DNA from: Clostridiales bacterium
GTDB taxonomy: Bacteria > Bacillota > Clostridia > Peptostreptococcales > Anaerovoracaceae
Assembly (NCBI GenBank): GCA_012513435.1
Contig: JAAZCE010000007.1
Coordinates: 31,894-95,893 of the forward strand
Direction: 5' to 3'
DNA: 64,000 bases
Of the stretch, positions 1-64,000 are shown one piece after another; positions within the stretch are counted from its first letter, which is position 1; each line of letters opens with the position of its first letter. The notes below the pieces were generated by a model that saw only the letters and a list, made by a program, of their open reading frames with translations, did no database searches and was not told the DNA's origin. A program made the position numbers and the translations under genes.

Positions 1-93
1 CCGCATTACCATATGTATTCGCCATCAACGTCCCTCAGCTTCATAACATTTCTTACATAATTATATTATATACTTCCTGTGGCCTTTTTCAAC

Positions 94-1428
94 CTAAAAA
101 TCGTCGTTGTATCTTTCCTTGAACTGCTTCTTCAGTTCTTCTCTAAAATCAGGGTGTGCTATATTTATAAGCTGTCTCGCCCTGTTCTTCAGAGACTTTC
201 CTCTCATTTCAGCGATTCCGTACTCTGTTATTATATAATCCGAGTCACATCTTGAGGTGGTAACGGCGGCTCCGTGGTCCAAATAAGGCACTATCTTTGA
301 CACCATAGTTCCGTCCTTCTTCCTAGTCACTGACGGCATGGCTATAATGGCCTTTGACTTGCCGTCCTTAGTCATGGCTGCACCTCTGAGAAAATCCACC
401 TGTCCGCCTACGCCTGATATCTGCATGGTTCCAATGGATTCAGAAGCTATCTGCCCCATAAAATCCACCTGTACACAGGAATTGATGCACACCAGCTTGG
501 ATGATTTTGCTACCACCTCGGGATGGTTTACATAATCCACTGTTCTAAGCTCCAGGGCAGGATTCCTGTCTGCAAAATCGTAGAGCTTTTTTGTACCCAT
601 CAAAAACGTTACAACTATCTTCCCCTCATCCATAGCCTTCTCGCTTCCGTCTATGGCTCCCGTTTTGTAAAGGTCTACCACACCGTCGGAAATCATTTCC
701 GAATGTATTCCAAGATGCTTCTTGTCCTTGAGCTGAGAAAGAACTGCATCGGGTATTGCTCCTATTCCAAGCTGCAGCGTAGAGCCGTCCTCTATGAGAG
801 ACGAGCAGTGTTTTCCTATTGCCTCTTCTACCGTACCGATTTTGGCAGGCTTGCTCTCATAGAGAGGATGGGAATTGATAACAAAGGCATCTATGTCCTT
901 CACATGTACGAAAGTATCTCCGAAGGTTACGGGAACCTGGTCGTTTATCTCGGCTATTACGGTAGCACAGGATTTCACAGCCTGCAGTGTATAATCGGAA
1001 GATACCCCTAGGTTGCAGTATCCGTGTTCATCAGGCTCCGACATGGACACAAGAAGTACGTCCTCCTTAAAGGTACCATTCTTTATAAGCTCAGGTATTT
1101 GATGAAAAAACACAGGCACGAATTCACCGTGACCCTGGATAAGGGACAGCCTTGTCTTGGCATTGGTAAACCAGCCTTCGTACGTAAAGACATCCTTGTG
1201 TTCATGGGTAGAGTATTCTCCTTCTCCCAGGGACACCATATGAGATACGGTAATATCCGTATACAGATGCTTGTTTTTTACCATGGCATCCACAAGAACC
1301 TCTGGCTCTGCAACACAGTGCGCAAGCAGTACTCTGTCTCCCGATTTAATCAACTTCATTGCCTCATCGGCAGAACATTTCTTTTCTTCAAATATTGTTT
1401 TCCAGCCCATTTTTCCCTCCGTCTTCAT
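94..1428 (-). CDS. Acetyl-CoA hydrolase/transferase family protein (4-hydroxybutyrate/butyryl-CoA:acetate CoA-transferase-like)
   Basis: 444-aa ORF with CoA-transferase signatures (LGIGAIPDAVLSQL, GVGGQVDFLRGA, VTEYGIAEMRGKS-like C-terminus). Confidence 0.9.
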   Translation of the reverse strand: MKTEGKMGWKTIFEEKKCSADEAMKLIKSGDRVLLAHCVAEPEVLVDAMVKNKHLYTDITVSHMVSLGEGEYSTHEHKDVFTYEGWFTNAKTRLSLIQGHGEFVPVFFHQIPELIKNGTFKEDVLLVSMSEPDEHGYCNLGVSSDYTLQAVKSCATVIAEINDQVPVTFGDTFVHVKDIDAFVINSHPLYESKPAKIGTVEEAIGKHCSSLIEDGSTLQLGIGAIPDAVLSQLKDKKHLGIHSEMISDGVVDLYKTGAIDGSEKAMDEGKIVVTFLMGTKKLYDFADRNPALELRTVDYVNHPEVVAKSSKLVCINSCVQVDFMGQIASESIGTMQISGVGGQVDFLRGAAMTKDGKSKAIIAMPSVTRKKDGTMVSKIVPYLDHGAAVTTSRCDSDYIITEYGIAEMRGKSLKNRARQLINIAHPDFREELKKQFKERYNDDF

Positions 1429-1538
1429 CGTAAATTTTAACCAAAAATTTCTCCGTCATTTTTATGCTATTTTTGCATATTAACATAGAAAAAATGCAGA
1501 CGCAACACATATTTTCGCCAGAATTTACTTAACACTTT

Positions 1539-3881
1539 TTATGGGGAAAGCATAGTGATTTTTTTAACTATTCTTTTGCCTGTTTCAAAGCCAATGGCAC
1601 CGTTCATATCATTTCGTAAAATCACAGCCCCTCTGGCTTCATATCTGTCTACTACCTCCTGGTTCGGATGGCCGTAGTTGTTCTTTCCTACCTGAAATAC
1701 AGCGTACTTTGGCAAAGCCTTCTCGTTGAATTCTTCCGAATAGCTGCATTTGCTACCGTGATGAGCCACCTTCAAAATATCTGTTTTAAGCGTGTTCCCC
1801 CATATTCCGGCAAGCTCTGCCTGACAACTCTCATCCACATCTCCCGTTATGAGTACGCTAACTCCCTGGATTGTAACCTTCAAAATCAGACAAGATTCAT
1901 TTTCATCCCTCTCCCTGCTCATTCTCTCTTCGTAATCTGTATTACTTCCTCTCCTTGGCCATAAAACCTCGACAAAGGCACTCTTCCCCAAGTTAATTTT
2001 TTCGCCTGAAAAAATGTAAGTGATTTCATCTTTTTTCAGTCCTGTGTCATTTAATATTTTCTCTTCGGAAGCCCTACATCCTTCGTATAGGAAAAGCCGC
2101 CTGACCATACCTTCCCTGCAAAGCCTGGCAATGCCCTCATAGTGGTCTGTATGGAGGTGAGTAACGAAGGCACCCTCAAGCTCCCTTACCCCGTTTTTCA
2201 GCAGATAAGGCTTAAGCGTCTTCTTTCCAACATCGTAATCAAAGCTTCCTCCACCATCTACCATATAATCGCCGCCTTCCTCTATCTTAAAATGTATGCA
2301 GTCACCCTGCCCCACATCCACAAATATCAGGTCAGCATTTTCAAAGCCTGACCGGCATGCGAGTCCAAAGGCAAATGAAACAAAAACCATGCATATTATA
2401 CTTACGGCAACCTTTCTCCTCTCCTTCCTGATAAACATCAGCCTGCCTTCCTCAGACAGAAGGACTAGAAGGCACAGATAGTAAAATGCAATAAGTGAAA
2501 CAGGCGGGCTAGCAACATCGTAAACGGTAATACTGTCAATGCACGTTAAGTGATTGGATTCCTCAAGGATGACGCACAGGTAAAATAATATCCTGCTTGC
2601 AATGAAAAACAGGCTGCTGATTTCCGAAAATAAAAAGGCCACCAGACCCAGGGGTACTATTACTCCTGCCAGAAATATAACGAAAATGTTTATGAATATT
2701 CCTACCACCGATATGTAATTAAATATAAAGATGGTCAAGGGTGTCATTCCGGCTTGGATGGCCAATCCCCCTGCCAGTATTCCATTGTGAATTTTTTTAA
2801 TATAGGGCAGCAGCAGAGACAAGGACAATACTGCTATAAATGACATCTGGAATCCCACATGAAATATCTGCATAGGATTATAAACCATCATGGCAGATGC
2901 AACGGCAAAGGCTGCCGTGCTCAAATCATAACGCCTGTTTGTCAACTTGGCAAAGGAGTGAAGCTCAACCATGAAGACAGCACGTACCACAGACGGAGCA
3001 AACTCCGCCATTATGGTATATACTGCGAAAAAGCCTGAAACCAGCAGGAAAAAGAGCCATTTCTTCTTTCCAAACCAGAGCAGTGATATGAACCCGTATA
3101 TTATCCCTATGTGCAGTCCGCTTACTGCTAAAATATGGGCCGTTCCGTTCTTTCGAAATTCCTCAAGTGTCTCTTTCTCGATGCCTGTTTCGTCTCCAAA
3201 CATTATCCCCTGAAGAAGCTCTGCCGTATCTCTTCCCGCCACCTCTCCCATGCGGTGCCTAAACTTTTCCTTCGCTTGATACAACAGGCTTTCAATACCC
3301 CGGCCCTTTTTTACGATTTCCACATTTGCACCCTTCATGACGGCTCTGATTCCCACAGACTCTAAATACAATCTGTAATTAAAGCAACGTGGGTTTCTTC
3401 TCTCCTCCGGCAGCTCTATATGGCCTCTGAGCATGACCTTATCCCCCGGCTCTATTCCTGCACTCGAATAGTCCCACGAAAGAAGCATATTCTTTCCCGA
3501 TACCTTAATCTCGTTTATGCAGTCTATCTTTACCTTGTACTTCAGGTATTCCTCTCCTCTTGAATTGTAAAGTTTCTGGCAGGTTTTTACCTCTCCGCCT
3601 ACCGCCGCTGTCTGCTCTTCCATTTGAAGCAATGGATCCTCTCCTTGGCTGTAGAACCAAATATTAAGGATTCCCATCAAATAGCATATGGCAATTATCC
3701 CTATAGCGGATTCGCCCCTGCATTCATGTTTTCCCGCAAAAAAATAGCAGCACAGCAATGCCACCAATGCAGCGAATGCAGCTACCTTTCCGAAGTAATG
3801 AAATATAAGTATTGAGGAAGCAAAGGTTACGGCAATATAAAGCATGGGTCTTCTTATCATTTTTAACTCCTGCCGCGACAA
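1539..3881 (-). CDS. comEC: ComEC/Rec2-type DNA internalization protein with C-terminal metallo-beta-lactamase domain
   Basis: 780 aa; competence domain (HILAVSGLHIGIIYG) plus MBL motif VTHLHTDHYEG and AHHGSKCS. Confidence 0.92.
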   Translation of the reverse strand: MSRQELKMIRRPMLYIAVTFASSILIFHYFGKVAAFAALVALLCCYFFAGKHECRGESAIGIIAICYLMGILNIWFYSQGEDPLLQMEEQTAAVGGEVKTCQKLYNSRGEEYLKYKVKIDCINEIKVSGKNMLLSWDYSSAGIEPGDKVMLRGHIELPEERRNPRCFNYRLYLESVGIRAVMKGANVEIVKKGRGIESLLYQAKEKFRHRMGEVAGRDTAELLQGIMFGDETGIEKETLEEFRKNGTAHILAVSGLHIGIIYGFISLLWFGKKKWLFFLLVSGFFAVYTIMAEFAPSVVRAVFMVELHSFAKLTNRRYDLSTAAFAVASAMMVYNPMQIFHVGFQMSFIAVLSLSLLLPYIKKIHNGILAGGLAIQAGMTPLTIFIFNYISVVGIFINIFVIFLAGVIVPLGLVAFLFSEISSLFFIASRILFYLCVILEESNHLTCIDSITVYDVASPPVSLIAFYYLCLLVLLSEEGRLMFIRKERRKVAVSIICMVFVSFAFGLACRSGFENADLIFVDVGQGDCIHFKIEEGGDYMVDGGGSFDYDVGKKTLKPYLLKNGVRELEGAFVTHLHTDHYEGIARLCREGMVRRLFLYEGCRASEEKILNDTGLKKDEITYIFSGEKINLGKSAFVEVLWPRRGSNTDYEERMSRERDENESCLILKVTIQGVSVLITGDVDESCQAELAGIWGNTLKTDILKVAHHGSKCSYSEEFNEKALPKYAVFQVGKNNYGHPNQEVVDRYEARGAVILRNDMNGAIGFETGKRIVKKITMLSP

Positions 3882-4030
3882 ACAGCTTTGCTTATTCCCA
3901 TATTATTCCATTATGACGTTTTTGTCAAGACTTGACTATTTTCCTTTTATTTTTCCTGCTCATATGATATAATACACCCGTTATTTTATGTAGTATATAC
4001 ACTAAACAATTTACATAGGAGGACGGAATT

Positions 4031-7009
4031 TTGTCAGATAATTATAGGAACAATAACTACCACAACAGTCCGGACGACACAGACGATTTTTTTGCTCAAT
4101 TTGATGCACCGCCTAAAAAGCCGGGACAGTCTCAGCCCAGCAAAACGTCGCAAGGTAAAGCTCCGCAGGGGAGACCTTCACAGAGCAGATCTTCTCAAAG
4201 CAGGCCTTCTCAAGGAAGAACTTCATACGATGATGTGAAGCCTTCCAGAAGCTCCGCAAAAAAGAAAGACTCAAGCAACGGGAATTCCAAGTCTGTCAGG
4301 GGTTTGTCAAAACGCAAATCTCCCGCTCCGGGAGCTTCGGCTACTGGTTCAAGGTCAGGCAACGGTCCAAGAGGCAAAAGGCCCACTAGCAAGAAAAAGT
4401 CCGTACTGCTGATTTGTATAATGGTAATACTTCTCATGGTAATGGCAGTAGGAGTTTTTGGTGCCGTTGTAATTGCTATAACGCCTAAAATAGAGACAGA
4501 TGACATGTATTCTCTGCTCTCACAGCGTTCTGTCATGTATGATGCCAAAGGGAATGAAATAGAAAACCTTTACTTTACAGGCGGCAACAGAACCATTGTA
4601 GACTACAAGGATATTCCTGAAGATATGGTCAACGCCGTAGTTGCTATAGAAGACAAGAAATTCTGGTCTCACAGCGGCTTTAACTTCATACGAATGGCAG
4701 GAGCCGTCGTAGACAGCGTATTTGGCGGCGGTCAGATAAGCGGTACCAGTACTCTTACACAGCAGCTTGCCAGAAACGTCTATCTTGCCGATGTCAAGAG
4801 CGACCGTGACATCGGCCGTAAGATAAAGGAAGCCTATTATACCATATTGCTTGAGAAGAATCTTTCCAAGAAACAAATAATGGAAGCCTATTTGAATACC
4901 ATTTATCTTGGCTTTAACTCCTACGGCGTCCAGGCAGCCTCCCAATCCTATTTTTCTAAAAATGTACAGGATTTAAGTACACTGGAATGTGCAGCCCTTG
5001 CTGCATTGCCTCAATCACCTGATGCCTATGCCCTCATTCAGGCGGATTATGACGGAGGAGCAGCTTCCCTGCCAGTAGTGTCCACTTCAGGTTCGGTTTC
5101 TTACCTCTACAACGGAGAGACTTCCAAGGACAGGCGTGAGTTGGTTCTCGAAAATATGGAATCTTCAGACTTCATAACAAGTGAACAGATGAACGAGGCC
5201 TTAGGCGACGACTTGAAGGCTCACATGAAGGTGGGCATCGCCTCCGACGACAGCACTTCCTCATACTTTACGGATTTTGCTATCGACCAGGTCATCGAAG
5301 ATATAGTTGCTGAATATGGTCTTGACAGGTCCGATGCGGAGAAGATGCTGTATACAGGCGGCCTTAAGATATACACCACTATGGATTCAGAAATACAAAA
5401 GGTAGTAGAAAATGAATTTGCCGACAACGATAACTACTGCGGTGTTTCCTATGCCAGTACAAACGGCGCCGGAGATATTATAGACCCTGAAGGAGAGGTT
5501 CTCCTCAGAAGCTATTCCCACTACTTCAACGGTAGCGGGCAGTTTACCCTTGCCTCTGACGAGTACTCTATGGATGGCGACGGCAACATGACAATTTTAG
5601 CGGGCAAGCGGCTTAACCTATACGAGGTTGATGTCAACGGCGAGCCAGATGTCAGTATAGAATTTAAGGGAATGTACACCAGAGAAAGCGGTACCTTCTA
5701 TTTTATAGAAAGCGGTGCCCTTTCCATACCACAAGGCTACAAGAAAATTGACAGCAGCGGCAACGTCATAATATCAGCTCAGTTCTTCAAGGATTATCCC
5801 GATTTCTTCGTACAGAGCGACAGTAGCTATGTGGTGAACAATAACAACTACAGTTTAAAGCAGAAGACCAGACAGCCACAGGCAGCCACAGTAATAATGG
5901 AAAATTCCACAGGACAGATAAAAGCCATGATGGGCGGACGCGGTCTTACGGGAAAACAGCTTTTCAACAGAGCTACCTCACCTAGACAACCAGGTTCATC
6001 CATGAAGCCAATAGGCGTTTACGGTCCTGGAATCCAAATGGGTTGCGAATACTATAAGGACAACAAGACCATGAAACTGGATACAAGCGAAGGAAGCGAC
6101 TGGGGTAAATATATAACCGCCGGAAGCCTGATTAACGATGCCGCTCTCAGATATAACGGCAGAGTTTGGCCTAAGAACTGGTACTCAGGCTATAGAGGTC
6201 AGATGACCTTGAGAAAGGCAGTTGAGCAGTCAGTCAATGTCTGCGCCGTAAAGGTATATCAGCAAATTGGACCTGATTATTCCTCCAAGATGCTTAAGAA
6301 GGTTGGCATATCCACTCTCGATGAAGAAGGAGAAGTTAATGACCTTAACCCTGCAGCTCTCGCTTTGGGCGGTATGTCAAGAGGAGTTACGCCTCTTGAC
6401 ATGACAGCTGCTTACGCTACATTCGTTAACGGCGGCATTTATAAGGAGCCTATAGCGTATACCAAGGTTCTCGATTCCAACGACGAGCTTCTGTTTGAAA
6501 AGGAAGCTAAGGAAGAGCAGGTTTACGATGAAGGCGTTGCCTGGATAATGACAGATATTCTTAGGACTACTGTATCCAACGGTATTGCAACCAGTGCAAG
6601 AATCGGATGTCAGCCGGTGGGCGGCAAGACAGGTACCACTGATGATAACTACGATATCTGGTTTGCCGGATTCACACCGCAATACACATCAGCCATCTGG
6701 ATGGGCACCGACATGAACATGGAACTTACACTGGGAAGTTCGCTGACGGCATCTTTCTGGGCGGATATCATGGAAAGGATATGCGGAGACATCCCTTATG
6801 GCTCTTTCAGGGATAGACCTAGCAATGTAGTCTCTGTTGCTGGTGAATACTATATCAGCGGAACCTATTCCAAGGTTACCAAAAAAGCGTCTTCAGACAG
6901 CACCAATAGTACGGCGCCTACTACAGAGCCTTCAACATCAGAAGAACCTACTATTACTTCTCCTACGGTAACTCCTACTACTACTACTACTGTGGAACCT
7001 AGCCCATGA
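4031..7009 (+). CDS. Class A penicillin-binding protein (transglycosylase/transpeptidase, PBP1A-like)
   Basis: 992 aa; N-terminal low-complexity cytoplasmic tail, TM, GT51 motif (EDKKFWSHSGFN), transpeptidase SSMKP, SVN, KTGTT; likely TTG start preceded by aggagg. Confidence 0.93.
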   Translation: MSDNYRNNNYHNSPDDTDDFFAQFDAPPKKPGQSQPSKTSQGKAPQGRPSQSRSSQSRPSQGRTSYDDVKPSRSSAKKKDSSNGNSKSVRGLSKRKSPAPGASATGSRSGNGPRGKRPTSKKKSVLLICIMVILLMVMAVGVFGAVVIAITPKIETDDMYSLLSQRSVMYDAKGNEIENLYFTGGNRTIVDYKDIPEDMVNAVVAIEDKKFWSHSGFNFIRMAGAVVDSVFGGGQISGTSTLTQQLARNVYLADVKSDRDIGRKIKEAYYTILLEKNLSKKQIMEAYLNTIYLGFNSYGVQAASQSYFSKNVQDLSTLECAALAALPQSPDAYALIQADYDGGAASLPVVSTSGSVSYLYNGETSKDRRELVLENMESSDFITSEQMNEALGDDLKAHMKVGIASDDSTSSYFTDFAIDQVIEDIVAEYGLDRSDAEKMLYTGGLKIYTTMDSEIQKVVENEFADNDNYCGVSYASTNGAGDIIDPEGEVLLRSYSHYFNGSGQFTLASDEYSMDGDGNMTILAGKRLNLYEVDVNGEPDVSIEFKGMYTRESGTFYFIESGALSIPQGYKKIDSSGNVIISAQFFKDYPDFFVQSDSSYVVNNNNYSLKQKTRQPQAATVIMENSTGQIKAMMGGRGLTGKQLFNRATSPRQPGSSMKPIGVYGPGIQMGCEYYKDNKTMKLDTSEGSDWGKYITAGSLINDAALRYNGRVWPKNWYSGYRGQMTLRKAVEQSVNVCAVKVYQQIGPDYSSKMLKKVGISTLDEEGEVNDLNPAALALGGMSRGVTPLDMTAAYATFVNGGIYKEPIAYTKVLDSNDELLFEKEAKEEQVYDEGVAWIMTDILRTTVSNGIATSARIGCQPVGGKTGTTDDNYDIWFAGFTPQYTSAIWMGTDMNMELTLGSSLTASFWADIMERICGDIPYGSFRDRPSNVVSVAGEYYISGTYSKVTKKASSDSTNSTAPTTEPSTSEEPTITSPTVTPTTTTTVEPSP

Positions 7010-7026
7010 TAACATAACTACATCAA

Positions 7027-7054
7027 AGGACCTGCAAAAAAGCAGGTCCTTTTT
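7027..7054 (+). terminator. Rho-independent terminator downstream of the PBP gene
   Basis: aggacctgc-aaaaaa-gcaggtcct hairpin followed by a T run. Confidence 0.85.
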
Positions 7055-7089
7055 AATATTGTACTTATGTCAATTCATAGACCGACGTC

Positions 7090-7443
7090 CTACCTCACTG
7101 ACTTGGGGTTGAACACCAGGGCTATCAAGTATCCCCAGCCTATGGCTGCAGTGATACCTCCTGCTGCCGCCTTTACTCCTCCTGTAATTGCCTGAAGCAA
7201 GCCGTTTTGCGCGCCCTCCATGGCTCCCTTTGCTAGGTTGTAGCCAAAGCCCGGAAGAGGAACCCTTGCCCCGGTTTCCGCCAGTTCCACAAGAGGCTCA
7301 TAGATATTGAAAGCCTGAAGCAACACTCCTGCCGTAACCAGTACCACCAGCACCCTGGGAGCCGTTAGCTTAGTCCCGTCCATGAGTATCTGGCCAATTA
7401 CACAAATTCCGCCGCCAATTAAAAACGAATATAAATAACCCAT
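7090..7443 (-). CDS. spoVAE: Stage V sporulation protein AE
   Basis: 117-aa membrane protein (GGGICVIGQILMDGTKLTAPRVLV..., PLPGFGYNLAKGAMEGAQ), next to spoVAD and spoVAC. Confidence 0.93.
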   Translation of the reverse strand: MGYLYSFLIGGGICVIGQILMDGTKLTAPRVLVVLVTAGVLLQAFNIYEPLVELAETGARVPLPGFGYNLAKGAMEGAQNGLLQAITGGVKAAAGGITAAIGWGYLIALVFNPKSVR

Positions 7444-7458
7444 ATTTACCCCCTATGT

Positions 7459-8517
7459 TTATTCTGCCTCCAAAGCGATGGCATGCGCTATTCCGGGAAT
7501 TGATTCCCCCTGAAAAGGGCTTATAGTGGAGAGTAGGGCTCCCGTAGATATTATTAAAGCTCTGTGTAACTTTCCCTTCTTCATCTTTTTGTAGATATAT
7601 CCCGAAAATACGGAAGCTGAGCAGCCGCATCCGCTGCCTCCACTGTGAACATCCTGCTTAGGAGTGTATATCATGGCTCCGCAATCGTCGTAAACCTTTG
7701 CCAATGCCGCGGGACTTAACCCTGCATCTGTGAGCAAATCCTTTACTATGTCCTTTCCTATGAAGCCCAAGTCTCCCGTAAGCACCGCGTCGTAGTAATC
7801 GATGTCCCTGTTAGTATCCTGCAAATGGTTTAGTATGGTATCCACTGCGGCAGGCGCCATAGCGCTGCCCATCTGGTTAGCGTCCTTCACCCCTGCATCT
7901 ATAACCTTGCCGATAGTTCCGCATTCTACGCGAACATGCTTCTGCCTTTTGACCTTTCCTTCCTTATCCATATAATCAGAAATCTCTCCTCCTTCTCTGG
8001 AAAGGAGCATAGCTCCCGACGCTGTAGCCGTCCATTGTGCAGAAGGGGGACGCTGGTTCCCGTGTTCAAGTGGCAACCTGAACTGCCTCTCCGCCGTACA
8101 ATAATGACTTGAAGCCCCCACGATAACATTGTCACTGTAACATCCGTCGGTCAATACAGAGCCCAGCATAAGGGACTCCGTCATAGTAGAACAAGCCCCG
8201 TACATTCCAAGAAAAGGAATGTGCAGATCTCTGGCCATAAATGATGATGACATAAGCTGGTTCAGCAGGTCACCGCTGAGCATAGCGCCTATCTCTGACT
8301 TGTCCTTGCCTGCCCTTCGTATCACCTCGGTTATAGCGGTTTTCAACATTTTACTCTCCGATTTTTCCCAAGTAGTCTCTCCGTAGGTATTATCCCTGAT
8401 ACAATCATCGAACCACTTGTTGAGAGGCCCTTCGCCTTCCTTTTCGCCAACGATGGAATATGCGCTTACTACATAAGGCTTTTTCTTAAAAAGGAGGGTT
8501 TGCTTTCTCTTCATCAT
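7459..8517 (-). CDS. spoVAD: Stage V sporulation protein AD (thiolase-fold)
   Basis: 352 aa; GACSTMTESLMLGSVL, GSGCGCSASVFSGYI; operon context. Confidence 0.95.
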   Translation of the reverse strand: MMKRKQTLLFKKKPYVVSAYSIVGEKEGEGPLNKWFDDCIRDNTYGETTWEKSESKMLKTAITEVIRRAGKDKSEIGAMLSGDLLNQLMSSSFMARDLHIPFLGMYGACSTMTESLMLGSVLTDGCYSDNVIVGASSHYCTAERQFRLPLEHGNQRPPSAQWTATASGAMLLSREGGEISDYMDKEGKVKRQKHVRVECGTIGKVIDAGVKDANQMGSAMAPAAVDTILNHLQDTNRDIDYYDAVLTGDLGFIGKDIVKDLLTDAGLSPAALAKVYDDCGAMIYTPKQDVHSGGSGCGCSASVFSGYIYKKMKKGKLHRALIISTGALLSTISPFQGESIPGIAHAIALEAE

Positions 8518-8529
8518 CTTCTCCTCCTA

Positions 8530-8991
8530 TCAAATGAAAATACCTATTACCCAGTAGAAGACACCTACAAGTGCCGAACCCGTAATGCCGCAGACAAGAA
8601 CAGGCCCTGCCAGGGAAAACAGCTTTGCACCTACTCCCAAAACAATGCCCTCTTTCTTGTATTCCAGGGCAGGAGCCACCATAGAATTGGCAAAGCCTGT
8701 AATAGGCACTATCACTCCGGCTCCTGCGAATTTACCTATAGTATCAAAGCAGCCAAGGCCTGTAAGGAGCTGTGCCAGCATTATGAGTATGATGACTACG
8801 TAGGTTCCTGCCGCTTCCTTGCTGAAGCCCCACATCATCATCCTGTTTTCCAGCCATAAAGATGCGGCGCAAATAAGCCCTCCAATAATAAATGCTTTTA
8901 TAGAATTGACCAAGTACTTGGGCTTGGGCGTAAACTGTCCAGCATATTTTTCATAAGCCTTGGCCACCTTCTTCTTGTTTGTATCTGTCAT
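8530..8991 (-). CDS. spoVAC: Stage V sporulation protein AC
   Basis: 153-aa membrane protein, GAGVIVPITGFANSMVAPALEYKKEGIVLGVGAKLF. Confidence 0.95.
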   Translation of the reverse strand: MTDTNKKKVAKAYEKYAGQFTPKPKYLVNSIKAFIIGGLICAASLWLENRMMMWGFSKEAAGTYVVIILIMLAQLLTGLGCFDTIGKFAGAGVIVPITGFANSMVAPALEYKKEGIVLGVGAKLFSLAGPVLVCGITGSALVGVFYWVIGIFI

Positions 8992-9057
8992 AGCTGCACC
9001 TTCTCATTTACATAATATGATATGGCTTATTATTCCCATCTGTGGCATAATAATGTT

Positions 9058-9615
9058 ATGAAAAAAATAATTTTAGCTTCTTCGTCACCAAGACGAATAG
9101 AAATGATGGAACAAAAAGGATATTACCCCGAAATAATTCCCGCTCATATAGATGAAACCTTGCCTATGGATATGAGCCCTGAGGCCTCCGTAATGTATCT
9201 GGCATACAAAAAAGCGGCCTGTATATTTGAAAAACCAGAAAGTCATAAATCGGAGAACCGTGATGTTATAATTGCCGCCGACACCATAGTGGTCTTTAAA
9301 GGCAGCATCATAGGAAAGCCCGCAGGCAAAGACGAAGCCTTCTGCATACTGAGCAGCCTTAGAAATAGCAGGCACGAAGTCATAACCGGCGTATGCGTCT
9401 TCCCTCAAAAACACTGTTTTTTTGACAAGACCTATGTATTCTTTAAGGATTACAGCGATAAAGAGCTCCTTGAATACGTCAACACCCCTGAACCCTATGA
9501 CAAGGCCGGTGGCTACGCCATACAGGGAACCTTCAAGAAATACATACATCACATCGAAGGCGATTTTGACAACGTGGTAGGCTTCCCTTGGTACAAGGTC
9601 AAGCCTTATTTATAG
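9058..9615 (+). CDS. maf: Maf family nucleotide pyrophosphatase
   Basis: MKKIILASSSPRRIEMM N-terminus and AADTIVVFKGSIIGKP; the ORF extends to 9022 but 9058 is the preferred start. Confidence 0.92.
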   Translation: MKKIILASSSPRRIEMMEQKGYYPEIIPAHIDETLPMDMSPEASVMYLAYKKAACIFEKPESHKSENRDVIIAADTIVVFKGSIIGKPAGKDEAFCILSSLRNSRHEVITGVCVFPQKHCFFDKTYVFFKDYSDKELLEYVNTPEPYDKAGGYAIQGTFKKYIHHIEGDFDNVVGFPWYKVKPYL

Positions 9616-9727
9616 GGCAAATTTTACCTGCTAACTAGGATTTTCTTGCACAATTGAAAAAGAGATATTCACTTAGTGAGTAAATATCTCCCATTTCATT
9701 TAATTTCTCAATTCAACATCAACCTGC

Positions 9728-9928
9728 TTATTTGCCGGACAACTGCTGTTCAGCCATTTCGACTAACTTCTTAGTCATATATCCTCCAACATAACCGTTC
9801 TGTCTTGCAGTCATGTTGCCCTTGTCAGCCTGTTCGTAGTTTGCAAGACCAAGTTCGCTTGCAACTTCAGCCTTAAGGTTCTTTAATGCAGGCTTTGCAT
9901 TAACGTTCATCTTATCCTGTAATGACAT
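9728..9928 (-). CDS. Small acid-soluble spore protein, alpha/beta type
   Basis: 66 aa; LKNLKAEVASELGL and NGYVGGYMTKKLVEMAEQQL. Confidence 0.95.
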   Translation of the reverse strand: MSLQDKMNVNAKPALKNLKAEVASELGLANYEQADKGNMTARQNGYVGGYMTKKLVEMAEQQLSGK

Positions 9929-10016
9929 GTTTTCTCACCTCCTGTACTTATAATTTAACCCAAGGTGAAACAACTATTACAAGCAATAATTACTAGCTGT
10001 ACCGACTTTTCCCATT

Positions 10017-12056
10017 CTACAGATTGAGCTGGAAATCCTCTCCAAAAAGTTTGACCACCCTTCTTCTTAAAGGTTGATTTTCAGCAGCCTCCAGCTTCGG
10101 ATCTTCCTGCAAAATTTTTTTAGCCTGATCTTTTGCCACATTCAAAACCTTCATATGTTTGGCTAAATCAGATATTTTAAGGTCTGGCAAACCGTGCTGC
10201 CTCGTTCCGAAAACCTCTCCCGGCCCTCTCAGCTTCAGGTCTTCTTCAGCTATAAAGAATCCATCTGAGGAGCTTGCCATTATCTCCGCTCTCTCAAGAG
10301 CTATCTCTGACTCATTCTCGGTTATAAGCATGCAGTAAGACTGGTACTTCCCTCTTCCCACACGTCCTCGTAGCTGATGGAGCTGGGCGAGACCAAACCT
10401 TTCGGCGTTTTCCACCACCATTACGGTAGCGTTGGGAACATTTATTCCCACCTCTATTACTACGGTGGCTACGAGAAGGTCTATTTCATGGTTATAGAAC
10501 TTCTCCATGATGTCGTCCTTTTCGGATTGCTTCATGGCACCGTGGATAAGCACTACGCTGTATCTTCCGAACCTTTCCTTAAGCTCCTGAGCCAGCTGCT
10601 CTGCCGATTTGGCATCAAGAAGCTCGGAATCCTCTATAAGAGGTGCTACAACGTATCCCTGCCTCCCCTTCTCCAGCTCCCGCTCGATGAGTTTGTAACA
10701 TTTGTTTCTATCCTTGCCTCTTATGTCTCTGGTAATAATCTGCTGTCTTCCCGGTGGAAGCTCATCTATTACCGATATATCCAAATCGCCGTACAAAATA
10801 ACTGCCAAAGTCCTTGGTATAGGCGTGGCCGTCATGACAAGAACGTTAGGATCATGGCCTTTTTCCTTGAGTCTTACTCTCTGATTCACTCCGAATCTGT
10901 GCTGCTCGTCGGTAATCACAAGCCCCAAATTCTTATATTCCACATCCTGCTGTATGACCGCATGGGTTCCCACGAGTATATCTATCTGGCCTCCTGCAAG
11001 CCCCTGCAGAACCTGCCGTCTGGCAGAAGCCTTCATGGAGCCGGAAAGAAAGCCCACCTTGATGCTGTGATTTCCGAAGCCCTTGCAGAAGCCCTCAAAA
11101 TGCTGTTTTGCCAGTATTTCAGTGGGAGCCATCATAACTGCCTGATAGCCGCACTTCGCAGCCTTATACATAGCGATTTCGGCCACAGCCGTCTTCCCTG
11201 AGCCTACGTCTCCCTGTATAAGCCTGTTCATCATGATGTCCGACTCTAGGTCCTTGACTATCTCATTCACACAGCGCTGCTGCGCCCCCGTCAACGGGTA
11301 CGGCAGAGAATCCACATAAGGCTTTACGTCTACGTCCTTGCTCAAAGCAATGCCCCGGCCCCCCTTCTTTATATTCTGACGTGCCGCGAATAGACCTGTC
11401 TGCAAGACGAGAAACTCGTCGAAGATAAGCCTGTACTTTGCCTCAAGAAGTTTTTGTTTTTCCTCTGGAAAGTGAATATTTTCCAAGGCATATTCCAAGC
11501 TGCAAAGTCTGTTGCTTTCGACTATGCCAGGGCTTAGAAAGTCCTCTGCTTCTCCCCACAGCTCTTTCGTCAGGTGCTGCCAGCTTCTCATCTCTCTTTG
11601 GGTTACGCCCTTAGTCAGTGGGTAGACAGGGAGTATTCCTTCTCCGCGACTGCCCTCCTTGCTAAAATCCGGGTGTATGAGCTGTAGCTTGCCAAAGTTG
11701 AGAACCGGCCTTCCGTAGAACATGTATTCATTTCCTTTCTGAAAACTGTTCTGAAGGTATTTTGCATTAAAAAACACGACCTCCAAGGAGCCCGTATCAT
11801 CTGAAATCAACAGGCGAAGAATCTGCTTCCTGCCCTGCTTGTATCTGTCCTTGACTATCAACTGAACCTTTGCCTTGATTACGGAAGCCGTTTCTTCCTT
11901 TAAGTCACATATATTAACCCTGTTTCTCCTGTCCTGGTAATCTCTTGGAAAGAAAAAGATAAGGTCCTCCAAGGTGTCTATATTCAGTTTTTTTAAAGCC
12001 TCTGCCTTTTTAGGGCCTACGCCCTTAAGGCTTGTGGCCGGTTCGTGAATGTTCAT
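10017..12056 (-). CDS. recG: ATP-dependent DNA helicase RecG
   Basis: 679 aa; LKGVGPKKAEAL, GDVGSGKTAVA, DEQHRFGV, QLRGRVGRG. Confidence 0.97.
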   Translation of the reverse strand: MNIHEPATSLKGVGPKKAEALKKLNIDTLEDLIFFFPRDYQDRRNRVNICDLKEETASVIKAKVQLIVKDRYKQGRKQILRLLISDDTGSLEVVFFNAKYLQNSFQKGNEYMFYGRPVLNFGKLQLIHPDFSKEGSRGEGILPVYPLTKGVTQREMRSWQHLTKELWGEAEDFLSPGIVESNRLCSLEYALENIHFPEEKQKLLEAKYRLIFDEFLVLQTGLFAARQNIKKGGRGIALSKDVDVKPYVDSLPYPLTGAQQRCVNEIVKDLESDIMMNRLIQGDVGSGKTAVAEIAMYKAAKCGYQAVMMAPTEILAKQHFEGFCKGFGNHSIKVGFLSGSMKASARRQVLQGLAGGQIDILVGTHAVIQQDVEYKNLGLVITDEQHRFGVNQRVRLKEKGHDPNVLVMTATPIPRTLAVILYGDLDISVIDELPPGRQQIITRDIRGKDRNKCYKLIERELEKGRQGYVVAPLIEDSELLDAKSAEQLAQELKERFGRYSVVLIHGAMKQSEKDDIMEKFYNHEIDLLVATVVIEVGINVPNATVMVVENAERFGLAQLHQLRGRVGRGKYQSYCMLITENESEIALERAEIMASSSDGFFIAEEDLKLRGPGEVFGTRQHGLPDLKISDLAKHMKVLNVAKDQAKKILQEDPKLEAAENQPLRRRVVKLFGEDFQLNL

Positions 12057-12503
12057 TTACCTGCTTACCTCAACGTGCCTCTTGGCTATATTCTTCGACA
12101 TGACACCTGTTACCAGCACAGTAACTTTTTGGGGCTTGATTTCCAGCATTTCTTCAATGTTCTTGTAAATATAATCTATTATCTTCTCCGTAATCTTTTT
12201 TATGCTTATACCAAAATGAACAACGATATATATCTCCAGCTCAAGGCCATCCTCATCTTCCCTGAACTGTATGCTCTCCGATTCTTCGTCATAAAGGTTC
12301 ATCATGGATGCTATGCCTGTCACATTGCTGACGTACTTTCCCTTGAAGTTCATGAGCCCTGCCTTGCCATCGCATTGCTCAACTGCAGCCACCACTATTT
12401 TATTTATTGCGTTTTGAGAAAAATTTATCTCGCCCAGTTTTGTTTTTAATTCAAACAACGTATCTCTCCTTTTCTCTAGATAGTTTACCACGAGATTCCA
12501 CAT
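12057..12503 (-). CDS. Asp23/Gls24 family (envelope stress response) protein
   Basis: 148-aa Asp23-like fold (GLELEIYIVVHFGISIKKITEKIIDYIYKNIE), abutting recG. Confidence 0.6.
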   Translation of the reverse strand: MWNLVVNYLEKRRDTLFELKTKLGEINFSQNAINKIVVAAVEQCDGKAGLMNFKGKYVSNVTGIASMMNLYDEESESIQFREDEDGLELEIYIVVHFGISIKKITEKIIDYIYKNIEEMLEIKPQKVTVLVTGVMSKNIAKRHVEVSR

Positions 12504-12573
12504 TCAACAACTAATCTCTCATTGTCGAACAAAAATATTTCCACGTCATATAATAAATAACGAGAGGTATATT

Positions 12574-12768
12574 ATGAATCATTCAGGTTATAAGTATTGT
12601 TGTACAAAGAAGAAAAAGAAGAGAAAAAATGAATACAAAAAAATGGGACTTATTATGCTGCTCTTAGGAGCCGTCACCATATGCGCATTCCTTCTGCCAA
12701 TTAGATACTGGATAGTGGTTCTGGGGCTGGTACTTGTGATATTCGGCATACTGCTCATAAAAAAATAG
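12574..12768 (+). CDS. Small lysine-rich membrane protein of unknown function
   Basis: 64 aa; RBS-like gagagg upstream, KKKKKRK stretch followed by a hydrophobic hairpin. Confidence 0.5.
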   Translation: MNHSGYKYCCTKKKKKRKNEYKKMGLIMLLLGAVTICAFLLPIRYWIVVLGLVLVIFGILLIKK

Positions 12769-12774
12769 GTTTTG

Positions 12775-12809
12775 CACAAAAAAACAGCACTCACATAAAA
12801 GTGAGTGCT
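12775..12809 (-). terminator. Terminator downstream of rpmB
   Basis: agcactcac-ataaaa-gtgagtgct perfect 9-bp stem with a U run on the minus strand. Confidence 0.8.
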
Positions 12810-12820
12810 CTATTCCAGAT

Positions 12821-13012
12821 TTAGATGGCACGGTTAACTTTACCGGATCTGATGCAACTTGTACATACCTTAGCTTTTCTTACATTTCCGTTTTCTTCAA
12901 TTCTAACGGTCTGAATGTTAGCATTCCATTTTCTTCTAGTGTGTCTGTTGGAATGGGACACATTGTTTCCGGAAACCTGTCCTTTTCCGCAAATTTCACA
13001 TTTTCTTGACAT
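12821..13012 (-). CDS. rpmB: 50S ribosomal protein L28
   Basis: 63 aa; MSRKCEICGKGQVSGNNVSHSNRHTRRKWNANIQ. Confidence 0.97.
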   Translation of the reverse strand: MSRKCEICGKGQVSGNNVSHSNRHTRRKWNANIQTVRIEENGNVRKAKVCTSCIRSGKVNRAI

Positions 13013-13153
13013 TTACCGCACCTCCTTACACGCATAATATCTAAAAGCATACGCAATTATTTTTATTTAAAATCCGAACAAGTGGTATTATAGCATATAC
13101 CTGGCATCAACACAAGGGCTTTTTTCTGCTTCTACCTCAGCTTTTACCTGTTT

Positions 13154-13774
13154 TTAAGACTGTTTCCACAAGACTATTTCCCCTGTTTCTCTTGTCTTGT
13201 TCATGTCGATGACCCGCTGATTGCTGCTTCCGCAAAACTGTAAGGTCAGGTCACGCAGCTCTTGAACAAACCTTCCATCTATAAGTATATCCGTAAGCCG
13301 AAGAAGCTGGAAAACTGTTTCCGCTTCTTCAGCTTTTATGGTTATTTCTTCATATGTATACCCACTGAACAAGGTTATGCTTAAATCTCGCTTCTTGATT
13401 TCCTTGGCCAGTTCCAAAAGTCCTTCAGGTTGACAGAGCGGCTCTCCGCCCGAAAAGGTGACCCCTGCCAAAAGAGGGTTCTTGTCGATTTCCTGCACAA
13501 GCCTTTCTATGCTGCACTCCTGCCCGCCGTCAAAATCGTGGCTCTCCGGATTGTGGCATCCGCCGCACCCATGAGGACAGCCCTGACAAAAGACTACAAA
13601 TCTTATGCCCGGGCCGTCAACAATAGATTCTCTTACAATTCCGGCGATTCTCAATGAATACGCTCTTGTCATATTATACCAGCTCCAGTCCATCATCCTG
13701 GAACGTGATACGCTTGATTCTGTCGGAACCTTCATCACTGGCTCCCTCCTGCCGGTGGCAGTGAGGACACTCAT
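13154..13774 (-). CDS. nrdG: Anaerobic ribonucleoside-triphosphate reductase activating protein (radical SAM)
   Basis: GPGIRFVVFCQGCPHGCGGCHNPESHDF CxxxCxxC motif; true start probably MTRAYSLRIAG near 13672. Confidence 0.93.
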   Translation of the reverse strand: MSVLTATGRREPVMKVPTESSVSRSRMMDWSWYNMTRAYSLRIAGIVRESIVDGPGIRFVVFCQGCPHGCGGCHNPESHDFDGGQECSIERLVQEIDKNPLLAGVTFSGGEPLCQPEGLLELAKEIKKRDLSITLFSGYTYEEITIKAEEAETVFQLLRLTDILIDGRFVQELRDLTLQFCGSSNQRVIDMNKTRETGEIVLWKQS

Positions 13775-15947
13775 TGTCTATTATGCCCGTATACCCGCAT
13801 ACCGGGTCTCTGTCAACGGGATGATTGATGGAACCGTATCCGACTCCGCTCTCCTTCATGCATCGCACTATCTGCTCAAAAGCATCCAGATTTTTCAAAG
13901 GGTCGCCGTCCAACTCAACGTAGGTAATGTGACCTGCGTTTGTCAACGCGTGGTACGGAGCTTCTGTCTTGATCTTATCAAATGCACTGATGTTATAGTA
14001 AACAGGAATATGGAATGAATTAGTGTAGTAATCTCTGTCCGTCACGCCTTCTATTACACCATACTTAGCTCTGTCCATTCTTACGAATCTTCCGGAAAGC
14101 CCTTCTGCCGGCGTGGCCAAAAGAGTGTAATTGAAGCCGGTTTTCTCAGAAGCTTCGTCAAGCTGCCTTCTTATGAATCCTATGATTTCAAGTCCCAGGC
14201 TCTGAGCCTCTCTGCTCTCGCCATGATGTGTGCCTATAAGAGCCTTAAGACATTCGGCAAGACCTATAAATCCCACCGACAAGGTTCCATGCTTCAAAAT
14301 TTCGCCTATTGAATCCTCTGGTTTAAGGTTGTCGGAATCAAGCCATACTCCCTGTCCCATGAGGAACGGATAGTTCTTGACCTTCTTTGAAGCCTGTATC
14401 TTATACCTTTCCATAAGCTGCTCCATGCACAGGTCTATCTTTCTCTCCAGTTCTTCAAAAAACCAGTCGATATCCCCATGAGCCTTGACTCCTATTCTCG
14501 GCAAATTCACAGACGTGAAGGAGAGATTTCCTCTGCCTGTAACTATTTCTCTGGACGAGTCGTACTTGTTTCCGATTACTCTCGTTCTGCAGCCCATATA
14601 CGCAACCTCAGTTCTAGGGTCGCCTTCCTTGTAGTATCCAATATTGTAAGGCGCGTCTATAAATGAGAAGTTAGGGAACAGCCTCTTGGCCGAAACCCTA
14701 CAAGCCAGCTTAAACATATCGTAGTTAGGGTCTCCTGGCTCATAATTGACTCCGTCCTTAAGCTTGAATATATGTATAGGGAATATAGGTGTTTCACCGT
14801 TTCCCAATCCTGCCTCCGTAGCCAGCAGCACATTCTCTATTACCAGTCTGCCTTCAGGTGTGGTGTCCGTTCCATAGTTTATGGAGGAAAACGGTATCTG
14901 GGCCCCTGCTCTTGAATGCATGGTGTTCAGATTGTGGACAAAGGCCTCCATTGCCTGATATGTAGCCCTGCTGATTTCCTGATTGGCATATTTGGTTGCT
15001 TTTAACTGCAGCTTGTCGATAAACTTTTCTTCTATGACCTTGGCAAGATATTTTCTTTCAATCTCTTTGTAGCCGTTATCATCTGCCAGTATAGGATACA
15101 ATCCTTCCTTATCCATTATCTCGGCACCAATTTCCTTCATCTGTTCAACGCCATCCTCGATGTCAAAAAGCAGGTTAAGCATTTTGCCTAGGTTTGTCCA
15201 ATACAGCTTTCGGAAGGTCTTCTTCACACCATTGGCCATGCCATAGTCAAAATCAGGTATGCTCTGTCCTCCGTGCTGATCGTTCTGGTTAGACTGTATG
15301 GCTATACATGCAAGAGCAGCATAGCTCTGAATATCGTTTGGCTCTCTCAAGAACCCATGCCCCGTTGAAAATCCGTTTTTAAACAGTTTTTCAATGTCTA
15401 TCTGACAGCAGGTAGTAGTAAGGGTAAGAAAATCCATATCGTGAATGTGGATGTCTCCTTCCCTGTGAGCTCTAGAATGTTCCGGCTTCAACACGAACAT
15501 TTCGTAGAACTGCTTGGCACCTTCCGAACCGTACTTCAGCATGGTGCCCATGGCGGTATCTCCATCTATATTTGCGTTTTCACGTTTAGTATCATTGTCC
15601 TTGGCTTCCTTGAATGTGAGGTCTTCGTATATCTTCATCAACCTCGTATTCATATCTCTTATTCTTGTTCTTTCCGCTCTGTAAAGGATGTATTCCTTGG
15701 CCGTTCTGGCATGACCGTTCTCGATGAGTACCTTTTCCACGGCATCTTGAATCTGCTCTACTGTAGGTATCTCGTTATGACATATCTCGACTAAATATAA
15801 TTCCACCTGTCTTGCCAAAAAACGAGCTGTATCTCTGTCACTTCCCCCAAGTGCCTGAGCAGCTCTGTATATGGCATCCGTTATCTTCACCAGGTCAAAA
15901 TCTACAGTCCTTCCGTCTCTCTTGATTATCTGCTTTATCTGTTCCAT
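13674..15947 (-). CDS. nrdD: Anaerobic ribonucleoside-triphosphate reductase; C-terminus lacks an evident glycyl-radical loop
   Basis: 757 aa; ATP cone plus NrdD core (GSINHPVDRDPVCGYTGIIDNECPHCH), ending ...RIKRITFQDDGLELV*. Confidence 0.93.
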   Translation of the reverse strand: MEQIKQIIKRDGRTVDFDLVKITDAIYRAAQALGGSDRDTARFLARQVELYLVEICHNEIPTVEQIQDAVEKVLIENGHARTAKEYILYRAERTRIRDMNTRLMKIYEDLTFKEAKDNDTKRENANIDGDTAMGTMLKYGSEGAKQFYEMFVLKPEHSRAHREGDIHIHDMDFLTLTTTCCQIDIEKLFKNGFSTGHGFLREPNDIQSYAALACIAIQSNQNDQHGGQSIPDFDYGMANGVKKTFRKLYWTNLGKMLNLLFDIEDGVEQMKEIGAEIMDKEGLYPILADDNGYKEIERKYLAKVIEEKFIDKLQLKATKYANQEISRATYQAMEAFVHNLNTMHSRAGAQIPFSSINYGTDTTPEGRLVIENVLLATEAGLGNGETPIFPIHIFKLKDGVNYEPGDPNYDMFKLACRVSAKRLFPNFSFIDAPYNIGYYKEGDPRTEVAYMGCRTRVIGNKYDSSREIVTGRGNLSFTSVNLPRIGVKAHGDIDWFFEELERKIDLCMEQLMERYKIQASKKVKNYPFLMGQGVWLDSDNLKPEDSIGEILKHGTLSVGFIGLAECLKALIGTHHGESREAQSLGLEIIGFIRRQLDEASEKTGFNYTLLATPAEGLSGRFVRMDRAKYGVIEGVTDRDYYTNSFHIPVYYNISAFDKIKTEAPYHALTNAGHITYVELDGDPLKNLDAFEQIVRCMKESGVGYGSINHPVDRDPVCGYTGIIDNECPHCHRQEGASDEGSDRIKRITFQDDGLELV

Positions 15948-16053
15948 GGACTACCTTCCTTTGAATGTTAATCATGCACTACATCTTGTTTAAAAAACGA
16001 CCTTTACAAGAATTATACACCAAATAAAGCGTTAGTCAATATGATTTGAACAA

Positions 16054-16593
16054 TTAAACACTTTCTCCAAAAAATTCCGAACGCAGAAGAGACATAAGGT
16101 GAAGGTCATAGTATTTGCCATCCTTCTTGGTTGCATTTCTGGCAATTCCTTCGTTCTTGAATCCCAGGCGTTCATACAAGGCTGCCGCCCTCTTGTTACC
16201 TGTGTAATAATCCAAGGTTACTCTTTCCATATGAAGGAATGTGAAGCAGTAGTGAAGTACCTCCATTACGATTTCTCTGCCCATGCCTTTTCCCCACATA
16301 TCCCTTTCTCCGATATATAGTTTGGTAATATCAAGGGAATCTGAATGAGAATCTATTCTTGTGATATTGACTCTGCCTACAGGCTTACCCGTTGCTCTGG
16401 CTACTACGGTAAAGTCCAATTTAGTCTCGTCCAGTTTACTGTAAAGAGCTTCCTTTACAACATCTTCATAGGTTCTTTTTTCATCAAAACTAAGGTAACG
16501 AATAACATCTTTATCCGTTTCCCAGCGAACAAAATATTCATAATCGTTAAACTCGGTTTCTCTGATTAAATAATTTTTTGTCTCCATATCCAA
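16054..16593 (-). CDS. GNAT family N-acetyltransferase (RimJ/RimL-like)
   Basis: 179 aa; MWGKGMGREIVMEVLHYCF, GNKRAAALYERLGFKNEG. Confidence 0.9.
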   Translation of the reverse strand: MDMETKNYLIRETEFNDYEYFVRWETDKDVIRYLSFDEKRTYEDVVKEALYSKLDETKLDFTVVARATGKPVGRVNITRIDSHSDSLDITKLYIGERDMWGKGMGREIVMEVLHYCFTFLHMERVTLDYYTGNKRAAALYERLGFKNEGIARNATKKDGKYYDLHLMSLLRSEFFGESV

Positions 16594-16676
16594 ACCTTTC
16601 TTTTATCATCACATTGTGGTATTATAATACCATTATATTAGCAATATCAATAAGAGACAAGGAGTAAAATCACAAA

Positions 16677-18062
16677 ATGAAGCGTTTTTTCATATTAGGC
16701 ATTTCCTGTGTGTTAGTATTGACCCTCTTCCTCAGCAGCTGTTCCTTGAGCGTTGTGGACAGAGAAAAAGAATTAAAGGATGCGCTTGATACGGTTTACG
16801 GCAATTTAAATTCAACATTTTCAGAAGAAACCGGCGAATTTAACCTTATTACGGAATATATAAAATCCTGGGCAAAGGGCAGCACCATTGAAATCACTGA
16901 AAACAGCGACCACTATATGGTTTTGACCAATCCTGCCACCGGAGGGTTTGAAAACAAAGAATCCGTTACTATGCAGTGTTCCGTCCTCAACGATGATTTT
17001 AACAATTCCATGGAAACCCTTTCCATAGGTCTTTCTGCCCTGCTTGGACCAAATGAGCATGGCAATATCTCACTAATCATTACGGAACAGAAAACCGGGG
17101 AAAGAATAGGTGCCGCCGCAGTAAACCCTAAGTACCTCCAATGCGATAACTTTATCAATCTGGAATACGATACGAACAATTCCCTCTTCACATCGGGAGC
17201 TAAATCATTGACCGGTACGGCCATCTCTAGTATCACTACAACAGCACCTAAATACACCAATGCTTACTTGATTACCATGTCCATAAGAGACTATACTGAC
17301 CCATTTAACTTTTCAAAGCACTACCCTAACCCTGCCGAAACCGTAGGCAGCCTTTTAGCATCGGAAAAAAGTTCAGGAAAGTTATTTCAGATAGCCTCAT
17401 TTGAATGTGAAGTTTCTAATGGATATACCCCCCATTCCGCAGCCGCGGTTGTCGTAGTAGATGAAAACAACGTAGAAGGCTTCATGAAGAAGTTCGACAG
17501 TTCCTACGAAAATATGGAAAATCGTTTTGACAAGCTGGATGACAGCTTCGTATACACTATCACCGAGACTGATATGCCTACTGCTGTAATGTCAGAGGAC
17601 TCAAGCAATAATCTCATCAGCCTAATGTATACTCTCAAGACCGGCATATTCCTTCAAGACGAAGAAACAGAGGATATTATTTCCGTTTCGAATATGTCGG
17701 ATATATCTACGCAGAACAACAATCTCACAGTGACCATCGATGGCAGGAGCATATACAATAGTACTCTCAAGCTGATGTCCAACGCTTACCTTTCCACCTC
17801 TACACTGTGCGATATGGAGTATTCCCTGTCAAACGAACGAGATGTGTGGAGCTTTGATAAAGAGAAGAGTCTGGGCGCATTCTTCAAGAAAAAAATGTTC
17901 ATACAGTCCACGGAAAAAAACGTACTGCTCAAAAGCTGCGACCTTGACATCCTCGCATCAAAGGTGTCCCACCTCAACGCCATATCCTATCACTGCAGCA
18001 TGAACTGCGGCGAATCATCGGTTTTGATGATGACAAGGTTTATGGAGTCCCTAGCACAGTAA
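16677..18062 (+). CDS. Predicted lipoprotein of unknown function
   Basis: 461 aa; signal peptide with lipobox-like LFLSSCSLS. Confidence 0.7.
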   Translation: MKRFFILGISCVLVLTLFLSSCSLSVVDREKELKDALDTVYGNLNSTFSEETGEFNLITEYIKSWAKGSTIEITENSDHYMVLTNPATGGFENKESVTMQCSVLNDDFNNSMETLSIGLSALLGPNEHGNISLIITEQKTGERIGAAAVNPKYLQCDNFINLEYDTNNSLFTSGAKSLTGTAISSITTTAPKYTNAYLITMSIRDYTDPFNFSKHYPNPAETVGSLLASEKSSGKLFQIASFECEVSNGYTPHSAAAVVVVDENNVEGFMKKFDSSYENMENRFDKLDDSFVYTITETDMPTAVMSEDSSNNLISLMYTLKTGIFLQDEETEDIISVSNMSDISTQNNNLTVTIDGRSIYNSTLKLMSNAYLSTSTLCDMEYSLSNERDVWSFDKEKSLGAFFKKKMFIQSTEKNVLLKSCDLDILASKVSHLNAISYHCSMNCGESSVLMMTRFMESLAQ

Positions 18063-18112
18063 TAATTTTGCTAATATCAGTCTCTATGCAAATCGAAGAA
18101 TTTGCGATTTCA

Positions 18113-18165
18113 CGCGGCACCCTTGCCTACACCAGATTTATGCAAGCATATGCCGCGTTTTTATT
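18113..18165 (+). terminator. Probable terminator downstream of the lipoprotein gene
   Basis: cgcggca...tgccgcg stem with inner cttgc/gcaag pairing, followed by ttttta. Confidence 0.55.
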
Positions 18166-18197
18166 TTGCGCCGTCATATGCTTCACCAGCTCCATAA

Positions 18198-18533
18198 TTA
18201 TCCCTTCCAACACCTTTTATTCTTTTTAGGTTTTGGGGTCGGCAAGTCGTCATACATAGCTTCAAATAACCCTGACAAATATTCCTTGCTATCAACCTCA
18301 TCAACAAGCAGCATTTTCTTTGCTCCCTCATAAGGTAATTCATACGAAGCACCCTGCATATATTCTACCGCAGAGCGAACAGGCTTTACGAGTAACCTGT
18401 CATCATATATTCCACCGACAATCTTACTCCTGTAATAGATGATGTATTCTCCCATCATGTCTCTATAGGTTATGTCTTCTAATTCCGAAAGTTGTCCCAA
18501 TATATATTGTAAACACTCTTTGCTTGAAGCCAT
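18198..18533 (-). CDS. TfoX/Sxy N-terminal domain protein
   Basis: 111 aa; RDMMGEYIIYYRSKIVGGIYDDRLLVKPVRS...KKMLLVDEVDSKEYL. Confidence 0.85.
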   Translation of the reverse strand: MASSKECLQYILGQLSELEDITYRDMMGEYIIYYRSKIVGGIYDDRLLVKPVRSAVEYMQGASYELPYEGAKKMLLVDEVDSKEYLSGLFEAMYDDLPTPKPKKNKRCWKG

Positions 18534-18537
18534 TTCA

Positions 18538-18831
18538 CTACCCCTCCTTTTGTTCCTTGTTTACCAAAAGGTCATGTAGCTCCGGATGCTTTTTAAACCA
18601 GGATATGGCATATGTGCAGCTTAATTTAGCCTTTCGGCCGGTGTCCTCCAAATCAGCGGCAACCTCCTGCATCAGCTTTCCGGCAACGCCCTGCCCTCTC
18701 AGAGAATCATCGACAAAAGTACGCTTTACATCGACCGTATCCTTATAGACTTCGGGGAATATAACCTCCGCAATGACTGCTCCGTTCTCGCCATGCAAAA
18801 CTATCTTATTGGAATAATGTATAAAGTCCAT
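18538..18831 (-). CDS. GNAT-like N-acetyltransferase (YjdJ/Gcn5-related small type)
   Basis: 97 aa; VKRTFVDDSLRGQGVAGKLMQEVAADL. Confidence 0.85.
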   Translation of the reverse strand: MDFIHYSNKIVLHGENGAVIAEVIFPEVYKDTVDVKRTFVDDSLRGQGVAGKLMQEVAADLEDTGRKAKLSCTYAISWFKKHPELHDLLVNKEQKEG

Positions 18832-18984
18832 AATTAATTCCTTTCTAATTTTAACTCAACAGTTTTTTTCCCAATCTTCTCCTTTGAGTTTCAACTTTTT
18901 TTACTTTCCTTCTAACCCATATTAAACCATAAAAATATTAAGCACACCATGTAAAATCACAGCCACTTAGTTGCCTTCCAATAA

Positions 18985-19060
18985 TTGTGGCATTACCCCC
19001 CCCCTGCTGTGCACGTCGTCCACCAGCAGCATTTTTTTGCACCTTTACTCTGAATGTTTT
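18985..19060 (-). pseudogene. TfoX-like fragment
   Basis: Minus-strand translation KMLLVDDVHS resembles KKMLLVDEVDS of the intact TfoX at 18198-18533; interrupted at a C9 tract. Confidence 0.45.
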
Positions 19061-19074
19061 GTTCCATTTGCTTT

Positions 19075-19320
19075 TTCAAATTTAAAAATTCATAGCGTTA
19101 GGATTGGACATTTCTGATTTGAATTGTAATCTTTTATAATCTCTTTGTCTTACAAATTCCTCGATAAACATTAATGCTTTCTTACCATATCCTTTGCCTC
19201 TTTTATCTTTTCTTAAATACAAATCGTCTAAAACCAGTGCTTTGCCATGGGACCCATACTCTAAAAATTGTCACTAAGTTAGCAAACCCTATTATTTCTT
19301 TATCTTCTTGAAAAACCATT
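19075..19320 (-). pseudogene. Degraded GNAT acetyltransferase
   Basis: Minus-strand pieces MVFQEDKEIIGFANLV and LVLDDLYLRKDKRGKGYGKKALMFIEEFVRQRDYKRLQF lie in different frames. Confidence 0.65.
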
Positions 19321-19337
19321 AAGCTAATAATCCCCGT

Positions 19338-19883
19338 TCAAAGCTTTATACTTGTGATTTTTCTTACTGTATTTGCTGTGCGGATTGTAATCTTGTTGCT
19401 TATGTTAGAGCTGGCAGTTTTTGACCACCAATTTGTCTTTTGATAATCCTTCCGGCTAAAGGACCAGAAAATAACGTTCTTGTAATTATGGGCTTTCTCA
19501 TAGCCATCTCTAGTATTGCCGATTTCATCATAAAACTCCTTATAAGACAACGGAGGCATCATAAATATAAGGTTATCGTATATCTCTTTGTTGTCATCTC
19601 CCCACCAATCAGGAGCATTATTTAATAGTTCTTCTAATTCTTCTTGCATAACAATAAAAACCGGTATATTTAAAGCAAAGCTGTCTTTTATCATTAGCTT
19701 TATTTCATTTGAAAGAATATCTTTATCATCTATTGCACTTGAAAAGATGACATTCCCGCTATTAAGATATGTAGTAACTTCTGCAAGCCCTATGTCTACA
19801 CAACCCTTTTTTAATTCAGACATAGCAATCTTGTTTTTTCCACTTATATTTATTCCTCTTAATAAAGCAATATATCTTCTCAT
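19338..19883 (-). CDS. DUF1697 domain-containing protein
   Basis: 181 aa; MRRYIALLRGINISGKNKIAMSELK...YLNSGNVIFSS. Confidence 0.92.
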   Translation of the reverse strand: MRRYIALLRGINISGKNKIAMSELKKGCVDIGLAEVTTYLNSGNVIFSSAIDDKDILSNEIKLMIKDSFALNIPVFIVMQEELEELLNNAPDWWGDDNKEIYDNLIFMMPPLSYKEFYDEIGNTRDGYEKAHNYKNVIFWSFSRKDYQKTNWWSKTASSNISNKITIRTANTVRKITSIKL

Positions 19884-19980
19884 ATTTTATCACTTTTCTT
19901 CCCTTTCAAAGATGAAGCCTTAGTATGTTTCAACCGTCTGTAAAACCAAACCACCCATTAAAGCTTTATTGGACCCCTCT

Positions 19981-20802
19981 TCATCTCGCTTTACCGTTAT
20001 ATATTCTCGGTTTACCAACCGAGACTTTCTTATATTCTATAGCTTTCTGAGGACAGGCATTAATACACGCCATACAATGGGTACACTCACTTCTCCATTT
20101 TGGCTTTTCTCCAACCAAAGAAATGTTGTCACAAGGGCAGAGATTGACACATCTTCCACAGCTTATACAGTCATTGGTAGTTCTGAATCCTTTAGCCGAG
20201 ATACAAAACAAATAAAAGGCTTCGTTAACTATTCCACTTTTTATTTTATCCACCAGACCAATATCTTGTCTGGGAATGCTTGCAGCTTCTCTTATGTATT
20301 CGACAGTTTTTATTGTTTCGGTCATAGCCGCCTCAATAATCTTCTTTAGTGTATTTTCATCCGGTACAGGGAACATTGCAGTATAATTTTCCGGCATATT
20401 AATTTGTTTTACGCCGCGAAAAGAAAAATCTTTGGCATCACAAAGACTTCGAATATGTTTTTCGGCATTTCCTATTTCACTTCCACAGGTCATTACAAAA
20501 TAAGCATCCCTGCACCCTGAAAAATGAGAGCAGAGAATAAAGTTTTCAAAAATTCTCGGCAAACGCCATCCGTACGTTGGACTGACAAAAATCCATGGGT
20601 TGTCAGATGTATAATTTTCATAGGTTTTGCCACGGATTGCCTCAAAGGCATTCATAACTTCGTCTTTAGTTTCCTCAGCAATCTTCTCCGCAACAATTCT
20701 ACTGTTCCCCGTTCCTGTGTAATAAATAATCATTTCAATTTTTCCCCGCTTTATTCTTTTATAAATATTTAAGAAAAGTGTGCATTTCATCAATAATACC
20801 AA
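19981..20802 (-). CDS. EFR1-type ferredoxin/flavodoxin fusion protein
   Basis: YYTGTGNSRIVAEKIA flavodoxin-like start and two 4Fe-4S motifs (CISCGRCVNLCPC, CTHCMACINACPQKAIEY). Confidence 0.88.
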   Translation of the reverse strand: MVLLMKCTLFLNIYKRIKRGKIEMIIYYTGTGNSRIVAEKIAEETKDEVMNAFEAIRGKTYENYTSDNPWIFVSPTYGWRLPRIFENFILCSHFSGCRDAYFVMTCGSEIGNAEKHIRSLCDAKDFSFRGVKQINMPENYTAMFPVPDENTLKKIIEAAMTETIKTVEYIREAASIPRQDIGLVDKIKSGIVNEAFYLFCISAKGFRTTNDCISCGRCVNLCPCDNISLVGEKPKWRSECTHCMACINACPQKAIEYKKVSVGKPRIYNGKAR

Positions 20803-20807
20803 TCATT

Positions 20808-21569
20808 TTATAGCCAAAGCGACCATTCGCCGTAATCAAATATACCGCTGCCATGATGCAGTTTGTTCTCCTCATTCAGTTGCCGAAATGCGTCTCGCAT
20901 CCCAATCAGAATCTCCGGATGGATATCCAATGTGTGATGTGCCGGAAATACCCGTTTTACCGGCAACGCTGCGACCTTCTCCAAGGACACAAGATACGCC
21001 TGCGGATTGGTGGATGGATAGTAGGCGAACAGCCTGTCCTTATACACCAAATCGCCGGTAAAAAGATAACCTCTCGCTGTCTCCCAAAAACACAGGTGTC
21101 CAGGCGAATGTCCCGGCGTATGCAGTGCTGTAATTACCCGACCTCCAAGGTCTAGGGCATCTCCGTCTAACAGCACTCGCGTGGGCATTCCCTGAAAGAA
21201 TTCGTAGGCATTTACATCATATCCATCCGGCGCGTCACAGCGGTCAAGCACCATCTCCCGTATCGTCTCAATATCCAGCGGGAATTCACCTGAAAGCCAT
21301 GGAAGCTCCGCTTCATGGGCGTAAAAGTCGGGATAGTATTTGTGCCCGCCAATATGGTCCCAATGAATATGCGTAGCCACCGCTATCACCGGTTTTTCCG
21401 TCAGTCTCTTAACCTCACTGGATATATTTTCAATTCCAAGCCCAGTGTCAATAAGCAGTGCTCGGTCACTGCCCTCCAGAAGGTAGCAGTGTGTTTCCTC
21501 CCAATGGCGGTATTCACTGATGATGTGTGTGTGTAAATCAATACTATCTATCGTAAACCATGGCTTCAT
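20808..21569 (-). CDS. MBL-fold metallo-hydrolase
   Basis: 253 aa; VATHIHWDHIGGHKYY, LHTPGHSPGHLCF, FTGDLVY. Confidence 0.92.
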   Translation of the reverse strand: MKPWFTIDSIDLHTHIISEYRHWEETHCYLLEGSDRALLIDTGLGIENISSEVKRLTEKPVIAVATHIHWDHIGGHKYYPDFYAHEAELPWLSGEFPLDIETIREMVLDRCDAPDGYDVNAYEFFQGMPTRVLLDGDALDLGGRVITALHTPGHSPGHLCFWETARGYLFTGDLVYKDRLFAYYPSTNPQAYLVSLEKVAALPVKRVFPAHHTLDIHPEILIGMRDAFRQLNEENKLHHGSGIFDYGEWSLWL

Positions 21570-21657
21570 GTTTTATCATTCTCCTTTACAATTTAAAAAA
21601 GTTTCAATTGCCTCCACCTCTATATGCTTCTCGGGAATCATATTTTTAAAATATATA

Positions 21658-22671
21658 TCATACTCTGAACTGCAATAAACATTTCTTCGTATTCCATATT
21701 TCCTTCGTTAAACAAGTAATATGTTCCGTGCATACGTCGTCCATCAGCGCCCAATAAATATTTTTATCTGTATGATGATAAGTAAAATGGCATTTTTCCT
21801 GTGCTCGTTTTGACTTTTCGTTACCGTCAAAATATCCACACCACAAGTTTTCCAGCTTCATGTCCTCAAAGGCATGTCGTGTAATCTCTTCACAAGTTTC
21901 CGGTACAGCAAGAACATTCCCAATAATTTCTCTGCTGTTTTCCACGCTGGTGTGAACAGGCCATCCGGCAATAGGTCCGACCTCTGGATCCTTTGCATAC
22001 TCATATAAGCTCTCCGCATCCGACTCCATCCACGGACGAAGGATTAACCGCTTCGTATATAAATTCTTTTCTTTTTCTTTGGAAATATAAACGGTTGAAT
22101 ATTCACCATTATATTCGTAGCCCAGTTTTTGAGCCATATGCAAAGAAATTTTATTGGCTGCATCCCAGCACGGCCTTATGCCACGTTTCTGGCATTCAAG
22201 TATAAATCTTGCTGCCGTAGGCATCGCTAGACCTTTTTTCTAAAGTCCTCTCTAGTTGCCACCTGAATTTCAATTGCCCCATCATAAACAATCATGGTTG
22301 AGGTCGCCGCCACAAGCTTGCCTTTGTATGTAATACCGTATCCAAAGCCCTTACTTAGATAATCCTCTGCAGATTCAAAGGTTTCACAGAATTCCCGTGA
22401 CCATTCCTCACTCATTGCCTGCTCGTACAAATCCCTGTCAAAGGCTTTAAGAACAGTACTCTTCCGGAATGCCGTTTACAAAATCCCTCAGATTTTCTCT
22501 ATCAAAATCATAATCCTTTTGCACAATCCAGTATCTCATAACTTCCGATGCGTTTTGAGGATGACATTCCAATATCAGATTTCGCCATTCAAGGCTCTTA
22601 GGAGAATATATTGCCGTAGTTTCTCCGCTTATGATGAACCCAAAATCCGGCTCCGGCATTTTATTTACCAA
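21658..22671 (-). pseudogene. Frameshifted GNAT acetyltransferase with a second GNAT segment fused at its C-terminal side
   Basis: Three consecutive minus ORFs (22447-22671, 22227-22430, 21658-22224) read as one acetyltransferase broken twice; the last continues into a RimJ-like segment (LYTKRLILRPWMESDAESLYEYAKDPEVG). Confidence 0.75.
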
Positions 22672-22689
22672 TGCTTCACCTTGGTAGCC

Positions 22690-23313
22690 TTATAAATATG
22701 CAATTACCATTTCTTTTTGCAAACATTCGAGAAATCTCGCAGCGTGTACTCCGTCCATCTGTGTATGATGAAATTGAAAGGACAAAGAAAGAGTCATCTT
22801 TGCAAATTTCCTCTTATATCTGCTCCAAATAATAAAAGGATTATTATATAAGCCGGAATAAATATTTACCGCTCCATCAATGTTATATTGAACAAGTGCG
22901 GAAGTACCTATAACCATATAATCATCCCCAAGATTGTATGGTTCACATGTATCGCACACCTGCTGTGTCAGTTTTAGATAATCCTGATTAAAGCGTTGAA
23001 TATCTTCGGAAAAAGGCACATCACAAGTGTTGATTTCGCCGTCTTTTGTAGAGACAACTGTGTTTATTGCAATATTATCGTACTGCATCAATTTGTCACC
23101 TACCGGCAACAAATAGAATTCTTTTGTCTGTGAAGCTGCTTTGCCAATGCACCAGCACATCATCATGTTAAATTTATAGCCATGCCCGCGACTCAGCTTT
23201 ACAAGCTGCGTAACATCCAAGGTTTTGAACAACGTCACCATAGGCATGGGTGTATTCATCCACAGCTCAAATGCCTGCCCACGTTTAGTTTTCTTTGCAT
23301 CTATTTCTTTCAA
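22690..23313 (-). CDS. CatA-like O-acetyltransferase (chloramphenicol acetyltransferase family)
   Basis: 207 aa; conserved active-site motif FQFHHTQMDGVHAARFLECLQ. Confidence 0.85.
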   Translation of the reverse strand: MKEIDAKKTKRGQAFELWMNTPMPMVTLFKTLDVTQLVKLSRGHGYKFNMMMCWCIGKAASQTKEFYLLPVGDKLMQYDNIAINTVVSTKDGEINTCDVPFSEDIQRFNQDYLKLTQQVCDTCEPYNLGDDYMVIGTSALVQYNIDGAVNIYSGLYNNPFIIWSRYKRKFAKMTLSLSFQFHHTQMDGVHAARFLECLQKEMVIAYL

Positions 23314-23886
23314 TTATGTTGTTCCTCCGTTCAATTCAAAAAATATCTAATTAAATCGAGCCTCCATTACACTATCCGACTTTTGACATTCAAATCACCT
23401 ATTAAACAATCCGCTGGCATCTAAATCTCTGTTTCAATGACCGACATCTAATCCAGCGCCTAAACTATACACAGCTTTTCCGTTAAGCCCTCATCGCCCT
23501 GTTTCCGCAAAGCGCTATGTTTAGACCTTGGATTGAATTTTCCATACTTCCGATCGTAAAAAAGACCTGAAATCAAGACTTTTTCACACGTATTTACCTG
23601 ACCTTAAACATCCGTACTACCGTCTCAACATGGCACGAGCGGGTGCTTTTGATAGCATTATCAGAGCCTAAGTGCTTATTTCTTGTGGTAATAAGTCCAA
23701 GAACACTACTGAATTTGCGTAAACAAGTCAAAGGCAAAATCCTTAGAAAATCCTCGTATTTCAGTAAATAGGTCAATGTCAATTTAGAGCAATTTCATAC
23801 TGTTTTCTGTTCTTCGTTTGGAAATCGGTCAACGAAATTTTGAAAACAGGGTTCTGTTCATAGGGGAACATGCAATGCCATTTATG

Positions 23887-24333
23887 TCATCTCTGGAAAG
23901 TGGAATTTGTAAGTTTCCTTTCAGTCTCCACAATGTCCTTTTCGATGAGCGGACGCATACTGCCTTTATACTTAGATAAATCAGCACTATGTAAAGCTGA
24001 TAGTGTCATCGGAATATATTGCCGTTTTGCCAGACCTACTTGTGCAAGTGCTTTAATACATTGTCTGGCTGTAATCGGCTTTTCATCTGTAATATGCATG
24101 AGGAATTCAGAAATAATTAAATCAAAACGGTTTCCATCATCCCATTGAGCATTTGCCGCAAGAATATACATCGCACGATTTCTTACTAACGATTTTGGAT
24201 AATTAAGCAATGAAGAAAAATCATCAAAATATGTATACCATACATCCATTTCCAGACTCTCAGAAATAATTTTGTCAGCCAACGTACAGGCATATTTATC
24301 ATCCTTTGCTGTCAGCTTTTCTACAATATTCAT
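23887..24333 (-). CDS. HEAT-repeat-like (SufBD-like) small protein
   Basis: 148 aa; helical repeats LLNYPKSLVRNRAMYILAANAQWDD...KPITARQCIKALAQVG. Confidence 0.6.
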   Translation of the reverse strand: MNIVEKLTAKDDKYACTLADKIISESLEMDVWYTYFDDFSSLLNYPKSLVRNRAMYILAANAQWDDGNRFDLIISEFLMHITDEKPITARQCIKALAQVGLAKRQYIPMTLSALHSADLSKYKGSMRPLIEKDIVETERKLTNSTFQR

Positions 24334-24379
24334 ATTCGCTCACCTAGTTCACTTAAACCGTAAAGCTTTTCTTTAGAGT

Positions 24380-25138
24380 TCATGCATATCGCCAACCTTG
24401 AACCATCTTCAAAAACTTTTTGTCATTTAGCTGCTCATTTGTAATCCAAGTTCCGTTACAAAACAGTGCATATGAAGTACATGGACTTGGTACTGTCTGC
24501 GCCTGTTCTTTTGTTTCAATATGAATCGCCTTAAAAGGAATATTATTGTCCTTGGCGGTTTTCTCAACAATTGGCACGTATTTTCCATTGAACGGGCATT
24601 GACTCGTATAGTATAAAACATATCCATCTTCTTCGATATGCGGGTGCTTTGCACACTCTTTAAAATTAGGCATCGGTGTATTTTTTTCAAAAGCAAGATA
24701 CATAAGATTGATACCTGTATCCGAGTTATCTGCCACTTGGAATCCCTTATATAGTAAATGCTTGGGATCGGATAAAAAAGGTTTTTTCTTCTTTGATGAA
24801 AGAACACATAATCCAATTTTCCCCTTCGCTTTTGAATCCTCTATGCACGCATTTAATAGTTCATTAGAATAACCGTGCCCTTTCAAAGAACCGGATATCC
24901 AGAAGCAGTCAATATACATATACCCATCTGCAACTATAGGAATCCATGCATTTTCTGCCGGGATATATTCAATGAAACATTTGCCTCTCTGGGTACTTTT
25001 CAAAAACACTAGCCCGTCATCAAAACATTTCATCATCCAATCTTTTTTTGAAGATACTTGAATATCTTTGTTGTTGGAAATTGCACAGCAAATATGTTCA
25101 TTTTCAATATTTTCTTTCGTCACTTGTATATATTCCAT
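24380..25138 (-). CDS. GNAT N-acetyltransferase with YoaP-like C-terminal domain
   Basis: 252 aa; SGSLKGHGYSNELLNACIEDSKAKGKIGLCVLSSKKKKPFLSDPK, C-terminal thioredoxin-like CPFNGKYVPIVE. Confidence 0.8.
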   Translation of the reverse strand: MEYIQVTKENIENEHICCAISNNKDIQVSSKKDWMMKCFDDGLVFLKSTQRGKCFIEYIPAENAWIPIVADGYMYIDCFWISGSLKGHGYSNELLNACIEDSKAKGKIGLCVLSSKKKKPFLSDPKHLLYKGFQVADNSDTGINLMYLAFEKNTPMPNFKECAKHPHIEEDGYVLYYTSQCPFNGKYVPIVEKTAKDNNIPFKAIHIETKEQAQTVPSPCTSYALFCNGTWITNEQLNDKKFLKMVQGWRYA

Positions 25139-25174
25139 TTTCTATATCTCCTTCGGCCAATAATTTCTAAATCC

Positions 25175-25729
25175 CTACATGTGGGCAATCTTTTTCAGTG
25201 TATTAGCGGTTCGTATTGTAAGCAGTTCTCCAATTCCTGAACTTGCTGTCTTTCTCCACCAGTTAGCCTTAGAATATTTCTTCCTATCAAATGACCAGAA
25301 AATATACCGCTCACAAACGCTTATCCGTTCTAAATCCGCCGTAGGGTCTCCAACTTTTTCTGCTATTTCTTCAGCACTTGATGTTGGCATTACAAAAATC
25401 AGATTGTCATACCACTCTTTATCAACACTTTCCCACCAATCTGGTTTCTTGTCCAACAATGTTTTTAATTCATTCTGTAAAATTACCAAAACAGGAATAT
25501 CCAGTTCAAATTCTTTATTTATCATTAATCTAATGTCACTGGAAATTCGTATTTTGTCTTCCGCATTACAGCAAAAAATAATATTACCGCTATTAAGATA
25601 TGACAAAACCTCTTTATACCCCAGTGCAAGGAAAGAGGCTTTAAGTTCTGACATGGATATCTTATTTTTGCCACTTATATTGATACCTCGCAGCAAGGCG
25701 ATATATCTGTTCATATGAATTATCACCAC
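25175..25729 (-). CDS. DUF1697 domain-containing protein (second copy)
   Basis: 184 aa; MNRYIALLRGINISGKNKISMSELKASFLALGYKEVLSYLNSGNIIF. Confidence 0.92.
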   Translation of the reverse strand: MVIIHMNRYIALLRGINISGKNKISMSELKASFLALGYKEVLSYLNSGNIIFCCNAEDKIRISSDIRLMINKEFELDIPVLVILQNELKTLLDKKPDWWESVDKEWYDNLIFVMPTSSAEEIAEKVGDPTADLERISVCERYIFWSFDRKKYSKANWWRKTASSGIGELLTIRTANTLKKIAHM

Positions 25730-25801
25730 CTTATCAAATTCAGCCTACTCAGATACTATCAGTTGTTCGAAATTTCCGAACAACTTAAACACTATTCCTT
25801 T

Positions 25802-26465
25802 TTACCTTTTTTCTCTAACAGCTTTATACTCGCCAAATAGTCCTGTTCTACGCTGCCAAGAGTTTTTGCCCTGTATTTCTTGTATTCTAGTCTGAGCATT
25901 GTCCATCGCTTGCAGGTGGCTAACTGAGCCATTCCCAGTCAATAGATTTTCACCCGTTGATGTTAAAATTCCATCGAGGTGCTTTGCCCAATCTTCCATT
26001 GTCATAGGCACTTCTCGTTCTGCTTGTTTTTCCGCAAAATCAAGATATCCGGAAACAAGCTGTCCCATTGCCCGCAGTTCTTTCTCATCCAGATAATTCT
26101 TTGCAATCTTTGCTTCACGCAGTGTCGGTTAGTCTCCCGAAAAAGTCATAAGTCCCATAAAATCTTTTTCAGCATCAGCACGATGATAGATAACCTCGGC
26201 AGCCGTTTCGCCGGAAACAGCATAATGAATCTTGTTCTGTACTCGCTTGAAAAACTGTATAGAAACTGCTGCGGTAGGATTGTAATTGACACTGGTCGCA
26301 TAGATTTCCAATACCTGACGATAGAAAACCTTTTCCGAAGCACGAATGTCACGGATGCGTTCAAGCAGTTCTTTAAAGTATCCGCCACCGCCCAGTTCTT
26401 TCAAGCGGTCATCATCCATTGCAAAACCTTTTTTGATGTATTCTTTTAAACGGAGATTACAACAT
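25802..26465 (-). pseudogene. RhuM-family virulence protein remnant
   Basis: DVVISV then (deletion) LKEYIKKGFAMDDDRLKELGGGGYFKELLERIRDIRASEKVFYRQV...MTFSGD-stop-PTLREAKIAKNYLDEKELRAMGQLVSGYLDFAE; internal deletion plus in-frame stop. Confidence 0.75.
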
Positions 26466-26549
26466 CAAGATTATAGTAATTTGTTGGCTTGGTAGATTAT
26501 TATTTCTCCATAATTATCCACTGAACTATTCTCCCTTCAGTTTTACTAT

Positions 26550-27131
26550 TCAAGATTTCCCGTACCTTTCAAGTACAATCTCCTTAAATTTTTCGCCGGC
26601 ATAGATATATTCTGTCTTACCATTTATCTTCATGGTAAACAGCCAGTTAAAATTTACAGCATGATTAATTTCAAGTGTATGTAAAATTCCATCTCGGATA
26701 AATTCATAAAAACGATAGCCGTCATCAGCAAATCGGCTTTGCGTTGTATTCAGTGTAGCGATAGCACTTTTGTCCGTAAGCTTTTCAAAACAGGTGATTG
26801 GGTTTGCTTCAAACATTTTCTTTAGGGCTTTTGTCATTTGCTTATCCGTCTTATATAATTCAAGCAGATAGTGTGCCATCATATCTCCAACATTTTCTAA
26901 GTCCGCTACCTTTATATCAACTAAAAATAGAGTTAGCTTACTGGCGAAATTCACTACTTGGATACATTTTCTTTTATCAAAATAAAACAGCTTTGCACCC
27001 CATTCAAGAATTTTATCTCCGCTTTCATTCTCAATCACAGCCCCAGCAATCTGATTGATTGGAGGAGTTAATTCATTTGGAAGTTTCAATTTGTATCTTT
27101 CAAAGGTCTGCTTTGTCGCATAAATAATCAT
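26550..27131 (-). CDS. DUF6933-like hypothetical protein
   Basis: 193 aa; MIIYATKQTFERYKLKLPNEL...LTLFLVDIKVADLENVG; family label from memory. Confidence 0.5.
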   Translation of the reverse strand: MIIYATKQTFERYKLKLPNELTPPINQIAGAVIENESGDKILEWGAKLFYFDKRKCIQVVNFASKLTLFLVDIKVADLENVGDMMAHYLLELYKTDKQMTKALKKMFEANPITCFEKLTDKSAIATLNTTQSRFADDGYRFYEFIRDGILHTLEINHAVNFNWLFTMKINGKTEYIYAGEKFKEIVLERYGKS

Positions 27132-27132
27132 A

Positions 27133-27312
27133 ATGTATCACCTTCATCATTCCGCTTCACATATGTCAATTTAATATCATAGCCCAGAGCCTCCAGCATC
27201 TGCACGAAGGTCTTGTTTATCACACCGTCCTGTTTTTTGATGATACGGTTGACATATTGCCCCGTAGTGCTAATCTTCTCGGCAAGCTGTGCCTGCGTGA
27301 CACCTGCTTATG
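27133..27312 (-). pseudogene. XRE-type HTH regulator C-terminal remnant
   Basis: Minus translation AGVTQAQLAEKISTTGQYVNRIIKKQDGVINKTFVQMLEALGYDIKLTYVKRNDEGDT without a start. Confidence 0.65.
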
Positions 27313-27468
27313 TTCTTAGGAAAAAGCTACCAAATGGAAGATGCATTAATGTGACAAAATCCTGCTGAAAATAATGAAAAATCGACATGCTGATTTTAGG
27401 AAAATTCCCTATCCTAAATTAGGAAAAAATTCTTTTTTATTTTAGGGAAAAACACTTCACTAAATACA

Positions 27469-27480
27469 CTTAGACATCAA
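27469..27480. repeat. Candidate att half-site (copy 1) in a RumA-like C-terminal motif
   Basis: cttagacatcaa; minus strand encodes ...ECVVLMSKCI*. Confidence 0.5.
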
Positions 27481-27702
27481 GACTACGCACTCAGCAGTAA
27501 ATTCCATTCCAGCTGAAGCTGGGGAATTCTTGCATGAGACGTACCTCTGCTTACTTCGTCTCTTCATTCCTTGTAAGTAGGGTTACGGCTTCAACATGTG
27601 CCGAGATGACTTAATTAATGCCATCACTAAGCTATTCCTCGGGTCGAGTTTACAGTTTAGATTTATGCCTCGTCTTTAAAGGTTGAGTTGATATTATTGT
27701 TG

Positions 27703-27864
27703 TTATTCCAGTTCTTCAATGGCATCTTTAAGTTCTTCTAAAGTATCGTAATCATCCACATCTAACCCAAGTTCTTCTGCCCTCTGAGTAAGAGCGTCAT
27801 TTTCCAAATCATTATCAAAACCACCTAAAATTTCAAACCCTATTACTTCATCAAATAAGCTCAT
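27703..27864 (-). CDS. 53-aa acidic hypothetical protein, last gene of the cargo-A operon
   Basis: MSLFDEVIGFEILGGFDNDLENDALTQRAEELGLDVDDYDTLEELKDAIEELE*; starts 19 bp after the stop of the 27884 ORF; not in the supplied ORF track. Confidence 0.6.
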   Translation of the reverse strand: MSLFDEVIGFEILGGFDNDLENDALTQRAEELGLDVDDYDTLEELKDAIEELE

Positions 27865-27883
27865 TTTCGTATCTCCCGCTATA

Positions 27884-28492
27884 TCAAAAATTTGACTTGA
27901 TATTCTCCTCCGCTAGTCTCAACTGAAGTAAATCAAAATTATACTCTTTAATATCGTTGGTTGCTCTCAGTTCATTTATCATTTCTGATAATGTTTTCTT
28001 TCCCTTTGAAATGATAGTATTAATTGCCTTAATTTGAGAAAGAAAAGGCTCTTTGTAGTAATAATGTTCTAGTTTTTCCTTAATATCAATTATAGCCCCT
28101 TTGGGAACTATATCCCAACAGATAATAAGCCATTGTATCGCATTGTATAATTGCTTAGATTCATCATTCCACTGTTTTTTTGGAGTTCCAGTTCCATTAC
28201 AACCAGTTTCATTTCCACTTCCACCAGTTGCTCTTATTGGATCAAACAATGGCATATCTGGTTCGCCCATTAACTCTAAGAAATGCTTTGCTGCACCTGT
28301 ACCACACAAAATTGATTGGACGATTTTATCATCATTTTTAGATGTACATTGGAACACGTAATACTGATCTTTCAACTCGGCTTCAGCATCACTTCTTTTC
28401 GTTTGTCCATTCAATAATCTTGTGTGTGCTATTAATTTTATATCATATTGTTCTGCTATTTTTATTCTAGTGTTTACACCTCTACAATTCAT
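27884..28492 (-). CDS. Hypothetical protein (cargo-A operon)
   Basis: 202 aa, overlaps the upstream HNH gene by 1 bp; no family recognised. Confidence 0.75.
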   Translation of the reverse strand: MNCRGVNTRIKIAEQYDIKLIAHTRLLNGQTKRSDAEAELKDQYYVFQCTSKNDDKIVQSILCGTGAAKHFLELMGEPDMPLFDPIRATGGSGNETGCNGTGTPKKQWNDESKQLYNAIQWLIICWDIVPKGAIIDIKEKLEHYYYKEPFLSQIKAINTIISKGKKTLSEMINELRATNDIKEYNFDLLQLRLAEENIKSNF

Positions 28493-29277
28493 TATATTTT
28501 TACTCCTATCATTTCCTTTACTTCCTCAACACTATAAACCCCTCCAACCTTCGAATGTAAGATCATATGACAGTTTGGGCATACTGGTATCAAATCTGTT
28601 GCAGGATTAACTTCATATGTATCATCAATTTCATTCAATGGTTTAATATGATGAATATGGATTTTGCCTTCAAACTCTTGTCCATAAACTTCTCCAAAAT
28701 CAAAGCCACATATTTTACAAGTAGATCCTTGCAATTTAATGCACTCTTTTCGAGCTTTTTCATTGCGTTCGTAGGCATTTATAGTTATCTGTTTTTTTGC
28801 ACCCTCAATATATTTTTCTGATTCAATAAGACCAAGTTCTTCAGGGATCTGAGATTGCTGTTTTTTATCTATCAGCGTTAGTATATCGTTTATTTGGGAA
28901 TAATCCAGTTTTTGTTTTACTTGTGAAAAGCCTTTAAAAGTACTATCAATGCTTGAAAGTTCTTCTGCAGTTATTGGCTCAAAAACAGAAATGCTATGAA
29001 TATCAAAAACTATTGCTCCCTTATATATTCCATCCTTAGGCACATTAAACTTTTCAGTTCTTAACAATCTAGCACTTGCTATAACTTCACCATCAATTTG
29101 AAAAAGTACAAGAGAACCTTCTGGACAGGTTATGCCCGTATTCCTAAAATAGTAATAACCCTGCTGTTCTTTTATTAAATGATTCAAAAAATACGATTCT
29201 TGTATTTCCTCATATGACATATCTGGGAATTCATATTTCTTGCTCATTGGTAATAATCGCACTTCCTTAAGCATCAT
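28492..29277 (-). CDS. HNH endonuclease with N-terminal PUA/EVE-like domain
   Basis: 261 aa; CKICGFDFGEVYG...IHIHHIKPLNEI...LIPVCPNCHMILHS; N-terminal half YYYFRNTGITCPEGSLVLFQIDGEVIASARLL looks PUA-like. Confidence 0.85.
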   Translation of the reverse strand: MMLKEVRLLPMSKKYEFPDMSYEEIQESYFLNHLIKEQQGYYYFRNTGITCPEGSLVLFQIDGEVIASARLLRTEKFNVPKDGIYKGAIVFDIHSISVFEPITAEELSSIDSTFKGFSQVKQKLDYSQINDILTLIDKKQQSQIPEELGLIESEKYIEGAKKQITINAYERNEKARKECIKLQGSTCKICGFDFGEVYGQEFEGKIHIHHIKPLNEIDDTYEVNPATDLIPVCPNCHMILHSKVGGVYSVEEVKEMIGVKI

Positions 29278-30389
29278 TCATTACTCTCCATAAATTTTCT
29301 AACTAAAATAATACCAATATATTCATCAATTATATTAGATACATGTCTAACATTTTTAAAACCACCTGTCAAACCAAGAAATTTTTCTAATAAAGGTGCA
29401 AAATGAATGATCGTTTTTTCTTTTGCAGTAAGTTTGTCATATTTTTCTCTACATAGCTTCTCTATAATAAGTCCCATCGCTTCTTTTGAGAGTTTTTCAA
29501 ATTTTATAAAACGATCAAATCTATAAAATATGGGATCTCCTAAATATTTCTGTATATCTTCTTCTGACTGATAATTTGAAGTACATATAATAATCGAATT
29601 GAACAATTCTACTCTATAATTTTTATCTTCAAAAACTCCCTCATCAAATAATTGATAGAAAGCACTATGGAAAACAGGTGCAGGTTTATCAAACTCATCT
29701 ATAAGAATTACATTAGATTCTCTTTCAAGTAAATCTCGTGCAAAACTACTTTGCATATGTGTACCACCGAAAAGATAGCTGGCAAACTCCTCACTGTGAA
29801 ACATAGAAAACTGTTTTCGAAACAATTTTTCTCCAATTGTATCACTGATAAATTTAGCAGTTTCAGTTTTTCCTACTCCTGAAATGCCATAAAACATCAA
29901 AACAATAGGCTTTCGTATATGTCTACTCTTTACAAGAGGATATAGTGACATCATAATTCTTTCTCTAGCCTGATCCTGTCCAATAATGTGTTCTGAAAAA
30001 TTCTTATACATATCTATAAATTTCTTTTCCGATATTGGCTTATATTTATATTTTTCAATTTTTATTTTATCTGGAAATGCTTGCTGTACCTGATGTAATA
30101 TAGGGATTGTTGGATTTTGTAAATACAAATTGTCAATATCATAACGGCTTAATAAACTAACAAAACTTTGTATTGCACCTTCAGTTATTCCTGCATATGC
30201 TTCTGAATATGCAACTAAATTTTCCACATATTCCAACTCTTCAATTTGATTAGTTTCATCCGTAGTTACCAAAATTTTATTTCTTTTCTGATCTCCTTCA
30301 GTAACGATTTCAGTTAACGTTCTATAATGATTTGGTAATATCTTTTTTAGTCCTTTTTTTGGTCCAAAATATATAATAATATTTTTCAT
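29274..30389 (-). CDS. AAA+ ATPase (Clp/torsin-type)
   Basis: 371 aa; IIGQDQARERIMMSLYPL, Walker A GISGVGKTETAKF, Walker B NVILIDEFDKP, sensor ICTSN; 4-bp overlap with neighbours. Confidence 0.88.
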   Translation of the reverse strand: MKNIIIYFGPKKGLKKILPNHYRTLTEIVTEGDQKRNKILVTTDETNQIEELEYVENLVAYSEAYAGITEGAIQSFVSLLSRYDIDNLYLQNPTIPILHQVQQAFPDKIKIEKYKYKPISEKKFIDMYKNFSEHIIGQDQARERIMMSLYPLVKSRHIRKPIVLMFYGISGVGKTETAKFISDTIGEKLFRKQFSMFHSEEFASYLFGGTHMQSSFARDLLERESNVILIDEFDKPAPVFHSAFYQLFDEGVFEDKNYRVELFNSIIICTSNYQSEEDIQKYLGDPIFYRFDRFIKFEKLSKEAMGLIIEKLCREKYDKLTAKEKTIIHFAPLLEKFLGLTGGFKNVRHVSNIIDEYIGIILVRKFMESNE

Positions 30390-31117
30390 GCTTCTACACC
30401 TGCTAAAACCACATCAAAAACATCTAGATGATTGCCAACATCATTTCCGTCAATTATTTCAAATGCAGATGATATAACTTTTTCTTCCATCGAAAATTCT
30501 TTTCCAATATCAAGCAGATATTCTTCCGTAGTACCAACTTTTACAGCAAAATACTTCAAATCCATTTTTGATATATCTGCTATACCGTAGTTATTTCTAA
30601 ATGCACCAATATTAAATCGAAGTACACACTGCTTCTTTGAATTTTCAGCAATCATTTCATAGTATTTTTTTCCATTTTTAAAGGCATCATCTAGTTTTGA
30701 TACGTCCAGACAGAAGCCTTCTTCAATCTCAATCTCTGCTTTTGTCATAACAAGAAAAGGTGTAAACATTTTAAAAAATGCAATTGAATTTTTAGGTGGT
30801 CTAACAAAAACATTTTCTATTTTTTCAATTCTTTCATCTAATTTTGCTTTTTCTAGATAATCTGTTAATACGGTGTTCGATAAAGTTGTCTTAAATATAG
30901 AGTCATTTTTTTGTGCAAAATCAGCATCGATATTTCCACTTACGCTACCACCTGCAAAAATCCAATTCATTTTCGCAAATAAATTAATATTAGCTTTTTC
31001 TGCCAAAGCCTTTGTATTTTCCTTAATTTTCTCTTTCTGTTGGACTTCTTCTCCGCCGTTATATATATTTAAATAATCTGTCGCTGACAATTCATCAAAA
31101 TACACTACTTTTATCAT
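30386..31117 (-). CDS. DUF6414-like protein (cargo-A operon)
   Basis: 243 aa; MIKVVYFDELSATDYLNIYNGGEE; family label from memory. Confidence 0.55.
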   Translation of the reverse strand: MIKVVYFDELSATDYLNIYNGGEEVQQKEKIKENTKALAEKANINLFAKMNWIFAGGSVSGNIDADFAQKNDSIFKTTLSNTVLTDYLEKAKLDERIEKIENVFVRPPKNSIAFFKMFTPFLVMTKAEIEIEEGFCLDVSKLDDAFKNGKKYYEMIAENSKKQCVLRFNIGAFRNNYGIADISKMDLKYFAVKVGTTEEYLLDIGKEFSMEEKVISSAFEIIDGNDVGNHLDVFDVVLAGVEA

Positions 31118-31123
31118 TGTATT

Positions 31124-31363
31124 CTAACATCCTTTCCTATACCTCTGCTGTCCCGACGAGGTCTTTTCTATTGGTATAATCTTATCCTCACCAGAGTTAT
31201 TCACCCAGTGCAGAAACAGGATGCCAAGAAGCAACCTGCTTCTTCTGTCAAGGCGATTCCATTCGTATCCTTTGAATAGATCTCTTACTAGAAATATCTC
31301 ATCTGCATGCACGTTTTCTATTTCCTCTATGGCTAACTGTAATAATTCTTCAACTGTTTTCAT
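31124..31363 (-). CDS. DUF1413-like small protein, first gene of the cargo-A operon
   Basis: 79 aa; DEIFLVRDLFKGYEWNRLDRRSRLLLGILFLHWVNN...KTSSGQQRYRK. Confidence 0.75.
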   Translation of the reverse strand: MKTVEELLQLAIEEIENVHADEIFLVRDLFKGYEWNRLDRRSRLLLGILFLHWVNNSGEDKIIPIEKTSSGQQRYRKGC

Positions 31364-31377
31364 TTCTTCGCTCCTAT

Positions 31378-31435
31378 GTTGTTACTATAACAACGTTGTT
31401 TATATCATTATACCTTTTATATGTAAATATTTCAA
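31378..31435 (-). promoter_or_regulatory. Sigma-A-type promoter with overlapping operator-like palindromes for the cargo-A operon
   Basis: Minus strand TTGAAA (31435-31430) - 17 bp - TATAAT (31412-31407), then AACAACGTTGTT (31389-31400) and GTTGTTA-TAG-TAACAAC (31378-31394) before the ATG. Confidence 0.75.
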
Positions 31436-31445
31436 TCATAAACGA

Positions 31446-31489
31446 CAAAAAACCGCCAACCGAGATATTTCACTATCCCAGTTGGCGGT
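31446..31489 (-). terminator. Terminator downstream of the serine-recombinase operon
   Basis: accgccaac...gttggcggt 9-bp perfect stem, U run on the minus strand. Confidence 0.85.
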
Positions 31490-31499
31490 ATGTATTTTG

Positions 31500-33104
31500 T
31501 TATTGCTTTTTCCACTCTATATCAAGCTCCAGTCCACTTTTAAAAGTAATGTGAAGCAGGTCATTGTTTACTAATATTTTTTCAACAAGCAGGCGAACTA
31601 GCTTATCGTCATAGTCATTGATTGTGGTTTCTTGCACCTGCAGGAATGCTGTCATTTCACCAATTCGTGTACGTTGACACTGTCTCTTAGTATTTTGCTG
31701 TTCAATATTTTGTTTTTTAGTCCGTAGATCATTGATGCTATCAGCAAGCTCCTCATATTTTTTGTCATACTTGGTGCTGTTTACTCCGTCTCTTGCATTC
31801 ATTTTTGCATAGTTCAGCATTTCATTTTGCAGGCTATCTAGTTTCTCATCTATGGAATCAGTATTGCTATCATTCGTGGCATTAAGTACGGTGTTAATAT
31901 TATTTTCCAAGGTTTGTATAAATCCATCTTTACAAGTAATTATCTGATTTATAGCTATTATTACTACATCTTGTAACTCTTTTTCTAAAATGGTAGGTGC
32001 TTGGCACTTTATCGTTTTATCCTCAAGTCTGCTCACACATCTCCACACAACGCTTTTCTTCCCTCTATTATTCCAGTGTACCCTGCGATATATTTCTCCA
32101 CATTCTCCGCAATATACAATGCTTGAAAGAGCAAACTTGGAACTATATATTTGCTTTTTACCGTTGGTGCTACGTTTTAAATTACTACGCCTTTTTATTT
32201 CTTCTTGCACTTCAAAGTACAGTTCTTTGGGAATAATAGCCTCATGGTTATTTTCTACGTAATACTGTGGAACAATCCCATTATTAATCACCCTCTTCTT
32301 TGTAAGAAAATCCACTGTGTAGGTCTTTTGGAGCAAAGCATCGCCCATAAACTTTTCATTCATTAATAATTTTTTTACACTCTCTGGTCTCCACTTGACT
32401 TTACCTGCAGCAGTTAAAATATGATCAGCTTCAAGTCCTCGGCATATAGATAAGAGGCTTGCTCCCTCAAGATATTCTCGAAAAATACGTTTCACAACTT
32501 CTGCCTGCACTGGATCAATAATTAAGTGACCATTCTCATCTTTGGTATATCCTAAAAAACGATTGTGGTTTACTTGGACTTCTCCATTTTGGTAGCGGTA
32601 GGCAATGCCCATCTTTACATTTTGGCTAAGAGAACGAGATTCTTCCTGTGCAAGTGAACTCATAATGGTAAGTAAGATTTCTCCCTTGCTGTCCATAGTA
32701 TTAATGTTCTCTTTTTCAAAATATACAGGTATGCCTTTGTCTTTTAACTGACGTATATATTTTAGGCAGTCCAGTGTATTTCTTGCAAATCGGCTGATTG
32801 ATTTTGTAATAATCATATCAACTTTACCTGCCATGCAATCGTCAATCATATTGTTGAATTCAATTCGCTTCTTGGTATTAGTGGCTGAAATACCTGAATC
32901 CGCATATATTTTAACCATCTCCCACTCGGGATTTTTATTAATGTACTCGGTATAATGACTTACCTGTGCATCGTAGCTTAAAAGCTGTTCTTCGCTATCT
33001 GTAGAAACCCTGCAGTAGGCACAAACCCGCATTTTCTTAACCACTTCATTAACTGGCTGAAATCTTGATCTTGCAGGGATAACCGATACATTTTTACTTG
33101 CCAT
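31500..33104 (-). CDS. Large serine recombinase
   Basis: 534 aa; [42 protein letters not shown], zinc ribbon [13 protein letters not shown]. Confidence 0.96.
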
Positions 33105-33579
33105 CTACGCTCATCTCCTCTCCTATGATTGCAGAATATATGGCTTCAGCACGTTTCAATAGTAATACCTGCAAATCATCTTTATTTGTAGTAATAGCTA
33201 CTTTCTGCGCTATATTATCTGCCTCTTGTGAACTATCTAATGTATATTTTATGGGCTTTAGCGATGGAATTGGCTTTGTTAAATTCTTTCTGCCAAACTT
33301 TATCATCCTGCGTTCACGTTCCTTAGCTACACTTTTAAATTGCTCAACTGTTACAATGGCAGGATAGAAATCATCTCCAACATAATGGGTGCATTCCAAC
33401 AATCTACTAATGGCAGAATGAGTTTTCTTTATCCCTGCGGTTTTTGCCGAGGTTTGAAAAGAAGCTCCTGATAGATATTCAGAATATAAGATTCTCAATT
33501 TTTCTGCTTCTATTTGGTTAATAACTGCTTTTCCATGAACTATCTCATATCCATAAGGAGTATGGTTCATTCCCTTCAC
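33094..33579 (-). CDS. Recombinase-domain-only protein (no resolvase catalytic domain)
   Basis: 161 aa; [34 protein letters not shown]; translationally coupled between two full-length recombinases. Confidence 0.88.
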
Positions 33580-35153
33580 CTCTCAATCGTTTCTTTTAAA
33601 CACAAACTACTTTTTAGCTGAAATCCAATCTCTGTTTTAGAAAATACAATAATTTTATCTACCAATTTTGCAAATAAATCCTCGTCAAATTGTTTTGGAA
33701 TACTTTCTGTCTTTTTTAAGTAATGCAATAGTTTTTCAGTTTCAACTATAATTTTGCGGTCACCCTCGGAGCAATCAATTACAGCTTGTTTTTCTATTTT
33801 TAAGTTTTCAAGTTCAGTTTGCAAGATGCCCTTTTGCTCCATAAAAAGAGCAGGTTCAAGGTAACCTTTAGACATCAGTCCTGTGATTACTTGCTCCTGC
33901 TCATGAAGTTCTGTTATTTGTTTATTAAGTTCCTGTATTCTTGCTACTCCGCCATCACTGTCAAGTTTTTTTAATTCCTCCAGCAATGGAATTAATATTT
34001 GGTTATGATAAAGCCGTAACTTCGTTAGCATAATCATAAAGGCATTTTTAACATGCTCTTCTTTTATTAATAACATATGGCAAGCTTCCTTATTTTCAAT
34101 ATGGGTGGCACAGCTCCAAGCTATATACTTTTCATTTCTGTTTTTAGTACATATTTTTCTTTTAAAATGACTGCCACACTCATTGCAAACAATTCTGCTT
34201 GTAAATAAATATCGCTTTTGATACTTTTCTCTTTCACCAAAGTTTCCTTTTTCCTTAGCACGCTGAATCACTAATTTTTGTACTGCTTCAAAGTCTGTAT
34301 TTGAAATAATGGCTTCATGACAATTTTCCATATAATACTGATCTTGCTCACCATAATTAATATGCCTATTAAAATTATCATCTGTGTAAGTTTTTTGAAG
34401 TAGCACATTTCCTGTTACCTTTTCGTTTCTAAGTATGCCACGTATGGTTGTAGAGCACCATCTCCCATTTCTCTGTGTTGGTATACCATCAGCATTTAAT
34501 CCTCTAGCAATCTCAGCTGTACCACTTCCGCTTAGAGCCTCTGAAAAAATACGCTTAACAATTTGGGACTGTTCTTTGTTTGGAACTAATATTTCACCGT
34601 TCCAATCATAACCATAGGGCGGACTTGCTAATTTGTAAGTCCCGTTTTTAAACCTATTTTCTATGCTCCACTTATTGTTTTTCGAGATGGAAGTAGATTC
34701 ACTGGAAGCTAAAACACTGAGTATGGATAACATAAGCTCGCTATCAGTGGTTAGCGTATTAATATTTTCTTTTTCAAATAATACACCAATGCCAAGCTCT
34801 GTAAATCTACGAATGATCTCTAAACAATCAGTGGTGTTTCGTGCAAATCGGCTAATGGATTTGGTAATAATAAAGTCTATTTTCCTAGCTTCACAGTCTG
34901 CTAACATTTGCAAAAACTCAGGTCTAATTTCCTTTTTTGTACCACTGATTCCGCTATCAGAATATATTCCAACAAACTCCCAATCGGGGTTACTTGAAAT
35001 AAAATCTGTATAATGCAGCACCTGTGCATCAAAACTGTTTAACTGCTCATCGCTGTCAGTGGAAACTCTCACATAGCAGGCAGTCCTAATCTTGCGATTG
35101 GGCAACTTAGCACTTGCTACATCAATTTTAGTAACCTTCTTCATACAAAACAC
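33576..35153 (-). CDS. Large serine recombinase
   Basis: 525 aa; [55 protein letters not shown]. Confidence 0.96.
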   Translation of the reverse strand: MFCMKKVTKIDVASAKLPNRKIRTACYVRVSTDSDEQLNSFDAQVLHYTDFISSNPDWEFVGIYSDSGISGTKKEIRPEFLQMLADCEARKIDFIITKSISRFARNTTDCLEIIRRFTELGIGVLFEKENINTLTTDSELMLSILSVLASSESTSISKNNKWSIENRFKNGTYKLASPPYGYDWNGEILVPNKEQSQIVKRIFSEALSGSGTAEIARGLNADGIPTQRNGRWCSTTIRGILRNEKVTGNVLLQKTYTDDNFNRHINYGEQDQYYMENCHEAIISNTDFEAVQKLVIQRAKEKGNFGEREKYQKRYLFTSRIVCNECGSHFKRKICTKNRNEKYIAWSCATHIENKEACHMLLIKEEHVKNAFMIMLTKLRLYHNQILIPLLEELKKLDSDGGVARIQELNKQITELHEQEQVITGLMSKGYLEPALFMEQKGILQTELENLKIEKQAVIDCSEGDRKIIVETEKLLHYLKKTESIPKQFDEDLFAKLVDKIIVFSKTEIGFQLKSSLCLKETIER

Positions 35154-35204
35154 CTCCTTTCGTGTGTCACATCATAACTCTACAAAGCTGTAATAGCAAG
35201 TTGT

Positions 35205-35381
35205 TTACCCCATTATTGGTGCTAATTTGGGTGAAAAAGATGTACGGTTTAAAAGATCAATTTTGTGATATTCATCATCGTTTATTAAGCCTGTCTTTCT
35301 CATATTTTCAATAATTTTTACTGATAATAAATAGCAGTATTCATTCTCCATAGTTTGTTTTGGTTTACTTAATGTATCCAT
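35205..35381 (-). CDS. 58-aa small phage protein (SHOCT-like)
   Basis: MDTLSKPKQTMENEYCYLLSVKIIENMRKTGLINDDEYHKIDLLNRTSFSPKLAPIMG*; overlaps the 3' end of the amidase; not in the supplied ORF track. Confidence 0.65.
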   Translation of the reverse strand: MDTLSKPKQTMENEYCYLLSVKIIENMRKTGLINDDEYHKIDLLNRTSFSPKLAPIMG

Positions 35382-35994
35382 CAAATCCTGCCCCCTTTAA
35401 CTTCTTTAGCATCGCCTCAGCATTAGCTCTAACCGAATACGCTCCCACCTGTACACGATATAGTTTCCCAGATGGTGCAGGTGATGGCGAAAGAGATCCA
35501 TAGCTCTTTACTTTATTTAAAAAGTCTTGCCATGAATATGGTTTTCCACATCTTAATTCACTGGGACAGTTTTTTCCGCTCCAATGATTATGCTGATAGA
35601 CTTGATTAATGTTTAGGTTATAGTCTTTAAGTAAATGTGCCACAAGTTGTGCTGCATTGTTGCAAGCAGTGGTAAGATTGCTATCTGGATTAACACAGAT
35701 TTCAATAGCAATCGTTTTGTAATTCCCATTACCACCCCCATCACCTGCATGCCAAGCTACTTCATCAAGAGGAATTGTCTGAGTGATAAGCTTATCATCT
35801 ACTGCAAAATGCCACGAAACCTGATTGTTTTTTCCTCCACCTGCGAGATATTTTGCATGATTTAGAGCACCTGCTCCCTTAGAGTAATTCCCTGTATTAT
35901 GAATGGTGATGCCAACTAAGCCAGTTCGTTTGATGCCACTTCGAGCACGACTTACAGGTATAATCATCTTTCTAATTTCCACCATTATCATCAC
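35365..35994 (-). CDS. N-acetylmuramoyl-L-alanine amidase (endolysin) with SPOR-like C-terminus
   Basis: 209 aa; amidase_2 motifs HNTGNYSKGAGA, YQHNHWSGKNCPSELR, C-terminal YRVQVGAYSVRANAEAMLKKLKGAGFDGYIK. Confidence 0.92.
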   Translation of the reverse strand: MMIMVEIRKMIIPVSRARSGIKRTGLVGITIHNTGNYSKGAGALNHAKYLAGGGKNNQVSWHFAVDDKLITQTIPLDEVAWHAGDGGGNGNYKTIAIEICVNPDSNLTTACNNAAQLVAHLLKDYNLNINQVYQHNHWSGKNCPSELRCGKPYSWQDFLNKVKSYGSLSPSPAPSGKLYRVQVGAYSVRANAEAMLKKLKGAGFDGYIK

Positions 35995-36385
35995 CGCCTT
36001 TATCCTTTAACTGTGCTAAAATATCCTGTAGTTTCTTAGGTACTGGAAGTCCAATTAAGCTAGCATTTTCTAAAATAGAGATTCCCTCATTGGAGCAATA
36101 AAAAAAGATTACTGCAGTTCGCAGGACACTGTTATTACCTAAAAGCTGTGTATCCACAATATGAGCAATTCCAACCATCAAGAAAATCATAACTTTCTTG
36201 AATATACCTTTAAATCCAACTTGACTTGACAGCTCTTTATTTACAATTGCCACCATAACCCCTGTGAGATAATCAACTACAACAAAGGTTAACAGTGCAT
36301 AAAGGAAGCCATCAAAGCCCCCTAAGAAATAACCTAAAAATCCGCCTATCACAGCGGATGTTGTTTGTAACATATTTTTCATCAT
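35972..36385 (-). CDS. Phage holin (toxin-secretion/lysis holin family)
   Basis: 137 aa; GGFDGFLYALLTFVVVDYLTGVMVAIVNKELSSQVGFKGIFKK...NEGISILENASLIGLPVP. Confidence 0.92.
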   Translation of the reverse strand: MMKNMLQTTSAVIGGFLGYFLGGFDGFLYALLTFVVVDYLTGVMVAIVNKELSSQVGFKGIFKKVMIFLMVGIAHIVDTQLLGNNSVLRTAVIFFYCSNEGISILENASLIGLPVPKKLQDILAQLKDKGGDDNGGN

Positions 36386-36401
36386 TTTATCCTCTTTTCT
36401 T

Positions 36402-37556
36402 TTAAAACATAGACTTCAGTTTGAATGAAACATTTATGGATTCACTCGTCTGATTACTTGTACCTGTTAAAGTAACAGGATTTTTATAAACCGCATTATT
36501 TTTGATTTTTACTGAATAATTATTTAGCACAGTATAGACATAGTTTGTCGATGGTGCACCATTAGGATTAAAAACAAAAGTATAAGTATCATTAACATCA
36601 GCAATAATGCCATTGATTTGCTTTTCAATTCCAAGTATCCTTGTATCACCTTGACGAACATCAAAATTTGTATAGCTTTTGCTACTACCATCCACACTTG
36701 TACTATAAAATACATACGTTACTATCTGCATAGGCTCATCTTCAACAGCAACCTCTATCTCAGCAAAAATTGACGGGTGCTTTGCCCACCTAAGGGTTAC
36801 TATTGCTATTCCCACTTGTACTGCTGTTACAATACCATTTTCCACCATAGCCACATTGATATCTGACGATTGCCATAAATAACTCTCACCTTGCACTTCC
36901 ACTCCATTTTTAAATAAGCTAGGTGAAAGGGTAGCTGTTTCACCAACCTTGATGGTTGCACTTTCCGCACCTGCTGACACTGTCCAGCTAGGAATAGCAT
37001 TCTTATTTGCAATTTCATTTTCCATATCATCATCAGAGCCAATCGTATCTTTTTCTGCTTCCAATATGACTAGACCTGTTTTGGTAATATCTACTCCGAT
37101 GACTTTCCAAGGGGAAAAGGAAGCAATAAATCTTGTATTGATATCTATCTGTTGAGTTATCTTATTGGCTTGCAAACTCACACGAAGCTTACCTGTTGCC
37201 ATATTAATTGTGCCACCTCTGCTAACGGTTAGATTTACCATCTCAAGAATGGAAACAAATTCATACAACCAATCATCAATAGTAAATTTCGTTATATGAT
37301 TACATTTACGCATCTTACACTGTAAGCTATTTGCATTCTGATCTACTTGACTAATGACAAGCCAATTTTCTTCTTCATACACAACAATCGCTCCTGCGTG
37401 TAGCAGTCCTTTTGCTCGTATATATTTATCATTAAAATAGTAATCAGCTCCACGAGGTGCATCGCTGACTATCGCTTTGATGGGGATAGTGTCAACAGTT
37501 ATTACTACTCCATTTTCATGGACAAAAAAATCTATCCATTTATCAACGCTCTGCAT
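36402..37556 (-). CDS. Phage structural protein with BIG2/Ig-like domain
   Basis: 384 aa; phage head-closure-like N-terminus, Ig-like ATIKVGETATLSPSLFKNGVEVQGESYLWQSSDINVAMVENGIVTAVQVGIAIVTL. Confidence 0.65.
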   Translation of the reverse strand: MQSVDKWIDFFVHENGVVITVDTIPIKAIVSDAPRGADYYFNDKYIRAKGLLHAGAIVVYEEENWLVISQVDQNANSLQCKMRKCNHITKFTIDDWLYEFVSILEMVNLTVSRGGTINMATGKLRVSLQANKITQQIDINTRFIASFSPWKVIGVDITKTGLVILEAEKDTIGSDDDMENEIANKNAIPSWTVSAGAESATIKVGETATLSPSLFKNGVEVQGESYLWQSSDINVAMVENGIVTAVQVGIAIVTLRWAKHPSIFAEIEVAVEDEPMQIVTYVFYSTSVDGSSKSYTNFDVRQGDTRILGIEKQINGIIADVNDTYTFVFNPNGAPSTNYVYTVLNNYSVKIKNNAVYKNPVTLTGTSNQTSESINVSFKLKSMF

Positions 37557-37818
37557 AATTTACCTCACATTCATACAGCAGGAGTTCTAAATAATCGTCC
37601 CACTGCTTGATATCCATGACCTTATACAAAGCATTATCCGTCTGCATATAGCAAAATATATTTAGTAGCACAATGTCACAAAAGGCACGTTTGGTAATAT
37701 GGAGTGTAATGTTATCTTCAAATGTCATCTGCTGATTAAATACCTGTAAGTCCACAAGAGCCTCACCAATTTTGGTGAAGCTCCCGTCTAAAATATTTAC
37801 TTTAGTTTTATAAAACAT
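37543..37818 (-). CDS. Hypothetical phage head-tail protein
   Basis: 91 aa, located between connector and Ig-like protein, overlapping reading frames. Confidence 0.6.
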   Translation of the reverse strand: MFYKTKVNILDGSFTKIGEALVDLQVFNQQMTFEDNITLHITKRAFCDIVLLNIFCYMQTDNALYKVMDIKQWDDYLELLLYECEVNYAER

Positions 37819-38204
37819 TATCCGCTGCCTCCCATCACATGAATTTTAGGCAAAGGTAATGCAGTCATAATATTACTGGGCAACTCTGTTTCTGCAAAGG
37901 CAACACTCCGCTCGCCTTGTCGTTTGGATAAGTATCCAACGCTGTCCCTATTTTGATAAAGGTATACCGCAAGGTCGCAAATTGTGCCATCATACAGCGG
38001 TTCTAATATTTCCACATTGCAGTATCCACAGGCAGTAATCCTCGCTTGCTCTAAAAAGTGAGCGAGCAAGGTATCTTTTGTCAGATCTTCTGGTGGAATA
38101 TTTAAAAGCTGTTTCATTAAAAGCAGCTTGCTGCTTTGCCCTTCTGTATTTACCATAACAACGCCCCCTCTATCCCAATAATCTACAGGCAAGCAAGCTA
38201 TCAA
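37818..38204 (-). CDS. Phage head-tail connector-like protein
   Basis: Position directly after the capsid gene; helical gp6-like LLLMKQLLNIPPEDLTKDTLLAHFLEQA; likely start MVNTEGQSSK at 38156. Confidence 0.6.
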   Translation of the reverse strand: MIACLPVDYWDRGGVVMVNTEGQSSKLLLMKQLLNIPPEDLTKDTLLAHFLEQARITACGYCNVEILEPLYDGTICDLAVYLYQNRDSVGYLSKRQGERSVAFAETELPSNIMTALPLPKIHVMGGSG

Positions 38205-39297
38205 GTGTTTTCACACCACAAAGCATATCAATAGAAACTACGTCCTTTTTAAACTGGCTGTTATAATCATAAATGACACGAAGTCCAAAGCCATCATAAT
38301 TTACGATTGCCTTTTGAGTGTCGGCTAACCCTTTGGGTAGTGCAAGAGGTCTTGTAACAAGAGAAAAGGCATTCCTATGAAATGCCAAATTCGCCGTATG
38401 ACTTGCTATGAAACTAACCTCTGTATTGGCAGGGATTTCTTCCAGAATGACTGGTGCAATTTTTACGGCAATTTCATTGGTAGCTGCAGTTGCTCCAGCT
38501 GTTACAACATACTGCGTTATTCCAACGGCAATTACATCTCCTACTGCTACTGTTCCAGTTAAAGTTGTAGAAGTAAGTACCACTTCACCTGCCCCTTTAA
38601 TAACAGAAGTCTTTACTTTAATTTTTCCACTCCCTGCCGACAATGTACCTGCGGTATGATTTAGAACGTTTTGATCAGAATAAATATCAAATCCAAACTT
38701 TCTGCCAAGAGATGCTTCTCGCATAGCTGTGCCATTATCCCCAAGTTTATCTGCTTCATGAAATGTTGGAATCTGTAAAAATTCATTTTCACAAGCTGGA
38801 TCAATTACTAGCCTGCGACTGCCAAGAGGTACTAAATGCTCCCCCAATATCTGCCTTGCATCAGTAATACTTGAAATTTGACTCGGAGTAGTTCCTGCTG
38901 TGCCTATCACATAAGGGATATCTTTATATAGTCCTAGTAAATATTTATCAATTTTCTGTGCAAAACTCTGCATGGCAGGTTGCAAAAGTTGACTTGAAAA
39001 ATCTGCAATATCCATAGTAAGTTGCTCTGCTGTTACCTCAAAAGAAACATCAAGCAATTTATCAAGCTTAACATCTACTCCGTTTTCTGTGGCATCTTGA
39101 ATTTCTATACCAGTAGTTCTATTAAACTCTTTTGCTTCAAATGTTGCAGGCTTTCTAATTGTTACAGTATCACCAACTCCTGCGACAAATTCATTTGAGT
39201 AATCCCTGTAAACAAGCCCTGCCATTACGCAGTTGGCTTTTAATTGCATCATTGCTTCTTTGGCGATGATTTTTGGTGTTAAAAATGCATTTCCCAT
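38170..39297 (-). CDS. Major capsid protein (P22 coat-like)
   Basis: 375 aa; MGNAFLTPKIIAKEAMMQLKANCVMAGLVYRDYSNEF...GDTVTIRKPATFEAKEF. Confidence 0.85.
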   Translation of the reverse strand: MGNAFLTPKIIAKEAMMQLKANCVMAGLVYRDYSNEFVAGVGDTVTIRKPATFEAKEFNRTTGIEIQDATENGVDVKLDKLLDVSFEVTAEQLTMDIADFSSQLLQPAMQSFAQKIDKYLLGLYKDIPYVIGTAGTTPSQISSITDARQILGEHLVPLGSRRLVIDPACENEFLQIPTFHEADKLGDNGTAMREASLGRKFGFDIYSDQNVLNHTAGTLSAGSGKIKVKTSVIKGAGEVVLTSTTLTGTVAVGDVIAVGITQYVVTAGATAATNEIAVKIAPVILEEIPANTEVSFIASHTANLAFHRNAFSLVTRPLALPKGLADTQKAIVNYDGFGLRVIYDYNSQFKKDVVSIDMLCGVKTLDSLLACRLLG

Positions 39298-39887
39298 TAT
39301 ACATTACCTTCTTTCTGACGAGATTTAATGTACTCGCCCATATCCATATCTTCTAATTTTTTAGTATCTGCACCGCCTTTGGGTGGAACATAGCCATCTG
39401 TTTTCAACCTTGCTTCTAGTCCTTTTTGTACAGAGGCATTAAAACTGGTTTCCAGAGATTTAAGATTATCCATGGTGATGTCCTCATCTGCTCCAACAAA
39501 AAAGCCTACAAGATCAAGGGGTAATCCCTTATCACTTGCAAGCTTCATTGCCTTATTGGTTAGGCTTTCACGTTGCTTTTCGGTTTGCATCTTTGAAATC
39601 TCATTTTTTAGATTCTCAACTTCTAAGTCCTTCGGATCTTTTTCGGGAAAACGCTTTTTAATCTCAGCATCAATCAATCCTGCAAGATTATTACTTTTCC
39701 ATGTTTCAAGACCTTTTTGCAGATGTTTATCCTTGAGCGAATCAAGCCAAGATTTACCCTCTGCTGTCCCTGTGAAGCTTTCAACACTAGAAGCAGTAAT
39801 TGGGACTAACTCCTGTAAATACGACATAACTTCACTTGCTTTTCCTGCTTCACTTTCTAAAAAAGCTTTTACTTCTTCAAAATTCAT
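39297..39887 (-). CDS. Phage scaffolding protein (DUF4355-like)
   Basis: 196 aa; coiled-coil charged protein between portal and capsid genes. Confidence 0.75.
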   Translation of the reverse strand: MNFEEVKAFLESEAGKASEVMSYLQELVPITASSVESFTGTAEGKSWLDSLKDKHLQKGLETWKSNNLAGLIDAEIKKRFPEKDPKDLEVENLKNEISKMQTEKQRESLTNKAMKLASDKGLPLDLVGFFVGADEDITMDNLKSLETSFNASVQKGLEARLKTDGYVPPKGGADTKKLEDMDMGEYIKSRQKEGNV

Positions 39888-39889
39888 AG

Positions 39890-41176
39890 TTAAATTTCCT
39901 CCTTATTATTTACCCCACCTGTAGCTTCTGCCACAAATGCTATTTCAGTTTTAATTTTTTGCATTTCCACACTTGGATTTTCAATAAACGGCAATAATGT
40001 AAGTAATGTTTCCTGTGAGCATATTCCCTTTAATTTAACAATAACATCTGCAAGTCCTACTAAATCCGTTGGCAGATTGCGAGTAAATTTCACCGCAATA
40101 TCTCTGTAATCAAACTGCCTCCCTTCTTTTTTTGCAACAAATAAAAATAGATTTTGTACTCTCTCTATAATTACCTTTTCCATAAAGGTCTGCCTCATAG
40201 CCACTCTGTTTTCAAGATTTAACAGCTTGTTTCGAATGGCAAGAGAAGAAGTATTGGATGCCCAGTTTTCATTGAAGTTTACCTCATCCATCATGTCATA
40301 AATTTTACGTTCTATGTTATCCAATTCATTTTGTACAAAGCTGTCATTGATGTCTTTGGTAAGCCATGTAACCTTACCGCCCTTTGGCACTTGAATAATA
40401 CCCATTTCTTTCATCTTAAGAAGATCCTCTTCTTCAATCTTTGCATTTTCTATTACAAGATAGGCGTTTCGGTGATCGGATATTTCATTCACTAAATCTG
40501 AATTGATAGCGTTATATGCATCAAAAAGAGATACTACATCATCAAATCCACTTTTGCGTTCAGAATTAGCAGGGCAGACAATCACTGGAACACGCTCAAA
40601 GATATGTGGGTGAGAGCCACATGGGGTGAGCTTATCTCCATCTACCGTAAAATGCAAAATCTCGGTGTCCGTATAGACATCGAGATTTTCAGTATCCTCA
40701 AATTTTCTTTTGAATTTATGCAGAGCTATGATGGCATTGCGACCTGCTGTACCATCTTCTAAAACAAAGCACTCAAGAGGAGTAAGGTATGTGCCACAAA
40801 ACTCGCCCTCCGTATTTATATAGTTAAGTTCATAGCTCTCACCATAAATTTCACTATATTTTCGCAGGTTTATGTTGTGTTCCTTATCCCAGTGAGCAGT
40901 ATTTTTATCAATGCAAGAAATCGCCTCTGCTTCATCTATTTTGGAAACATAGTTTACTGGTTTTCCAAGCAGATAGCCTGTTTCATTATCCACAAATTTA
41001 CGTGGAAAGTTAAAAATGAGTTTACGGTTACTTCTGCTGTCCTGCATATCATAATCTTTTAAAATATCATGATTGCCTGTGTAATAATCTCTGTATTTTT
41101 GCAAAGATTTTGCTCGCTTATCAAGCTCCTGCAGGCATTGCTTGATAAGGTCTATGGTTGGTTTAATGTGGATCAC
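39890..41176 (-). CDS. Phage portal protein (SPP1 gp6-like)
   Basis: 428 aa; NFPRKFVDNETGYLLGKPVNY, RVPVIVCPANSERKSGFDDVVSLFDAYNAINSDLVNEISDHRNAYLVI. Confidence 0.92.
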   Translation of the reverse strand: MIHIKPTIDLIKQCLQELDKRAKSLQKYRDYYTGNHDILKDYDMQDSRSNRKLIFNFPRKFVDNETGYLLGKPVNYVSKIDEAEAISCIDKNTAHWDKEHNINLRKYSEIYGESYELNYINTEGEFCGTYLTPLECFVLEDGTAGRNAIIALHKFKRKFEDTENLDVYTDTEILHFTVDGDKLTPCGSHPHIFERVPVIVCPANSERKSGFDDVVSLFDAYNAINSDLVNEISDHRNAYLVIENAKIEEEDLLKMKEMGIIQVPKGGKVTWLTKDINDSFVQNELDNIERKIYDMMDEVNFNENWASNTSSLAIRNKLLNLENRVAMRQTFMEKVIIERVQNLFLFVAKKEGRQFDYRDIAVKFTRNLPTDLVGLADVIVKLKGICSQETLLTLLPFIENPSVEMQKIKTEIAFVAEATGGVNNKEEI

Positions 41177-41194
41177 CTCCTAAATTTGGGTATG

Positions 41195-41220
41195 AAAAAA
41201 CCGCCCGAAGGCGGTTTTTA
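41195..41220 (-). terminator. Terminator immediately after the cargo-B gene
   Basis: aaaaaaccgcc-cgaa-ggcggttttt, 1 bp beyond the stop codon of the 41222 ORF. Confidence 0.85.
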
Positions 41221-41221
41221 G

Positions 41222-42877
41222 TTAGGTCAGATTTTGTATAATGTCACTCATTTTATTCTTAAACAAAGAATTATTCAGTTTAAGTTTTCCAGTATCATAA
41301 AGAAATGCAGAGAAACAAGTTTGCGTTCCATTAAGATATGACTTAATTATATTAAAAATATCATCCTCAGAGTCATCCAAAAGTATTGAACACAGCATTT
41401 CAACATCTTCTGAAGAAAAATGAAGGACACCTTTAATTTTTTTGTTAAGTATCTTGCTGTTTTTTTCTTTTGCGTTATTTTTTTCTTCACATTTTAACAT
41501 CCTGCCTTCTACAAACAAGTCATGATTAACTTTATTCCAAACATATGGAGTAATTTGCATACTTTCTGAACAAACAGTGGCTATGTAAATATTTTTAATT
41601 TCTTTGTCGATTTCAATAAACTCAGAATCATACTTTAACATTTGATTGTAACAGTCATCTACTTGTTTTGCAGGACAGATAATCATCCTATCTGCATTTT
41701 TGTTTATCATATCTAACTTATAATCAATATTCACACCTTCTAATGGAGATTTTCCTTTGCATTCAAATATTAATAGATTTTCGCCTTTTAATATGTATCC
41801 ATCAGATGTTTTACCACGTGAAGCACCTGTTTTCGGAAAATCACGCTCATTAATAAAGCGATGGTTGTTAATGCCATCCAAATGTGAAAGTAGTTTTTGA
41901 ATGTACTTCTCGAAAACACCTCCAAAGACCTCTTGGAATTCTGTCCCTTTATAGCATCCGCAAATTTTCCAAAACAATCCAAGATAGAGTTGATTTGAGA
42001 GCGACGATATACTAAGCGGTAAAAAATATTCCCCCAATTTAAGAATGTGTTTGTGTGTGTAAATAAACCTATAGTCCCATATATTATCAATACATTCAAT
42101 AGCTGAAGCTCGTGCTTCTTCCACTGATGTTGAATGATTATTAACATACGTTTTAAGCAACGGATTACATGATGAAATATTTTTTACTCCAGACAGCGGA
42201 AACCCCATGCAATAACACGCAGGGTCTATCTGTTGTGAAAAAAGTATTAAAGTGGATTTGTAATAATCCTTTATAGTAGTCTTATAACACTGTTCAAAGC
42301 GTTTGTTATGATCCTCTATTTGTTCAAGACTGCTTACAAATAGTTCGTATCCTCTTACAATGTTCAACATTGGATTTGCATCAGTTGCATAATACTGGGA
42401 AAGATAAGAATACTCATTTTCTACGGATTCGCTTCCGACTTCCTCTGCTGGCAAATAATCAGCAAGCATTAGATGAATCGTCAAAAGTTCCATCACTTCA
42501 TCGCCTGTCGGTGCTTCTAAGGATACCGTATCATTTGCATAAGCCAGCAACCATTTAGTTAAATTAAGCAGACTTTGTTTACTGAACAATTCAACAATTC
42601 CAAAGCTGTAACAGTCATTAGCAAGAGGTTTCATATTATTACAGTATCCAAGATATGCACATTTAAGAAAATTAAAAGTATCCTCAGCTTCCTTAATGCA
42701 AAACATAGAATTATATTGCAAAGTACTAAATGCGTTTACTATAACGAGAGATTTGCAAAGATTTAACTTTGAAACCTTTTCTTTTATAGTGTCTTTAGAA
42801 ACTTTTTCTGTGCGAAAAAAGACATGATATTGAGCTATTGACAATCCCTTAAAAGTAGTATATCCCTCCATGAGCAA
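41222..42877 (-). CDS. Unknown 551-aa protein with PD-(D/E)XK nuclease-like motif (cargo B)
   Basis: GASRGKTSDGYILKGENLLIFECKGKSPLEG = D-x(n)-E-x-K; no structural phage similarity recognised. Confidence 0.65.
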   Translation of the reverse strand: MLMEGYTTFKGLSIAQYHVFFRTEKVSKDTIKEKVSKLNLCKSLVIVNAFSTLQYNSMFCIKEAEDTFNFLKCAYLGYCNNMKPLANDCYSFGIVELFSKQSLLNLTKWLLAYANDTVSLEAPTGDEVMELLTIHLMLADYLPAEEVGSESVENEYSYLSQYYATDANPMLNIVRGYELFVSSLEQIEDHNKRFEQCYKTTIKDYYKSTLILFSQQIDPACYCMGFPLSGVKNISSCNPLLKTYVNNHSTSVEEARASAIECIDNIWDYRFIYTHKHILKLGEYFLPLSISSLSNQLYLGLFWKICGCYKGTEFQEVFGGVFEKYIQKLLSHLDGINNHRFINERDFPKTGASRGKTSDGYILKGENLLIFECKGKSPLEGVNIDYKLDMINKNADRMIICPAKQVDDCYNQMLKYDSEFIEIDKEIKNIYIATVCSESMQITPYVWNKVNHDLFVEGRMLKCEEKNNAKEKNSKILNKKIKGVLHFSSEDVEMLCSILLDDSEDDIFNIIKSYLNGTQTCFSAFLYDTGKLKLNNSLFKNKMSDIIQNLT

Positions 42878-42928
42878 CCCCCTATTTCAACTAATTATAT
42901 AAAAACATGAACTTTTCTATCATCAAAC

Positions 42929-44524
42929 CTAAAACAACAATCCTCTATCAAAGAACTGTAACTTCTGCACGCCCTGCACCAGTTGCACTGCTCCATATAA
43001 ACTGTCGGGAGCATCATCGTGCTTAGCACCTTTGTTGTAGTCCTTTACTTGATTATTATACGCCATATTGGAAGAATTGAACAGGATAAATCCACGTTTC
43101 ACGTCAGGCTCTAAGGTAATAATTCGCTCGTGCTTTTGACCTTTGGCATTAATTTCTTCTACTGGTGTGTAAATGCTAACATTCCACAGGCTTTCCTCAA
43201 ACTTCTGCTTCATATAGCTTTGTGCCTGCGTTGCTTCAAACCCTATTTTTTCTACAGGGAACAGGTCTAGCTTCTCTATTGCAACTTTAAATAAATCATC
43301 GGGAAGTAACTTATAAATGCTACCATCTAAAACATACATCTGCCCAGTTTTCTCGTGTCTTGCCAAAATGGTAATCGCTGAATAGTCGTTGCGTTTTCCT
43401 GCTTTGATTGCAGGATCAATATACATAACCACCTCAAGATCGTTATAATCGGGCAGGCTTTCCCAGTAGGATATAGCTTGAAAAATATAATCATCGGTGC
43501 TACGTGGATCATTTTGAAGTTCCTTATAAAATGACTTATCTCCCATGGACTGCTTTTTACACATTAGATAGTAGTAATCAAGGTACTCATCCCACAGAAT
43601 TTCAGTTCCATCAAGCATCGCCTCTTGGTTACTCTCAAAATATGTCTTTGCATTAATGATACGATTATCATCTTTTAAGTTATTGTAAATTCTCTCCCAC
43701 TCACCCCAAAGGTCATCTCTATCAGAAAAGGCGGTAACTGCCGATTTCCTAATGCTGCGAACTCCTGCAATTTTACCTTTCAGCAGGTCTGCCATCAAAT
43801 CTTCTTCATGGAGCACTGTTCCAACCACAAGAATATTGGTATCTCTTGTACCGATTGGTATTACAACATCAGTAAAAGTATTTTTTACAGTCTCACGTTT
43901 TGTTTCAGATTTTGCGGTATCATCCTTTAATAGGTCATCTAGTAAAACTAGTTGAGGACGATATTGTTTAAAATGGATTCCACGAAGTGAGCCATCAATA
44001 CCTCTTATCATAATGCAGGCATCTATGCCATTTGTGCCTTTAATCCATATTTCATTATTATTCCAGCGGTTACCTTTCCGCACACCAAAGTCTTCAAGAA
44101 GTAATTGGTTATTCTCCAGTTCATCTTTTATCATATCAAGAAATGGCAGTGCAATTTGCTCAGTAGCCGATATAATTAATGTAAACTGTGACTTGCTGTA
44201 GAGTGTGGAGTATAAGGGGAACAGGAACGAATTTATTGTGCTTTTTCCATGTTCTCTTGGTAAACCAAAAGCCTCAATCAAGCCAGTATTATCAAGCATA
44301 TATTTAAGCTCTTCAAACAGCTCCTTATGAAAAGTACCAAAAGCTCTATCGAAATATTTCGGAAAATAACACAATGCAAAGAACTCAATATCAATCTCGC
44401 CCAGTAACTTGCGAAGCTCGGAAAATGAAAACTCTTTAATCAGCTTTGCTACCTGCTGAGTATTAAAATATTTTGCCATATAATCAGCAAGCAGACTGTT
44501 TTGCCTTATAATCTCCTGTTCCAA
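42929..44524 (-). CDS. Phage terminase large subunit
   Basis: 531 aa; GLPREHGKSTINSFLFPLY Walker A-like, LVLLDDLLKDD, MYIDPAIKAGKRNDYSAITILAR nuclease start. Confidence 0.93.
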   Translation of the reverse strand: MEQEIIRQNSLLADYMAKYFNTQQVAKLIKEFSFSELRKLLGEIDIEFFALCYFPKYFDRAFGTFHKELFEELKYMLDNTGLIEAFGLPREHGKSTINSFLFPLYSTLYSKSQFTLIISATEQIALPFLDMIKDELENNQLLLEDFGVRKGNRWNNNEIWIKGTNGIDACIMIRGIDGSLRGIHFKQYRPQLVLLDDLLKDDTAKSETKRETVKNTFTDVVIPIGTRDTNILVVGTVLHEEDLMADLLKGKIAGVRSIRKSAVTAFSDRDDLWGEWERIYNNLKDDNRIINAKTYFESNQEAMLDGTEILWDEYLDYYYLMCKKQSMGDKSFYKELQNDPRSTDDYIFQAISYWESLPDYNDLEVVMYIDPAIKAGKRNDYSAITILARHEKTGQMYVLDGSIYKLLPDDLFKVAIEKLDLFPVEKIGFEATQAQSYMKQKFEESLWNVSIYTPVEEINAKGQKHERIITLEPDVKRGFILFNSSNMAYNNQVKDYNKGAKHDDAPDSLYGAVQLVQGVQKLQFFDRGLLF

Positions 44525-44793
44525 ATCCTCACCTCCAGTTTAGTTTTCAGATAAATTTACTGTAAAAATTTGCGAAGCGTCTGCTGTTTGTGCATAGTAC
44601 ACAAATAGAAGCCCCCCTGTCCCCAAATGATTGGTACTACTACACCAACAAATTCTTTGACTGAAACATTGGTACAATTACACAAACAAAAGATTTCTTA
44701 TTATCTTTTGTGGTTTGTGACAAAGAAAAAAGAACTGCTGTTTTAAGCAATTCTTTGTGCAAGAAGCCTTGTATAATATGCTGTTTGATAAAA

Positions 44794-45627
44794 CTACCAA
44801 ACTAGGTCAGCTAGAGCATCCACTTTGTCTTGCTCTGTAGTTTGGGTATATAGGTTCGTGGTAAGTATACTTTCGTGACCCAGTATCTGCTGTATGGTTG
44901 TCATTGGTGTGCCTGCCTTGATCAACTTATATGCTAAGCTGTGGCGGAGCTTATGAGGTGTTATGGCAATACCCAGCTTTTCACCGTATTTGTCGAGGAT
45001 TATCTCAACTGCTCCTCGCCCCAAGGCTCCACGTTGCCCAACTAAAAGGCTCTGTGTCTGCTTTTCACCTCGGTAGTCAATATAGTTTGCCACCGCCTGC
45101 CTTGCCTCCCTGTTAAGGGGCAGCGTGCGGTTTACGTTTCCCTTGCCAAGTACTCTGATATAGCTGTTATTCTCATCAAGGCTAATATCGTTTAGGGTAA
45201 TACCTGTAAGCTCGCTAACTCTAATGCCTGTTCCCATCAGAAGCTCTATTATGCATGTATGAAGCAGGTTGCCTGTTTTTAAAATATGATCATGCAATTT
45301 ATTCAGTTCTTCGGGTGTTAAGCCTTTATATTCTCTTTTATCTCGGTTCTTAGTAAGTTTCACGTTGTAACTTTCAGCTATCAGCCTTGCATCATATAGG
45401 TATCTGCAAAATGCATTGACACTGGCAAGCTTGCGGTTGGCTGTGATAACCGTTTTTTCTTTTGCATTCAGATATTTCTTATATCGGATAAGGTCAAATT
45501 CATTGATTGCAGTGATATCCTTATCAAGCCAAAGCAGGAAGCTCTTAATATCTCGCTTATAGCAGGAAATGGTATTATCACTACGTTCCTCTTTCATGAG
45601 GTAGGTTTCAAAGTTTTGTAAATCCAT
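44794..45627 (-). CDS. Tyrosine recombinase/integrase
   Basis: 277 aa from the RBS-supported ATG (MDLQNFETYL); GTGIRVSELTGI, ITPHKLRHSLAYKLIKAGTPMTTIQQILGHESILTTNLYTQ. Supplied ORF extends to 45708. Confidence 0.93.
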   Translation of the reverse strand: MDLQNFETYLMKEERSDNTISCYKRDIKSFLLWLDKDITAINEFDLIRYKKYLNAKEKTVITANRKLASVNAFCRYLYDARLIAESYNVKLTKNRDKREYKGLTPEELNKLHDHILKTGNLLHTCIIELLMGTGIRVSELTGITLNDISLDENNSYIRVLGKGNVNRTLPLNREARQAVANYIDYRGEKQTQSLLVGQRGALGRGAVEIILDKYGEKLGIAITPHKLRHSLAYKLIKAGTPMTTIQQILGHESILTTNLYTQTTEQDKVDALADLVW

Positions 45628-45650
45628 AATGTTGCACCTCTTTTCTTTTG

Positions 45651-45688
45651 GTACACCATTAATCACTCTAAAACCTTTAAAAGTCAAG
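45651..45688. repeat. 38-bp imperfect direct repeat, copy 1
   Basis: gtacaccattaatcactctaaaacctttaaaagtcaag. Confidence 0.8.
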
Positions 45689-45751
45689 ATATTATGGGAA
45701 AAACTCATGACATAACACTAATTCCGTAATGAGTTCTGATATTCCAAGCAG

Positions 45752-46312
45752 TTACTCGGTAGTTTCTTCCATATCATCATCGGAACATTCAATCTGCGGT
45801 GCAAGCTGTTCTAATTCGGGATTATCCTCACCAGAGAGCATTTGCATAAATAATCTTTTACGAGCTGTTTCATTTTGAGCTGTATCCAGTACCAGTTCCT
45901 TTTTATCTGCCCATTCTTCGGGACAACGATTACGCAGGAAAAAAGAGATTGCCTGTGCAGATGGTGGCTGATGGCGTTTGGATTTTTCAAGCTTAGTTCG
46001 CTTCTTCCCATTTTTGTCCTCTTCCACAATTGTCTTTAATTCTTCGAACTCATATCCAGTACAAAGCTTAAGTAACGATTTTTCCACAGTGGAAAGGGTA
46101 ATCGACCTGCCCAGTTTTACTAACTCCGAAAGAGTTTCATGTTCTTTTTGATAACGATACCAAGTGTCCTGTGAAATGGATAGTTTTCCGCAAATGTCCT
46201 TGATAGAATCACCTTGACCCAGCCACTCACGAATCTCCGAAAAATGGGGTGCAATATCTGTATCAAACTTATTAACTTTATTAGGAATTCCTTCTCTACT
46301 CAAATCATTCAC
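45752..46312 (-). CDS. Phage terminase small subunit-like HTH protein
   Basis: 186 aa; IREWLGQGDSIKDICGKLSISQDTWYRYQKEH, near terL. Confidence 0.7.
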   Translation of the reverse strand: MNDLSREGIPNKVNKFDTDIAPHFSEIREWLGQGDSIKDICGKLSISQDTWYRYQKEHETLSELVKLGRSITLSTVEKSLLKLCTGYEFEELKTIVEEDKNGKKRTKLEKSKRHQPPSAQAISFFLRNRCPEEWADKKELVLDTAQNETARKRLFMQMLSGEDNPELEQLAPQIECSDDDMEETTE

Positions 46313-46532
46313 CCCCTTTCTTTACGGTGTCTGTATCCATATCAAATTGATCAATATACCGCTCATCTAAATCCCAAAAGTACACCAATTCTTTTACCAT
46401 TTCTCTAATCTTTCTAATCTCTTCAAAACCATCTTCATTTCCAAATACGCACAATTTTTCAACAGCCGTAGCTGTTAATCCATAAAGGGTTTGCACTATA
46501 AGTGCTTCTGTTTTACTCATAATAACGCCCAC
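46305..46532 (-). CDS. Small phage protein
   Basis: 75 aa, overlapping the terS-like gene by 8 bp. Confidence 0.55.
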   Translation of the reverse strand: MGVIMSKTEALIVQTLYGLTATAVEKLCVFGNEDGFEEIRKIREMVKELVYFWDLDERYIDQFDMDTDTVKKGGE

Positions 46533-46544
46533 CTTTCAAGTTTA

Positions 46545-46582
46545 GTACACCATTCATCACTCTAAAAGGTAGATTAGTCAAG
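46545..46582. repeat. 38-bp imperfect direct repeat, copy 2
   Basis: gtacaccattcatcactctaaaaggtagattagtcaag. Confidence 0.8.
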
Positions 46583-47824
46583 TTCTTTACTCACATCAGC
46601 AAACGGTATTTTCTCATCGCCACGAAGCAGAAAAACTTCAGCAGGATTATCTACTTTGGCAATATACCTTTTTACAATTACGTCTGCATATTTAGGATCA
46701 AGCTCCATCATATAGCAGGTGCGACCACTATTTTCACAAGCAATAAGAGTAGTGCCACTGCCACCAAACTGGTCTAGTACAAAGTTACCACGCTTTGAAC
46801 TATTGACAATTGCACGCTCCACAAGCTCTACAGGTTTCATCGTTGGATGTTCCTCTGATTTACTTGGTCTTGGAATATCCCAAACATCACATTGCTGACG
46901 ATCAGTAAGTGGATGAATTCTAGGAGCACCATCTTTCCAACCATACCAAATTGGCTCATACCTTGTATGATAATCTTTCCTTGACAAAACAAGGCGGTCT
47001 TTATTCCAAATCACAGTTGATGACCAATGAAACCCACTTTTTTCAAGTGCAGGCATAAGCGATCCCCACTCTTGTGCTGACATAACCACATAAACCATAC
47101 CCCCAACTACCATGGCATCCGCCATGCAGGTAAAGGCTTTTGACATAAACTCTTTGAATTCTTCACTGCTCATGCTGTCATTTTGAATAGTGCGTGATTT
47201 CCAACTTGGATGATCAGTTGCCCCATAATTTACATTCCAAGGCGGATCGGTAAATACCATCTCCACATGTTTTCCCTCGGTAAGTTTATCCATATCGGAT
47301 TTTTTTGTACTGTCACCACACATGAGCCTATGCCTGCCAAGTTCCCATATATCACCAAGTTTTGAAATAGGCTTATCTGGCAGATCCGCTTCAAAATCAT
47401 CATCAGCAGAATGATCTTCTTTTTCCATTGTTTTCATGAGTTTTTCTGCTTCATCCCAATCAAAACCAGTAAGTTCAATATTATAGCTTTCTTGATCAAG
47501 CTCTGATAAAAGCTGTGCTAGACTTTCCGTATCCCACTCACCACTAATTTTATTTAATGCAATATTCAAGGCTTTTTCTTTTGTTTTATCCACATCCACA
47601 ATAACGCAGTCAACTTCTGTAACCCCAAGTGCTGACAATACTTTTGCACGCTGATGCCCCCCAATGATTGTCATATCATAATTTACAATAATAGGTTCTA
47701 CATAACCAAACTCCTCAATGGAACGTCTGATTTTCTCAAACTCGGGATCGCCTGCTTGCAAATCCTTACGTGGGTTATATGATGCAGGTATAATATCTGT
47801 TAATTTTAGTTTTTTAAATTCCAT
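46574..47824 (-). CDS. ParB-N domain / site-specific DNA methyltransferase fusion
   Basis: 416 aa; ParB-like SYNPRKDL...GGHQRAKVLSALGV; MTase TDPPWNVNYG and QFGGSGTTLIACE. Confidence 0.95.
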   Translation of the reverse strand: MEFKKLKLTDIIPASYNPRKDLQAGDPEFEKIRRSIEEFGYVEPIIVNYDMTIIGGHQRAKVLSALGVTEVDCVIVDVDKTKEKALNIALNKISGEWDTESLAQLLSELDQESYNIELTGFDWDEAEKLMKTMEKEDHSADDDFEADLPDKPISKLGDIWELGRHRLMCGDSTKKSDMDKLTEGKHVEMVFTDPPWNVNYGATDHPSWKSRTIQNDSMSSEEFKEFMSKAFTCMADAMVVGGMVYVVMSAQEWGSLMPALEKSGFHWSSTVIWNKDRLVLSRKDYHTRYEPIWYGWKDGAPRIHPLTDRQQCDVWDIPRPSKSEEHPTMKPVELVERAIVNSSKRGNFVLDQFGGSGTTLIACENSGRTCYMMELDPKYADVIVKRYIAKVDNPAEVFLLRGDEKIPFADVSKELD

Positions 47825-47931
47825 AAGACACCCTCCAAAACAAAAGCATCCACTGGTTTTCCAATAGATGCTCTCGATACATTTTCTATATTACTATCTT
47901 AGCACAGGTAATCGGGACAAAAGGGACAACT

Positions 47932-48327
47932 TTAGTTTTTGGCAATAAATCGATATGCCATCTTTTTAACGCTGTCCTCGGTGTTGTTACCACCAAGGCT
48001 ATAGGCAATCTGCCTCCAGTTAAATCCATTGATATATCTAAGAGATAGAATCTGTCTGATCTGACAATCCTCAATGGTTTGAATATATCGGTTTAACCTG
48101 TTTAATTCATAAAAACATTTTCTTATATTGAGATCAATCAGCTCTTTTAAATCCAATATTTCTGCAATGTAGTTCCCAATGCGGTCATTCACACCACTAC
48201 CATGAGGCATACCTGTAATTCTGCAGTTACAGGAAGTGGCAAGACTCTCTAGTTCCCTAAGCCTTCTCTGCTGCTCTTCAATTTCCCGATTTAAGTAATA
48301 AAGCTGTGACAACTCTTTTTTATTCAT
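47932..48327 (-). CDS. DUF1492-like phage regulatory (sigma region 4-like) protein
   Basis: 131 aa; IEDCQIRQILSLRYINGFNWRQIAYSLG; start MNKKELSQLY. Confidence 0.75.
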   Translation of the reverse strand: MNKKELSQLYYLNREIEEQQRRLRELESLATSCNCRITGMPHGSGVNDRIGNYIAEILDLKELIDLNIRKCFYELNRLNRYIQTIEDCQIRQILSLRYINGFNWRQIAYSLGGNNTEDSVKKMAYRFIAKN

Positions 48328-48331
48328 AGGG

Positions 48332-48616
48332 TTAACCCTCCAAGTTTTCAAGTATTTCTCTAACTTCATTCACACTTGTAACTTTGTAGGCTTTGCCTTT
48401 AGCATCTTTAATTTTAGCAATCGTTATTTCTTGTAGTTTTGAAAGGACTCCCGTTTCTGTTTTTACCTCAAAAGCAATAAATCTGCCATTAATACAGCAA
48501 ATAATATCGGGAATGCCTGCTGTTCCATACATACCACCATGTTCTTTCCATGCAAAACAGCTTGGAACAGTCTTTAAATATTTTAAAATCTTATTTGTAA
48601 TCTCTTTTTCAGCCAT
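48332..48616 (-). CDS. VRR-NUC domain nuclease
   Basis: 94 aa from MAEKEIT; GMYGTAGIPDIICCINGRFIAFEVKTETGVLSKLQEITIAKI. Confidence 0.92.
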   Translation of the reverse strand: MAEKEITNKILKYLKTVPSCFAWKEHGGMYGTAGIPDIICCINGRFIAFEVKTETGVLSKLQEITIAKIKDAKGKAYKVTSVNEVREILENLEG

Positions 48617-48638
48617 AAATTCTCTCCAATAACAGGTG

Positions 48639-48760
48639 AACCGAGAAAACCGACTAAATTTCACTCTTTATATACATGTGCATATATGTATGTATACATA
48701 TATATTTCAAGATACACGTTGGAAAAGGGAAAAACTCGGTTTTCTTGGTTTACTCGGTTT
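48639..48760. other. Candidate phage replication origin (iteron-like repeats flanking AT-rich palindromic segment)
   Basis: 48639 aaccgagaaaaccga and 48736 tcggttttcttggtt inverted pair (1 mismatch), 8-mers CTYGGTTT at 48735/48744/48753, intervening tatacatgtgcatatatgtatgtatacatatata. Confidence 0.45.
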
Positions 48761-48767
48761 GGTGGCT

Positions 48768-51272
48768 TCAATTATTTTCATTGCCACCCTCTACAAACCC
48801 TATATTTTCCCACGTTCTACGCTTGGTTAACTTGTCACGTCCTCGTTTAATGCTTTGATCTGAGTTTTCAATTTCTTTGTTAAAGTTGGTTTGGGATACT
48901 GGTTTTAATCCTGCATTGATGCAATATTCTTTGTATCTTGTGAATAAATCATCACGAAAGACAGTAGCAGATTCCTTTATCTCACAAAATTCTTGTGCAA
49001 AAGATAGTACGCTGTTGCTTTCCACCTTGTACCTTTGAAGCTCTGCTTTTGTGCGATCAGTTTCAGAAAAATTATAGCCCTGATCAATTAACCGCTTAAG
49101 CCCTTTCATTGCCCACATCAAGATCCCATCTCGCTCTATTGCCAATTTTTCACGTAAATTTGCATCTCTTTTACTTGCAGGAACAGACTTATCAAATCGA
49201 ATAATAATGAGTCTGCGGTAAAATCCATCACTTCTATCTCCATAATTTTTCGGAATTTCATTGCAGGAAAACAGAAGCCTTGCATAAGGCTTAAAGCTAA
49301 AGGGATTCTTATTTTTACGCTCGGCAATTACATAATCCTCACCAGTAAGTGCTTTGAAAATTCCATTATCATCTACATTCTTTGAGGGCAAGTCCGCAAA
49401 AATATTAGCCAGTTTCCCAAATAGCTCCGCTGTCTTAAAACGATCAGCCAAGCTCTGCCAAGGTATATTGGACACATTGCTACTGCCAAGCAGGATTTCT
49501 TGTGCCACTGCGAGCAGAGTAGACTTTCCTGCATTCGCTGCACCTACAAACACAAAGCTTTTCTGTGCCTTATTAACAGGGATAAGTAAATAACCAAGTA
49601 TTTCTTGGATTAGTTTAATCTCCTCTTTAGGCAGCATGCTTTCTAGGAATTTTAGAAATTCAGGGCATTTCGCTTCGGGAGTATAGGTTGCATTGATCTG
49701 CACAGTTGAAAGATACTGAGGATTATGAGGCTTGAAGCTATCATCAAGAATGTTATATAACCCATTTTTCACATTGATAATGAATGGGTTACAATTGATC
49801 TCACGCACTGGGCGATTAATAAGCATTTTCCATTGTCCCTCCGCATCATTGATTCCAGACATTGTTGCATAACGATCTTTTAGAAACTCTCTTACCTTCG
49901 CTGTTGCTATTAAATCCGATTTTTCGTTGTAGACCCCATTTTCATAAATGTAATAACTTTCTGCACCATAAAAAGCATGGACATTTTCTGCCATATACTT
50001 TGCAAGCACCCCTGCCACAAAACGAAGTCCTCCACGCTCTATAGGCTCATACCAATCGGGGAGTTCCTCTGCCATCATCTCTCTCTTTGTATCTTTGCTT
50101 TGCAAATACTGCTTATAAATATCCTTGTGCAAGGAAAGTAACGGCTTGATATCGGTAGCCCGAAATGTAAAGTATGATTTTAATTCATAGCTAATAAAAG
50201 TTTCTGCTACCACTGATTCTATGTTATATAGATACTGAGATATAAACTTGCTCGCTGTTCCAATATCTTCAACAGGAGCATTTTTAACAGGCATAGTAAA
50301 CAGCATTTGACGAAGCTCTGTTACATTTAAGGCTTGATAGCAAAGTCCTGCAGGAGCTTTAGACTTACATCCACCAGTCCCAATCTTTAGGCATTTATAT
50401 CCCTTTTCTGCAATACATCTGCAGGTCATGGGTTTTGTATTACTGCTCAAAAAATGATTGATTTTATTTTGTGTTTCATCATAGTTATAGTTTCCATAAG
50501 CCTTGCTATACTCATGAATTGCCTTATCACCACCCTCAAAGACAGCGAGATTTGTAATCATAGCATACCAGTCATGCTCAGATAGATTTTCAGCGTTTTC
50601 CCTGCAATATGATATGAATTCACAACGGTCTACCACCATAGCAAGTCCCCTTCGAGTACCCGTTATCATAGCTGATGGGACAGGTGTTTCTAAAGGTTTT
50701 GGCAACGCATTTTTTAACTCCTCTTGGGTATAGCGAAGCTCAGGATTAAACTTTATACACTCCACCATAATAGGATCTTCTTTGTGATGATAAAAGTTAG
50801 GCAATCGAAGCACTCTGCTTTCATTAATACAGGAGTTATCTCCATGAAACTCTTGTATCAAGGCTTTTTGAGTATCTCGAAACTGTGCAACCTCACCATT
50901 TTTAATAAGCCAGTAGGTGTGAAGTGATTTTCTTGTTTTTACTATAATGCTAGGCTCTATGCTAAATGCCTTAATTTTCTTATACTGTTCTTCCAATGCT
51001 AAGTCATCGCACTCCACAAACTGAGCGTTAATCCTAGTGATATCCTTATCCTCGTGACCGCCAAAATTAACCACAAAAAAGATGCCTCTATTTTCTGCAT
51101 TGTGCTTATCTAACGTACGTTGCATACTGCCAATAGATCCTGCAGTTGTTTCAAGCTTTAAGCCTTTAAATGCACTGCCTTTGCGGTCAGCAAAGATACG
51201 CAAACACACAGTTTCTTTTGGTTCAAAGAAAGGCTTGATAAATTCCTCTAAAGGTATTTTAAGCGGTATCAT
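48768..51272 (-). CDS. Phage/plasmid primase-helicase (D5/P4-type)
   Basis: 834 aa; VFVGAANAGKSTLLAVAQEIL, LLFSCNEIPKNYGDRSDGFYRRLIIIRF. Confidence 0.93.
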   Translation of the reverse strand: MIPLKIPLEEFIKPFFEPKETVCLRIFADRKGSAFKGLKLETTAGSIGSMQRTLDKHNAENRGIFFVVNFGGHEDKDITRINAQFVECDDLALEEQYKKIKAFSIEPSIIVKTRKSLHTYWLIKNGEVAQFRDTQKALIQEFHGDNSCINESRVLRLPNFYHHKEDPIMVECIKFNPELRYTQEELKNALPKPLETPVPSAMITGTRRGLAMVVDRCEFISYCRENAENLSEHDWYAMITNLAVFEGGDKAIHEYSKAYGNYNYDETQNKINHFLSSNTKPMTCRCIAEKGYKCLKIGTGGCKSKAPAGLCYQALNVTELRQMLFTMPVKNAPVEDIGTASKFISQYLYNIESVVAETFISYELKSYFTFRATDIKPLLSLHKDIYKQYLQSKDTKREMMAEELPDWYEPIERGGLRFVAGVLAKYMAENVHAFYGAESYYIYENGVYNEKSDLIATAKVREFLKDRYATMSGINDAEGQWKMLINRPVREINCNPFIINVKNGLYNILDDSFKPHNPQYLSTVQINATYTPEAKCPEFLKFLESMLPKEEIKLIQEILGYLLIPVNKAQKSFVFVGAANAGKSTLLAVAQEILLGSSNVSNIPWQSLADRFKTAELFGKLANIFADLPSKNVDDNGIFKALTGEDYVIAERKNKNPFSFKPYARLLFSCNEIPKNYGDRSDGFYRRLIIIRFDKSVPASKRDANLREKLAIERDGILMWAMKGLKRLIDQGYNFSETDRTKAELQRYKVESNSVLSFAQEFCEIKESATVFRDDLFTRYKEYCINAGLKPVSQTNFNKEIENSDQSIKRGRDKLTKRRTWENIGFVEGGNENN

Positions 51273-51595
51273 TAAAGCACCTCCTCACAGTATTCCGTAA
51301 AGTATCTAATCGGGATATTTTTAGCTTTTGCAATTGTAATTTCTGATTTCATTCCTGTTGATATGGTGCTACCAAACACCCATAGCTCTTCACATTTTGC
51401 AAGTAAAGCAAACCCCATTTTAATTCCACATCTTCGCTGCTCTTTATCAGTATCATCTAAAAATCTAGTAAAAATGGTGTGGGGTGCCAATGGCACTTCA
51501 CCACAGCTTGCCACAAAGGAGCAGTACCTAAGTGCCTTTTGTATATTTTTATCAGCATTACCTGCTAATGGACTGGCAACATAGATTAGCTTCAT
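51272..51595 (-). CDS. DUF4406/DUF7768-like (nucleoside deoxyribosyltransferase-like fold) protein
   Basis: 107 aa; MKLIYVASPLAGNADKNIQKALRYC...ELWVFGSTISTGMKSEITIAK. Confidence 0.7.
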   Translation of the reverse strand: MKLIYVASPLAGNADKNIQKALRYCSFVASCGEVPLAPHTIFTRFLDDTDKEQRRCGIKMGFALLAKCEELWVFGSTISTGMKSEITIAKAKNIPIRYFTEYCEEVL

Positions 51596-53508
51596 GATAA
51601 TTCCTCCATTTCTCCAAAGCTACTGCCTACTGCACTTTCGGCAATAATTGGTACATCAAAAGCAGGAAAAGGCTGTACCTCCATACATCTTTTAATGATT
51701 GAAACTGCTTCCTGCACTTTATCCTCTGGCAACTCAAAGACCAACTCATCGTGAATTTGAAGTAGTGGCTTTATCCATAAACACTTTGGCAATTGGGAAA
51801 TAATTCGACCCATAGCCAGCTTTAAAATATCTGCTGCAGTACCTTGAATAGGTGTGTTTAACGCACACCTTTCGGCAAAAGATTTCTTACTCCAATCCTT
51901 TGAGGTAATATTAGGTAAATATCTACGTCTGCCAAGATAGGTTTCTGTGAATTTACGAAATCCTGCTTTGCTTTTCGTTTCGTCCTGCCATTTTGAAAGT
52001 TTTGGATACCCTGCCTTTAAATTAGATATGATGTTCTCACACTCCCATAGGGGTGTATCAAGTCCAGCTTTAAATTTTAATGTACGCTGTAGCCCTTTGG
52101 GGAATAGCCCGAAAAATGTACCAAAGTTACAGTTCTTTGCAATGGTTCTACGCTCTTTATAATGATCTGCATTTTTATCTGTTGCCTGTTCAAATGGTAT
52201 CTTATAAATAACAGAAGTTGTCTGTGCATGAATATCACCGCCTTGTTTATAGGTTTCAAGCATCCTTTCATCTCTGCAGTAAAATGCTCCTACACGAAGC
52301 TCAATCTGCGAAAAATCCAGTGATAATAGAACGCTTCCTTTAGGTGCAACAATAAAATTACGCACACCTATAACATCTCCATCTGCTCGTGGCATATTTT
52401 GCAGATTAGGATTTCTACTGGCAAACCTGCCTGTCTCAGTGCCTAGAGGGAATAGATCAGGGTGAATTCTACCAGTGGCAGTATTTATATGAGGCAGATA
52501 CCCATCAATATAGGTAGATTTCAGCTTTCCCCACTTGCGATACTCCTGCACAAGTTCTAGCAGACGAATAAGCTCAGGCTTATTTTTGCTGCACCAATCT
52601 ATAAGTAGAATTATCGTCTCATCGTCAGAAGCCTCACTTTGCTTAGCGGTAGTTTTCAATACAGGTAAGCCTAAATCCTTAAATAAATAGTTTTTAAAAG
52701 CAGAGGTAGAGGCATTTGCACCAATATCCACATCACCGATGAAAAACTGTATTTCTTCTTTGATTCGAGATAATTTTTCCTGTGCTGCCTGTTGTTTCTC
52801 TTGCATTAGCACTTTGTCTGCAAGTAGTCCGTTATATTTCATAAGTCCAACAAACACCGAAGCTTCCGATTCTATTTTTTCAACCACATATCTGTGCTTC
52901 GGCAAGTATTGATCAAACCAGTTATTAAACAGATGATAAAGCCTAAGTGTGTAATCGCTGTCTGCACAGGCATAGCGAATTGTTTCACTATCTTGAGGAG
53001 CAAGTTCATCAAAGTAGCGACCACCTGTCACTTCCGTAAACTTTGGCATATCTACGTCAAACAGTAATGGCACAAGTGTTTTCAGTCCGCTGTCAGATAG
53101 TTTTCTAAACTCTGTATTGCTTTTTAGTGTCAGCTGACTTGCAGATATTGTGTCATAAACGGGAGCTTGCATCACAATTCCTAAATGATATAAAAACATG
53201 GTTTCAAAACTAAGGTTATGTGCTATTTTAGTAATAGCTTTATCGGTCATGACTTTTCTCAATGCATCCACAACCTCGTCCACATTTGCGTTTACGCCCC
53301 TTTTGTGAGCCATTGGTACATACACACCACTGCCCTCTGATACAGCAAAGCTAACCCCAACAATATGGGACTTGTGTGGATCTAGTGCGGAGCGTTCTTC
53401 CTGCCTAAAATCACCATTTGGAGCAGTTTCAAAATCAAAGGCAATGAGCTTACTATCACCTAAATACAGCCAAAGTTCGTTTATATTTGTAACGCATTTA
53501 TATTGCAT
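51592..53508 (-). CDS. Phage DNA polymerase A family
   Basis: 638 aa; LSLDFSQIELRVGAFY, TTSVIYKIPFEQ, RRTIAKNCNFGTFFG, LQIHDELVFELPE. Confidence 0.96.
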   Translation of the reverse strand: MQYKCVTNINELWLYLGDSKLIAFDFETAPNGDFRQEERSALDPHKSHIVGVSFAVSEGSGVYVPMAHKRGVNANVDEVVDALRKVMTDKAITKIAHNLSFETMFLYHLGIVMQAPVYDTISASQLTLKSNTEFRKLSDSGLKTLVPLLFDVDMPKFTEVTGGRYFDELAPQDSETIRYACADSDYTLRLYHLFNNWFDQYLPKHRYVVEKIESEASVFVGLMKYNGLLADKVLMQEKQQAAQEKLSRIKEEIQFFIGDVDIGANASTSAFKNYLFKDLGLPVLKTTAKQSEASDDETIILLIDWCSKNKPELIRLLELVQEYRKWGKLKSTYIDGYLPHINTATGRIHPDLFPLGTETGRFASRNPNLQNMPRADGDVIGVRNFIVAPKGSVLLSLDFSQIELRVGAFYCRDERMLETYKQGGDIHAQTTSVIYKIPFEQATDKNADHYKERRTIAKNCNFGTFFGLFPKGLQRTLKFKAGLDTPLWECENIISNLKAGYPKLSKWQDETKSKAGFRKFTETYLGRRRYLPNITSKDWSKKSFAERCALNTPIQGTAADILKLAMGRIISQLPKCLWIKPLLQIHDELVFELPEDKVQEAVSIIKRCMEVQPFPAFDVPIIAESAVGSSFGEMEELS

Positions 53509-53520
53509 ACTTTTATCCTT

Positions 53521-53556
53521 TCTGCTTGAAGCAGAGAGTGGAAAACTCCACTCTCT
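53521..53556 (-). promoter_or_regulatory. Overlapping hairpins in the polA 5' leader
   Basis: agagagtgga-aaac-tccactctct (10-bp perfect stem) and tctgc-ttgaa-gcaga sharing bases, just upstream of the polA start. Confidence 0.45.
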
Positions 53557-53574
53557 AATCTCCTAAGCTATACA

Positions 53575-54318
53575 TTATTTCAGTGGCTCTATTACTTCGC
53601 CTGTTTCCATATCTATCATGGGTGCTTCTTCCTCTGCGTGATCTGCATCAAATCCGATATTTTTACTGTACGCTTTCACCTGCAAAGACAGATTGCTTAT
53701 TAAAGACAGCTCCTCTTGTGTCAATACTCTGTCCACTGCAAACTGTGCCTGCGAATAAGCAATGCCACTACTGTTAGTTACCTTTTTAAGGCTGAACTTG
53801 GTAACCACGCTATTTGATTTCTTGCCTTTAGAAAGCAGCCTTTTAATGTATCTGCTATATTCTTTTAACGAGCCAGTTGGAAGAGATAAAATCATTGGAA
53901 ATATTTCACCTTCACGCAAGACATAAATTCTGCGTCTATTTTTACAGGCTTTCGATCCATTTTCTCCACTTCCAAACTGATTATTGGGGCAAGTGCTACA
54001 ATCTCCTGCTGGCGTGCCAGTCCCTGTAATGCCATCATAGCTTCCACAATCGGGCGGTTGATTTCCACCAGTATATTTACTTTCATAAAAAGCATATAGG
54101 GGATGATGATATAGGATCACCGCACTAAATTCTTTTACCGCATCAGGCTCTGATGGATCATCGCTTGGTACTTCAAAAACAGTACTTCCTGCAGATGGAA
54201 TTTTAATCCTTTCAAAACCACTGTCTAATCCCTCAAGCTCCTCTGCTAAAACTTCGTTCATATTGAACTCCGCTAAATTTGCAAACCCTGTTACTGTTAA
54301 TTCTGTATTCTTGTTCAT
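53575..54318 (-). CDS. Conserved phage protein (possible ssDNA-binding)
   Basis: 247 aa; Cys-rich CGSYDG...CSTCPNNQFGS...CKNRRRIYVL; between polA and SNF2 genes. Confidence 0.6.
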   Translation of the reverse strand: MNKNTELTVTGFANLAEFNMNEVLAEELEGLDSGFERIKIPSAGSTVFEVPSDDPSEPDAVKEFSAVILYHHPLYAFYESKYTGGNQPPDCGSYDGITGTGTPAGDCSTCPNNQFGSGENGSKACKNRRRIYVLREGEIFPMILSLPTGSLKEYSRYIKRLLSKGKKSNSVVTKFSLKKVTNSSGIAYSQAQFAVDRVLTQEELSLISNLSLQVKAYSKNIGFDADHAEEEAPMIDMETGEVIEPLK

Positions 54319-54340
54319 TTCTAAATCCTCCTAATTTTAA

Positions 54341-54748
54341 TTATCCTTTACGCACACCAACGGTTGTTTTTTCATAGACCTTAACCAGTCCATCAAGCCA
54401 ACTTGGTAACTGATCTTCATTCTCTGAAATCTGTTCTTTCACAAATGCTGACAGGGAATTTGCATTGACGGTTTCATATACCAAATCACCAAACCCCTCT
54501 TTTTTCAGTGTGTCATATAGCTCTGTTTTACGCTCTGTAACACCCGATGCACGAGTAGCAGTATTCAAATAAAATAACGTTCCTGCCCTTGAAAAGCTTT
54601 GTGTTTCTGTTTCTGCCATCAGCTCTGACAAAGCAAAATCCACCTCATCAATCTGGGCATTAATATTTTTAACTTGTTGTTCTGCATCTTTTTTAGAAGC
54701 ACGCAGTTCCTTTAATCTGTCTGCTAAATCAAACATTTTATTTTCCAT
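54341..54748 (-). CDS. Hypothetical phage protein
   Basis: 135 aa; coiled-coil N-terminus, replication module position. Confidence 0.6.
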   Translation of the reverse strand: MENKMFDLADRLKELRASKKDAEQQVKNINAQIDEVDFALSELMAETETQSFSRAGTLFYLNTATRASGVTERKTELYDTLKKEGFGDLVYETVNANSLSAFVKEQISENEDQLPSWLDGLVKVYEKTTVGVRKG

Positions 54749-56216
54749 CTTGTGATCCTTTCACTTGAAACGGATTTGCTCCGTTTTTATAATCATCTAC
54801 TAACATTTTTGCTAAATCAGCTTTATCTTGAAGTGCCAATAAAACTTTACTATCCACCGTATCTTTTGCTATTAAGTAAATATAGGTGCAGTTTTCTTTC
54901 TGACCAACCCTATGAATTCGAGCCTTTGTTTGCTCAAAATTGCTCATAGAATAATCAAGGGAATAAAACACCATTGTACTTGCAGAAGTAAGCGTAATAC
55001 CTAGTCCTGCAGTTGCAATTTGTCCGATAAAAACTTGCACATTAGGATCATTTTGAAACTGCAAGACTTGCAAGTCCCTGTCCTTAACACCGCCCATAAT
55101 GAGGGAATATCCTACCTGTTTTTTCACGAGCATTTTTTCAATTGCTTTGATTTCTGCCACAAATCTAGCAATGACAACAACCTTTTTTCCCTCATTTAAA
55201 ACAGTTTCAATAATATCCTCTAGGGCATTCCTTTTGGCACTGCTTATCTTTTGTGGTGTATTGCCCTCGTCATCGCCCACAAAGCCTCCTGTAAGCTGTG
55301 AAAGACGAAGCAGACGGGTAAGTACATTTGTTGCTGTAACAACAAGTGTGCCTGCTTTTGTGCCAGTCACAAGCTGAGCATAGCTGTCTTTGACAAGGTC
55401 TTTATAAATTTTCATAGCACTAGGTTCTAGCTCCACAGTCCGCACAATATCTGTTGTAATTGGTAAGTCAAGACACTGAGCTTTGGTTGTCCGAAAAGCA
55501 ATACTATGAATTTTTCCACTGAGTTCCTTCTCCATATTCTGCTTTAAAACTGGGGTGTAATTTCCGTAACCTGTCATATCAAAGTAGCGGTTTCTAAAAA
55601 TATAGAAGCTATTTCCAAACACTGCAGGATTGATGAATTTGTACTGGCTAAACACATCAATGGCTTTGTTGGTTATAATCGTGCCAGTAAGAAGCATTTT
55701 GTACTTCGCCTTTGCCCCAAGCTTGTGCATGGTTTTCGCAGCAGAGATATTATGGGTTTTGATTTTATGCCCCTCGTCTGCCACAATAATGTCTGCGTTC
55801 CAACCAAGAAGTTCTTTTTCAAGCCTCCAAGCGGATTCATAGTTGATAACTGCCACCTGCAATTTTCTGCCTTGCATCTGCTTTAATTTTTCTGCCTTTT
55901 TACTACTGCTACCTGATAAAACCGTTAACTCATAGGAAAACTCAGCAAACTTTGCAAACTCCTCCTGCCACACTCCTACAATAGAAAGTGGTGCAACAAT
56001 AAGGACTTTATTAATAGCTCTTGCCTCTGCCAATGCACCAATAACAGCTATTGTAGTAATGGTCTTGCCAGTTCCCATTTCCATCAAAAGTGCTGTGCCT
56101 GTAGAAATAGGGGAGTCCCTGCCAAGCCCAAACTTGTCACATACAAAGTTAAACGCTTCAACTTGGTGGGCATATGGTATTGCTTTAATTGGCATTGATA
56201 TTTTAGGCTTCACCAT
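54738..56216 (-). CDS. SNF2-type DEAD/DEAH helicase
   Basis: 492 aa; LLMEMGTGKTITTIAVIG, VADEGHKIK, ARIHRVGQKENCTYIYLIA. Confidence 0.95.
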   Translation of the reverse strand: MVKPKISMPIKAIPYAHQVEAFNFVCDKFGLGRDSPISTGTALLMEMGTGKTITTIAVIGALAEARAINKVLIVAPLSIVGVWQEEFAKFAEFSYELTVLSGSSSKKAEKLKQMQGRKLQVAVINYESAWRLEKELLGWNADIIVADEGHKIKTHNISAAKTMHKLGAKAKYKMLLTGTIITNKAIDVFSQYKFINPAVFGNSFYIFRNRYFDMTGYGNYTPVLKQNMEKELSGKIHSIAFRTTKAQCLDLPITTDIVRTVELEPSAMKIYKDLVKDSYAQLVTGTKAGTLVVTATNVLTRLLRLSQLTGGFVGDDEGNTPQKISSAKRNALEDIIETVLNEGKKVVVIARFVAEIKAIEKMLVKKQVGYSLIMGGVKDRDLQVLQFQNDPNVQVFIGQIATAGLGITLTSASTMVFYSLDYSMSNFEQTKARIHRVGQKENCTYIYLIAKDTVDSKVLLALQDKADLAKMLVDDYKNGANPFQVKGSQDGK

Positions 56217-56421
56217 GTAAGACCTGCCTTTCTAAGCCAATTAAAAGTTCCTCTACTTTATCTGGTGGTAATAGATTTGATACCTCAGCCTTACTTTCAC
56301 TGATTTCCACCGAATCAGCTTTGCCATCTCGGATGGTAATTTTAATGGTCTGCATTTCTCGCTCCTCCTTATTTTTTATTGAGAATTTTAATCCTCTATA
56401 TATAAGCCACGAGAAATGCAA
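56203..56421 (-). CDS. Small phage protein
   Basis: 72-aa ORF overlapping the helicase start; likely starts at an internal ATG (MQTIKITIRDG). Confidence 0.45.
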   Translation of the reverse strand: MHFSWLIYRGLKFSIKNKEEREMQTIKITIRDGKADSVEISESKAEVSNLLPPDKVEELLIGLERQVLHGEA

Positions 56422-56432
56422 AATCGTACCCC

Positions 56433-56828
56433 CTAAGTCAAAGATTTTTTTAACTTAGCTAAGATTTTTCTAACTCTATTACGGATAGCTCCTTCTGTTA
56501 CATGTTCTGACCGAGCAACATCTGCTATTTTCATATTTTGAAAATACAGCTTGTACACTAATTCTTTCTGCTGTGGCTGAAGCTTTGCAAGAGCAGTATG
56601 TAATGCATTATTTTCCGTATTTGCAATAACATCAGCTTCAATATCTGCTGCTGGATCAATCAGTATTGGTGACTTATCCATTAAATCGCTTAGACTTTCG
56701 TGCCTGCGAGTTTCCTTGCGGTTAACGTTATAGTCATTGTGCCTAGTCTCAATAATTACATCACCGATATCCTCAGGAACATCTATTTCAACTATTTCAC
56801 CAGTTATAAATTCATACTTTATGAGCAT
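56433..56828 (-). CDS. Phage sigma-70 region 4-like regulator
   Basis: 131 aa from RBS-supported MLIKYEFITGE; LQPQQKELVYKLYFQNMKIADVARSEHVTEGAIRNRVRKILAKLKK. Confidence 0.75.
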   Translation of the reverse strand: MLIKYEFITGEIVEIDVPEDIGDVIIETRHNDYNVNRKETRRHESLSDLMDKSPILIDPAADIEADVIANTENNALHTALAKLQPQQKELVYKLYFQNMKIADVARSEHVTEGAIRNRVRKILAKLKKSLT

Positions 56829-57035
56829 AAAAAAACACCTCCTTTCCTTGAAATTTCTCAAAGAAAGAAGGCATGGCGGTGCTCTTGCCCTATTATTTAG
56901 TTTTGGTGGAGGCATAGAAAATGCTAGATCAGCAAAAAGGATAAATGCAAAAATGCCCACAACAATACACTAGGTATCGTGTGAGCATTTTTACAAACTC
57001 CGATATTTTTTGACATATTTCTGCATTTTTCGTAA

Positions 57036-57073
57036 ATAAAAACCCCACAAGGTTTTTAACGACCAATGTGGGG
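57036..57073 (-). terminator. Terminator separating cargo C from the phage replication module
   Basis: ccccaca...tgtgggg stem followed by U-rich tract on the minus strand. Confidence 0.6.
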
Positions 57074-57184
57074 CAAGATATTCGTATATCATATTGTATG
57101 GTGTGTTTCGGAAAATACAAGGAAGGACTACCTTGCCACCAAAAATCATATTTAGTTTTCATATGTAGTCCTTTCTATGCCGTC

Positions 57185-58105
57185 TTAGATTTCTAATCCT
57201 GCTAATGTCTTATTGCATAAATCCAAAAAATTATTGTGGTAAGAGATTAATTCAGGCATCACATCATTGTCTAAATCAATATATTCATATTGCATATTTT
57301 TACTTCCAAAATCTTTCACGCCTTGTTGTTCTTTATGTTCTTCTGTAAATATAATATTAAAAGTAGGCTTATTAGATATATCATTTCCGTCAAACTCAAG
57401 TATGCCACGATGCTTAAACTTGTTGCACCATATTCTTACTTTAGAATATTCTGGTTTAATATCTTTAGTGTCTTTGCTTACCAAATTAACAAATTCTTTA
57501 TCTGCACAATCATTTAATTTTTTAATTAAAATTTGGGGAGTTGAATAACTTTTTAAGGCTTTTTTAAAGTTATAAGTATCTCCGTGAAATCCTTTATAGA
57601 TCCAAATTATTTGCATTAAGATTTCAAAGGCTGCATAATAGGAATATATTGCATTCTCTGCATTGTAGCAGCGTTGTTGATAATAAAAATCATAGTCATG
57701 ATAGTTTATATCGCTGTTCAAATAATCTACATTAAATTTATTTGAGGCATTAATTGTTTCAAATCTTGCCTTGTTAATATATCTTTCAAGGGATTCAATC
57801 AAACGAATAATAAACCCACTTTTAACTTCAAAACACTTTAGGATCTCTTTTTTAAGCATTTCTGGGTTATGATACATCTCAGCAATTTTCAATTCAAAAG
57901 CTTTATTCTGACTTAACTGTTCATATGATAATTCGTCGCCTCTATAAATATAAGTATACCTTTTTAGAAATTCATGACTTATGCTGCCTTTGCTCTGTAG
58001 CAAGATATCGTTAACTGAAACGGTTTTATTTTCGCTATTTTTAATTTGCAAATAATTTCTGCATTTTCTTTCTGATATAGATTTACCTACAAGTTTATTT
58101 TCCAT
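57185..58105 (-). CDS. HEPN-like hypothetical protein (cargo C)
   Basis: 306 aa; helical, KVRIWCNKFKHRGILEFDG resembles the HEPN NxxKHRG motif. Confidence 0.5.
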   Translation of the reverse strand: MENKLVGKSISERKCRNYLQIKNSENKTVSVNDILLQSKGSISHEFLKRYTYIYRGDELSYEQLSQNKAFELKIAEMYHNPEMLKKEILKCFEVKSGFIIRLIESLERYINKARFETINASNKFNVDYLNSDINYHDYDFYYQQRCYNAENAIYSYYAAFEILMQIIWIYKGFHGDTYNFKKALKSYSTPQILIKKLNDCADKEFVNLVSKDTKDIKPEYSKVRIWCNKFKHRGILEFDGNDISNKPTFNIIFTEEHKEQQGVKDFGSKNMQYEYIDLDNDVMPELISYHNNFLDLCNKTLAGLEI

Positions 58106-58117
58106 AAATTCACTCCC

Positions 58118-58345
58118 TTACAGTTCCAGCTTACTAACCGCTTCTTTTAATGCTACCATCTCATCCTTTGAGATGGTTACTCCCTTACCCATCTTTTCAT
58201 GCTCAGGAGCCCATTCTCTAATATCATATTTTGGTTCTCTATCATTCCAGCTTATAAGGTTTAGTTCTTTAGTCCAACCCTTAGCACCTTCAGATAGAAC
58301 CGCTATTTGCTCCTTTATTTCATATTTTATTTCTGCCATTATCAT
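58118..58345 (-). CDS. YdbC/PC4-like ssDNA-binding protein
   Basis: 75 aa; AEIKYEIKEQIAVLSEGAKGWTKELNLISWNDREPKYDIREWAPEHEKMGKGVTIS. Confidence 0.85.
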   Translation of the reverse strand: MIMAEIKYEIKEQIAVLSEGAKGWTKELNLISWNDREPKYDIREWAPEHEKMGKGVTISKDEMVALKEAVSKLEL

Positions 58346-59118
58346 TTACCTCCGTTACAAATAAATTTGTCTCCAATATATAAATTTCCATTAATAAGTC
58401 TTGCATTATAAACTAAATCTTTTGTTGACACCAATTGCACTATATCCGATAAATCTCCAACTTCAAAATATTGCAAATTACTTTTTTGCCCATTAATATC
58501 TAAAACAAATCTCGCTTCATTTTGATAAATAAATCTCTTTAGTTTTTCAAATGGGTTAAGCATAATAGCTGGTTTATCTTCATCATTTACATACGTAATG
58601 AATCCAAACACCGCTCTAGATTTTAACAATAATTTTTCACTAGCTTTAAAAATTCTCCTTAAAAATTCATTTGGGTCATTAATCACAACGCAATACTCAC
58701 CAAAGGTTTTTTCCAATTTAGGATTCGGACTAATAATTGTTTGCTTTAATTTATTTTGTAAAAGAGAATATAAACAAAATATATTTTTATATTCATCCTC
58801 TTTTCTATGTCGAACTGCAAATTCAATGCTTGGTTTATGCTCTGGATCTCGGTCAATGCATTTAAAATAAAAATTGCCATTCTGATCTGTTGAATTCACC
58901 CATATTTTATCATTGGTGTTTTTACAATAAAACTCTGCCCCATCAACAAAGTCCTCTTGATCCTCTGACATTTCTGTAGCTCCTTCCATATTCTGTATAT
59001 TCTTATATGTGCTCATAAATAAATGTCCACCTATAAAATCGTCAACATACTTTTGAGTTTTGCATATTTTACATAATACTGCATTAAAGCTATTATCTAT
59101 TTTAATCACTCCCTTCAA
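58342..59118 (-). CDS. Hypothetical protein (cargo C)
   Basis: 258 aa; 4-bp overlap with the PC4-like gene; CKICKTQKYVDDFIGGHLFMSTY...; no family recognised. Confidence 0.7.
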   Translation of the reverse strand: MKGVIKIDNSFNAVLCKICKTQKYVDDFIGGHLFMSTYKNIQNMEGATEMSEDQEDFVDGAEFYCKNTNDKIWVNSTDQNGNFYFKCIDRDPEHKPSIEFAVRHRKEDEYKNIFCLYSLLQNKLKQTIISPNPKLEKTFGEYCVVINDPNEFLRRIFKASEKLLLKSRAVFGFITYVNDEDKPAIMLNPFEKLKRFIYQNEARFVLDINGQKSNLQYFEVGDLSDIVQLVSTKDLVYNARLINGNLYIGDKFICNGGK

Positions 59119-59567
59119 TTTATTTTTCTTTTACAATAAACCTTCAATCACCATACTATTTTACCAATTTCCGTTTTTAATCTCATTATGCCATCTTGTT
59201 TTTCTGTAATGATGTTTGCCACTATTGAAATTAATCATTCATATCGAAAATACCTAGTTGACCATCAACAGTATCCACTTTTTTTATTTTTATAAAAGTT
59301 AGCATATCCTATCCTCAAGGTTAGCACCATGCTTAATTCTTTAATAATGTGTTCTATGATCAGTGAATTAATAAGTAAAACCCTCCAATTATTATCTACC
59401 ATTGGATTAAAGGCACTATTAATATAAATTGCTATTGTTGTCTTAAGCCTTGCAGAATTTATTTGCATAAAAGGAAATAATTCAAACTTTGTTGTACCTG
59501 TCTTCGCAATGGATGATGATAATTCTCTCAAAATAATATGATCTCAATTTTTCTCTCAAATCTTCTT

Positions 59568-61337
59568 TTAAATTATCTGATACTCAGAATTATGAAACAT
59601 GTTATTCTTCATATCCTCATGACACATATCCCCACTTTTTATAGCATTTGCACAAATGAGCATATTTTTAACAGAAAGAGCAGTACCATATACTCCTGTA
59701 CTCATACTTATTCTTTCAAGCTGATTAACAAAATTCCCAATGAAATGTCCTGCTACAAACATAAAGTAATATGTTTCAATATTAGTATTAAAATTAAGCC
59801 ACCACTCATTAGAATTGATTTTTTTATCTCTTGTTTGATTTTCACGTATGTAACGCTCCATCTCATCTGCCTGTGAAATTGGTAAATTATACCCCTTGGA
59901 ATATGCTTTAGTATCTACTATTACACCATAATTTTCAGTCAGATCATTAGTATATATAATACCATCTGGTTTTCTGCTTCCACCAAGATGCAACCCTGTA
60001 AACTTACACTCCTCGGTCAATAATTCTAAAGTTTTCATTTCAAATAATCTGTTTTGTACACTATCGTAGGCAAGATCTATTAATGACAAATACTCATGAG
60101 ATAAATGTGTCATTTGAGGACGAATTTCATCTTTAATTTCCGCCAACGAAGATTTGGCTAAATTTTGAGATACAGGTATTATAAAATCATTTATAGTATC
60201 TGCCCATAAAAATCCAGTATTTGTTTTAATAATATTTAATCCAATGTTAATAAGTCCTTTTATATCATCGTCAATAGTCTCTGCCACTTCTTCTATCTTC
60301 ATTGTAGATAAATAGTTCATTATACTTGATACACTGACTTCTTCTTTGCTCTCGGATAAAAATTTTAAAATATAGGAACGTCTTGTTCTTAAATACTCAC
60401 GATCAGATCCTTTTGTTGCAAACATTTCAAAACAAACATTTTTTGCTATTCTTTTATGCTTACTATTACCTATTGTTTTCCTTAATGCTGCGATACCTTT
60501 TCCTGTGATTATATAAGCCTGTCCTATTACTTCGGTATACTCTTTGGTTCCAATGGATACCGTTATTTCCTTAGGTAACTGCTCTACTAGTCCAAGTTTG
60601 CATAGCCATTTAGAAATCATCCTAGCATATTTATCCGAAGATCCATCCCAATCAGCTTTCATTTTATTTTTTTCTGATGCTGACTCAGTAGTAGCTAAAC
60701 TTCTAATTAAAATTGATTGAGGCAAACTAGTAAATCCGCCTTCTCCAATAAACCCAAGATTTCTTCCTAATTCAAATTTTGTTAAATGTGTATTTTCTGT
60801 TTCCGCTAATAAATTTAATATTCTTACTGCAGGTGGATATGCAAGCACAGCTTTGGTTAATAATTCAATTTCCTTTTCAGACAACTCTTCTCCTTCCTTT
60901 GCTTTTGTTAATTCTAATCCACTTGACGTTATGCTAAAAGCATCATCGCTATAAGAATATTTTATAAACCCAAAAGCATGAGCCCATCTTACAAAATTAT
61001 CCGCAGGCCAATCACCAATAAAATCTCGACTCTGACCTTTAACTGTAGCTTGAACAATACCGTTACATCGTGAATCTTTTCTCGGTGTAAACGAAGTTCC
61101 TACAAGCATTGAATATGGTATTAATAGAGGACGAGTATTCATAACGTCTATCAATAATTCTCTTCCATCTCTCTGCTCAACTAGAGAAGGAATGATTGTA
61201 TCTATTAGTTCTTTATGCTTTTTAGATGTCTCATCAAATATAGCAACAACGTCACATAAACTTCTTAAATTGCTCGGATCTTGTACCCAACCAAATGCTC
61301 TAAAACTTGTAATATGTGTAGGTAAAATTGATATCAT
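59568..61337 (-). CDS. FokI-type Type IIS restriction endonuclease
   Basis: 589 aa, similar to R.FokI along its length: FRAFGWVQDPSNLRSL, RWAHAFGFIKY, WDGSSDKYARMISKWL, LGGSRKPDGIIY...YGVIVDTKAYSKGYNLPISQADEMERYIRENQTRDKKIN. Confidence 0.95.
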   Translation of the reverse strand: MISILPTHITSFRAFGWVQDPSNLRSLCDVVAIFDETSKKHKELIDTIIPSLVEQRDGRELLIDVMNTRPLLIPYSMLVGTSFTPRKDSRCNGIVQATVKGQSRDFIGDWPADNFVRWAHAFGFIKYSYSDDAFSITSSGLELTKAKEGEELSEKEIELLTKAVLAYPPAVRILNLLAETENTHLTKFELGRNLGFIGEGGFTSLPQSILIRSLATTESASEKNKMKADWDGSSDKYARMISKWLCKLGLVEQLPKEITVSIGTKEYTEVIGQAYIITGKGIAALRKTIGNSKHKRIAKNVCFEMFATKGSDREYLRTRRSYILKFLSESKEEVSVSSIMNYLSTMKIEEVAETIDDDIKGLINIGLNIIKTNTGFLWADTINDFIIPVSQNLAKSSLAEIKDEIRPQMTHLSHEYLSLIDLAYDSVQNRLFEMKTLELLTEECKFTGLHLGGSRKPDGIIYTNDLTENYGVIVDTKAYSKGYNLPISQADEMERYIRENQTRDKKINSNEWWLNFNTNIETYYFMFVAGHFIGNFVNQLERISMSTGVYGTALSVKNMLICANAIKSGDMCHEDMKNNMFHNSEYQII

Positions 61338-61357
61338 ATTATTTTTTACAGTAAATA

Positions 61358-63304
61358 TTAATAATTGGTGATTAATACTTCCCTGCTTCCTCCTTTTGAT
61401 GTATTATAGCTAGAGTTTGAATAATTATAATTTAAATCTATTAAATTGTATCTTTTACTCCACTCTTCCAGTATCTCATTTTTTCTTCCTTTATGCTCCA
61501 TGACATTAGATAATGCAAAGTTAATTCCCAAGTCATCTGCTCTATTCAACAATTGATATAACTGATGTTCTTCTGGTTCTTTCCAGTCTTTAAATCCACG
61601 ATTTCCATCATTGTATGTCCCTGTTGTTATTAAATACGGCGGATCACAATATATCATATCTCCAACAGTTAACTCCTCTACATTAAAATCATTAAAATCT
61701 GTATTTGTAAATATAATATTTTTATATTTTAACTTATTAACAAAAGCAATCAAATTTTGCTTCATAGTATCTGAAAATTGACTTCTATTACGACCAAACG
61801 GATTATTATATTCCAAGTTATTGTTGAATCTAAATTGATAATTAAATGAATAACATGTCAATGTATATAAATCTAATGGATCTTTAGTTTTATTATAATA
61901 ATCTCTAAAAGTTTTAAATCCATATTCATTTTCTTTTGACAATGAATACTTTTTGATGTTTTGCTCTATGGTACTTAAGATTTCTTCTATTTCTTTTTCT
62001 TGAAAGCACTTAAAAAGTTCAATTATTTTGCTGTTTATATCATTGCAAATTATATTTTTTGCTGAAACATTTATGGCAACATTAGATCCCCCAGAAAATA
62101 AATCAACAAATGTATTAATTTTTTGCGGAAATAGAGGCATAATTTGAGGCAATAATTTATATTTCCCACCAATATAATTAAGTGGACTTTTTAAATATTT
62201 TTTTGTATTTGATGTTGGTTTTATTTTATTATTATATGTATTTATATTTTCAAAACAATAATAGCTCTTATGGGGAATATCTTTTTTTACATAAAATAAA
62301 AGCTCATTCACTGATTTTTTAGGTGATTGGACTTTGCTTTTATATTTTCTGTATGGAATGGAATACATTTTATAAGATCTCTCTATTCCATATTTTTTAA
62401 ATATATTTTCAATTTGAGGAATGCTCATTAATCCATCAGTACTATAACTCATTACAATATTTGAAAACTTAGCCTTGTCTATCAAATCCTCAAAAGCATT
62501 GAGTACTTTATTTTTTATACAAAAATCTGATTTTTGTTCGGAATATTCTCGCATTCCAGTTATTCCGTGAATAGTTGGATTGTCATATTTAGAAATAGTT
62601 TCTAAAAAATGATAATTGGGAGCATATTGCCTTGAATTATAAGGCGGGTCAAGATATAAAATATCTCCTTCCAACTCTCTAATTAATGCATTTGCGTCCA
62701 TATTATAACTTTTATTATTTTTTTTATTGTCAATAACATCTAAACGTAACATTTCAAAATCTTTTAAAGCCCTTTTATCCCACTCTTTGAGATATGCTCC
62801 GTATGTTCCAGTTATATTAGAAACGAAAGGAACCCCCTCTATCAATCCTGCTAATAAATAATAGTATTCCATTTCATCTATCAGTTGTTTCGACTTCCAT
62901 TGCTCAATGGTATTCCTAATAAAATCAATTCTCGTAGCATTATCAGTTGAAACATACATCCTATTACAATTTTCGTTAGGTGCATAATTATTAGTTATAA
63001 AGTAATTCATATTGTTTAAATTTATATCTCCATCTTCTAAAAATTTAAATGGATCATTAATACCATATTGTGCTAATTTTTTAAACATAGGTTTTCTATT
63101 ATTTTCTATTGTTGCTTTTTGGATAACATATGAAAAGTACAAAGAATCATTCGAATGTACTTCATACTGCGGTTTAAAATGCCTAGATACAGCACCTGTA
63201 CCCGCAAAAATATCGCAAAAAACCTTTTCATTGCCTGTAGTATTATCTTTAATAACACTTTCTATATTTTCTAACATTGTGGCTTTACTGCCAATGTATC
63301 TCAT
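61358..63304 (-). CDS. M.FokI-type fused double adenine-N6 DNA methyltransferase
   Basis: 648 aa; two Dam-like modules, MRYIGSKATMLENIE/FAGTGAVSRHF/DPPYNSRQYAPNYHFLET and LNYIGGKYKLLPQI/DLFSGGSNVAIN/CDPPYLITTGTYN. Confidence 0.95.
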   Translation of the reverse strand: MRYIGSKATMLENIESVIKDNTTGNEKVFCDIFAGTGAVSRHFKPQYEVHSNDSLYFSYVIQKATIENNRKPMFKKLAQYGINDPFKFLEDGDINLNNMNYFITNNYAPNENCNRMYVSTDNATRIDFIRNTIEQWKSKQLIDEMEYYYLLAGLIEGVPFVSNITGTYGAYLKEWDKRALKDFEMLRLDVIDNKKNNKSYNMDANALIRELEGDILYLDPPYNSRQYAPNYHFLETISKYDNPTIHGITGMREYSEQKSDFCIKNKVLNAFEDLIDKAKFSNIVMSYSTDGLMSIPQIENIFKKYGIERSYKMYSIPYRKYKSKVQSPKKSVNELLFYVKKDIPHKSYYCFENINTYNNKIKPTSNTKKYLKSPLNYIGGKYKLLPQIMPLFPQKINTFVDLFSGGSNVAINVSAKNIICNDINSKIIELFKCFQEKEIEEILSTIEQNIKKYSLSKENEYGFKTFRDYYNKTKDPLDLYTLTCYSFNYQFRFNNNLEYNNPFGRNRSQFSDTMKQNLIAFVNKLKYKNIIFTNTDFNDFNVEELTVGDMIYCDPPYLITTGTYNDGNRGFKDWKEPEEHQLYQLLNRADDLGINFALSNVMEHKGRKNEILEEWSKRYNLIDLNYNYSNSSYNTSKGGSREVLITNY

Positions 63305-63568
63305 TAAAAAGACCTCCTCACATCCTAAAACATCCTTGCTAATATTATAAACGATTTTCTTTTATATTTCAAGTCAATAACAGGTTAATAACTAAAACTA
63401 TATCCTCGACCATTTCCCACATACATCACTTTCCAAAATTTCTCCGAAAGTAACACTAAAATACCGTTGATACATTTCCTGAAACGTCACTTCTTAAAAT
63501 CAATCCGAAAGTAATATGTCGACTTATTCCCACCAACTCTATTCTCCGCTAAATTCTCTCCAAAAACT

Positions 63569-63607
63569 AAAAAATGCCACCTGCAAGGAAGCTCCCTACA
63601 AGTGGCA
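63569..63607 (-). terminator. Strong terminator upstream of the M.FokI-like gene
   Basis: Minus strand TGCCACTTGTAGGGA-gct-TCCTTGCAGGTGGCA-TTTTTT. Confidence 0.8.
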
Positions 63608-63662
63608 CAATCTTCATCAACCTTTATAACCAGCCACTTTACAGCTCTTTTTATTTGTCTAC

Positions 63663-63674
63663 CTTAGACATCAA
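63663..63674. repeat. Candidate att half-site (copy 2) in a RumA-like C-terminal motif
   Basis: cttagacatcaa; minus strand encodes NNGVEYAILSILSSHVECVVLMSKVDK*. Confidence 0.5.
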
Positions 63675-63828
63675 CACAACACACTCCACATGACTTGAGA
63701 GTATGGACAGAATCGCATACTCAACCCCATTGTTTTAGGTAATATGTCATAGGGCATTTTTACCCCTATTGTCTATGCCGGATGCCATTTCCGGTAATTA
63801 AATAGCGAACGTTTCCATGAAGGCATAT

Positions 63829-64000
63829 CAAGAATACTGTCTCACAATTTTCTCCCAGATTTCTTGTGTTTTAAGGTATTGCTGATAATGCTTTTTAACA
63901 TTTCTATTGTACTTTTCTAACTCTAATGAAATATTCATAAAATCCCTGCGTCCAAAATAATTACAAATACTAGGAAGCGATGCTGCAATCTGCTCTCTCA
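63829..64000 (-). CDS. Partial CDS (C-terminus), unknown
   Basis: Open minus frame ...REQIAASLPSICNYFGRRDFMNISLELEKYNRNVKKHYQQYLKTQEIWEKIVRQYS* running off the window edge. Confidence 0.5.

What the first reader, a model, noticed from the sequence alone, without database searches (positions are those of the whole stretch)
27703..31435. Cargo A: six-gene operon (DUF1413-like / DUF6414-like / Clp-type AAA+ / PUA-like-HNH / unknown / 53-aa ORF), candidate undescribed defense system
Seen in sequence: six minus-strand ORFs with 1-4 bp overlaps or very short gaps, one promoter upstream, and a terminator isolating them from the recombinases. The operon lies between the serine recombinases and the candidate att site, where mobile elements often load cargo. 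Components suggest a mechano-nuclease: a Clp/torsin-type AAA+ ATPase with intact Walker A/B, and an HNH nuclease whose N-terminal half looks like a PUA/EVE-type modified-base reader, as in Type IV restriction (McrA-like logic). Three other proteins have no recognised function. I know of no named anti-phage system with this exact composition; that is inference, not proof of novelty.
Basis: partly seen in the sequence, partly recalled or inferred. Interest (0 to 1): 0.85.

Follow-up and report, generated by a model that had tools for sequence, protein, structure and literature searches.

The report
Dodola defence cargo behind DUF1413 switch
The six genes are a known two-gene anti-phage system (Dodola) with extra genes attached, and their first gene is a small DNA-binding protein with a conserved operator-like sequence that recurs, next to a prophage recombinase, in front of many different defence and resistance genes.

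Summary
The operon is real, but it is not an undescribed system. Genes 2 and 3 are DolA and DolB of the published Dodola system (PADLOC E 7e-69 and 4e-133). The HNH, 202-aa and 53-aa genes are not part of Dodola. About two dozen other DolAB loci lack them, and HNH and 202-aa relatives occur alone elsewhere. The six-gene set was not found again. The HNH domain is McrA-like; the proposed PUA/EVE half could not be confirmed.

The more interesting part is the first gene, DUF1413. [quoted passage not shown] the best PDB match is SCCmec LP1413. In most of 21 viral-contig loci it lies 136-213 bp downstream of a large serine recombinase (136 bp here). Between its -10 box and start codon lies the palindrome AACAAYGTTGTT, in 18 of 23 non-redundant promoters (shuffles: 0.03). 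The genes behind it differ from locus to locus: Dodola, Gabija, QatA, MzaB, GmrSD, ABC-3C, FRG, MBL, methyltransferases, cadmium and aminoglycoside resistance.

Best reading: DUF1413 is the autoregulated head gene of an exchangeable cargo site, and this window carries a Dodola-based mosaic in it. DNA binding and phage defence are inferred, not shown.

The parts
31452..31489 (-). terminator-like hairpin between serine recombinase and cargo
   Evidence: 16-pair stem plus T-run
31407..31435 (-). promoter TTGAAA-17-TATAAT
   Evidence: 11/12 match; the same layout stands before DUF1413 genes elsewhere
31378..31400 (-). operator-like sequence: AACAACGTTGTT (31389-31400) overlapping GTTGTTATAGTAACAAC (31378-31394)
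   Evidence: perfect palindrome; <=1 mismatch in 18 of 23 non-redundant DUF1413 promoters, shuffles mean 0.03; pairwise identity 0.905 vs 0.365 in the promoter spacer
31124..31363 (-). DUF1413 winged-helix protein, 79 aa, predicted head-gene regulator
   Evidence: Pfam PF07205 1e-18; AlphaFold pLDDT 91.5; best PDB match 6BTC LP1413
30386..31117 (-). DolA (DUF6414)
   Evidence: PADLOC DolA 7e-69; Pfam DUF6414 3e-23
29274..30389 (-). DolB, Clp/torsin-type AAA+ ATPase, Walker A GISGVGKT and Walker B LIDEFD intact
   Evidence: PADLOC DolB 4e-133; invariant motifs in alignment
28492..29277 (-). HNH endonuclease with a conserved N-terminal domain of unknown fold
   Evidence: Pfam HNH 2e-5; PDB profile hit 6GHC EcoKMcrA 4e-4 over the HNH part
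27884..28492 (-). 202-aa accessory protein of a lone mobile-element/prophage family
   Evidence: 25-44% identical homologues on plasmids and E. coli prophages; no fold match
27703..27864 (-). 53-aa acidic ORF, no homologue seen
31500..33104 (-). large serine recombinase, 534 aa; ends 136 bp before DUF1413
   Evidence: Resolvase, Recombinase and zinc-ribbon domains; distance
33094..33579 (-). 161-aa partial recombinase-domain protein
   Evidence: weak Recombinase hit
33576..35153 (-). large serine recombinase, 525 aa
27128..27303 (-). 3' part of an XRE-like host gene, likely split by integration
   Evidence: read directly; inference

Best explanation
This is a Dodola (DolA-DolB) defence module with two appended genes (an McrA-like HNH nuclease and a 202-aa accessory protein) and a 53-aa ORF. 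It sits in a recurrent cargo site of prophage-like elements that carry large serine recombinases. The site consists of the recombinase stop codon, a terminator, a sigma-70 promoter, the palindrome AACAAYGTTGTT over the start of transcription, the DUF1413 gene, then whatever cargo has been captured. Proposed working: the DUF1413 winged-helix protein binds the palindrome and represses its own promoter, keeping costly cargo low until DNA damage, excision or infection relieves it. DolB, probably as an AAA+ hexamer, with DolA as sensor or adaptor, remodels a phage target, while the HNH nuclease adds DNA cleavage from the same transcript. Shown by computation: identity of DolAB, recurrence of the site, motif conservation, predicted winged-helix fold. 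Inferred: repression, induction, DolAB action, cooperation of the HNH gene.
For: DolA and DolB full-length PADLOC matches. DolAB without the HNH/202-aa genes in all other loci examined. DUF1413 placed 136-213 bp after a large serine recombinase in most of 21 viral-contig loci, and a recombinase match within 2 kb upstream in 20 of 21. Downstream genes of many families: GajA/GajB, QatA, MzaB, PDC-S15 (FRG), PDC-M46A, an LmuA/RTasMBL-like MBL protein, DrmMII-like methyltransferase; GmrSD, ABC-3C CTD6, nucleotidyltransferase; aminoglycoside-resistance cluster; cadmium-type genes. Motif 18/23 vs 0.03 in shuffles, and 1 of 182 other ORFs in the same loci. Motif identity 0.905 while the promoter spacer is 0.365 and DUF1413 third codon positions 0.479, so descent alone does not explain it. 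Winged-helix prediction with 6BTC best. The motif also precedes DUF1413 genes where no recombinase is seen (L122, L125, L127).
Against: [quoted passage not shown] Five of 23 promoters lack a close motif match (L120 has its own perfect 13-bp palindrome; L132 is interrupted upstream). The viral-contig sample favours contigs with integrases. Genes directly behind DUF1413 also include transporters and response regulators, so the site is not only for defence. No expression or phage data exist for this operon.
Confidence: 0.62

Rival explanations
1. DUF1413 is not a regulator but an ssDNA-binding accessory of the mobile element (as LP1413 in SCCmec), and the palindrome is a site for another factor (phage repressor or recombinase) or a replication/recombination site.
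For: LP1413 binds ssDNA and has no reported regulatory role (PMC6851490); best fold match is LP1413; in C. difficile R20291 a DUF1413 ORF lies inside an invertible segment next to a recombinase (PMC5903667).
Against: The window operon has no helicase gene; identity to LP1413 is only 16-17%; the palindrome lies between -10 box and Shine-Dalgarno, also where no recombinase is seen.
Confidence: 0.22
2. DolAB is a core that takes exchangeable effector genes; here the HNH nuclease is the effector of an extended Dodola system.
For: In several unrelated genomes DolAB is flush (overlap or <=20 bp) with other defence proteins: CBASS Cap15 and SEFIR/TIR (L004), TIR (L056), type III restriction enzyme plus PDC-S06 or GajA (L002, L003), Schlafen-AlbA_2 (L065).
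Against: About half the independent loci are plain DolAB pairs; several neighbours are members of complete known systems; Dodola protects as two genes (PMC11514479, PMC12322248).
Confidence: 0.2
3. The six genes form one new defence system.
For: Tight co-orientation and overlaps.
Against: The set was found nowhere else; HNH and 202-aa relatives live in other settings; DolAB is a catalogued system.
Confidence: 0.08

Closest known systems
Dodola (DolA-DolB) anti-phage system
   Same: Both proteins present full length, same order, 4-bp overlap
   Different: Published as two genes; here preceded by DUF1413 and followed by HNH, 202-aa and 53-aa genes
EcoKMcrA / Type IV HNH restriction enzymes
   Same: HNH domain; profile hit to 6GHC over the HNH part
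   Different: N-terminal domain is not recognisably that of McrA; no test of modified-base binding
LP1413 (DUF1413) of SCCmec
   Same: Pfam family, winged-helix fold, carried by elements with large serine recombinases
   Different: LP1413 heads the cch helicase operon and binds ssDNA; here DUF1413 heads variable cargo and has a palindromic promoter site
BrxR/CapW WYL-domain regulators of defence operons
   Same: Small operon-leading DNA-binding protein before diverse defence systems, with inverted repeats in its promoter (PMC9122601)
   Different: No WYL domain, unrelated protein, tied to recombinase-adjacent cargo, and cargo includes resistance genes
Prophage/satellite cargo hotspots
   Same: Variable defence genes at a fixed place in an element
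   Different: Has a conserved head gene and promoter/operator in front of the variable part

Membership tests
Dodola | DolA (DUF6414) protein | tested here: met
   PADLOC DolA 7e-69 over the full length
Dodola | DolB Clp-like AAA+ directly downstream | tested here: met
   PADLOC DolB 4e-133; 4-bp overlap
Dodola | intact Walker A and B | tested here: met
   GISGVGKT and LIDEFD; the core residues are invariant across 14 DolB
Dodola | protects against phage | not testable with these tools
   needs cloning and phage challenge
Type IV McrA-like restriction | HNH nuclease domain with metal-site Cys and catalytic His | tested here: met
   CxxC, HHI and CPNCH present in alignments; 6GHC hit
Type IV McrA-like restriction | modified-base reader domain (PUA/EVE/SRA) | tested here: inconclusive
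DUF1413 / LP1413 | Pfam PF07205 and winged-helix fold | tested here: met
DUF1413 / LP1413 | co-operonic Cch helicase (as in SCCmec) | tested here: not met
   no helicase in the window operon
DUF1413 / LP1413 | ssDNA binding | not testable with these tools
   needs a binding assay
BrxR/CapW WYL regulators | WYL ligand domain | tested here: not met
   79-aa protein with only DUF1413

The most novel reading that the evidence does not exclude
DUF1413 is a dedicated autorepressor of an exchangeable cargo-expression site beside large serine recombinases in Bacillota elements. Defence and resistance genes are captured behind one conserved promoter-operator-regulator head, so unrelated cargo comes under common control.
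Probability: 0.5. Interest if true: 0.7.

Novelty: new variant of a known kind. Interest (0 to 1): 0.5.

Why it matters
If right, the DUF1413 head is a handle for finding new defence and resistance cargo in Bacillota elements: look directly behind the palindrome and DUF1413. It would also be a second protein family, unrelated to the WYL regulators, that controls diverse defence systems. It corrects the claim of a new six-gene system, and the varied genes found flush with DolAB give a way to ask how Dodola, whose mechanism is unknown, works.

Tried and rejected
Six genes as a recurrent unit: no second instance. 202-aa protein by structure: model pLDDT 61.5, no significant PDB or viral match. 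The Cas6 and ubiquitin hits of the 202-aa and 53-aa proteins are weak and were set aside as chance. HNH N-terminus by PDB profile search gave only repeat-protein artefacts, hhalign to EVE inconclusive, viral-contig search found no relative with it. DolA by PDB profile: no hit. Dodola nested in a CBASS-like operon in Rathayibacter: only one instance, not pursued. Att site by an intact host gene in relatives: none found.

Full report
What is there. The six ORFs, their overlaps, the upstream promoter and the terminator are as described. They lie on the minus strand between three serine recombinase ORFs (31500-35153) and the truncated 3' part of an XRE-like gene that overlaps a DUF6933 gene by 4 bp, which looks like a host gene split by integration (inference). 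To the other side of the recombinases are an amidase-like and a holin-like gene (recognised by eye, not by a profile search) and further ORFs of the same orientation, so the element is prophage-like.

Identity of the core. The DUF6414 and AAA+ proteins are full-length matches to PADLOC DolA (7e-69) and DolB (4e-133). [quoted passage not shown] So the operon contains a catalogued system. Across 14 DolB and 13 DolA sequences the Walker motif core and a set of DolA residues are invariant and all are kept here.

Are the other genes part of it? A collection scan, genome searches and plasmids gave about two dozen further DolAB loci. None carries the HNH or 202-aa gene in the stretch read. The HNH relative that is full length (51% identity) sits in a different neighbourhood without DolAB; one with the same N-terminus lies behind a methyltransferase-like gene and a 214-aa gene. 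The 202-aa family is found alone on Staphylococcus, Vibrio and Lysinibacillus plasmids and as a lone gene in E. coli prophages. The 53-aa ORF has no homologue in the loci fetched. Hence the cargo is a mosaic. In some genomes DolAB is flush with other defence proteins: type III restriction enzyme plus PDC-S06 or GajA, Cap15 plus SEFIR/TIR, TIR, Schlafen-AlbA_2. That leaves open an effector-swapping reading, but about half the loci are bare pairs.

The HNH protein. Its HNH part is nearest to EcoKMcrA (6GHC, 4e-4). The N-terminal 140 residues are conserved among a few relatives but their fold is not established.

The first gene. A DUF1413 gene also precedes DolA in viral contig L064, and both have a similar palindrome upstream. 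Following this up in 216 genomes of the class and in viral contigs gave more than 30 loci. Of 21 viral-contig loci, 20 have a large serine recombinase match in the same orientation within 2 kb upstream, most of them at 136-213 bp. The viral sample is biased to integrase-bearing contigs; in genomes with enough upstream sequence only some have one. The promoter is mostly TTGACT-like, 16-17 bp, TATAAT, followed by 6-9 bp and AACAAYGTTGTT. In 23 non-redundant upstream regions, 18 have the motif with at most one mismatch, against a mean of 0.03 and a maximum of 1 in 500 sets of dinucleotide shuffles. The motif was chosen by looking at some of these promoters, so the shuffle figure flatters it; the constraint test below does not depend on that choice alone. 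Among other ORFs of 100 aa or more in the same loci it is 1 of 182. Mean pairwise identity is 0.905 in the motif, 0.846 in the -10 box, 0.365 in the spacer and 0.479 at third codon positions of DUF1413, so the motif is under constraint. In the window the exact motif occurs once (31389-31400), on the DUF1413 promoter.

What lies behind DUF1413 differs: DolAB here; DolAB then GajA in L064; a GajA-like protein read through in frame from DUF1413 and then GajB in L126; QatA (L120), PDC-S15/FRG (L118), PDC-M46A (L122, L139), DrmMII-like methyltransferase (L123), an MBL protein matching LmuA and RTasMBL (L130), MzaB (L138); GmrSD (L141), ABC-3C CTD6 (L134), nucleotidyltransferase (L147); the ant(6)-sat4-aph(3') resistance cluster in E. 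faecium; cadmium-type and two-component/ABC genes (by eye).

What DUF1413 is. AlphaFold gives a confident winged-helix layout (pLDDT 91.5). The best PDB match is 6BTC, LP1413 of SCCmec (E 4e-4, TM 0.7, 16% identity). [quoted passage not shown]). That is the main rival to a regulator role. A DUF1413 ORF has also been seen inside an invertible segment of C. difficile (PMC5903667). I know of no report of DUF1413 as a cargo head gene; eight papers in the library name the domain, of which three were read for it. The nearest functional parallel is BrxR/CapW (PMC9122601).

Mechanism, with status. Computed: identity of parts, recurrence, motif constraint, predicted fold. Inferred: DUF1413 represses its own promoter through the palindrome; the cargo is induced when repression is lifted; DolB remodels a phage target with DolA as adaptor or sensor; the HNH enzyme is an independent or cooperating nuclease.

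Verdict. Observation confirmed; 'undescribed system' not supported; a new, testable cargo-site pattern is the main gain.

Noticed in passing
L004 4693-9057: Rathayibacter operon: CD-NTase, Cap15-type 2TM effector, DolA, DolB, SEFIR/TIR protein, with overlaps or gaps up to 19 bp; Dodola nested in a CBASS-like operon.
   Followed up: partly
L002, L003, L005, L006, L009 around DolAB: Actinobacterial loci: type III restriction enzyme gene overlaps DolA, and DolB overlaps an 870-aa PDC-S06 ATPase or, in L003, GajA.
   Followed up: partly
L095 6001-6690 (E. coli FDAARGOS_943): The 202-aa family is a lone, oppositely oriented gene in E. coli prophages between a DNA polymerase gene and an Nmad5 gene, in 27 of 5426 genomes, with no known function.
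   Followed up: partly
L126 1628-3907 (reverse): DUF1413 and a GajA-like protein read through as one open frame, followed by GajB: a natural DUF1413-Gabija fusion or a lost stop codon.
   Followed up: no
window 26550-27303: XRE-like fragment overlapping a DUF6933 gene (weak PADLOC PDC-S63 match), probably a host gene pair split by the element.
   Followed up: partly
window 33094-33579: A 161-aa partial recombinase ORF lies between two full large serine recombinases.
   Followed up: no
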